Position numbers and translations under genes: made by a program. Below, piece after piece: positions 1 to 34,349 of a stretch of DNA of 34,349 bases. Position 1 is the stretch's first letter; each line of letters begins with the position of its first letter. Under the pieces are notes generated by a model, which was not told the origin of the DNA, did not search any database, and saw only the letters and a program-made list of their open reading frames with translations. The DNA comes from Thiotrichaceae bacterium (GTDB taxonomy: Bacteria; Pseudomonadota; Gammaproteobacteria; Thiotrichales; Thiotrichaceae): NCBI GenBank assembly GCA_027083815.1, contig JALWMR010000209.1:1-34349 (forward strand). The letters are read 5' to 3'.

Positions 1-573
<573 letters not shown>

Positions 574-590
574 TTAGTTTGTTGTGTTTA

Positions 591-618
591 AAGTGTGGCT
601 ATCTTTATCTTTTTCAAG
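591..618 (-). promoter_or_regulatory. Possible weak sigma-32 promoter before dnaK
   Basis: Directly after the grpE stop the minus strand reads CTTGAA (613-618), a 14-base spacer and CCACACTT (591-598). The -35 box is perfect. The -10 box keeps six of eight bases of the heat-shock consensus CCCCATTT with the same 14-base spacing as the clearer site before grpE. It could raise dnaK above grpE levels. Without transcript data this is tentative. Confidence 0.35.
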
Positions 619-1182
619 TTAATTTTTGGCAACCGTTACCATTGCCGGTCTAACCAGGCGACCATTTAAGGTATAGCCTTTTTGCATAACCGCACTCACC
701 TGACCATCTTCATATTCGTCACTAGGTTGCATTGCCATTGCCTGATGTAATTCAGGATTAAATTTTTCACCCAAAGGATCGACAACTTCAAGGCCAAATT
801 TCTCCAGAGCGTTATCAAACACTTTTTTGGTAAGTGCAACGCCTTCCTTAATCTGTTCCACATCACCTTCAGCAGCCAAGCCCATTTCCATGCTGTCCGC
901 AACGGGTAACAGCTCTTCCACAAACTTTTTAACCGCATACTTATGCGCATCTTCAACTTGCTTCTCAGAACGTCTACGCTGGTTTTCAGCATCCGCTTTC
1001 ATGCGTAAAACGGTATTCCAGTTTTCATCTGCTTTTTCTTGCAGTGCTTCTACTTGTTCGCGCAGCTCTTCGATTGAAGGCTCTTCCTCTGGTGTCTCGC
1101 TTCCCTCTTCCTGCTCTATATCTTCTTGAATCTGTTCATTATTATCAGAATCATGCATTGTATTATCTTCAGATTGGCTCAT
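619..1182 (-). CDS. grpE: GrpE nucleotide exchange factor for DnaK
   Basis: GrpE releases ADP from DnaK and acts as the thermosensor of the DnaK cycle in the cytoplasm. The 187-residue protein has the expected build: an acidic disordered N-terminus (residues 1-36), a long dimerising helix or coiled coil (about 37-90), a four-helix region, and a C-terminal beta domain with FNPELHQAMA (141-150) and the closing GRLVRPAMVTVAK. Length is close to the E. coli protein (197). The ATG at 1180-1182 is supported by an upstream GGTGGAGA ribosome binding site; the ATG eight codons in has none as good. It lies 100 bp downstream of hrcA and is preceded by a strong sigma-32 type promoter. Confidence 0.97.
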   Translation of the reverse strand: MSQSEDNTMHDSDNNEQIQEDIEQEEGSETPEEEPSIEELREQVEALQEKADENWNTVLRMKADAENQRRRSEKQVEDAHKYAVKKFVEELLPVADSMEMGLAAEGDVEQIKEGVALTKKVFDNALEKFGLEVVDPLGEKFNPELHQAMAMQPSDEYEDGQVSAVMQKGYTLNGRLVRPAMVTVAKN

Positions 1183-1223
1183 CGCTTCTCCACCTGTTTT
1201 TGATTAAATTTTAATTGGGTAGA

Positions 1224-1251
1224 AAATGGGGTTTTTATAAGGGAATTCAAG
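1224..1251 (-). promoter_or_regulatory. Sigma-32 (heat shock) promoter of grpE-dnaK
   Basis: On the minus strand CTTGAA (1246-1251) is followed by 14 bases and CCCCATTT (1224-1231). This matches the RpoH consensus (CTTGAA, 13-15 bases, CCCCATnT) at essentially every position. The start of transcription would fall roughly 35 bp before the grpE ATG. It indicates heat induction of grpE-dnaK independent of hrcA read-through. Confidence 0.8.
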
Positions 1252-1282
1252 AAAAAATAATAAAAAAAAACTGATCTATTAT

Positions 1283-2332
1283 TTAGCCTTTAGAAAAAGC
1301 CGCCGAGAGTAACTTTGCAGTAATATCCACAACCGGAATAACTCGGTCATAATGCATTCGCTTAGGGCCAATCACACCTAATACACCCAGGTGTGATTCA
1401 TCCATCTGATAAGGTGCGGTAATCACGCTACAGTCATCAAACACATCATGCCCTGCTTCTCGACCGATGAAAATTTGCACGCCATCAGCATCCATACAAC
1501 GATCCAGCAAACCCAGCACATCGCGCTTTTGATTAAAGGCATTGAATAGCTGGCGTAATTTACTCACATCGGACAAATCATCATAGTCCATCAAATTAGT
1601 ACGCCCGGCAATAATACAATCATCCTTATGCTCTTCAGACATGCCTGAAACGGCTTTCTCACCCATATTAATCGCCGAAAGCATCATTTCATTCATATCT
1701 TCACGAACTTGTTCCATTTCCTGAAGCAACGCATCTCGTGCTGCAGACAAATCCTTGCCCACCAATAACTCATTAAGATAGTTACTGCTTTGCTGCAATT
1801 CAGCGCTACTTAACTCCCTGTCAAGATGAATCATACGATTTTCAACATCATTATTTGACATCACCATCACAACCAAAACCTGTGACGGTGATAATTTTAG
1901 AAATTCAATATGGCGTATTGATAAGGTGTCACGCTGAGGTGCCATTACAATGCCGGTGAGCTGAGTCAACCCCGAAAGGATATTGGATGCAGAATGAATC
2001 AAGTCAGTGGACGACCCCTGTAATAGCTGATCTTCAAGATTCTGCCATTCCTCTGCTTCCAGAGGTTTAATATTCACCAGCGAATCAACAAATAAACGAT
2101 AGCCCTGTGAGGTAGGAACCCGCCCCGCCGAAGTATGTGGCGAATGAATGTAACCCGCCTCCTCCAGTAATGCCATCACATTACGAACCGTTGCCGAACT
2201 TAAATCCAGGCCGCTACGTTTCGCCAGCAACGTAGAACCAATCGGCTGACCATCAGTAATATAGCCCTCAATCAATACTTTCAATAAGTGCTGGGCACGT
2301 TCATTTAATTCGGGAGAGTTATTATTTGTCAT
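1283..2332 (-). CDS. hrcA: HrcA heat-inducible transcription repressor
   Basis: HrcA represses class I heat-shock genes by binding an inverted repeat (CIRCE in most bacteria). The 349-residue length matches the family (about 340-350). An N-terminal winged helix covers residues 9-80 with GYITDGQPIGS, the recognition-helix region SSATVRNVMALLEEAGYI and PHTSAGRVPTSQGYR, all typical of HrcA; a GAF-like dimerisation domain follows. It heads the hrcA-grpE-dnaK operon. No canonical CIRCE is visible upstream of hrcA, grpE or dnaK. Instead an AATGAC-N9-GTCATT repeat lies just before the hrcA start. The ATG at 2330-2332 has no clear ribosome binding site, and no alternative in-frame start is present nearby. 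Confidence 0.95.
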   Translation of the reverse strand: MTNNNSPELNERAQHLLKVLIEGYITDGQPIGSTLLAKRSGLDLSSATVRNVMALLEEAGYIHSPHTSAGRVPTSQGYRLFVDSLVNIKPLEAEEWQNLEDQLLQGSSTDLIHSASNILSGLTQLTGIVMAPQRDTLSIRHIEFLKLSPSQVLVVMVMSNNDVENRMIHLDRELSSAELQQSSNYLNELLVGKDLSAARDALLQEMEQVREDMNEMMLSAINMGEKAVSGMSEEHKDDCIIAGRTNLMDYDDLSDVSKLRQLFNAFNQKRDVLGLLDRCMDADGVQIFIGREAGHDVFDDCSVITAPYQMDESHLGVLGVIGPKRMHYDRVIPVVDITAKLLSAAFSKG

Positions 2333-2339
2333 GTGAAGA

Positions 2340-2367
2340 TAATGACGCTTTTATTGTCATTTTCAAG
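2340..2367 (-). promoter_or_regulatory. Candidate hrcA promoter overlapped by an N9-spaced inverted repeat
   Basis: Minus strand CTTGAA (2362-2367), 14 bases, then CGTCATTA (2340-2347) resembles a diverged sigma-32 promoter. A perfect 6-bp inverted repeat AATGAC (2341-2346) and GTCATT (2356-2361) with a 9-base spacer covers the -10 box and spacer. N9 is the CIRCE spacing, although the arms do not match the CIRCE sequence (TTAGCACTC). Autoregulation by HrcA is an inference. The predicted transcript start would lie almost on the ATG, which weakens the promoter call. Confidence 0.35.
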
Positions 2368-2384
2368 GGATTAAGAAGCATATT

Positions 2385-2407
2385 AAAAGTACACCCCCCA
2401 CCTTTTT
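2385..2407 (+). repeat. Interspersed intergenic repeat, copy 1
   Basis: Core reads AAAAGTACACCCCCC then ACCTTTTT, followed after five bases by a second T run. It is one of eight intergenic copies in the window and lies between the divergent hrcA and glycosyltransferase genes, reading towards the latter. Only the core and the second T run are recognisable here. Confidence 0.85.
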
Positions 2408-2529
2408 GGTCGTTTTCTCTGGTCTGCAACCCAGCCAGCTTGCATAATAAGCCACTTATCCCGAACACTATTGTTTAATTTTTGAGCTATGAGATACTTC
2501 ACCCAATGACTAACAATAAGGTAAACAAG

Positions 2530-3693
2530 ATGATAAAGGTAGCTCATATCTCTACGGGTCTGGAGACGGGCGGGGCTGAAGTGCAGTTAAGGCGACTACT
2601 TAGCGAGTTGGACAAAAACAAGTTTGAAATGATTGTTATCTCGCTGCACAAAGAAACGTATCTGGCTGACAGTATCCGTGATCTGGGCATTCCTGTTTAT
2701 TCATTAAACCTTAAGAAGAACCCGCTTAATATCAAGCAGGCTTATAAAATACTCAAAGATTTCAACCCTGATGTCATTCACGGCACCATGTATGAGGGGG
2801 GAGTTGTCGGCACTGTGCTAACTAAATTCCTTCCCAAAAAACCACCTGTTATCTGGACGGTACATGAGCCATTGGAGCACTACGACAAAGAGCCTGTTCG
2901 CAAACGTCTGCAGTTACGCACCTGGGGGCTTATGTCGAAAATGCCAGCGTGCATGATGTATGTTTCCAACCTCAATAAAGAACAGCATGTCGATTGGGGC
3001 TTTGACAATAGCAAGGCGATTGTTATTCCCAACGGTGTTGAAACCAGTCGCTGCTTTCCCAATAAAGAGGCCGGCCTTGCCGTGCGTAAAAGTCTGGGCA
3101 TCCCCGAAGATGCCTTTGTCATTGGTAAAATTGCCCGCTTCCATCGCCAGAAGAACCATATTGGCTTTATGCATTCAGCGGCATTACTGGCAAAGACACA
3201 TCCCGAAGTTCACTTTATGCTGGTAGGAACCAATGTCGATGAAAATAATAAAGAGCTAGTCAAACTGCGCGACGAACTTGGCCTGAAAGACAAGGTTCAT
3301 ATGCTCGGTAATCGTCAGGATATTCCCGATGTGGTTAATGCGTTTGATCTGGCAACTCTCACTTCATTTGGTGAAGCATTCCCCTTAACATTGGGAGAGG
3401 CGATGGTTTCAGAAGTGCCATGCGTTGCCACTGATGTGGGCGACAACGATTTTATTATTGGTGACACCGGCATTATCACCCCAATTGGTGATGATCAGGC
3501 AATGGCAGACGCATGGAAAACTATGGTTGAAATGGACAAGGAAGAATTTGCATCCTTAGGCAAAGCTGCCAGACAACGCTGCCTTGAAAATTTCACCCTT
3601 GAGCAACAGGTAAAACAGCATGAAGACCTTTACCAAACGTTGCACGATCATAATATCATGGGTAAAGCATCTATGAATGAAGCATCAACTTGA
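2530..3693 (+). CDS. GT4-family glycosyltransferase
   Basis: Likely transfers a sugar from a nucleotide-activated donor to a cell-surface polysaccharide or lipid; the acceptor cannot be told from sequence. The 387-residue protein begins with HISTGLETGGAE, the N-terminal GT4 motif (GGAE at residues 14-17). It contains PNGVE (about 167-171), the ARFHRQKNH segment (about 202-210) and the catalytic E-x7-E pair, GEAFPLTLGE (glutamates near 282 and 290), as expected for a GT-B fold enzyme. The frame is open 16 codons further upstream (from 2482). The ATG at 2530 is preferred because it has an AAGG box eight bases upstream and starts at the conserved IKVAHIS strand. It stands alone, not in a recognisable O-antigen or capsule cluster, and interrupts the grpE-nadK neighbourhood. 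Confidence 0.9.
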   Translation: MIKVAHISTGLETGGAEVQLRRLLSELDKNKFEMIVISLHKETYLADSIRDLGIPVYSLNLKKNPLNIKQAYKILKDFNPDVIHGTMYEGGVVGTVLTKFLPKKPPVIWTVHEPLEHYDKEPVRKRLQLRTWGLMSKMPACMMYVSNLNKEQHVDWGFDNSKAIVIPNGVETSRCFPNKEAGLAVRKSLGIPEDAFVIGKIARFHRQKNHIGFMHSAALLAKTHPEVHFMLVGTNVDENNKELVKLRDELGLKDKVHMLGNRQDIPDVVNAFDLATLTSFGEAFPLTLGEAMVSEVPCVATDVGDNDFIIGDTGIITPIGDDQAMADAWKTMVEMDKEEFASLGKAARQRCLENFTLEQQVKQHEDLYQTLHDHNIMGKASMNEAST

Positions 3694-3717
3694 TTAATAT
3701 CGTTAAGGAAGACCTGC

Positions 3718-4620
3718 TTAAACTGATTCTGCTAGCGGCGTTTTTTTAAAGCGCCATTGCGCCAAAACAATCCCAGCGAACATCAAAGAAAAACCAAGCA
3801 ACATTCGAAGGGTTAGCTCCTCTCCCAAAATCCAGACACCTCCAATCACACCAAACACGGCTTCCAGGGACAATACTAAAGCCGCCTGATGTGATGGCAC
3901 AGAGCGTTGCGCAAAAACTTGCAAAGTATAAGCAATTGCAACCGATGCAATACTGGCATAGGCCAACTCGAGCAAGCCGCCCTTCACTCCCGTCCAAATA
4001 GTCGCCAGCTCCATTGGCTCAAACAGGATTGATCCCAGTAAGGATAACAGCGCACAGGTATAAAACTGTACAATCGACAGGCGCAAGGGGTCATAACGCC
4101 TGACTGCTTTTTCAATCAACAAAATATGCATAGCCCAGAAAATAGCCGAAGCCAGCACCCAGAAATCACCTTGATTGATGCCGCTTATTTCACCTTCTTT
4201 AATGCTCAACAAATACAGACCAAATAAGGTCAGACCAGCAGCAGGCCAGATCTGAAAGGACAGTTTTTTTCCTGTAAAGGATAGAAAAACAGGCACCAGC
4301 AAAATATAAATCGCCGTAATAAAGGCACTTTTACCAGCGGTTGTTTCAACAATACCAATTTGTTGCAGCATTGCGCCAAAGGTAAGAACAACCCCCATTA
4401 AAACGGCCAGAATAATCCCCTTTCGCCCCAACTTAGGCCCACCAAACCAGCGCAATAAAAACACCAGACAGCTTGCGCCAAAAGCGAAACGAATCGCACT
4501 AAACATAAATGGCCCAAGATAATCCATACCTGTCTTTTGTGCTACAAAGGCGAAGCCCCATAGGGCAGCGGTAATTACCATTAATAAATTACCAATAACT
4601 GGAGATGGAGCAAGCCGCAT
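3718..4620 (-). CDS. EamA/DMT-superfamily inner-membrane permease
   Basis: A 300-residue, very hydrophobic protein with about ten membrane helices arranged as two EamA repeats, the layout of the drug/metabolite transporter superfamily. Signature-like segments are ITAALWGFAFVAQKTGM in helix 1, a GKSAFITAIYILLVPVF segment near residues 115-131 (common in EamA exporters), and SLEAVFGVIGGVWILGEEL close to the C-terminus. Members export metabolites or amino acids; the substrate is not predictable here. It converges with the glycosyltransferase (24 bp between stops) and diverges from nadK with a 57-bp shared upstream region. The ATG at 4618-4620 is preceded on the minus strand by AAAAGAGAAAATA, a modest ribosome binding site. 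Confidence 0.88.
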   Translation of the reverse strand: MRLAPSPVIGNLLMVITAALWGFAFVAQKTGMDYLGPFMFSAIRFAFGASCLVFLLRWFGGPKLGRKGIILAVLMGVVLTFGAMLQQIGIVETTAGKSAFITAIYILLVPVFLSFTGKKLSFQIWPAAGLTLFGLYLLSIKEGEISGINQGDFWVLASAIFWAMHILLIEKAVRRYDPLRLSIVQFYTCALLSLLGSILFEPMELATIWTGVKGGLLELAYASIASVAIAYTLQVFAQRSVPSHQAALVLSLEAVFGVIGGVWILGEELTLRMLLGFSLMFAGIVLAQWRFKKTPLAESV

Positions 4621-4677
4621 TATTTTCTCTTTTAGGTTAAGATAAGAGGAAGTGTAAACATTTCATAAGGCAAATGC

Positions 4678-5544
4678 ATGAAACAATTTTCTACGATTGG
4701 TATTTTTTGCAAGGAAGACGACGAGCGCATCGAAGATACCTTGAAAACACTGTATGACTTTTTAAAGGCAGAAAACTTTTCAGTCGTTGCCGAAAAAAAC
4801 GCAGCTCGCTACTTGAATATTCCAGTGATGGACACGAAAGAATTTTGCCAGTGCATTGATTTAGCCATTGTTGTTGGAGGTGATGGAACTCTGCTAAAAG
4901 CAGGTCGTTTACTAAGCGACAAAAACATTCCGGTCATTGGGATAAACCTTGGACGACTTGGTTTTCTGGTTGATATTTCACCCGATGAAATTCACCAGCA
5001 GCTGGGTCTGATGCTAAAAGGTGAGTACCAGCTGGAAACGCGCTCTTTGTTATCAGCCGATGTCTATCGTGGAAACATATTATTAGGTAGCAGCATTGCC
5101 TTAAATGATGTGGTGGTGCATGTTAGAAACGATATTCGTATGATTGAATTTACCACCCATATAGATGAGCACTTCGTCAATACACAGCGCGCTGATGGTA
5201 TCGTTGTTGCCACACCAACCGGTTCTACGGCCTATTCATTATCTGGCGGCGGCCCTATTCTTCACCCTGGCCTGGATGCCGTTGTGCTGGTGCCCATTTG
5301 TCCACATACCCTGAGCAACCGGCCGATAGTGATCAGCAATGACAGTCGTATCAATATCAAGCTTTGCGATAGTCGCAATGTCAATGCACGGGTATCATTT
5401 GACGGTCAGGCCAATATCAATTTGCGTGCCGGCGATCATGTCGAAATTAGAAACAAGTCACACAAATTGCAATTAATGCACCCCAAAACCTATGATTATT
5501 ATCATATTTTAAGAAATAAACTGGGTTGGAGCATTAGCCCTTAG
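4678..5544 (+). CDS. nadK: NAD kinase
   Basis: Phosphorylates NAD+ to NADP+ in the cytoplasm. The 288-residue length matches E. coli NadK (292). The catalytic GGDGT motif is at residues 67-71, INLGRLGFL at about 89-97, LND of the NE/D motif at 142-144, and the glycine-rich TGSTAYSLSGGGP segment at about 181-193. In enteric genomes nadK sits divergently next to grpE and directly before recN. Here it keeps the same orientation relative to both but is separated from recN by about 4 kb. A copy of the interspersed repeat begins 22 bp after its stop codon. Confidence 0.96.
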   Translation: MKQFSTIGIFCKEDDERIEDTLKTLYDFLKAENFSVVAEKNAARYLNIPVMDTKEFCQCIDLAIVVGGDGTLLKAGRLLSDKNIPVIGINLGRLGFLVDISPDEIHQQLGLMLKGEYQLETRSLLSADVYRGNILLGSSIALNDVVVHVRNDIRMIEFTTHIDEHFVNTQRADGIVVATPTGSTAYSLSGGGPILHPGLDAVVLVPICPHTLSNRPIVISNDSRINIKLCDSRNVNARVSFDGQANINLRAGDHVEIRNKSHKLQLMHPKTYDYYHILRNKLGWSISP

Positions 5545-5566
5545 CAGCTTGTTGGTAAAAAGCCGC

Positions 5567-5588
5567 AAAAAGGTAGGGGGTGTACTTT
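5567..5588 (-). repeat. Interspersed intergenic repeat, copy 2
   Basis: Minus strand core AAAGTACACCCCC then TACCTTTTT, followed by GCGGC and a second T run. It lies in the short convergent gap between nadK and the thioredoxin-like gene and marks the left edge of the accessory block. Confidence 0.85.
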
Positions 5589-5604
5589 ACACTTATCAAA
5601 ACTG

Positions 5605-6141
5605 TTATTTTTCGGCAAGTAAGGTTTCAATCACCCCTTCAATGTTTTTCGCCTGCGCTGAATCAGCGTGAGTTTCGCCGACAAACGTGGCACGCACCTG
5701 ACCTCTTTTATCAACTAGATAATACGTCGGCCAATAGCGATTATTGAGTGATTTCCAGTAGCGCATATCATTATCAACCATGACCGGGTTGGTGATTTTA
5801 AATTGTTTTATCTTAGCCTTGATATTGGCATGTATTTTCTCATGTTCAAACTCTGGCGAATGAATACCTATAATCTGAAAACCTTTGGGCTTATATCTAA
5901 CCTCAACGCCGTGCAACCAGGGGAAAGAGCGGTAACAATTCCAACAATCAAATGTCCAGATATCCACTAAAACAACCTTCCCCAGCAAATCTTTTTTACT
6001 TAGCGGCGGTGAGTTTAGCCATTCCTGCGGGGCAGTTTGGGTAAATTCGGGAAGAGGATAGGCATCACCTGCCTCCAGGTTAGCAGACAGGAATAAGGCA
6101 ATGATAAAACCTAAAAGAGTTAGCCTGCCCTGATTTTTCAT
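5605..6141 (-). CDS. Exported TlpA/DipZ-like thioredoxin-fold protein
   Basis: A 178-residue protein with a signal peptide (about residues 1-24, KNQGRLTLLGF then a hydrophobic run ending LEA-G) and one thioredoxin fold. The redox motif is CWNC at 66-69 within TFDCWNCYRSFPWL. This resembles the T-x-x-C-x-x-C context of DipZ/redoxin domains rather than the WCGPC of classical thioredoxins. RYWKSLNNRYWPTYYLVDKRGQV carries the cis-proline (WPT) and the typical strand after it. It probably acts in the periplasm as a thiol-disulfide reductase or peroxiredoxin-like redox protein. The partner is unknown. No ccdA/dsbD gene is adjacent. It lies downstream of the DUF1244 gene with a MITE-like palindrome between. 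Confidence 0.87.
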   Translation of the reverse strand: MKNQGRLTLLGFIIALFLSANLEAGDAYPLPEFTQTAPQEWLNSPPLSKKDLLGKVVLVDIWTFDCWNCYRSFPWLHGVEVRYKPKGFQIIGIHSPEFEHEKIHANIKAKIKQFKITNPVMVDNDMRYWKSLNNRYWPTYYLVDKRGQVRATFVGETHADSAQAKNIEGVIETLLAEK

Positions 6142-6182
6142 ATTACGTCACTCCGGTTATCTTTTTACGCTTTTGTGTAAAC

Positions 6183-6337
6183 GCCCTCTGGCAGGCTGTT
6201 GAAATTCGCTTAGGCGAGTGCGAGACTAGGCAAAATCGACCGAAAAAGCGCAGTTTACTGGAGTAAATGAGCATTTTGAGGGCTATTTTAACGCAGTATC
6301 GTGCCGTCTAAGTAGAATTTCAACAGCCTGCTAGGGC
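6183..6337. mobile_element. MITE-like palindromic element with 17-bp perfect terminal inverted repeats
   Basis: Perfect terminal repeats GCAGGCTGTTGAAATTC (6191-6207) and its complement (6315-6331) bound 141 bp. The similarity continues inward (CTTAGGCG against CTTAGACG) and outward (GCCCT and AGGGC at 6183-6187 and 6333-6337). The centre holds TTTACT-GG-AGTAAA, so the whole unit can fold into one long imperfect hairpin. It has no reading frame. The terminal sequence recalls short non-autonomous insertion-sequence derivatives common in gammaproteobacteria, but no parent transposase is in the window. It sits between the DUF1244 and thioredoxin genes. Confidence 0.8.
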
Positions 6338-6358
6338 TTTTCATGCTTTGGGAGGTCT

Positions 6359-6667
6359 CTATTCGGTGGTATCTTCACCCCATTTAATAGCATTAAACGC
6401 GGCAAGTTGTTCTTCGGACGCTTTCTCCTGATATTTTTCCTTGAACTCATCATAGGGCATACCATATACAATCTCCCGTGCCTGATCGTAATCGACCTCC
6501 TCACCTCGCGCCTTGGCCTCGCCCATATACCACTTTGCCAAACAGTTACGGCAAAAGCCGGCCATATTCATTAAATCAATATTTTGTACATCAGTACGTT
6601 TTTGAAAATGACTGAGCATTTTGCGCCAGGCGGCGGCTTCGATTTCTGTTTGTGTTTGTTTATCCAT
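6359..6667 (-). CDS. DUF1244 family protein
   Basis: A 102-residue cytoplasmic protein of the DUF1244 family (SMc04008-like), whose function is unknown. The diagnostic stretch is RTDVQNIDLMNMAGFCRNC followed by LAKWYM, with cysteines at residues 39 and 42, then the AREIVYGMPYDEFKEKYQ segment that closes the domain. Length is normal for the family. The cysteine pair suggests metal or redox chemistry, but this is only inference. It is a single gene flanked by the MITE-like element downstream and repeat copy 3 upstream. The ATG at 6665-6667 has no competing start nearby. Confidence 0.9.
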   Translation of the reverse strand: MDKQTQTEIEAAAWRKMLSHFQKRTDVQNIDLMNMAGFCRNCLAKWYMGEAKARGEEVDYDQAREIVYGMPYDEFKEKYQEKASEEQLAAFNAIKWGEDTTE

Positions 6668-6735
6668 GACTACCTCATTAAATGATTTTTAGTTATATTA
6701 ACATTCTGGAGTGCAATGCCTAAGGGGAAAACAGC

Positions 6736-6758
6736 AAAAAAGTGGGGGGGTGTACTTT
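6736..6758 (-). repeat. Interspersed intergenic repeat, copy 3
   Basis: Minus strand core AAAGTACACCCCCCC then ACTTTTTT, followed by GCTG and TTTT. It lies between the 61-residue gene and the DUF1244 gene and reads in the same direction as both. Confidence 0.85.
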
Positions 6759-6775
6759 ATAAGTGTTTTTATGCT

Positions 6776-6961
6776 TTATGGGTGTATCTTGCAGGCAAAA
6801 GAATGGCCACGATAAGTGGCCATTGCTTGTGAAACCTCCTTACGCATTTCACGTTTCTGTTTCTGCCGTTTTGCTTTACGGCTCTTTTCATGTACCCCGC
6901 CCTTGCTCAGAATAGCGGCAAGGGCGACGGGGTTTCGTCTGCCATGTAATCGTTCAGGCAT
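6776..6961 (-). CDS. Small basic protein of unknown function (61 aa)
   Basis: Not recognised as a named family. The protein is strongly basic. Its centre carries RRNPVALAAILSKGGVHEKS followed by a lysine/arginine-rich helix (about residues 30-45), which suggests nucleic acid or ribosome binding, though this is inference. A strong AAGGAG ribosome binding site lies seven bases before the ATG at 6959-6961. The gene starts 18 bp after the stop of the 308-residue gene on the same strand. Both facts support a real, cotranscribed gene. No signal peptide or membrane segment is visible. Confidence 0.65.
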   Translation of the reverse strand: MPERLHGRRNPVALAAILSKGGVHEKSRKAKRQKQKREMRKEVSQAMATYRGHSFACKIHP

Positions 6962-6979
6962 TTCATTACTCCTTGTTGC

Positions 6980-7906
6980 TTATGCAACATCTGGTGCAGG
7001 AAGTTTAAACCAGTAGGGTTCATTCACTTTTCTCTGCAGTTTTTGGACCCGTTTTTCTCGCATCAGAAATTGAGGCCCTTTGGGTGTTTTCTGAAAACCA
7101 AATTGTTTTGGCAATTTGCTATACAGAGAACGCGGTGGTTTGGTGTACTTTATGTGTTTTAAAAGCACACCGACTTCAAAGCTATGGTAGTAAATCTTAT
7201 GGATGCCCAGATCGTGCCGGATAAAGTCTATCGCGGCGGCGAGCATGGCTTCCTGCCAGATTTTCGCATAAGGTGCCAGCACCTTGTTTGCATAGGTTTC
7301 CAGCTCCTTTTTGGTGTATTCACCATAGAAATCATCACCATCTTTTACGGCATCACGCACGGTGCGGATCCAGTCACATTGAATTTCTTCTATCATGACT
7401 TCACCCGTCTCAAAATCAAGATCAAGGCGCACCCACGCCAAAGTACCACGATGCCCATCCTGTTTGGTGGGATGCCCACCCCAGTTAAAGGTGTGCAAAT
7501 CACCGGGGCGAATCAAACGCTGAAGCTGCTGCGTGTGATCGTTTGCCATATTCAGCTGTAAAACAAGATGATAACCCTGGCGGCTCATCTGGTTCCATTG
7601 CCAGTGTTTCTTGCCATCTCCCCATTCTGACAAAGTAGTCACAAACGAAAGGGGCTTTTCATCCCAGATCATTTCCAGTAGCTCAGCTGATATCATGCCG
7701 TTTCCCGCCAATGCAAGTGCCTTTTTAACAGGCGCCTTATTTAGCAGATTTGCATAGGGTGATTGCTTTAATTGACTGATTGGCATAATTTGTTCACCAA
7801 TATAATCTTTAAGCAACATCAATGCGTAACGATCACGAAAGTAGTAAAACTTGCTGCGCTCACCTGAAAGACAGGCGATAATTTCTTTTAAGTCTTGTCG
7901 TTCCAT
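6980..7906 (-). CDS. Conserved-looking protein of unknown function with an IEEIQxDW motif (308 aa)
   Basis: Not recognised as a named protein. The soluble 308-residue sequence has an N-terminal helical part (1-85), a central WGG-containing segment (FNWGGHPTK, 140-148), then a strand-rich core RGTLAWVRLDLD with the motif IEEIQCDW at 172-179. A helical segment (210-250) and YSKLPKQFGF (262-271) follow. The order of IEEIQxDW, a helical A-rich segment and Y-K-LPK-FG resembles domains in large polyvalent phage proteins. That link is from memory of motifs and unproven. It is followed by the 61-residue basic gene in an apparent operon. Upstream lie two direct AACGAATACG copies and a 7-bp hairpin. 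The start at 7904-7906 is the first ATG in frame; the ribosome binding site is weak. Confidence 0.8.
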   Translation of the reverse strand: MERQDLKEIIACLSGERSKFYYFRDRYALMLLKDYIGEQIMPISQLKQSPYANLLNKAPVKKALALAGNGMISAELLEMIWDEKPLSFVTTLSEWGDGKKHWQWNQMSRQGYHLVLQLNMANDHTQQLQRLIRPGDLHTFNWGGHPTKQDGHRGTLAWVRLDLDFETGEVMIEEIQCDWIRTVRDAVKDGDDFYGEYTKKELETYANKVLAPYAKIWQEAMLAAAIDFIRHDLGIHKIYYHSFEVGVLLKHIKYTKPPRSLYSKLPKQFGFQKTPKGPQFLMREKRVQKLQRKVNEPYWFKLPAPDVA

Positions 7907-8189
7907 AATATTGATTAACTCGTATTCGTTGTCGTATTCGTTCCCTGATTTTCAGAGTCCGTTTAATGGATTCCCCGATAACGGGGAACCGCCAACTAGC
8001 TTTAATATTTAGCGAATACATAATATTTCTCCTTATTTGAGAGCTTCATTATCTTTCGTGAATAACTCTCTCTACTGGCTATCTTCATATCTATACAAAT
8101 CTCATCACTTTTCGGACAAAACCACTAAAAAGTAGGGGGGGTGTACTTTAGGAGAGACTGCCTCTTTATTTTTTATCAATCCTCAGGGC
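7907..8189. other. Non-coding stretch upstream of the 308-residue gene
   Basis: This is the left part of a 528-bp region without a standard gene (7907-8434). It holds a direct repeat CGTATTCGTT (7921-7930 and 7933-7942), an inverted partial copy CGAATAC (8013-8019), a stem-loop TTCCCCG-ATAA-CGGGGAA (7971-7988) and repeat copy 4 (8127-8149). The direct repeats lie 15-36 bp before the start of the 308-residue gene and could be operator half-sites. No convincing promoter was picked out. Confidence 0.5.
8127..8149 (-). repeat. Interspersed intergenic repeat, copy 4
   Basis: Minus strand core AAAGTACACCCCCCC then TACTTTTT, followed by AGTGG and TTTT. It lies between the terminator of the candidate small RNA unit and the 308-residue gene, reading in the direction of the latter. 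Confidence 0.85.
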
Positions 8190-8191
8190 AT

Positions 8192-8230
8192 AAAAAAGCC
8201 CTGAGGACTTGCGTCACTCAGGGCTTTTTT
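8192..8230 (-). terminator. Strong intrinsic terminator, 14-bp stem
   Basis: AAAAAAGCCCTGAG (8192-8205) and CTCAGGGCTTTTTT (8217-8230) form a perfect 14-bp stem with an 11-base loop and T runs on both strands. It ends the small minus-strand transcription unit and would also stop read-through from the COG0523 gene. A further copy of the arm, CCTCAGGGC (8181-8189), can pair instead with GCCCTGAGG (8198-8206). Confidence 0.9.
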
Positions 8231-8369
8231 AAATGTTCACACCAGGCTGCCATATTAGACAGAGAGCATGTGATTTTGCTGAGTAACGCTTGTTTAAAAG
8301 CAAGCTCCCAGCAAAATTGCAAGGAGATTAGCTCATAAGATTCTGTGGTGGTTGTGTTAATTTGAACAT
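8218..8369 (-). CDS. Possible small protein gene with a -1 frameshift, or a 13-codon leader ORF
   Basis: From the ATG at 8367-8369, which has an AGGAG ribosome binding site six bases upstream, translation gives only MFKLTQPPQNLMS and stops. One frame over, an open frame runs on to a TGA at 8218-8220 inside the terminator stem, encoding SYELISLQFCWELAFKQ and then LLSKITCSLSNMAAW and CEHLKKP. That frame lacks an ATG of its own near the ribosome binding site. A single -1 shift near 8340 would join the two into about 52 residues. The unit could be a frameshifted or programmed-shift small gene, a leader peptide, or chance. No homologue is recognised. Confidence 0.25.
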
Positions 8370-8409
8370 TTATATCTCCTAAAAATTGATTGGGTTAAAA
8401 TTGGCGCGG

Positions 8410-8438
8410 ATTGTGAACCTGTTTTTATTTGCTGTCAA
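8410..8438 (-). promoter_or_regulatory. Near-consensus sigma-70 promoter for the small unit
   Basis: The minus strand reads TTGACA (8433-8438), 17 bases, CACAAT (8410-8415). The -35 box is perfect, spacing is optimal and the -10 keeps four of six bases. The -35 overlaps the stop codon of the COG0523 gene. Transcription would start near 8403, about 35 bases before the small ATG. Confidence 0.6.
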
Positions 8439-9403
8439 ATAGAATTTGATGAGTTAATAGATGAATAGATTAAACAGGCTTCCAATTCCATTTGAAGTAT
8501 TTCCTTGTCGGTTTCATTTATTTCCAGACCAATCAGTTGTATGCGTGATTCATTAATCGGACCTATTTTTTCAAAGTGTGCCACACCCGAATCGGCATTT
8601 ATTAAAAAATCACCATGCGCCATTTTGATAATGCCTTTAACGCGTAACTGTTTATTATTTAAAACCCATTGTTTTACAGCTTTTTTATCAAATAACTTAT
8701 TTTCAGGAAACTGAAGGCTGATTTTTTGCCAGTTGAGTGTCTTATCCAAACCATTGCCAGCACGTTGTTTTGTTTTCGGGATTATCTTTATTCCTTGGGA
8801 ACGCTCCCTATCAAGCCAGGCAATATCCATTTCAGAGAAGGAGGTTTGAGCAATTTCTAGATCATTGTGATTATTTTGAAGCAAGTCGGCAAAAGCTTCC
8901 ATTGCTTCAAGGCTAGCCACATCTGTTTTATTGGCGACCAAAATATCAGCAGTGGCCAACTGATCCTGAAATAAATCATTATTTTTTATGCGCTCATCCA
9001 GCAGCTTTTCGGGGTCAAGCAACGCGATTATCGCTTTCAAATCAATTACCTTGGAAAAATGTTCGGCACTTAGTGATTTTATTAAGCCAGAAGGATGCCC
9101 TACGCCACTGCTCTCAATCAACAGGCGATCAGGGCGCGTTTTTCGTAATAAACGATTCACCGCCACCTGCATCGGCGCACCCTGCACACAGCACATACAA
9201 CCACCGGGAATCTCCTCAACCGTTATTCCATGTGATTGATAAATATGCCCATCAATGCCAACTTCACCAAACTCATTAACCAACACAGCCCAACGCTCAT
9301 TATCGGGCTTTTGCTGAAACAGGTTGAGTATAGCCGTGGTTTTCCCCGAGCCTAAAAAGCCCATAATAATATGCGTGGGAACGTGTTGAATAATGGATTT
9401 CAT
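8435..9403 (-). CDS. COG0523/CobW-like G3E-family GTPase (putative metallochaperone)
   Basis: The G3E P-loop GTPases of this subfamily deliver metals such as zinc or cobalt to target enzymes. The 322-residue protein has the Walker A GFLGSGKT (15-22), the subfamily segment NEFGEVGIDG, the metal-binding CxCC motif as GGCMCC (67-72), ESSGVGHP with Walker B function (97-104) and NKTD for guanine (158-161). A C-terminal CobW_C domain (about 225-315) contains LRVKGIIKMAHGDF. No histidine-rich metal loop is present. No cobalamin genes are nearby, so cobW itself is unlikely. A classical Zur box was not seen upstream. The gene is preceded by repeat copy 5 and followed at its stop codon by the promoter of the small RNA-like unit. 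Confidence 0.9.
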   Translation of the reverse strand: MKSIIQHVPTHIIMGFLGSGKTTAILNLFQQKPDNERWAVLVNEFGEVGIDGHIYQSHGITVEEIPGGCMCCVQGAPMQVAVNRLLRKTRPDRLLIESSGVGHPSGLIKSLSAEHFSKVIDLKAIIALLDPEKLLDERIKNNDLFQDQLATADILVANKTDVASLEAMEAFADLLQNNHNDLEIAQTSFSEMDIAWLDRERSQGIKIIPKTKQRAGNGLDKTLNWQKISLQFPENKLFDKKAVKQWVLNNKQLRVKGIIKMAHGDFLINADSGVAHFEKIGPINESRIQLIGLEINETDKEILQMELEACLIYSSINSSNSI

Positions 9404-9437
9404 CGTTCAATGCTAACCTAATATTCCATGCTTGAAT

Positions 9438-9543
9438 ATGGAAAAAATGGCAAGCCGAGCGAAGCGAGACAATGTCGGAGCATGGCGACGACTACCCGAA
9501 GGTGGCTTTAGAAAAGCCATAAAAAGGTGGGGGGTGTACTTTT
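9438..9543 (-). repeat. Interspersed intergenic repeat, copy 5 (long form)
   Basis: The core lies at 9521-9543. On the minus strand it continues as ATGGC, a GGCTTT-TCT-AAAGCC hairpin, CTTCGGGTAGTCGTCGCC, GACATTGTCTCGCTTCGCTC and TTGCCATTTTTTCCAT. The 106 bp align along their length with copy 7. It lies between the divergent COG0523 and recN genes and marks the right edge of the accessory block. Confidence 0.88.
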
Positions 9544-9637
9544 AAATGGATATAAACAAGCAATTTGTTCGCTTTTTGTTTTATTTTGATTTATTATTGG
9601 TACCATAATTCAGCAAAATAACGAACAGGTGTCTAAC

Positions 9638-11311
9638 ATGTTAAGCCATATTCATTTAAAAAACTTTGCTATTGTTGAATCATTAGACCTTGAGTTAAAA
9701 GCGGGCATGACTGCTTTAACGGGCGAAACGGGTGCCGGAAAATCAATCCTGATTGATGCTATTGGCCTGGTTTTGGGGGATCGCGCCGATAGTGGGGTTG
9801 TTCGCCATGGTGCAGATAAGGCTGAAATTACCCTGAGCGTTGATATTACAAACTTGCCTTATGCACAAAAATGGTTAGCAGAGCAAGACCTGTGTGATGA
9901 TGAGCAGTGTATATTGCGTCGTGTTATCACCTCAAATGGCAAATCACGCGCCTGGATCAATGGCAGCCCTTGCAATTTAGCTATGTTACGCCAACTCGGT
10001 GAACAACTGGTTGACATTCATGGTCAACACGAACACCAGTCCCTGATGAAAAAAGACATGCAACGAAAAATGCTGGATGATTTTGCCCACTCTAATAAAC
10101 ACCAAAGCTTGCAACAAAAGACAAAAGACAACTTCCTTCGCTGGAAGTCATTACGCGATAAACTGGATGTCTTAGTTCACCAAAACAGCAACCATCACGC
10201 CAGACTGGATCTACTTCGCTTTCAAACTCATGAGCTGGAAGAGCTCAACCTGGGAGAAAATGAGGTGCAACAACTGGATGAAGAGCATGCCCGTTTATCC
10301 AATGCAGGGCAGTTACTTGAAGCGACATCGCAAAGCGTCCAGGAACTCTATGATGCTGACGATCAATCTATTTATGCATCTATCAGCCAAATCTTGAACA
10401 GGCTCGAAAGTGCCAGTCAACTGGATAGCAAGCTAACAGAGCCTTTTGAAATGTTACAGAATGCACAAATTCAAATCCAGGAGGCAGCGGAGCAATTGCG
10501 CCACTATCAGGAGTCTATCGGTCTTGATCCTGAACGACTAACATGGGTAAACGAGCGCTTATCAACACTACATGATTTATCCCGCAAGCATCAGACACCT
10601 ACCGAACAATTGTATAAAAAATGGCAATCCCTGCAACAAGAACTGAATGAGCTAGACAGTGACGAATATGATATTGACGCTTTGCAGGAAAAATTATCAA
10701 TTGCTGAAAAAGACTACCTGGTGGCGGCAAAAGCACTTAGTAAAACACGCCAAAGAGCAGCAAAACAACTTTCGTCTGGCGTCACAGAAGCCATGCAATC
10801 ACTGGGGATGGAAGGCGGTATCTTTACTATTGCTATTAATCAAACAGACGGCTTTACAGCTCACGGCATGGATGCCATTGACTTTCAGGTAAGTGCCAAC
10901 CCTGGTCAACCAGCAAAACCGTTGGTGAAGGTTGCATCGGGGGGTGAGCTATCGCGCATCTCACTTGCCATTCAGATGATTGCAGCACAAAAAATTACCT
11001 TGCCGGCGTTAATTTTTGATGAAGTCGATAGCGGTATCGGCGGTGGAATTGCTGAAGTAGTCGGACAGCAACTTCGTAAGCTGGGGATAGAGCGGCAAGT
11101 TCTTTGTGTTACTCATCTCCCTCAGGTTGCCTCGCAAGCTCATAACCATTACAAGGTTACCAAGATCAAAGAACGCTTTAGCACATCCACAGGTATTATA
11201 GTACTTGGTGAAAGGGAGCGTATTGAGGAAGTGTCCCGAATGATGGGCGGCCTTGAAATAAGCGACTCTACCCGAGATGTGGCGAGAGAGATGCTAGCAC
11301 TTGCCAGCTAA
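9638..11311 (+). CDS. recN: RecN DNA double-strand-break repair ATPase
   Basis: An SMC-like ATPase that holds and processes broken DNA ends for RecA-dependent repair. The 557-residue product (E. coli 553) has FAIVESLDLELKAGMTALTG followed by Walker A GETGAGKS (29-36), a central coiled coil, the ABC signature SGGELS (434-439), Walker B ALIFDEVDSGIGG (about 457-469) and the D/H-loop region CVTHLPQVAS. The frame is open to a GTG at 9629, but the ATG at 9638 is preferred: it has an AGG box eight bases upstream and gives the family-typical start MLSHIHLKNFAIVE. No LexA-type CTGT-N8-ACAG box is visible in the upstream region, although recN is usually SOS-controlled. Confidence 0.96.
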   Translation: MLSHIHLKNFAIVESLDLELKAGMTALTGETGAGKSILIDAIGLVLGDRADSGVVRHGADKAEITLSVDITNLPYAQKWLAEQDLCDDEQCILRRVITSNGKSRAWINGSPCNLAMLRQLGEQLVDIHGQHEHQSLMKKDMQRKMLDDFAHSNKHQSLQQKTKDNFLRWKSLRDKLDVLVHQNSNHHARLDLLRFQTHELEELNLGENEVQQLDEEHARLSNAGQLLEATSQSVQELYDADDQSIYASISQILNRLESASQLDSKLTEPFEMLQNAQIQIQEAAEQLRHYQESIGLDPERLTWVNERLSTLHDLSRKHQTPTEQLYKKWQSLQQELNELDSDEYDIDALQEKLSIAEKDYLVAAKALSKTRQRAAKQLSSGVTEAMQSLGMEGGIFTIAINQTDGFTAHGMDAIDFQVSANPGQPAKPLVKVASGGELSRISLAIQMIAAQKITLPALIFDEVDSGIGGGIAEVVGQQLRKLGIERQVLCVTHLPQVASQAHNHYKVTKIKERFSTSTGIIVLGERERIEEVSRMMGGLEISDSTRDVAREMLALAS

Positions 11312-11329
11312 CCAGTCTTTAAACCTGTT

Positions 11330-12742
11330 TTAAAATAATTGCCAGGGTGAGCTTGTCGCTATTTTACGAGTAGGCTGTTTTTTTTCTGCTTCGTTGCCTG
11401 CTGATTTTTCGACATGATTTTCTGCCCGAGTATTCTCACTATTATCTAAGTGACCCACTCTGGCATTTGCAACAGCCTGATTAATGCTCTTTTCCACAAT
11501 ATCTTTACTATTCGAGGCCTGTAGCTCATTCTCAGATTCGGCGAATGTATCGGTATTACCATCATAAAGAACCACGATCTCCGGTTTTTCTGGTGTTTTG
11601 ATCTTCTTAGCAATATTTGGCAGCAGATCTTTTACACCATCATTTTTATCGAGATAGTCAGGAATGCCGTCTTTATCAGTATCTTTGTTTAGACCTCCTT
11701 CATTGATCGTCAGGCGACTATCACCATCATCATTACCATCAAGATAATTAGGTACACCATCATCATCGGTATCATCATTGATGGCGCTACCGTCTTTATT
11801 TAAGTCTTCCAGTTTAGTTAATATACCATCATTATCATCATCGGTATCGAGCGCGTCTATTTTGCCATCATGATCAGAATCCAGTGGCGCATTAATATCA
11901 ATGCCTATTTCAATTGCATCAGAAACCGTGTCTCCATCACTATCACGCTTTAATGGATTAGTGCCAAGTGACTTTTCCTGTGTATCAAGCAAGCCATCAT
12001 TATCGGTATCCGTATAGCGGTTAATAACCGGCTTTACCTGTTCTTTCCTGGGCAAACGTGATGTCGAAGCCAATGATTTGGGGGGGGCTTTTTCCTTTAC
12101 CAGGAAAGAGGGTTTGGCCTCTTTTATTTTTCCGCTATTTTGTAAATCATCACTTACTTTTTTGTTTTTAGATTTAGCCAGCAGCCTGCTCTTTGCATAA
12201 TTTGCATCGAGATAATCCGGTGTACCATCATTATTGTGGTCAGCCAGCTTTAAATTATCATCTATCCCGTCACCATTCTTATCAATGGCACCTTCCCTTT
12301 GTGTATCAAAGGCATCATCTATTCCATCGTAGTTCTTGTCTTGAGCCAGCATTCCCGCTTCAATGCCATCAACCACACCATCATTATCAGCATCCGTATC
12401 AAGATAATCTTTTTTACCGTCTTTGTCGGTATCCCCTTTCCCCTCTAAAAAGGTCGGTAGACCATCATTGTCATCATCAAAATCAAGCGCATCTATACGC
12501 CCATCTTTATCGGTATCTAATGGTTTTTTCCTGTTTAAACCTACCTCTATGCCATCAGAAACACCATCACCGTCCGTATCAGAAAGATAAGCCTCAGTAC
12601 CAATCTGATCTTCATAAGAATCAGATAAGCCATCACCATCGCTATCATCTCTGGTAATAGAGTTGGCATTCAACGAAAAAGATAAGCAAAATAAAAAAAC
12701 AAAAGCGAAGAAAGCTTTTATTTTGATTTTATGAGCGACCAC
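11330..12742 (-). CDS. Secreted thrombospondin type 3-like Ca2+-binding repeat protein
   Basis: A 470-residue exported protein: signal peptide about 1-27 (FAFVFLFCLSFSLNAN), then two blocks of DxDxDG calcium-binding repeats. Block 1 (32-180) and block 2 (242-370) are clear internal duplicates. Each runs D-D-DG-L-D-E-GT, a DGD-VSD-IE-G unit, PLD-D-DG-IDALD, DDDNDG. A lysine-rich linker (181-241) joins them and a low-complexity polar tail (371-470) follows. Such modules stiffen extracellular proteins on binding calcium. No catalytic, OmpA or sorting domain is seen, so its role is unknown; surface attachment or adhesion is possible. The start is a GTG at 12740-12742 with AAAGGGG upstream. It converges with recN. 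Confidence 0.85.
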   Translation of the reverse strand: MVAHKIKIKAFFAFVFLFCLSFSLNANSITRDDSDGDGLSDSYEDQIGTEAYLSDTDGDGVSDGIEVGLNRKKPLDTDKDGRIDALDFDDDNDGLPTFLEGKGDTDKDGKKDYLDTDADNDGVVDGIEAGMLAQDKNYDGIDDAFDTQREGAIDKNGDGIDDNLKLADHNNDGTPDYLDANYAKSRLLAKSKNKKVSDDLQNSGKIKEAKPSFLVKEKAPPKSLASTSRLPRKEQVKPVINRYTDTDNDGLLDTQEKSLGTNPLKRDSDGDTVSDAIEIGIDINAPLDSDHDGKIDALDTDDDNDGILTKLEDLNKDGSAINDDTDDDGVPNYLDGNDDGDSRLTINEGGLNKDTDKDGIPDYLDKNDGVKDLLPNIAKKIKTPEKPEIVVLYDGNTDTFAESENELQASNSKDIVEKSINQAVANARVGHLDNSENTRAENHVEKSAGNEAEKKQPTRKIATSSPWQLF

Positions 12743-12918
12743 AACATCCCCTTTGTCAGCTTCCTTAAGATATTTTTCATCTTTAATAGAAACTCACTTT
12801 TATTTTTATTATTAACGACTTTATGTTACATGCTTTATGCAAATTTTCAATTAATTTCAGAGTGGCGGCATAGAAGATATTAGAGATCCACTTGTTTGCC
12901 ATATAAAATAATTATAAG

Positions 12919-12982
12919 AAGTACACCCCCCACCTTTTTATGGCTTTTTAAGCCACCCTGCGGGTTGTCATCGCTACGCTCC
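12919..12982 (+). repeat. Interspersed intergenic repeat, copy 6 (intermediate form)
   Basis: Core GAAGTACACCCCCC then ACCTTTTT (12919-12939). It continues with ATGGC, the hairpin GGCTT-TTT-AAGCC and CCTGCGGGTTGTCATCGC and TACGCTCC, homologous to the first two thirds of copies 5 and 7. It lies between dgt and the repeat-protein gene, opposite in direction to both. Confidence 0.85.
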
Positions 12983-12992
12983 CTAATAGCTG

Positions 12993-14144
12993 TCAAAAAA
13001 CATTACCCTCTATTCCAAACAAACGGGCATATTCCATTGTCGCATAGCGGTCGGTCATACCGGCTACGTAATCGGCAATAATCCGGGCCTGACCTGTTTC
13101 ACCATTTTCTAGCAAAGCATTTCGGGACAGATTTTGATGCTCGGGTGGTAACAAGCGAATATCTTCCATAAAGGCTGAGAATAGTGCTTCAATCACCTGG
13201 TGCGCCTTACGTGTCATTCGGTAAACTTTGTGATGATAGTACAAATTTTCACGCAAGAATTTTTTAAGCGTTTGATTACGGGTATACATATCATCACTAA
13301 AGCTAATCAGTTGCTCGTGGTGATTTCGAACATCCTCAATGGATTGAGGCTTTGCTTCTTTCAGCCGTATACGACTTGTTTCTACCAAATCAACGACTTG
13401 CTCACCAATCATGCGCCTGATTGTTTCATGCACACAGCGATGCCCTGTCAGTTCAGGATATTTCCACATGACCTTGTCATATTGCATACTAAATAGATCA
13501 ACCTGGCGCATTTGCTCTATGCTGACCAAGCCAGAGCGGATACCATCATCAATATCATGGTTATTGTATGCAACTTGATCAGCTACATTGGTTAGCTGAG
13601 CTTCCAGAGAAGGCTGTTTTTTATCTAAAAAACGCTTACCTACATCGCCAAGCTCTGCCGCATGTTTAAGCGAGCAGTGTTTTAAAATACCTTCGCGTGT
13701 TTCATAGGTAAGGTTCAGACCGTTAAAATCTGCATAATTTCTTTCAAGCAGATCGACGATTCTTAATGATTGAAGATTGTGCTCAAAGCCACCATAGGGC
13801 TTCATACAACCATTTAAAGCATCCTGGCCCGCATGACCAAATGGTGTGTGGCCTAAATCATGAGCAAGAGCAATCGCTTCGGTTAAATCTTCATCCAGTC
13901 GCAAGGTTCGCGCAATGGAACGGGCAATCTGTGCAACTTCCAGTGAATGGGTTAGGCGAGTGCGATATAAATCACCTTCATGATTGACAAAAACCTGTGT
14001 TTTATACTCCAGACGGCGAAAAGCTGTGGAGTGAATGATGCGATCCCGATCTCGTTGATATTCACTTCGATAAGTCGGTGCCGGTTCATTAAAGTGCCGC
14101 CCTAGAGAGGTTTCAGGCCTGGCAGAATATAGGGCATTTACCAT
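12993..14144 (-). CDS. dgt: dGTPase-like HD-domain deoxynucleotide triphosphohydrolase
   Basis: Hydrolyses dNTPs to the deoxynucleoside and triphosphate, limiting nucleotide pools. The 383-residue protein is shorter than E. coli Dgt (505) and matches the broader dGTPase-like subfamily. HD-domain metal ligands are visible: H66 in RLTHSLEVAQ, H95-D96 in ALAHDLGHTPFGHAG, and a later aspartate in VADQVAYNNHDIDDG. It begins ERDRIIHSTAFRRLEYKTQV-like (RDRDRIIHSTAFRRLEYKTQ), a family hallmark. The ATG overlaps the aroB stop by one base (TAATG), so it is translationally coupled and cotranscribed with aroK-aroB. That arrangement is seen in other gammaproteobacteria. Confidence 0.93.
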   Translation of the reverse strand: MVNALYSARPETSLGRHFNEPAPTYRSEYQRDRDRIIHSTAFRRLEYKTQVFVNHEGDLYRTRLTHSLEVAQIARSIARTLRLDEDLTEAIALAHDLGHTPFGHAGQDALNGCMKPYGGFEHNLQSLRIVDLLERNYADFNGLNLTYETREGILKHCSLKHAAELGDVGKRFLDKKQPSLEAQLTNVADQVAYNNHDIDDGIRSGLVSIEQMRQVDLFSMQYDKVMWKYPELTGHRCVHETIRRMIGEQVVDLVETSRIRLKEAKPQSIEDVRNHHEQLISFSDDMYTRNQTLKKFLRENLYYHHKVYRMTRKAHQVIEALFSAFMEDIRLLPPEHQNLSRNALLENGETGQARIIADYVAGMTDRYATMEYARLFGIEGNVF

Positions 14145-15235
14145 TAGGAGGCTTGTCTCGCTAATACTTTTTGGAGCGCCTTCTTATCAAAGTCACTGCT
14201 AATTACACTTTCTCCAAGAGACTTCATTAAAACGAGGTGCAATACGCCATCCTGAACTTTTTTATCAATCGACATCAGCTTTGAAAACTGCTCTGCATTA
14301 ATTTCTCTGGGGGGGTCAACTGGAAGATTAGCTTTTTTTAGTAAAGCACGAATATCCTTAACATCACCATCATTTATCCAGCCATGTTCTCGTGATAATT
14401 CTGCAGCCATAACCATTCCGGCAGATATGGCCTCACCATGCAACCATTTACCATAGCCCATACCCGTTTCTATAGCATGACCAAAGGTGTGGCCAAGGTT
14501 TAATAAAGCACGTTGACCTGCCTCTTTTTCATCGGCAGCCACAATTTTTGCTTTGTGCTCGCATGAGCGATAAATAGCATAAGAAAGCGCCTCAGGGTCA
14601 CGAGCCAATAACTTTTCCATGTTTTTATCAAGCCAGTCGATAAATTCCAGATCATTGATATAGCCATATTTAATAATTTCAGCGATGCCCGCACTTAATT
14701 GGCGATCATCCAGAGTATTCAGTGTCTCTGTATCTATAATAACGCATTGAGGTTGGTGAAATGCGCCAATCATATTCTTGCCTAGCGGGTGGTTTACCCC
14801 TGTTTTACCGCCGACAGAGGAATCCACCATGGCTAGTAATGTAGTGGGTATTTGTACAAAGTTTATCCCCCGTTGGTAACTCGCTGCAGCAAAACCTGAT
14901 ACATCTCCGACAACACCTCCACCAAGTGCCAGAAGGGTTGTTTTTCTATCACAGCGTGCTTCCAGCATTTCTGTATAGATTTTTTCCAAAGTAGTGAGAT
15001 TTTTATACTCCTCACCATCTGGCAAAATAATATCAATATTAGAAACCTGCTCAGTTAATTGATGCAGCTTCTCAATATATAAGGGGGCGACCGTTGTGTT
15101 TGAGATTGTTACCGTACTATTGCCATGGATATGAGGCGCAATCAATTCTGAATCTTTAAGCAAACCAGTACCAATATGAATTGGATAGGATCTTAGACCT
15201 AAATTAACATGTAAGGTTTTTATTGAATTAGTCAT
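14144..15235 (-). CDS. aroB: 3-dehydroquinate synthase
   Basis: Second step of the shikimate pathway: converts DAHP to 3-dehydroquinate using NAD+ and a metal ion. Motifs include LPDGEEYKNL, GGGVVGDVSGFAAASYQRG (NAD-binding glycine-rich loop), TTLLAMVDSSVGGKTGVN, the metal-ligand region LNLGHTFGHAIE and WLHGEAISAGMVMA. The chosen ATG at 15233-15235 gives 363 residues, as in the family. A GTG four codons upstream (15247) is also in frame but has no better ribosome binding site. The start overlaps the end of aroK by eight bases, and the stop overlaps the dgt start. The three form one operon. Confidence 0.96.
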   Translation of the reverse strand: MTNSIKTLHVNLGLRSYPIHIGTGLLKDSELIAPHIHGNSTVTISNTTVAPLYIEKLHQLTEQVSNIDIILPDGEEYKNLTTLEKIYTEMLEARCDRKTTLLALGGGVVGDVSGFAAASYQRGINFVQIPTTLLAMVDSSVGGKTGVNHPLGKNMIGAFHQPQCVIIDTETLNTLDDRQLSAGIAEIIKYGYINDLEFIDWLDKNMEKLLARDPEALSYAIYRSCEHKAKIVAADEKEAGQRALLNLGHTFGHAIETGMGYGKWLHGEAISAGMVMAAELSREHGWINDGDVKDIRALLKKANLPVDPPREINAEQFSKLMSIDKKVQDGVLHLVLMKSLGESVISSDFDKKALQKVLARQAS

Positions 15236-15770
15236 TTTTTTCAGCACTCTTATTGCTAGACACTTTGTTTAGCGCATCTTCAACTCGTTTTACAATAACC
15301 CCCACTTTTTGTTTCCCGGTCATAATGACGCTATCTGCTACATCCATATAAAAGGGCTCTCTATCATCAAGTAGTTTCCTTAAGGTATTGATAGGGCTTT
15401 TAGTTTGCATTAAAGGACGTGTTTTATCATATCGAATTCGTGAAAAAAGCAATTCAGCGGATGTACGAAGATAGACTACATGCCCGCCCTTTTTCATATT
15501 TTGACGATTTGTCTCTCTTAGGATACTTCCACCACCGGTTGCTAAAACAATATTTTCAAGCTCGCACAGCTCTTTAATAATTTGTTCTTCACGGTCACGA
15601 AAGCCCTGTTCGCCTTCTATTTCAAAAATAGTGGAAATATCCACACCTGTGCGCTCTTCAATAACACGATCTGAATCATAAAATTCTTTGCGCATTAATT
15701 TAGCAAGATGTCGCCCTATTGTTGACTTACCAGCCCCCATTAGACCCACTAATATTATATTGCTACTCAT
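15228..15770 (-). CDS. aroK: Shikimate kinase
   Basis: Phosphorylates shikimate with ATP in aromatic amino acid synthesis. The 180-residue protein has Walker A GLMGAGKST (9-17), the shikimate-contacting aspartate in YDSDRVIEERTG (about 31-42), LATGGGSIL (76-84) and the lid region YDKTRPLMQ. Start at the ATG 15768-15770. It is first gene of aroK-aroB-dgt. In many gammaproteobacteria aroKB directly follows pilQ. The same order holds here, but a strong hairpin between pilQ and aroK and 174 bp of spacing suggest a separate promoter. Confidence 0.96.
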   Translation of the reverse strand: MSSNIILVGLMGAGKSTIGRHLAKLMRKEFYDSDRVIEERTGVDISTIFEIEGEQGFRDREEQIIKELCELENIVLATGGGSILRETNRQNMKKGGHVVYLRTSAELLFSRIRYDKTRPLMQTKSPINTLRKLLDDREPFYMDVADSVIMTGKQKVGVIVKRVEDALNKVSSNKSAEKND

Positions 15771-15893
15771 TTCACATAACTACCATCTAAGACAACTTAC
15801 TCAAGAGACCATCAGAAGCCCATAGAATAGCCGACAATAAGCATATTCAGCAAGTAATCAAGTATTTGATAACATTATAAAATGAACAGGCAT

Positions 15894-15922
15894 AACAAAG
15901 GCCGGATAAACCGGCCTTTGTT
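15894..15922 (-). terminator. Intrinsic terminator after pilQ
   Basis: AACAAAGGCCGG (15894-15905) and CCGGCCTTTGTT (15911-15922) form a perfect 12-bp stem with a 5-base loop (ATAAA), about 22 bp after the pilQ stop. The U tract in the minus direction is short (TTTGTT), so termination may be partial. It separates the pil operon from aroK. Confidence 0.75.
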
Positions 15923-15944
15923 TACATCATAGAGGTTTAAGTTT

Positions 15945-18182
15945 CTATTTAAGAATCTTCGGAGTAACAAAGATTAACAGCTCCCTCTTTTGGTCTCTAT
16001 TAACTGTTCGCTGGAAAAGTTGTCCCAAGACAGGTACATCACCTAACATGGGTACTTTTTCGACTTTGTTTGTCTTAACTGCTTCGTGCACACCACCTAA
16101 GACCACTGTTTGACCATTATCAACAAGAACCTGCGTTTGAACCTCTCTGGTATTGATGCTGGGAACACCTTCAATAATGTCTCCAACGGTATCTTGTTTT
16201 ACTAACAAGTCCATGATTACGTGTTCATCAGGTGTTATCTGTGGAGTTACCTGCAAGCTTAACACTGCCTTTTTAAATGCAACTGTTGTACCACCGCTCT
16301 GGCTTTCTGTTTTATAGCCTATTTCAACACCCTGCTCAATCATTGCAGCCTTTTTATCAGCAGTAACAACACGAGGTGTGGAGATAATTTCACCTTTATT
16401 CTCAGCTTGTAAGGCAGATAGTTCAAGATCAAGTAAAAAGTCTTTACTTAATAATGATAGTGCCATTTTAGCTGCACCAGCAGTAGACGCTGGCAAGTTG
16501 AAGTTTAGTCTATCCGATACATTAGGAACAGGCACAGTACTAGAGTTTCGTAGCAAATCACCAACCATGGAATTAGTACCATTAATACCACCCGAGAGGG
16601 CTGCATTTTTACCAAAGGTAGTGACACCAAAACGCGTTCCAAGATCCTTACTGAATTCATCAGTGGCGACAACGATTCTTGACTCAATCGAAACCTGCCT
16701 AACCGATACATCCAGATTCTTAACCATATCACGGATATCATTAACCCTTGAAGCGGTATCCTGAACAAGCAAGGTATTGGTTCTTTTATCAAGTGTAACA
16801 CTTCCACGTTTAGATAAGAGTGAGCCTTCGCCTTTGCCGCCTGCTGACCTAACAAGATCAACTATGTCTTCGGCCTTGGCATAATTTACAGAGATATACT
16901 CTGTCACTAATGGTTCTAACGCCTGTTTACGCTTTAGAGCCTGAAGATCACGCTGTTCTTTTGCCTCTAGTTCGCTAGCTGGGGCAACCCAAATTACATT
17001 GCCATTATTGCGCATACCTAAGCCTTTTGACTCAAGAACAATGTCTAATGCCTGATCCCATGGAACATCCTTTAAGCGAAGTGTAATGTTACCTTGAACA
17101 CTATCACTAACAACGATGTTTTTATTTGTAAAATCAGCCAACAGCTGCAATACAGAACGCACTTCTATATCCTGGAAGTTTAAGGATAACTTCTTGCCCC
17201 TGTAGGTCTTTTTCTTTGGCGCAAGAGGATTAGCGCGTACTATTTTCTGTTTCGATTTAGCCAGATTTACAATAAACTTATTGCCATTTTGGGTAGTACT
17301 ATAATCAAATGCAGCATTTGCCAATATTTTTACCTGGACGTCGCGACCCGATCTGGCAATATCAATGTATGAAGCTGGTGTTGCAAAATCCAATACATCA
17401 ATACGTTTTCTTGGTTGTCTAGCCTTAACATCTTTTAAAGTAAGGATAACAGTGTTACCGACTTTTCTTGACTCAACCTTTGTAGATGGATGAGGTAGAG
17501 AAATAACTGCCTTTCCACCTCCATCTTGTGTTCTTTGGAAATCAACAGGCCCTAGTACATTCCCGCCCCTATACGCTACACGTTGAGATACGGGTCTATG
17601 TTGTGCAGGTTGATATCTGGCCGCAGCTGTTCGAGGTCTTGCCACATAATTACTTGCTACTGCCTGTCTTTTTACGCTTTTTTGTCTTACAACAGGACCT
17701 TTTGCCCGATTCATTGAAGCTGCAGTTTGTCTTACAGGAGCGCGTCTTGCAGGGGCTGGTGGCCTCTTGACAACAGGTCGTTGGGCAACGGTATGATTAT
17801 CATCAAATGTTAAAACAACATCATTACCGCGAATACTTGTTGTGTATTTAGATAATTTATTTAAGGAAACCATTACACGAAGCTTATTTGTACCTTTAGC
17901 AAATTTAACGCTCTTGACAGATTTTGAATTAAGATATTTGCTTCGTTTGCTCATAGCCGTTGAGGCGCCCGGAAAGTCCAGAACAATACTTGATGACTGC
18001 TTCATTACAAAGCTCTTGGGCATGCCAACCTTGCTATCAAAGTGCAAACGTAATACTGACTTACCAGAAGGCTGAATGGTAGTATCCACATTTTGTAAGC
18101 GTGCAGCTGCGTAGCTACTTCCCGTTGCGAGCAAAAGTGCTGGCAAACTCAACCCTAACAATGTGCGCGTAATAATTTTCAT
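15945..18182 (-). CDS. pilQ: PilQ type IV pilus secretin
   Basis: Outer-membrane secretin channel through which the type IV pilus passes. The 745-residue precursor has a signal peptide (1-25, ending SSYAAA), a first AMIN domain (about 30-125) and an arginine/proline/alanine-rich linker (about 135-215). A second AMIN domain (about 220-325), a secretin N0 domain around NFQDIEVRSVLQLLADFTNKNIV split near 335-400, an N1 domain (about 420-490) and the secretin barrel domain (about 495-745) ending LLIFVTPKIL follow. The barrel includes VEIGYKTES and the VPMLGDVPVLGQLF motif. It closes the pilM-N-O-P-Q operon, 54 bp after pilP. The AMIN domains probably bind peptidoglycan. Confidence 0.96.
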   Translation of the reverse strand: MKIITRTLLGLSLPALLLATGSSYAAARLQNVDTTIQPSGKSVLRLHFDSKVGMPKSFVMKQSSSIVLDFPGASTAMSKRSKYLNSKSVKSVKFAKGTNKLRVMVSLNKLSKYTTSIRGNDVVLTFDDNHTVAQRPVVKRPPAPARRAPVRQTAASMNRAKGPVVRQKSVKRQAVASNYVARPRTAAARYQPAQHRPVSQRVAYRGGNVLGPVDFQRTQDGGGKAVISLPHPSTKVESRKVGNTVILTLKDVKARQPRKRIDVLDFATPASYIDIARSGRDVQVKILANAAFDYSTTQNGNKFIVNLAKSKQKIVRANPLAPKKKTYRGKKLSLNFQDIEVRSVLQLLADFTNKNIVVSDSVQGNITLRLKDVPWDQALDIVLESKGLGMRNNGNVIWVAPASELEAKEQRDLQALKRKQALEPLVTEYISVNYAKAEDIVDLVRSAGGKGEGSLLSKRGSVTLDKRTNTLLVQDTASRVNDIRDMVKNLDVSVRQVSIESRIVVATDEFSKDLGTRFGVTTFGKNAALSGGINGTNSMVGDLLRNSSTVPVPNVSDRLNFNLPASTAGAAKMALSLLSKDFLLDLELSALQAENKGEIISTPRVVTADKKAAMIEQGVEIGYKTESQSGGTTVAFKKAVLSLQVTPQITPDEHVIMDLLVKQDTVGDIIEGVPSINTREVQTQVLVDNGQTVVLGGVHEAVKTNKVEKVPMLGDVPVLGQLFQRTVNRDQKRELLIFVTPKILK

Positions 18183-18236
18183 GTTAATAACCCACTAGTT
18201 CTAATTTTTATTATTTATAATTCTAGTCACTTAAGA

Positions 18237-18782
18237 CTATTCTTGATTAAGTACGATGGATGTTTCTCTTTCTTTATATCCACCTAAACCGTTTGATACT
18301 GTTTCTTTTATGCTTAATTTAGCATCAGAAATGGTTATAATTTTTCCATAGTTTTGCCCAATATAATTACCAGGCTTAACACTTTGAACAGCTCCATCCG
18401 GAATCTTGATCAATGCCCATAAGGTATTATCCTTAGTTACTGTACCAACCATTTTCAGGCTATCCAATGGGAAACCTTCTAAAAATTCTGGTACTCTGGT
18501 TGTATCAATAGCGATACCATTATCAATTATATCCCGTGGGCCGGTATCCAGCGCTAGCATGGTTTGATCAAAGGGATCTTTTTCATGCTCCGGATAAACA
18601 TATCTCAAATAGGGTTTTACTTCTGGTATTGGTTCTATCGGATCAGGTGTTTTTGATCGGTGTTCAGCAAAATACTCATCAAGATCAGAAATACTATTAT
18701 TACAACCGGTTAACAATAGAAATGAAGTCAAAATACACAATTGCGCAGACAGCTTAACCATTTTATTATTATTGTTTATCAT
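18237..18782 (-). CDS. pilP: PilP type IV pilus inner-membrane lipoprotein
   Basis: PilP links the PilN-PilO inner-membrane complex to the N0 region of PilQ. The 181-residue protein has a lipobox LLTGC (Cys 27) and a disordered proline-rich region, then the PilP beta domain with FPLDSLKMVGTV, ALIKIPDGAVQSVKPGNYIG and ISIKE-like elements. The ATG at 18780-18782 overlaps the pilO stop (ATGA) and has GGAGAGGA just upstream, so coupling favours it over the ATG seven codons later. Confidence 0.95.
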   Translation of the reverse strand: MINNNNKMVKLSAQLCILTSFLLLTGCNNSISDLDEYFAEHRSKTPDPIEPIPEVKPYLRYVYPEHEKDPFDQTMLALDTGPRDIIDNGIAIDTTRVPEFLEGFPLDSLKMVGTVTKDNTLWALIKIPDGAVQSVKPGNYIGQNYGKIITISDAKLSIKETVSNGLGGYKERETSIVLNQE

Positions 18783-19423
18783 CCGTCCTCTCCCGCTTCT
18801 AACTCAGTATCCTCTTCATTCAAATATCTAAATGTTTTAATCGTAGCATTTAGATTCAATTTTGTTAGTTTAGATTTTTTCGCTTTTGCTTTTTCATCAA
18901 GCTCTTCGGGCACTAACCTAATATCGTTTATGGTAACAATCCTGGGTAATGCTGACAAATCACTTACAAAACCGGCTAGCTCATCATAAGTACCTTTCGC
19001 TTCTAGTTTAATTGGCTTCTCAGCAAAAAACTCTTTTTGGATTTCTGGAAGAGGCTTAAACAACTCTATCTCTAATCCATTGCTCAGACCTTTTTCCGAG
19101 ATATCCAGTATTAATCCCGGTATTTCTGTATCTGAAGGAAGTTGATCTTTTAATGCGCCAAAGGTTGCTTGCATCTCTGCTAACTGTGCTTTATAAGCAG
19201 GTAACTGATTTGCTCTAGCTTGTTTTTTCTCATAAATCTTTTTTTGTTGAACTTCTTCAGCTTGCACTGATTTCAGTGTTTCAATCTGATCGATTATTAC
19301 CAACTTATAACCTGCCGCAAGAGCTAATCCAAAAACGACTGCAATGGCACCAATTTTTACCGGGAGGGAAACACTGGCTGGATCATTCAGTAGGTTATTG
19401 ACTTCTTGAATATCAATTGCCAT
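18779..19423 (-). CDS. pilO: PilO type IV pilus inner-membrane alignment protein
   Basis: Bitopic inner-membrane protein that dimerises with PilN in the pilus alignment subcomplex. The chosen product has 214 residues: a short cytoplasmic part, one membrane helix (about 24-44), a coiled coil (about 46-85) and a periplasmic ferredoxin-like domain (FKPLPEIQKEFF, YDELAGFVSDLSALPRIV). The frame is open to 19444, but the ATG at 19421-19423 has GAGGAG seven to eight bases upstream, so it is the preferred start. It overlaps pilN by 11 bases and pilP by 4. Confidence 0.95.
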   Translation of the reverse strand: MAIDIQEVNNLLNDPASVSLPVKIGAIAVVFGLALAAGYKLVIIDQIETLKSVQAEEVQQKKIYEKKQARANQLPAYKAQLAEMQATFGALKDQLPSDTEIPGLILDISEKGLSNGLEIELFKPLPEIQKEFFAEKPIKLEAKGTYDELAGFVSDLSALPRIVTINDIRLVPEELDEKAKAKKSKLTKLNLNATIKTFRYLNEEDTELEAGEDG

Positions 19424-19991
19424 TTTGTGTCTCCTCTTCACCATTTGATTTTAATAATTGTGTTACATTAAGCTTAAAGAATCTTAGACGGCTATCTTTA
19501 TCTTTATCATCAACTTTTATTGTTGATAAATCAGAAGAGCTCAACCATGGAGACGAATTAAGTCTATTCATATAACTTGAAACTCGAGCACTCGACTCTG
19601 CTTTACCTTGCAACTTAATTTTATTGCCTTCTTGTTTTAGCTCAGTTAAGTACAAACCTTTTGGCAAGGCATTAACCATCTCATCAAACAAGTGAACAAT
19701 GCCAGGGCGTGTAGACTGTAATCGTTCAATAACCGCTATTCTATCAAGCAAGGCTTTACGATTGGCATCCAGAGTTTTAATCTCATTAATCGCTTTATCT
19801 AGTCTTTTAATCTCTTTAGCAATGTAGGCATTTCTTTCATTTTGATAAGAAATGCGCCCCTCCATATAAGTGTAGCCTGCACCAACAACTGCTGCTCCTA
19901 GTGCTACAGCACCTACAATCGACATGACAAATTGCTGCTGACTTTTCTTTCGAGCCGCTTCTCGCCATGGTAGTAAATTTATGCCAGCCAT
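19413..19991 (-). CDS. pilN: PilN type IV pilus assembly protein
   Basis: Inner-membrane partner of PilO whose cytoplasmic N-terminus docks on PilM. The 192-residue protein has the PilM-binding INLLPWR motif at residues 4-10, a membrane helix (about 21-43), a coiled coil with AKEIKRLDKAINEI, and a periplasmic domain with PGIVHLFDEMVNALPKG and LYLTELKQEG. The ATG overlaps the pilM stop by one base (TAATG), which indicates coupling. Confidence 0.96.
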   Translation of the reverse strand: MAGINLLPWREAARKKSQQQFVMSIVGAVALGAAVVGAGYTYMEGRISYQNERNAYIAKEIKRLDKAINEIKTLDANRKALLDRIAVIERLQSTRPGIVHLFDEMVNALPKGLYLTELKQEGNKIKLQGKAESSARVSSYMNRLNSSPWLSSSDLSTIKVDDKDKDSRLRFFKLNVTQLLKSNGEEETQNGN

Positions 19992-21043
19992 TATTGAAAC
20001 CCTCTTAATGCTAAACCTGCTGGAACAAGCATTGCAGGTATGTCACTTGTAAAACGTGCGGGGTTGACCCTTGAGTGTAATACAACATTAGCAAAAGGAT
20101 TAGCTAATGCAGTTGGTATTCCAATAACCTCCTGTATTTGCTCATCTATGCCTGGAATACTGGCACACCCACCTGAAAGCAATACCTTATCAACCTTATC
20201 TTTTTGAGAGGAAGCATAATAAAACTGCAAGAAACGTTGCACCTGTCTAACCATATTCTCTCTAAACGGATCAAGCACTTCCGGGATATAACCTTCAGGT
20301 AAATTACCATTTTTCTTAGCCAGACCAGCTTCCTGATAAGACAAACCATAACGTTGTGATATTTCCTGAGTTAGTTGCTTACCACCAAAAACTTGCTCTC
20401 TTGAGAAAACGACTTTACCGTTTTCAAATACATTAATTCCTGTCATTGAGGCTCCAAAGTCAACAGTTGCCAAAACATCGTGTTTTTCCATATCATCAAT
20501 CATGGTTTTAAACAGCAGTTCAACAGCATGTGACTCAAGATCTATAATCTCAACATCCAGACCAGCCATTTCAGCAGCAGCCAATCTAACTTCAACATTT
20601 TCAGTTCGAGTGCCTGCTATTAACACATCCAGCATTTCATCTGAAGTTTCAGAAGGTCCTAGTACTTCAAAATCAAAATTTACTTCATCCATTGGATAGG
20701 GAATATATTGCTCTGCTTCCAAAGATATTTGAGCTTCTAATTCAGATGCAGGAATTGAGGCTGGAATGGTAATGATTTTATTTATAGCCATTGAAGAAGG
20801 AATACCTAAAGCACACCGTCTACTTTTTGTGCGGCTATTCTTAACAACTTGCTTTATTGCTTCGCCAACTTTCTCGGCTTCGTTGATATCACGTTCGCTA
20901 GTGACACCCTCGGGTAATGACGTAACAGCATAACTGTCTACGCGATAATCATTACCTTTCTTGGATAGTTCTATCAGCTTAACTGCCGATGAGCTAATAT
21001 CAATGCCAAGTAGGTTGCCTTTTTTCTTTGAGAAGGAAAACAC
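19991..21043 (-). CDS. pilM: PilM actin-like type IV pilus assembly ATPase
   Basis: Cytoplasmic actin-fold protein that binds PilN and connects to the pilus motor complex. The 350-residue length is typical. Actin-like nucleotide-binding segments are LLGIDISSSAVKLIEL (11-26), VLATVDFGASMTGINVF and LLSGGCASIPGI. The start at 21041-21043 lies in a divergent region shared with ponA. pilM and ponA are adjacent and divergent in many gammaproteobacteria. It is the first gene of pilMNOPQ. Confidence 0.96.
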   Translation of the reverse strand: MFSFSKKKGNLLGIDISSSAVKLIELSKKGNDYRVDSYAVTSLPEGVTSERDINEAEKVGEAIKQVVKNSRTKSRRCALGIPSSMAINKIITIPASIPASELEAQISLEAEQYIPYPMDEVNFDFEVLGPSETSDEMLDVLIAGTRTENVEVRLAAAEMAGLDVEIIDLESHAVELLFKTMIDDMEKHDVLATVDFGASMTGINVFENGKVVFSREQVFGGKQLTQEISQRYGLSYQEAGLAKKNGNLPEGYIPEVLDPFRENMVRQVQRFLQFYYASSQKDKVDKVLLSGGCASIPGIDEQIQEVIGIPTALANPFANVVLHSRVNPARFTSDIPAMLVPAGLALRGFQ

Positions 21044-21317
21044 AGATAAATTCCTATTATTGTTGTTATTATTAGAAAAGGCTCTTTTAAGGAAGCCCCT
21101 TTATTTATGGGTTAATACTAGCGCCCTTATTAAAAATAGTCTACCCTTCTCCCCCTTATTGGTACAACCTTTGGACGGACGGTATAATCTGATTGCTCTT
21201 TCATTTAATATTTTTCTATTTTTTAATGGAACGATAAAGATTAATAAGTTACCAATATAATTAATTTTCTAAATTTTAAACACTAAAAACAAAGCTAGCT
21301 TCCAAACTAAACCAAAT
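21044..21317. promoter_or_regulatory. Divergent pilM-ponA control region with sigma-70 promoter for ponA
   Basis: This 274-bp gap serves both operons. Towards ponA, TTGGTA (21159-21164), an 18-base spacer and a perfect TATAAT (21183-21188) form a good promoter, leaving a long 5' leader of about 120 bases rich in A and T. I could not pick a convincing promoter towards pilM. No repeat core occurs here. Confidence 0.55.
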
Positions 21318-23852
21318 ATGCCATTTATAAATTTTCTACTCCGATACATTTTTTCTCCCTTAGTTGTTCTTGGCGTATTAGGCATAATCTTTGTAGCTAC
21401 CCTATTCTTTTATTATCAACCACAAATTCCTTCCGTTGATGCATTAAAGAGCACTCAATTACAACTTCCATTACGTGTTTATAGTAAAGACGATAAACTT
21501 ATCGCAGAATTTGGCCAATACCGCCGACGTCCAATTAAAGTTGACCAGATTTCTGACAATCTAAAAAATGCATTTATATCTATTGAGGATGCCCGTTTTT
21601 ATAAACACCGTGGTGTTGATTTTCGCGGCATAGCCAGAGCCGCCGTATCAGCACTAAAAACAGGGCATGTTCGTCAGGGCGCCAGTACAATTACCATGCA
21701 AGTGGCAAGAAACTTTTATCTTAGCAACAAGAAAACATTAGCTAGAAAATTACGCGAAGCACTACTTGCATTAAAGATAGAAGAAAAACTCAGCAAAGAT
21801 GAAATACTTGAACTTTATCTGAATAAAATATTTCTGGGTAAACGCGCCTATGGGGTCGGTTCAGCCGCTGAAATATATTATGGAAAAAAGGTTGGTGAAT
21901 TAACCCTTGCTCAAAGTGCCATGATTGCTGGCCTTCCTAAGGCACCATCTCGCTTCAACCCCGTCATCAATCCAAAAAGAGCGAAAAAACGCCGCGACTA
22001 TATACTGCAACGCATGTTTGAATTAAAGCATATATCTAATCAACAATATGAGACAGCTTTAAAAGAACCATTGACTGCTAAAGTGCATTTTATTGAAAAC
22101 CAAACCTATGCACCTTATATGGCAGAAATGGCTCGCGCCGATGCAATAAGGCGTTTTGGCGAAGAGAATATCTATAAACTTGGGTTAAAAATATATACCA
22201 CTCTGGATAGCAAGGCACAAGATAACGCAATACATACCCTCAGAAAAAACTTGATTAAGTATACCCTCCGACATGGTTACCGAGGCCCGGAAGATCAACT
22301 TTCTTTAGCAAAATACAATTCAGTATCAAAACAACAGGCAAAGCTCAAGTCCTATAATATATATGGTGGATTGTACCCGGCGGTAGTCACCAAAGTTAGC
22401 AAAAAGTCAGCGACACTTCAGGTACTCCAACAAACCAAGCCCGTAACGCTAACCATTAAGGAAATGAAATGGGCAAGAGCTTATATCAATGAAAATCGCC
22501 GTGGCAAGAAACCTAAAAATGTAAGCGATGTTCTAAAAAAAGGAGATATTGTCAGACTTCAAAAAAATGATAAAGGCAAATGGGTATTATCTCAGCTACC
22601 TAAAGTGACGGGAGCTCTTGTTGCCATGGACCCAAAAAATGGTGCTATTGAAGCCATTGCTGGTGGCTTTGATTTTAGATACAGTAAATTTAACCGTGCA
22701 TTGCAGGCCAAGCGACAGCCCGGCTCAAGTTTTAAGCCCTTTATTTACGCGGCAGCACTCGCTAAGGGCTATTCACCTGCGACAACTGTAGATGATGAAC
22801 CTATTGAGTTGGTTAATAGCACCTGGAAACCCGAGAATTACGGCCATAACTATGGTGGGCCAACCCGTCTAAGAGTCGCCCTGGCAAAATCAAAAAATTT
22901 AGTATCCATACGTTTGTTACAGCAAATTGGGCTCGGCTATGCTTTGGAATATGCAAAACGTTTTGGCTTTAAAAAACGTACCTTGCCCGCTGACCTTACG
23001 TTGGCTTTAGGCACAGGCTCCGCCACACCAGTAGAAATGGCAACGGCCTATTCAAGTTTTTCAAACGGCGGATACAAAATCAATAGTCACTATATTCGAA
23101 AAATCGTCGATAGAAATGGCAATATAATCTTTAATGCAGATCCTCTGACAGTTTGTTCAGACTGCTTAAGAAACAATTCAAACACGAATAAGAAAGGACA
23201 ACGAGTGAATCATCCTGCCAAACGAATAATGAAACCCTATGTTCATTATCAAATTAGTAGCATGCTACAAAGTGTTGCTCAAGTTGGAACAGCAGGGCGT
23301 TCAAACGTATTGGGCCGACACGATCTAGCAGGCAAAACCGGCACCACTGATGACCAAAAAGATGCCTGGTTTTGTGGCTTCACTCCTTCAAAGGTAGCCG
23401 TTGTCTGGGTCGGTTTTGATCAAATAAAACCAATGGGGAAAAGAGAAACTGCTGCAAGAACCGCACTTCCCATTTGGATTGATTATATGAAAACTGCTCT
23501 AAAAGGGATCAAACAACAAAGCTGGAAACGCCCAAGGGGGCTAATTAATGTAGAGTTAGATGCCGATACTGGCATGCCCCCCAATGAATTTACCATTCAA
23601 ACAATTACTGAAGCATTAACACCCGAGCAAATTCCAACTGAAGAGGAAGTAGCCGCATTTATGCGGGAACACCGGGAAGAAATGTTGCAACAGCAGCAAC
23701 TGGAGGCACTACAAGGCCTGGATGCCGCCGCACGAGCGCGTCAGGAAGATCGTATCCGCAGAGAAGCAATGCAACGTGAAGAAAATGAAAGAAGAAGGCA
23801 ACTGGCAAGACAAAGAGAGATTGAAAGGCTTAACCGCTTAAAAGGGCAATAG
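21318..23852 (+). CDS. mrcA: Penicillin-binding protein 1A, bifunctional peptidoglycan synthase
   Basis: Class A PBP (ponA) that polymerises glycan strands and crosslinks peptides in the periplasm. The 844-residue protein has a membrane anchor (about 10-33) and a GT51 glycosyltransferase domain with catalytic Glu90 in SIEDARFYKHRGVDFRG and GASTITMQVARN. An OB-like insert (about 340-410) and a transpeptidase domain follow. The latter has SSFK (active-site Ser470, Lys473), an SKN motif in LAKSKNLVS, and KTG (673-675). The C-terminus is an unusual charged glutamine/arginine-rich helix (about 775-844), probably a coiled coil. Divergent from pilM, as in many relatives. Confidence 0.96.
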   Translation: MPFINFLLRYIFSPLVVLGVLGIIFVATLFFYYQPQIPSVDALKSTQLQLPLRVYSKDDKLIAEFGQYRRRPIKVDQISDNLKNAFISIEDARFYKHRGVDFRGIARAAVSALKTGHVRQGASTITMQVARNFYLSNKKTLARKLREALLALKIEEKLSKDEILELYLNKIFLGKRAYGVGSAAEIYYGKKVGELTLAQSAMIAGLPKAPSRFNPVINPKRAKKRRDYILQRMFELKHISNQQYETALKEPLTAKVHFIENQTYAPYMAEMARADAIRRFGEENIYKLGLKIYTTLDSKAQDNAIHTLRKNLIKYTLRHGYRGPEDQLSLAKYNSVSKQQAKLKSYNIYGGLYPAVVTKVSKKSATLQVLQQTKPVTLTIKEMKWARAYINENRRGKKPKNVSDVLKKGDIVRLQKNDKGKWVLSQLPKVTGALVAMDPKNGAIEAIAGGFDFRYSKFNRALQAKRQPGSSFKPFIYAAALAKGYSPATTVDDEPIELVNSTWKPENYGHNYGGPTRLRVALAKSKNLVSIRLLQQIGLGYALEYAKRFGFKKRTLPADLTLALGTGSATPVEMATAYSSFSNGGYKINSHYIRKIVDRNGNIIFNADPLTVCSDCLRNNSNTNKKGQRVNHPAKRIMKPYVHYQISSMLQSVAQVGTAGRSNVLGRHDLAGKTGTTDDQKDAWFCGFTPSKVAVVWVGFDQIKPMGKRETAARTALPIWIDYMKTALKGIKQQSWKRPRGLINVELDADTGMPPNEFTIQTITEALTPEQIPTEEEVAAFMREHREEMLQQQQLEALQGLDAAARARQEDRIRREAMQREENERRRQLARQREIERLNRLKGQ

Positions 23853-23967
23853 GTTTTCCTTTTTTAGGATCAATAAAACGCTAAAATAGAGTTACTAATA
23901 GATCAAAACGGCTAAACCAGCCAGGAATCTTCTAAAAGACATCTTTTATAAGAGTTTATAGTACTTT

Positions 23968-24076
23968 AAAAGTACACCCCCTTACTTTTTATGTGTTTTG
24001 TAAACGCACCCTTCGGGTAGTCGTCGCTGCGCTCCAACATTGTCTCGCTTTCAGCTCGGTTTGCCATTTTCTCCAT
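23968..24076 (+). repeat. Interspersed intergenic repeat, copy 7 (long form)
   Basis: Core AAAGTACACCCCC then TTACTTTTT (23968-23990). It continues with ATGTG, a TTT...AAACGCAC region in place of the hairpin, CCTTCGGGTAGTCGTCGC, AACATTGTCTCGCTTTCAGC and TTGCCATTTTCTCCAT. The 109 bp match copy 5. An extra GTACTTT directly before the core forms a small inverted repeat with it. It lies in the convergent gap between ponA and hemE. Confidence 0.88.
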
Positions 24077-24108
24077 TGGTTACTCTAGTCTGAAAAATTT
24101 AACTTTTC

Positions 24109-25173
24109 TTAGCCGTTTTTTCCATATTCATGCACCGCATCTACGAGTACTTTGACTTTGTCCGGGTCAATATGTTGATGAATTCCATGACCAAGGTTGA
24201 AAACGTGGCCTGCTCCCTCACCAAAACCGTCCAACACTTTTTTGGCTTCACGCTTTACCGTTTCGGGTGACGCATAAAGTACACAGGGATCCATATTGCC
24301 TTGCAAGGCTACTTTATCGCCTACACGGGTACGTGCCTCGCCTATATCCTGAGTCCAGTCTAAGCCTAATGCATCGCAACCTGTATCTGCCATCAGCTCT
24401 AACCACTGCCCACCACCCTTGGTAAACAAGGTAACTGGTACCTGGCGACCCTCAGCTTCGCGACTTAAGCCTGCAACGATTCGTTCCATATAGGCCAGCG
24501 AAAATTCCTTATACATTTCTGTAGAAAGCACGCCACCCCATGTGTCAAAAATCATTACTGCCTGTGCGCCTGCAGCGATTTGTGCATTTAAGTATGAGGT
24601 AACGCTATCGGCCAATTTTTCAAGCAATAAGTGTAATGCCTTTGGGTCATCAAACATCATACCCTTGACCTTGCCAAAGTCTTTGGTCGATCCACCTTCA
24701 ACCATATAGGTAGCCAGTGTCCACGGGCTACCAGAAAAACCAATTAGGGGAACGCGACCATTCAGCTCTCGTCGAATCGTACGTACGGCATCCATCACAT
24801 AGCGCAATCCATCTTCGGGATCAGGTACTGACAGTTTTTGAATGGCCGTCATATTCCTAACTGGGCTCTCAAATTTTGGCCCTTCACCTTCAGCAAAATA
24901 CAGTCCAAGACCCATGGCATCAGGAATGGTTAAAATATCAGAAAAGAGGATTGCTGCATCAAGATCAAAACGTTCGAGTGGCTGCAAAGTCACCTCGCAT
25001 GCCAAATCAGGGTTTTCGCACAGATCCATAAAGCTACCCGCTTTAGCGCGGGTGGCACGATATTCAGGCAAATATCGGCCTGCTTGACGCATAATCCATA
25101 GCGGTGTGGTGTCCACACTCTGTCTGAGCAACGCTCTTAGAAAACGGTCATTCTTTAAGGTGGGGGTTGACAT
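24109..25173 (-). CDS. hemE: Uroporphyrinogen decarboxylase
   Basis: Decarboxylates uroporphyrinogen III to coproporphyrinogen III in haem synthesis. The 354-residue length is exactly the family norm. Hallmarks are [19 protein letters not shown] (24-42, with the substrate-binding arginines), the catalytic aspartate in [35 protein letters not shown] and [12 protein letters not shown]. An AGGA box lies upstream of the ATG at 25171-25173. It follows yqeY on the same strand after 58 bp, where relatives usually carry dnaG and rpoD. Confidence 0.97.
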
Positions 25174-25231
25174 GATTGGGCATCCTGTAAAATCAGAACG
25201 TGATACAACACAGTGATGAACAGTGTACGAA

Positions 25232-25681
25232 TTAGGTGCTCAAGGCGGCTTTTATCAGGCCACTTATTTTTCCCATATCGGCACGACCTTGTGCATGAGG
25301 TTTGATATGGGCCATAACTTTGCCCATCTCTTTCATGCTTGTCGCTCCACTTGCGTCGATCGCTTCCTTGATAAGTGACTGTATTTCATCATCACTTAAT
25401 GGCTCGGGTAGATACTCCTGAATAAATCCTAGCTCCAACTCTTCTTGAGCAACTAAATCATCTCGACCTGCCGCTGAGTATTGGCTAATTGACTCACGAC
25501 GTTGTTTGCTTTGTTTATCCAGAATAGCAAGAATAGCGGTGTCATCGACATCTTCCCGCGTATCAACTTCTTGTTGTTTGATCGCAGCCAGAATGGTGCG
25601 AACAGTCATAAGACGGTCTTTCTCTTTATTGCGCATAGCCGACTTCATATCATCGGTGAGGCGCTTTTTTAATTCAGACAT
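25232..25681 (-). CDS. yqeY: GatB/YqeY-domain protein
   Basis: A 149-residue all-helical protein of the GatB_Yqey family, related to the tail domain of the tRNA amidotransferase GatB. It may bind tRNA, but its role is not established. Family features are the start [25 protein letters not shown]-like [17 protein letters not shown], and the closing [28 protein letters not shown]. It sits 36 bp after rpsU, the usual association, and is probably cotranscribed with it. Confidence 0.94.
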
Positions 25682-25717
25682 CTTATTTAAGTTTCGTTAA
25701 GGTAAGACTAATGATTA

Positions 25718-25933
25718 TTAGTACATACGAACGCGGCGATTAATTTCGCGCTTCAGGTTTTTGATATTACGCTTAACGGCTGCTGCTTTTTCTCTTTTAC
25801 GTATTGATGTAGGTTTTTCGTAATATTCGCGGCTACGAACTTCTGCAACAACCCCTGCTTTCTCACAGGTGCGCTTGAAGCGGCGTAAAGCAATTTCAAA
25901 AGGCTCGTTTTCTCTAACTTTTACACTTGGCAT
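25718..25933 (-). CDS. rpsU: Ribosomal protein bS21
   Basis: Small-subunit ribosomal protein bS21, needed for initiation on natural mRNAs. The 71-residue length equals that of E. coli. The sequence [20 protein letters not shown] with a single KTCEKAGV-type segment ([20 protein letters not shown]) and the basic tail [11 protein letters not shown] are diagnostic. The ATG is at 25931-25933. The next gene is yqeY, while dnaG and rpoD of the usual macromolecular-synthesis operon are not in the window. Confidence 0.98.
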
Positions 25934-26168
25934 AGTTTAGCTCTGTTTTAAAACTAATAAAAATTGAACGACGTATTATACGCCCGCAGCGAATAAAATC
26001 AAAAACAAATATCCAAATTAATGACTATTTTTCTTTTTAAGACCATTTTTGGGGCTTATTAGACCAACCAACGTAATTAATAGACCTCTAATACCTTAAA
26101 GAGGCTGTTCTACTTGCAACTATATTGTAGAATAATTGACCAATTAGTATTCACATCAAAATTAAGGC
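25934..26168. promoter_or_regulatory. Divergent rpsU-bamE region with rpsU promoter
   Basis: In the minus direction TTGATT (25997-26002), a 16-base spacer and a perfect TATAAT (25975-25980) make a good rpsU promoter about 42 bp before the gene. Towards bamE, an imperfect TTCTAC...GTAGAA inverted repeat is present near 26108-26132, but I could not choose a promoter. Nothing else was recognised. Confidence 0.55.
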
Positions 26169-26477
26169 ATGAAACAACGCAATATGATTAAATTACTATG
26201 TACTAGCATTCTTGTTCTTCTACTCAGTAGTTGCTCTACCTACAAAATGGAAGTACAACAAGGTAATGCTCTATCTAATGAGGCAGTATCACAACTACGG
26301 CAAGGCATGAGCAAAGACGAAGTTTTATCTATGCTGGGCACGCCCTTACTTCAGGATAACTTTAGAAGTAATCGCTGGGATTACGTTTATTTTACCAAAC
26401 AAGGTAAAAAAACCTCAAATCGCCAAGGTATTACACTACTCTTTAGAGGTGATAGCCTGGTTAGGGTCATGAAATAA
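26169..26477 (+). CDS. bamE: BamE (SmpA/OmlA) outer-membrane assembly lipoprotein
   Basis: Lipoprotein subunit of the BAM complex that inserts beta-barrel proteins into the outer membrane. The 102-residue protein has a signal with lipobox LLSSC (Cys22) and a SmpA/OmlA domain: LSNEAVSQLRQGMSKDEVLS, MLGTPLLQDNF and RWDYVYFTKQG, with a C-terminal strand LLFRGDSLVRV. Length fits the family. In enteric genomes it directly follows recN. Here about 14.9 kb of pilus, cell-wall and metabolic genes intervene, yet orientation relative to recN and rnfH is retained. Confidence 0.95.
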   Translation: MKQRNMIKLLCTSILVLLLSSCSTYKMEVQQGNALSNEAVSQLRQGMSKDEVLSMLGTPLLQDNFRSNRWDYVYFTKQGKKTSNRQGITLLFRGDSLVRVMK

Positions 26478-26554
26478 GAAAAAACAAGCTTTTTTAACAT
26501 TTATTACATCATTAGTTAGCTTCTTTCAATAAAGATAAGCTTATTAGATACTCT

Positions 26555-26577
26555 AAAAGTACACCCCCTACCTTTTT
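26555..26577 (+). repeat. Interspersed intergenic repeat, copy 8
   Basis: Core AAAAGTACACCCCC then TACCTTTTT, followed by GCCCC and TTTT. It lies in the convergent gap between bamE and the 79-residue gene, 78 bp after the bamE stop. Confidence 0.85.
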
Positions 26578-26619
26578 GCCCCTTTTCTCCTGACCATTAA
26601 CTTTCCTAAACCTGGCAGG

Positions 26620-26859
26620 CTAAAGCCATTCAGATAGATAGTAAATAAACTGCCCTTCGGAGGATTTTGAGGGGCCGACAACAATCGCAGCATATTTTTT
26701 ATCAATATCAGAAGCAGATTTCAATGCTTCCACCTTTGATTTCTTTATTTCAACACAGCTAGCGGGAAAACGCTTGCGGCTTTTACGTGGAACATACACC
26801 ACGGCATATTGCATTTGCGATACTTTAGTTTGGGGGTCAAGAGGAACCATACCCCTCAT
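26620..26859 (-). CDS. Small protein of unknown function following rnfH (79 aa)
   Basis: Not recognised. The 79-residue soluble protein has a strand-like start (MQYAVVYVPRKSRKRFP), a lysine-rich middle with VEIKKSKVEALKSA, and an aromatic C-terminus (GQFIYYLSEWL). Its ATG at 26857-26859 follows the rnfH stop by six bases, so it is almost certainly translated from the same mRNA as ratA-rnfH. A second ATG three codons in is also possible. No signal peptide or cysteine pair argues for export. It could act with RatA or RnfH, but only the position supports that. Confidence 0.65.
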   Translation of the reverse strand: MRGMVPLDPQTKVSQMQYAVVYVPRKSRKRFPASCVEIKKSKVEALKSASDIDKKYAAIVVGPSKSSEGQFIYYLSEWL

Positions 26860-26865
26860 AGCAAA

Positions 26866-27201
26866 CTACTCTTTAAGCTTATCTTGTACATCAACACCCC
26901 CTTTTTTTAATTTTTTACCTTCAGCCGCACGCTTTTTACGAACCTCTTTTGGATCAGCAATTAGTGGGCGATATATCTCTACGCGATCCTTATCTCGCAC
27001 GGGCTGATCCATTTTAGCAAGCTTTCCAAAAATACCGACATCTAGTTTATCCAGCTTTTCTTCAAGCTCAGGGTGATATTGTAATATCTGGGATTTTCTA
27101 ATGACATCCTCGATAGTGCTGCCTTCAGGCACTTCAAAATTGAGCAGTGTTTGCTCATCAGGCAAGGCATAAACCACCTCGACTTGAATATTATTAGCCA
27201 T
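26866..27201 (-). CDS. rnfH: RnfH-family ubiquitin-like protein (UPF0125)
   Basis: A small beta-grasp (ubiquitin-like) protein of unsettled function, usually encoded next to ratA. The 111-residue sequence has QVEVVYALPDEQTLLNFEVP, GSTIEDVIRKSQIL, GIFGKLAKMDQPVRDKDRV and EIYRPLIADPKEVRKKRA, the latter being the family signature. The C-terminus is lysine-rich. Its start overlaps the ratA stop by eight bases. Order and orientation with ratA and smpB match E. coli. Confidence 0.95.
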   Translation of the reverse strand: MANNIQVEVVYALPDEQTLLNFEVPEGSTIEDVIRKSQILQYHPELEEKLDKLDVGIFGKLAKMDQPVRDKDRVEIYRPLIADPKEVRKKRAAEGKKLKKGGVDVQDKLKE

Positions 27202-27625
27202 ATTTTACCTTTGCCTGTTTGACAAATGAATCTACCATTGCATTGGCAACCTGATTAAAAACCGGCCCAACCACCATTCCCAGCAACTTGCTGGCAAACT
27301 CATAATCCAGCTCCAGCGAGACCTTACAAGCATCTGCTTTTAATGCCTCAAAACGCCATAAACCGTTCAGCTCCTTGAAAGGGCCATCAAGCAGGGCCAT
27401 TGATATTTGTTTATTTGGTATTAACTCATTGTGGGTCGAAAATGTCTTGTTAACGGCACCTTTGGAAATTGTGACCGCACCATCTATCCAGTACTCACCA
27501 CGTCTAAGCACCTCCGAATGACTACACCATGGTAAAAAATCCTGATACCGTTCCACATCTTCTACCAATTTATACATTTGCTCGTCACTGAAAGGAACCA
27601 GTGCGCTGCGGCTAAGATGAGGCAT
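27194..27625 (-). CDS. ratA: RatA/COQ10-like START-domain protein
   Basis: The family is described as a ribosome-associating toxin in E. coli and as a ubiquinone-binding COQ10 homologue. Which role applies here is not decidable. The 143-residue START fold shows VPFSDEQMYKLVEDVERYQDFLPWC near the N-terminus, LDGPFKELNGLWRFEAL, and the C-terminal helix GPVFNQVANAMVDSFVKQA. Start at the ATG 27623-27625, divergent from smpB across 99 bp. Confidence 0.94.
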   Translation of the reverse strand: MPHLSRSALVPFSDEQMYKLVEDVERYQDFLPWCSHSEVLRRGEYWIDGAVTISKGAVNKTFSTHNELIPNKQISMALLDGPFKELNGLWRFEALKADACKVSLELDYEFASKLLGMVVGPVFNQVANAMVDSFVKQAKVKYG

Positions 27626-27724
27626 GTTTTAAAACCTATTTAATGGAGTATTAACAATATTGAGGAGTATTCTACCAGCGTGTCGGGTTATAATCTTTTC
27701 TTTATCTTGTAATTTTAAATTATC

Positions 27725-28207
27725 ATGGCAAAAAAGAACAAAAAAAAGAAGGGGCATGGTGGCAAAACCATTGCCAAAAATAAAGTCGCACGTCACGACT
27801 ACTTTATTGAGGACACTTATGAGGCTGGTCTTGTGCTGGAAGGCTGGGAAGTCAAAAGCCTTCGGGATGGGCGAGCTCAGTTAAAAGAGGCGTATGTCTT
27901 TGTCAAAAGTGGCGAAGTCTGGATGTCTGGTGCACAAATTACACCATTGCTTTCAGCGTCAACACATGTAAACCCGAATCCCACACGAATCCGTAAATTA
28001 CTGCTTCATGACTATGAAATCGTTAAGCTTGCAGCAGCCGTAGATCGTAAAGGGTATACCATCTTGCCACTCTCCCTCTACTGGAAACACAATAAAGTAA
28101 AGTTAGAAATCGGCACCGGTAAAGGTAAAAAAGCACATGACAAGCGCGCTGTATCTAAAGAAAGAGACTGGAATCGAGATAAACAACGAATATTAAAGGG
28201 TCGCTAG
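27725..28207 (+). CDS. smpB: SmpB, tmRNA-binding protein
   Basis: Partner of tmRNA in trans-translation, which rescues stalled ribosomes. The 160-residue protein has the OB-fold motifs [54 protein letters not shown] and a basic tail ending [12 protein letters not shown] that folds in the mRNA channel. A TATAAT (27689-27694) lies 30 bp before the ATG without a clear -35 box. The tmRNA gene, often adjacent, is not seen in the window. Confidence 0.97.
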
Positions 28208-28218
28208 CAGCATAACTC

Positions 28219-28935
28219 TCAGTGCCAAAGGCGCTTGCCTGTACTTTCTTCAATTTCCTTCAAATAGGCCTGATGTGCATCAAGCTCAGCACTGTTAGCC
28301 TTGAGCACGGGCAAACCTACTCTGCCTTCCTGTAGCCGTTCAAACGCCGAAGAGATAGACGAATCTGCATCATTGGCAGGCCCATCACCTAATAACAAGG
28401 CAGTTTGCCCACCTGTCATTGCCAGATAAACATCTGCCAGAATCTCGGAATCTAATAAGGCTCCGTGCAAGGTTCGATGATCGTTCTTGATATCATAGCG
28501 CTTACACAAGGCATCCAGTGAGTTTCGTTGCCCAGGATGCATTTGCCGTGCTAGCACCAAACTATCGCTAATTTCACAATAATCCTCCAGCACCTGAGGG
28601 TTTACCAACATTGAGAGCTCATAGTTGAGAAACCCAACATCAAACGGTGCGTTATGAATAATAAGTTCTGCGCCTTTCACATAATGAAGAAAGTCTTCTG
28701 ATATCTCCCCAAAGCGTGGTTTATCTGCCAAGAACTCACTGCTTATACCATGAACCGCCAAAGCTGCTTCATCACTTTCTCTATCTGGTTGAATATACTG
28801 ATGATAATTGTTACCCGTCAGCTTTCTGTCAATCATCTCCACACAACCGATTTCAATAATACGGTGACCGTCTCTTGTCTCCAAACCTGTTGTTTCTGTA
28901 TCAAGAAAAATCTGCCTACCCGCCTTTTCAAACAT
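28219..28935 (-). CDS. dnaQ: DNA polymerase III epsilon subunit (3'-5' proofreading exonuclease)
   Basis: Proofreading subunit of the replicative polymerase. Exonuclease motifs: Exo I FLDTETTG (10-17, catalytic Asp12 and Glu14), Exo [16 protein letters not shown], Exo III-epsilon [20 protein letters not shown]. The chosen product has 238 residues, near E. coli epsilon (243). The ATG at 28933-28935 is preferred: it has an AAGG box eight to nine bases upstream and begins at the exonuclease strand, while the in-frame ATG at 28956 lies deeper inside rnhA. It overlaps the rnhA end by eight bases on the same strand. In E. coli the two genes are divergent. Confidence 0.95.
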
Positions 28936-29383
28936 TGATGTTACCTTTTTTCTCATCCATGGCGCGATTAGCTAACGCATCAGCTCGCTCATTACCGGGG
29001 TGTCCACTATGCCCTTTTACCCAATGCCATTCAATATCATGTTCATTAACAGCTTTATCCAAACGCTGCCACAGATCCTTATTTTTTACATCTTTTTTGG
29101 CAGCTGTTTTCCAGCCACGTTTTTTCCAGGCACCCATCCACTCGGTAATACCTTTACGTACGTATTGAGAATCAGTTGTCAAGTCCACATCGCATGAACG
29201 ATTCAAAGTCTCTAAGGCACGAATGGCTGCCATTAGCTCCATACGGTTATTGGTGGTGTCTTCCTCATAACCATAAAGTTCCTTTTCATGTTGACCAAAA
29301 ACTAAATAGGCTCCCCATCCACCAGGACCAGGATTACCCCTACAACCTCCATCGGTAAAAATGGATACACGCTCATTACACAT
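28928..29383 (-). CDS. rnhA: Ribonuclease HI
   Basis: Cleaves RNA in RNA-DNA hybrids. The 151-residue protein carries all catalytic residues: Asp11 ([16 protein letters not shown]), Glu49 ([14 protein letters not shown]), Asp71 ([10 protein letters not shown]), His125 ([14 protein letters not shown]) and Asp135. Length is like E. coli RNase HI (155). It lies between the methyltransferase and dnaQ on the same strand, 23 bp after the former, so the three probably form an operon. Confidence 0.97.
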
Positions 29384-29406
29384 TTTTTATATTTATCCTG
29401 TACTCA

Positions 29407-30210
29407 TCAATAGTTTGAGTAATTTTCACGACGAATCTTTTGTGCAGTATTGTTTAACACCACCTTACCACCGCTTAACACAGCTGGAGCCGTCCAGACC
29501 TTTTTATGCGGTCTCATTGCAACAACTTGTTTTTTAACATGAAACATATAAAGCTGACCAAGAACAGGGCCAATATATTCACCCACATGATCAAGCCAGC
29601 GAAAGCTTTCATATAATTTCTTGTTTTTAATATTTGGCCGAAAGGCCATGTAATGCACATCCAACACTTCAAAACCTAGCAAAGAAAACCAATCTCTAAC
29701 TCGGTGAGCACTACGCATTTTAAAATGATTTGCATCACCCTTTTTTAGCCCTTTACGTATGATTCTCTTGGTTTCGGGAATAATTCTTGATGCCACAAAA
29801 GGATTAAAACCAATCAGGATACAATGCCCCTCGGGAACCAGAATACGATCAATTTCCCTTAACACCTGATGAGGTTCGTTAGAGGTTTCCAGGACATGAC
29901 TAGCAATTACCAGATCTACATTATCTGTGGCGATAGGCAGCTGCTCAGTAGATGCAATAACTGAAGTTTTTTCTAAATCATCTTTATTGACAGGCTTTTG
30001 ATTAACGACAGAAAAACTAGCAGCAACGCGACTTGTTTTAAGCAAATCATGCTTGCCGCTGAGTACACCTGTTTGAATCGCGTAGTAACCAAATATTTCC
30101 GAATTTAATTCGGCACATAACTCATTCAAGCTTTCAAGCGCCATCTTTCCAGAGAGACTCTGATACCAAATTTTACTATACTCTATAACGTCTGACTTAC
30201 CACCCAACAT
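29407..30210 (-). CDS. Class I SAM-dependent methyltransferase (YafS-like)
   Basis: A 267-residue methyltransferase of the Methyltransf_11 type. Visible motifs are the acidic strand followed by LPIATDNVDLVIASHVLE (about 112-129), the motif LREIDRILVPEGHCILIGFNP, and a C-terminal segment HRVRDWFSLLGFEVLDV. The usual GxGxG motif I is replaced by EIFGYYAIQTGVLSG, as in YafS-type proteins. The position next to rnhA-dnaQ and mltD matches the E. coli mltD-gloB-yafS-rnhA-dnaQ neighbourhood and supports this call; gloB is missing here. Substrate unknown. Start at 30208-30210. Confidence 0.85.
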   Translation of the reverse strand: MLGGKSDVIEYSKIWYQSLSGKMALESLNELCAELNSEIFGYYAIQTGVLSGKHDLLKTSRVAASFSVVNQKPVNKDDLEKTSVIASTEQLPIATDNVDLVIASHVLETSNEPHQVLREIDRILVPEGHCILIGFNPFVASRIIPETKRIIRKGLKKGDANHFKMRSAHRVRDWFSLLGFEVLDVHYMAFRPNIKNKKLYESFRWLDHVGEYIGPVLGQLYMFHVKKQVVAMRPHKKVWTAPAVLSGGKVVLNNTAQKIRRENYSNY

Positions 30211-30372
30211 AATGACACACCTTGCGAATAAACCCCTAACATATTATGATAGGGCGTAAATTTCACCGAAGAAAGCTTGAAACTTTAGAAAAGTTTGCAA
30301 GTCATTCTGGATTTGTTAGATATTTTATACCAATTGTTCTTAAATTAATATGAACACGGGTTTCAAGGGCTT

Positions 30373-31815
30373 ATGAAAAAAACTACTTTTTTAAAAGTAA
30401 CGGCGTCTGCTGTTACCTCCTTTTTATTGTTCGCGGGACTCACCTCAACACTCTCTGCACAAACTTCTTATGAACAGGACATAAATAGCGCCGCAAGACA
30501 GCTGGGGCTTATCAAAGCCCCTACAGGAAAAATAATACCACCCCAACCACAAAAACAACTATCAAGCCCGATAAGAAATCAAACTACCCAGCAAGCTCGT
30601 CGCCCCACTAGAGTTGACCCTTATGCGGCAAAACGACAACAAATTTTGAGGCAAAATATAGCGCGTCGCAAAGCGTTGCAAACACGATTGGCCAATCAAA
30701 AACGCTTAAGAAATCAGCGGGCTTATAATCAACAGCGGCAACAACAAAACCGTCTTGGCAATGTATGGGATCGCATATATCAGGGTTTCCGCTTTAGAAA
30801 TTATACCTATCAGCCTCTTGTCAGAAAATACACAAGACAATTCTCACGAAGCCCTGCACGAATCCAAAGACTTGCTGATCGCTCATCAAACTATTTGTAT
30901 ATGATAGTCAATGAGCTAAACCGCCGTAGAATGCCAACTGAATTAGCACTGCTTCCTTTCGTCGAAAGTGCTTATCGCAATACGGCATACTCACATGCCG
31001 GTGCCGCTGGAATGTGGCAATTTATTCCTGCAACAGGCAGACGTTATGGCTTACATCAAACACGCAGTTACGATGCAAGACTCGATCCCATGCAGGCTAC
31101 TCGTGCAGCACTTGATTATTTACAACGCTTAAACCGCGAATTCAGGGGAGACTGGTTACTTTCTCTGGCTGCCTACAATGCAGGGGAATACCGGGTTCAC
31201 CGAGAAATAATGAACAACCGCAGGCGTGGTATGCGCACTGATTATTGGAGCTTGAAATTACCAAGAGAAACACGACATTACGTACCTCGTTTATTAGCTT
31301 ACAAGGAGATATTCAGGAATCCTCGTGCATTTGGGGTACGCTTGCGGGGCATCCCCAATACACATGCCTTGACTACCGTGAGTGTCAACAAAGCGGTTGA
31401 TCTAAGAAAGGCCGCTACCTATGCGGGACTTCCTGTTGATACTCTGACATCCATAAACTCTGGCTATCTACACGGTATTACCACACCTCGGTTTTCTAAC
31501 AGGATTCTCTTGCCAAGACGCCATGCCGGTCGCCTCAGTCAAATAATTCAGCAACTTCCTCCTGCTGCTGATGTTCACAACAAACCGGCTTATCGCCACT
31601 ATGCAAAGCTCAAAAAAAGGAAACGCTCAAGACGAGCTCGCGCCAGATATAGATACGTAAAAGTAAGGCGCGGAGACAACCTGTTTCGCATCGCCAGAAA
31701 ACATGGTATTTCTGTTAAGAAGCTTAAACGACTCAACAAGCTTAAAAGCAACAGAATCTGGCCTGGAAAACGTCTAAAAGTTGCTTACAGGAAATCTAGC
31801 GGTTCTTTCTCTTAA
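30373..31815 (+). CDS. mltD: Membrane-bound lytic murein transglycosylase D
   Basis: Cleaves peptidoglycan glycan strands with formation of anhydro-muramic acid ends. The 480-residue precursor has an export signal (1-29), a basic glutamine/arginine-rich linker (about 40-130), and an SLT domain with catalytic Glu198 in FVESAYRN, then SHAGAAGMWQFIPATGRRYGL and LSLAAYNAGEYRV. One C-terminal LysM domain (about 430-473, RRGDNLFRIARKHGISVKKL) binds peptidoglycan. MltD proteins often have two or more LysM domains; only one is complete here. No lipobox cysteine is visible in the signal region. A strong terminator follows. Confidence 0.94.
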   Translation: MKKTTFLKVTASAVTSFLLFAGLTSTLSAQTSYEQDINSAARQLGLIKAPTGKIIPPQPQKQLSSPIRNQTTQQARRPTRVDPYAAKRQQILRQNIARRKALQTRLANQKRLRNQRAYNQQRQQQNRLGNVWDRIYQGFRFRNYTYQPLVRKYTRQFSRSPARIQRLADRSSNYLYMIVNELNRRRMPTELALLPFVESAYRNTAYSHAGAAGMWQFIPATGRRYGLHQTRSYDARLDPMQATRAALDYLQRLNREFRGDWLLSLAAYNAGEYRVHREIMNNRRRGMRTDYWSLKLPRETRHYVPRLLAYKEIFRNPRAFGVRLRGIPNTHALTTVSVNKAVDLRKAATYAGLPVDTLTSINSGYLHGITTPRFSNRILLPRRHAGRLSQIIQQLPPAADVHNKPAYRHYAKLKKRKRSRRARARYRYVKVRRGDNLFRIARKHGISVKKLKRLNKLKSNRIWPGKRLKVAYRKSSGSFS

Positions 31816-31860
31816 TCAGATCCACCTTGACAACAGCATCTATACGCATTTAAAGAGTTT

Positions 31861-31890
31861 AAAAAAACCACCGATTGAGGTGGTTTTTTT
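31861..31890 (+). terminator. Intrinsic terminator after mltD
   Basis: AAAAAAACCACC (31861-31872) and GGTGGTTTTTTT (31879-31890) form a perfect 12-bp stem with a 6-base loop and a seven-T run, 46 bp after the mltD stop. A GATAAT hexamer (31895-31900) immediately follows and may be the -10 box of the next gene. Confidence 0.92.
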
Positions 31891-31906
31891 ATGCGATAAT
31901 TTCCAG

Positions 31907-32491
31907 ATGAATCGCCAAAAAGACAAAAATGCTATTAGAAAGGAAATTTTGTTATACAGAAGTAAGCTGAGCAAAGAGGATCAAATAAACAAGTCTGAAC
32001 TAATGACAAAGCACATTCTTGCATCTGATGCCTTTCTTTCATCGCAACACATCGGCCTTTATTATGCTGTCAATGGTGAAGTAGATGCAGGCTCTCTCAC
32101 AGCCCTGGATAAAAGCAAACAGTATTATCTGCCTATTGTGTCTAATACCCCTGACCAAGCTCTATCATTTGCCCCCATCAGCCATACGAGCCAATACAAG
32201 GCTAACAAATATTCTATTCCTGAACCAATCTACAAAGAGGAGGAGCTTATTTCAGGGGATAAGCTTGATCTGGTCATTATGCCTTTGGTGGCATTTGACC
32301 GGCATGGGAACCGATTGGGAATGGGAGGTGGATACTACGACCGAACCTTCTCTTTCAAGCAAGGAAGTATCAAGAAGCCGACACTCCTTGGCATTGCCTA
32401 CGACTTCCAAAAGCTTGAATCGCTAGCTCCGGAACCCTGGGATATTCCTCTTGATATGCTTGCTACGGAGTCAAAATTGATTGTTTTCTGA
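31907..32491 (+). CDS. 5-formyltetrahydrofolate cyclo-ligase
   Basis: Converts 5-formyl-tetrahydrofolate to methenyl-tetrahydrofolate with ATP (fau/ygfA family). The 194-residue protein shows RKEILLYRSKLSKEDQ at the N-terminus, IGLYYAVNGEVD, LPIVS, and the diagnostic VIMPLVAFDRHGNRLGMGGG followed by YYDRTF. The frame is open upstream to 31781 but that part overlaps mltD and the terminator, so the ATG at 31907 is used. There is no clear ribosome binding site, and a GATAAT box only seven bases upstream suggests a leaderless or very short leader mRNA. In many relatives this gene follows 6S RNA and zapA, which are absent here. Confidence 0.9.
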   Translation: MNRQKDKNAIRKEILLYRSKLSKEDQINKSELMTKHILASDAFLSSQHIGLYYAVNGEVDAGSLTALDKSKQYYLPIVSNTPDQALSFAPISHTSQYKANKYSIPEPIYKEEELISGDKLDLVIMPLVAFDRHGNRLGMGGGYYDRTFSFKQGSIKKPTLLGIAYDFQKLESLAPEPWDIPLDMLATESKLIVF

Positions 32492-32530
32492 TTCCGCCCA
32501 AAATAGATTCAACCAGAAGCTTGCTCTAGC

Positions 32531-33145
32531 CTAGATAGGGCGACCAAGATACTTATCCGAATGAGGAATCACTTTTGGCGGGTTCTTCTGTGGCAATAAT
32601 GATTTATTTGAAAGCTCTTTTCTTAATTCTTTTGCGCCTTCTTCAATAACTTTACCCAGCTCCTCCAGAGACTGGCTTAAAGTCTTATCCAGTTCATTAA
32701 CGCTTTGCTGAAAAAAACCATCCAATTGTTGAAACATATTATCAACCGTCCTGTCGACAACGGAACCCATAGTCTTTTTCACATCAACTCGCCAGCCTTG
32801 CTTAATTTTAACAAGAACTGTTGTTCCTGGAACCTTAACACCAGACTTTCCCTGCTTAGTGGTAAATAATGTTGTAGAGATTTCTGCTTTGTCTTTTCCT
32901 AACAAAGCCTCTCCAAGCTTAAATCTTTCAGGATGAAGCTGATTCGACTTTAGATACTTCAAATAACTAACAGTATCCCAGGTCGAAAGCTGTTTAGCTG
33001 TCTCCATATCTTTTTGAACCACGGCCTGCCAAAAATCATTACTCACAGATTCAGGCGTATTACTTTTCTGGGAGCACCCCGCATTCATCGCCATGCTAAT
33101 CAAAATAAACAGGGTAAAAGATAATTGTTTTAATAAAAGATTCAT
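32531..33145 (-). CDS. Putative lipoprotein of unknown function
   Basis: A 204-residue exported protein with a signal ending MNAGC (lipobox Cys 23). The next part (about 30-115) looks like an NTF2-like DUF4878-type domain: SVSNDFWQAVVQKDMETAKQ near the start and VPGTTVLVKIKQGWRVDVKKT at its end. It is followed by a long amphipathic helix (about 120-180) rich in leucine, glutamate and lysine. Function unknown. Its ATG overlaps the mtaB stop (ATGA), so it is translationally coupled to the tRNA-modification gene. Confidence 0.75.
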   Translation of the reverse strand: MNLLLKQLSFTLFILISMAMNAGCSQKSNTPESVSNDFWQAVVQKDMETAKQLSTWDTVSYLKYLKSNQLHPERFKLGEALLGKDKAEISTTLFTTKQGKSGVKVPGTTVLVKIKQGWRVDVKKTMGSVVDRTVDNMFQQLDGFFQQSVNELDKTLSQSLEELGKVIEEGAKELRKELSNKSLLPQKNPPKVIPHSDKYLGRPI

Positions 33146-34349
33146 AAGGACTCTCCCGTTAGCAACTTATCCTGATGTGATAAACCGCTTATAAAAGTAG
33201 GCGTTACTTTACTCTCTAGTAAGACATCACTATTCACAATAGTTTCAACTTTTAGATAATTGGGGGTATATCCGCTATACCTTACTTTATTACTCTGTCC
33301 ATCAATAGTTATCGGTCGTTGAGACTCCCATAGAACCTCAACTGTTCTATTGGTTTGCTGCTCAAGAACAGCCATTTTTTGCCTGTCAGCCAAACGATGT
33401 AATTCTCGACTGCGTTGTTTTTTTACATCATCACTGACAGGATTAGATAAACGCGCCGCTTTGGTTCCTTCCCTGGGAGAAAAGGAAAAGATATGAATAT
33501 GCCCAAAACCTATAGCACCAATTGTATCCAGTGTTTTCCGCCACTCTTCTGTAGTTTCACCAGGAAAGCCAACAATGATATCAGTCGTCACATTAAAGTC
33601 TGGAATAGCAAGCCTTGCCTGTTCTACCAGAGCAATAAAATCTTGCGTCTTACAACGACGTGACATTCTTCTTAGCACCGTATCCGCACCGCTTTGCAAA
33701 GGTAAATGCATATGAGGCATCAGGCGGTTATTCTCAAATAGGTTAAAAAAGGTATCGGGCAAGTCCCATGGCTCAACTGAAGCAAAACGTATTCGGGGAA
33801 TATCGGTCTCTTTTAGTAACAAGTTAACCAGACCAAACAAAGAGCTTCCTAAATCACTACCATATCCACCCACATGAACACCGGTTAAGACAACTTCCTG
33901 AATACCTTGCTGATGTAATTCATTGACCTCATCAACAATATCACTAGCAGAACGACTTCGCTCTTCACCACGGGCTACAGTAACGATACAAAAAGTACAA
34001 CGATAGCGACATCCATCTTGTATTTTAATAAAGGCACGTTGCTTGCCTCTTAAAAACAATGATGATTCAGCTGGCTCCATCGCTATTTGCGGCATGGTGT
34101 TGGAAGAAAACCTCTCCATGACTTTTTGAGGTAATTTATCTTTTTCTTTATTATTGACTACGAGATCCACACCCAGCCTTTCAGCAACTTCCTTCTCCTC
34201 AAGAGTTGCGTAGCAGCCACTAACAACCAATTTTGATTGAGGGTTTTCGCGATGCAATCGATTCATCAGCTTTCGTGATTTTTTAGACGCTTCGGTGGTT
34301 ACGGCACAGGTATTAACAATAACAACATCAGCTGTTTCTGGGTCATTTA
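33142..34349 (-). CDS. mtaB: MtaB-like tRNA methylthiotransferase, N-terminus beyond window
   Basis: Radical-SAM enzyme that adds a methylthio group to t6A37 of tRNA (MtaB, YqeV type). The frame runs past an internal ATG at 34266 to the window end. It includes ADVVIVNTCAVTTEASKKSR, with one of the auxiliary-cluster cysteines, and VVSGCYA with another. The radical-SAM CxxxCxxC is in KIQDGCRYRCTFCIVTVARG. TGVHVGGYGSDLG, MHLPLQSGADTVLRRM and TDIIVGFPGETTEEW follow, and a TRAM-like C-terminus begins near VEVLWE. TGVHVGGYG and the VARGEERSR context favour MtaB over MiaB or RimO. About 30-40 N-terminal residues are missing at the edge. Confidence 0.9.
   Translation of the reverse strand, partial: NDPETADVVIVNTCAVTTEASKKSRKLMNRLHRENPQSKLVVSGCYATLEEKEVAERLGVDLVVNNKEKDKLPQKVMERFSSNTMPQIAMEPAESSLFLRGKQRAFIKIQDGCRYRCTFCIVTVARGEERSRSASDIVDEVNELHQQGIQEVVLTGVHVGGYGSDLGSSLFGLVNLLLKETDIPRIRFASVEPWDLPDTFFNLFENNRLMPHMHLPLQSGADTVLRRMSRRCKTQDFIALVEQARLAIPDFNVTTDIIVGFPGETTEEWRKTLDTIGAIGFGHIHIFSFSPREGTKAARLSNPVSDDVKKQRSRELHRLADRQKMAVLEQQTNRTVEVLWESQRPITIDGQSNKVRYSGYTPNYLKVETIVNSDVLLESKVTPTFISGLSHQDKLLTGESL

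Follow-up and report, generated by a model that had tools for sequence, protein, structure and literature searches.

A probable ribosome-controlled transcription attenuator of the RNA ligase gene rtcB, retained as an orphan leader in a Thiotrichaceae genome

The contig JALWMR010000209.1 of Thiotrichaceae bacterium (assembly GCA_027083815.1), analyzed over its whole length of 34,349 nt and referred to here as the window, carries a compact leader unit on its minus strand, from about position 8403 to 8192, between a gene of the COG0523/CobW family and a gene for a 308-aa protein. An earlier sequence-only reading described this unit as self-contained, composed of a promoter, a Shine-Dalgarno (SD)/anti-SD pair, a hairpin and a terminator, and proposed a regulatory or dual-function RNA linked to metal homeostasis through the COG0523 neighbor. 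The features of the locus, with the segment names A to I used below, are as follows.

8435-9403, minus strand: COG0523/CobW gene, directly upstream of the leader
8410..8438, minus strand: predicted sigma-70 type promoter TTGACA-17-CACAAT, with 10/12 consensus matches (-35 TTGACA at 8438-8433, 17-nt spacer, -10 CACAAT at 8415-8410)
8374..8380, minus strand: segment A, Shine-Dalgarno sequence AGGAGAT, 7 bp with segment C
8363..8371, minus strand: segment B, AAATGTTCA, around the start codon, complementary over 9 bp to segment F
8328..8369, minus strand: leader mini-frame of 13 codons, MFKLTQPPQNLMS followed by a stop (ATG at 8369, TAA at 8330-8328)
8322..8328, minus strand: segment C, ATCTCCT (anti-SD), 3' of the mini-frame stop; also pairs with GGGAG of segment D
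8301..8316, minus strand: segment D, TTTTGCTGGGAGCTTG, 5' arm of the protector hairpin (D:E pairing)
8274..8292, minus strand: segment E, CAAGCGTTACTCAGCAAAA, 3' arm of the protector hairpin, with the antiterminator arm GCGTTACTCAG inside it
8231..8239, minus strand: segment F, TGAACATTT, just 5' of the terminator, complementary to segment B
8195..8227, minus strand: intrinsic terminator stem G:H, 14 pairs (11+3), -22.9 kcal/mol
8221-8211, minus strand: antiterminator partner in G, CTGAGTGACGC, terminator 5' arm
8207-8198, minus strand: segment H, TCCTCAGGGC, terminator 3' arm
8192..8197, minus strand: U-tract (T6), end of the predicted terminated transcript of about 210 nt
8180..8189, minus strand: segment I, GCCCTGAGGA, 3' of the U-tract, 10-bp complement of H
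8114-8149: dispersed short repeat in the gap between the leader and the 308-aa gene, with the motif GTACACCCCCC-N3-CTTTTT at 8127-8146, minus strand
6980..7906, minus strand: gene for the 308-aa protein, first after the leader, frame intact; its homologues follow rtcB in relatives

The promoter, SD sequence, mini-frame, complement, hairpin and terminator are all present where the sequence-only reading had placed them. The promoter overlaps the end of the COG0523/CobW gene as described, the TGA stop lying within the TTGACA of the -35 element, and transcription is predicted to start at ~8403 on the minus strand; promoter-like sites 5' of other leaders reach a mean best score of 9.8/12 versus 8.1/12 in shuffled sequences. 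The terminator stem was recovered with its 14 pairs, followed by T6. One stem length required correction: the hairpin consists of 10 bp (8316-8307 paired to 8283-8274) and an inner stem of 5 bp, instead of the 9 bp counted before. ATCTCCT is located at the mini-frame stop, its first base being the last A of the TAA. Three pairings were absent from the earlier description: E:G, in which the hairpin 3' arm GCGTTACTCAG is an 11-bp complement of the terminator 5' arm CTGAGTGACGC; B:F, with 9 bp between AAATGTTCA and TGAACATTT; and H:I, in which the terminator 3' arm pairs over 10 bp with GCCCTGAGGA and which could stabilize a read-through RNA. The energies of E:G (-19.3 kcal/mol) and H:I (-24.1 kcal/mol) are both far stronger than those of the cross-pairings. 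The folding energy of the leader is -69.4, versus -46.0 +/- 4.2 in dinucleotide shuffles (z = -5.6, 0/200 as low). The Rfam scan of the window returned zero families at threshold, in agreement with the earlier impression that the unit fits none of the known RNA families.

A DNA search identified the unit in genomes of the genus and family of the window, and the same-genus homologues retain every part of it. Using the covariance model R1 and an RtcB-guided scan of named genomes, we parsed 64 leaders from Thiotrichaceae (Thiothrix, Thiofilum, Leucothrix, Cocleimonas and others), Marinobacter, Alcanivorax, Alloalcanivorax, Acinetobacter, Competibacteraceae and further Gammaproteobacteria. In 62/64 leaders the rtcB gene lies 0-212 nt downstream of the U-tract, so that the unit can hardly be called self-contained; of the other two, L114 ends at a contig edge, and the window is the only leader with another gene next to it. 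The rtcB genes behind true homologues were recognized by the start MPxxxTLNKGKVPVKIFTND or similar. COG0523 adjoins the leader in no other genome looked at, which speaks against a link to metal homeostasis through this neighbor. A frame of 8-14 codons occupies the same place in all parsed leaders, almost always with an SD sequence, and the encoded peptide is neither hydrophobic nor conserved even within the genus (MFKLTQPPQNLMS, MFSQIRKLKN, MFNQNQKFID). The earlier reading had named an intact frame with lost helices in homologues as an outcome that would count against it; the relatives display the reverse, with helices that stay and a peptide that drifts. Among the 376 codons of the mini-frames, those for Asn and Gln are over-represented and those for Cys and Trp do not occur, as judged against a small control, and base composition may explain this bias. 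Codon-specific sensing was rejected as a candidate, there being no repeated codon in the mini-frames.

Several groups of hits were discarded. The R1 hits in G003, G005, G008, G011 and G007 (C1/C24) proved to be plain terminators behind unrelated genes, and the R1 figure of 41/63 genomes with the unit is therefore inflated by such hits. A class-wide search with the model R2 found rtcB at only three of the 30 loci fetched (L142, L143, L146), and the weak R2 hits that were inspected were mostly terminators. At one further locus (L145 in G328, minus strand, match 1501-1611) an SD sequence, short frame, stop, CGCCTTC, hairpin and terminator occur in succession before a gene other than rtcB; this type of attenuator may thus serve other genes too. 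In the loci of the Thiothrix type (L112, L117-L123, L125, L127) the rtcB start codon abuts the U-tract, and because no space is left there for a separate SD sequence, rtcB initiation may also depend on the terminator region.

The gene order leader, rtcB, 308-aa homologue is found in G007 and several other genomes, and in the window rtcB is missing between the leader and the 308-aa gene. The homologue is the next gene after rtcB in G007, L019, L020, L025 and others, and loci with such homologues comprise L019, L020, L024, L025, L027, L031, L050, L052 and L078. The window's genome has a single rtcB (G000:C65), which belongs to another type and is preceded by a sigma-54-like site, TGGCACAGCCATTGC. 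In the sister genome G009, from the genus of the window, there are two rtcB genes, and the leader precedes one of them. Judging from these gene arrangements, the rtcB once located behind the window leader has been lost and the leader is an orphan. The repeat motif GTACACCCCCC-N3-CTTTTT has 8 copies in the window versus 0.07 expected, and at least 40 in the genome; as a guess, this dispersed repeat may have taken part in the loss. About 285 nt, the repeat included, separate the terminator from the 308-aa gene, the only gene that read-through in the window could reach. The conserved protein of ~310 aa, with an EE(I/V)Q(S/C/N)DW motif, adjoins this rtcB clade in many Gammaproteobacteria. The 308-aa protein matched no Pfam or NCBIfam family at threshold, and its AlphaFold model (pLDDT 83.5) matched no solved structure at E<=0.001, with weak acetyltransferase-like matches only; we regard the ~310-aa protein as a candidate partner in RNA repair. 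In several genomes where the 308-aa gene was not found next to rtcB, the gene that follows rtcB encodes a small basic protein (NPLMRKGGxH...SR..KRQ) (L021:6506-6853, L022:6369-6623, L023:2372-2629, L044:6176-6469, L084:6213-6539).

Covariation was analyzed in an alignment of 31 Thiotrichaceae leaders. For D:E and G:H together, 93.6% of cells are paired and two-sided changes occur in 15/23 pairs (88 cells vs 26.7 shuffled); D:E alone has 93% of cells paired and two-sided changes in 6/9 pairs, and G:H has such changes in 9/14 pairs. The alternative helix E:G played no part in fitting the alignment; it is paired in 93.4% of cells with two-sided changes in 7/11 pairs (33 cells vs 11.7 shuffled), and its signal collapses when the alignment is slid by one column. 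In an own-versus-foreign test across 40 non-redundant leaders, each segment was paired with its own partner and with the partners of other leaders, and the pairing energies were compared. For A:C, C:D, D:E, E:G, G:H, H:I and B:F the own partner was better, among all 40 leaders as well as among those of Thiotrichaceae, where A:C reached p<=0.001 and B:F and H:I each p=0/4000; outside Thiotrichaceae H:I was not significant (p=0.12). The shuffling ignores shared descent, yet the control pairings, which share that descent, stay flat in 14/16 combinations, the exceptions D:H and F:I involving segments that resemble or overlap true partners. The A:C helix of L177 comprises 10 bp without a mismatch (GTTCTCGAAA paired to TTTCGAGAAC). 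The SD/anti-SD pair noticed in the sequence-only reading is thus real and general, being conserved and covarying across leaders, and the homologues with preserved helices, along with the folding z of -5.6 in the window, place the unit beyond chance and support its reading as a regulatory RNA.

The segments are arranged as a chain, with a possible partner for each one on either side. The helices A:C, D:E and G:H are compatible with one another and lead to the terminator, and C:D and E:G are likewise compatible and exclude it; the former set represents the terminated (off) form and the latter the read-through (on) form. As in leader-peptide attenuators, a short frame with a ribosome binding site lies 5' of the terminator, and the terminator and antiterminator helices are conserved and mutually exclusive. 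We conclude, with a probability of roughly 0.8, that the unit is an rtcB leader, a transcription attenuator under ribosome control, which stayed behind when its rtcB was lost. In the proposed mechanism, a constitutive promoter would produce the leader, and a ribosome would translate the 13-codon frame. On finishing at the stop codon the ribosome would cover C, allowing D:E and then the terminator G:H to form, and the transcript would end at ~210 nt. An early block of translation, by stalled or damaged ribosomes or by missing or cleaved tRNA, would leave C free for C:D and thereby E for E:G; once E:G had formed, the terminator would come too late, and RNA polymerase would continue into the RNA-repair ligase gene. 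The B:F pairing would close the mini-frame again once the RNA is complete.

This scheme was modeled by partition-function folding of RNA ending before H, with ribosome-covered regions blocked, in 40 leaders. The balance favors E:G over D:E in 27/40 leaders when the initiation region is blocked and in 23/40 with early codons blocked; the corresponding counts are 9/40 for unblocked RNA and 1/40 with the stop-codon region blocked. With the stop codon and C covered, D:E is favored in 39/40, and 13/40 leaders have no switch in the initiation-blocked calculation. For the window, E:G of ~11 bp forms with early codons blocked and D:E of ~14 bp with the stop blocked, and E:G is favored in the unblocked RNA before H. 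From these preferences it follows that a finished frame should correspond to termination and an unfinished one to read-through; the model thus predicts that the ribosome position selects the helix. Since the terminator wins in the full-length RNA at equilibrium, whichever region is blocked, the proposed switch would have to act during transcription. RtcB is a ligase that rejoins RNAs cut by nucleases, and read-through triggered by stalling would also suit this role.

In Acinetobacter the leader coincides with an RNA that is already in Rfam. The family RF02606 (AbsR28, 'Acinetobacter sRNA 28', classed as an sRNA gene) was matched by 9/10 Acinetobacter loci scanned (L085:4804-4983, L047:4752-4948 and seven others, with L071 unmatched), and it had no match in the window, the sequence being too distant. 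The published AbsR28 riboprobe (PMC3976366) is an exact match to the leader L085, mini-frame included; the match contains the SD sequence, the complement of the SD region and the 9-codon frame ATG CCA ACA CTA CAA GGT AAA ACA CAG TAA, and rtcB begins 34 nt 3' of the U-tract. AbsR28 was observed as an RNA of ~180 nt by Northern blot and RACE (PMC3976366) and detected again by RNA-seq (PMC5320573); therefore, as judged from the Acinetobacter homologue, leaders of this type can give rise to a terminated transcript. Like the present leaders, AbsR28 lies directly before rtcB of the same clade and comprises an SD sequence, mini-frame, stop, SD-region complement, hairpin, antiterminator and terminator; unlike them, it has been annotated and investigated as a separate sRNA that acts in trans. 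It is reported to bind Mn2+ and to pair with the tssM mRNA in a Mn2+-dependent manner (PMC11796373). The same study reports the downstream gene A1S_2839 as unchanged, with no polar effect, upon deletion of AbsR28 in A. baumannii (PMC11796373). This is the main published point against simple cis control, although the outcome would vary with the way in which promoter and terminator were taken out. The words rtcB and RNA ligase are absent from this mBio paper, and the consulted passages on AbsR28 mention neither a mini-frame nor rtcB. Recurrent AbsR28 mutations arose in evolved A. baylyi (PMC11426457), in a paper from which the word rtcB is absent; these mutations could act through rtcB. We consider that the sRNA annotation of AbsR28 and the phenotypes assigned to it deserve re-examination.

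The class of mechanism, leader-peptide transcription attenuation, is already known, and we place the present leader within it as a separate variant. The nearest comparison is the PA5471.1 leader of armZ in P. aeruginosa, whose leader peptide is reported to have 13 codons. Experiments on armZ agree with the folding predictions above: complete translation gives the 3:4 terminator and a stalled ribosome gives read-through (PMC13041342, PMC12057347), and an early stop, at codon 3, switches armZ on (PMC13041342). Both systems combine a short leader peptide, alternative segments and a terminator with an RtcB-like controlled protein. The difference lies in the target: armZ is among the RtcB-like proteins next to prfH (PA5470), whereas the rtcB genes behind our leaders belong to another clade with other flanking genes, and PrfH-linked rtcB2 was accordingly ruled out as the target. 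At the PrfH-linked rtcB2 loci L193-L195, an SD sequence and a short frame occur at the start with no clear terminator, possibly another translation-dependent leader. The amino-acid operon leaders (His_leader RF00514, Thr_leader RF00506, trp) likewise combine a leader peptide with a 1:2, 2:3, 3:4 pairing logic, and leaders of this kind gave the best of the below-threshold Rfam matches in the window (His_leader 29.4 bits with a threshold of 49, Thr_leader 22.7 bits with a threshold of 55); the window mini-frame has no His codons. In contrast to them, the present leaders have diverse and drifting codons without a regulatory run, add pairings of the SD sequence (A:C) and the start codon (B:F), and precede a gene of RNA repair, not biosynthesis. 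RtcR/sigma-54 control of rtcBA (E. coli type) also acts on rtcB, but through an activator and a -24/-12 promoter, and such sites precede the other rtcB clade, including G000:C65. We set the leader apart from the armZ and AbsR28 families because the window is under the RF02606 threshold and the downstream clade differs, PA5471.1 having been compared by description only. Searches of open-access full texts for rtcB together with attenuation, leader peptide, antitermination or RNA motif returned only the armZ work and the RtcR system. New here are the rtcB leader family, its helix chain, the re-reading of AbsR28 and the orphaned copy.

The published work on AbsR28 suggests a different explanation, in which the ~210-nt transcript is a trans-acting sRNA that pairs with distant mRNAs and its proximity to rtcB is incidental. 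The reported Mn2+-dependent pairing of AbsR28, a homologue by position and layout, with tssM mRNA (PMC11796373) is in line with it, as is the persistence of the window copy without rtcB. We nevertheless find it improbable, given that 62/64 leaders lie directly before rtcB, that the E:G antiterminator, needless for a free sRNA, is kept by compensating changes, and that the mini-frame is present in every leader although its sequence drifts. A combination is rather unlikely, though less so: the terminated leader may be a dual-function RNA, a stall sensor for rtcB in cis and an sRNA in trans, with the orphan kept for the trans role or for the 308-aa gene. This idea, already raised in the sequence-only reading, is kept in play by the reported trans action of the Acinetobacter homologue AbsR28. 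That the unit is a ligand-sensing riboswitch or metal sensor of the COG0523 gene is highly improbable. Such a role would fit the gene directly upstream and the reported Mn2+ binding of AbsR28 (PMC11796373), but the leader sits after, not before, the COG0523 gene, no COG0523 gene lies beside it in the other genomes looked at, no riboswitch family reached threshold, and conservation falls on the SD sequence, frame, stop and alternative helices rather than on an unpaired core. Still less credible is that the structured RNA is the mRNA of a stand-alone gene for a small protein or type I toxin: an SD sequence, an ATG and 13 codons are present, but the peptide is neither conserved within the genus nor hydrophobic.

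The preferred attenuator reading may be extended by the tentative suggestion that the relic is still functional, gating read-through into the gene at 6980-7906 after the loss of rtcB. All helices are intact, E:G and H:I (-19.3 and -24.1 kcal/mol) are far above the cross-pairings, and the 308-aa frame, normally placed just after rtcB, is also intact. We regard this extension as possible yet unlikely, since ~285 nt with a dispersed repeat lie between the terminator and the 308-aa gene, a recent loss of rtcB accounts for the intactness equally well, and the arrangement is known from one genome only.

For bacteria in which the activator RtcR is absent, the attenuator reading of the leader offers a specific proposal for how RtcB is induced, namely that a tiny frame left unfinished, as by broken tRNAs or stalled ribosomes, would open rtcB. 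The published 'sRNA' AbsR28, with its claimed effects on type VI secretion, is physically an rtcB leader, and because of this identity a part of its phenotypes may run through RtcB.
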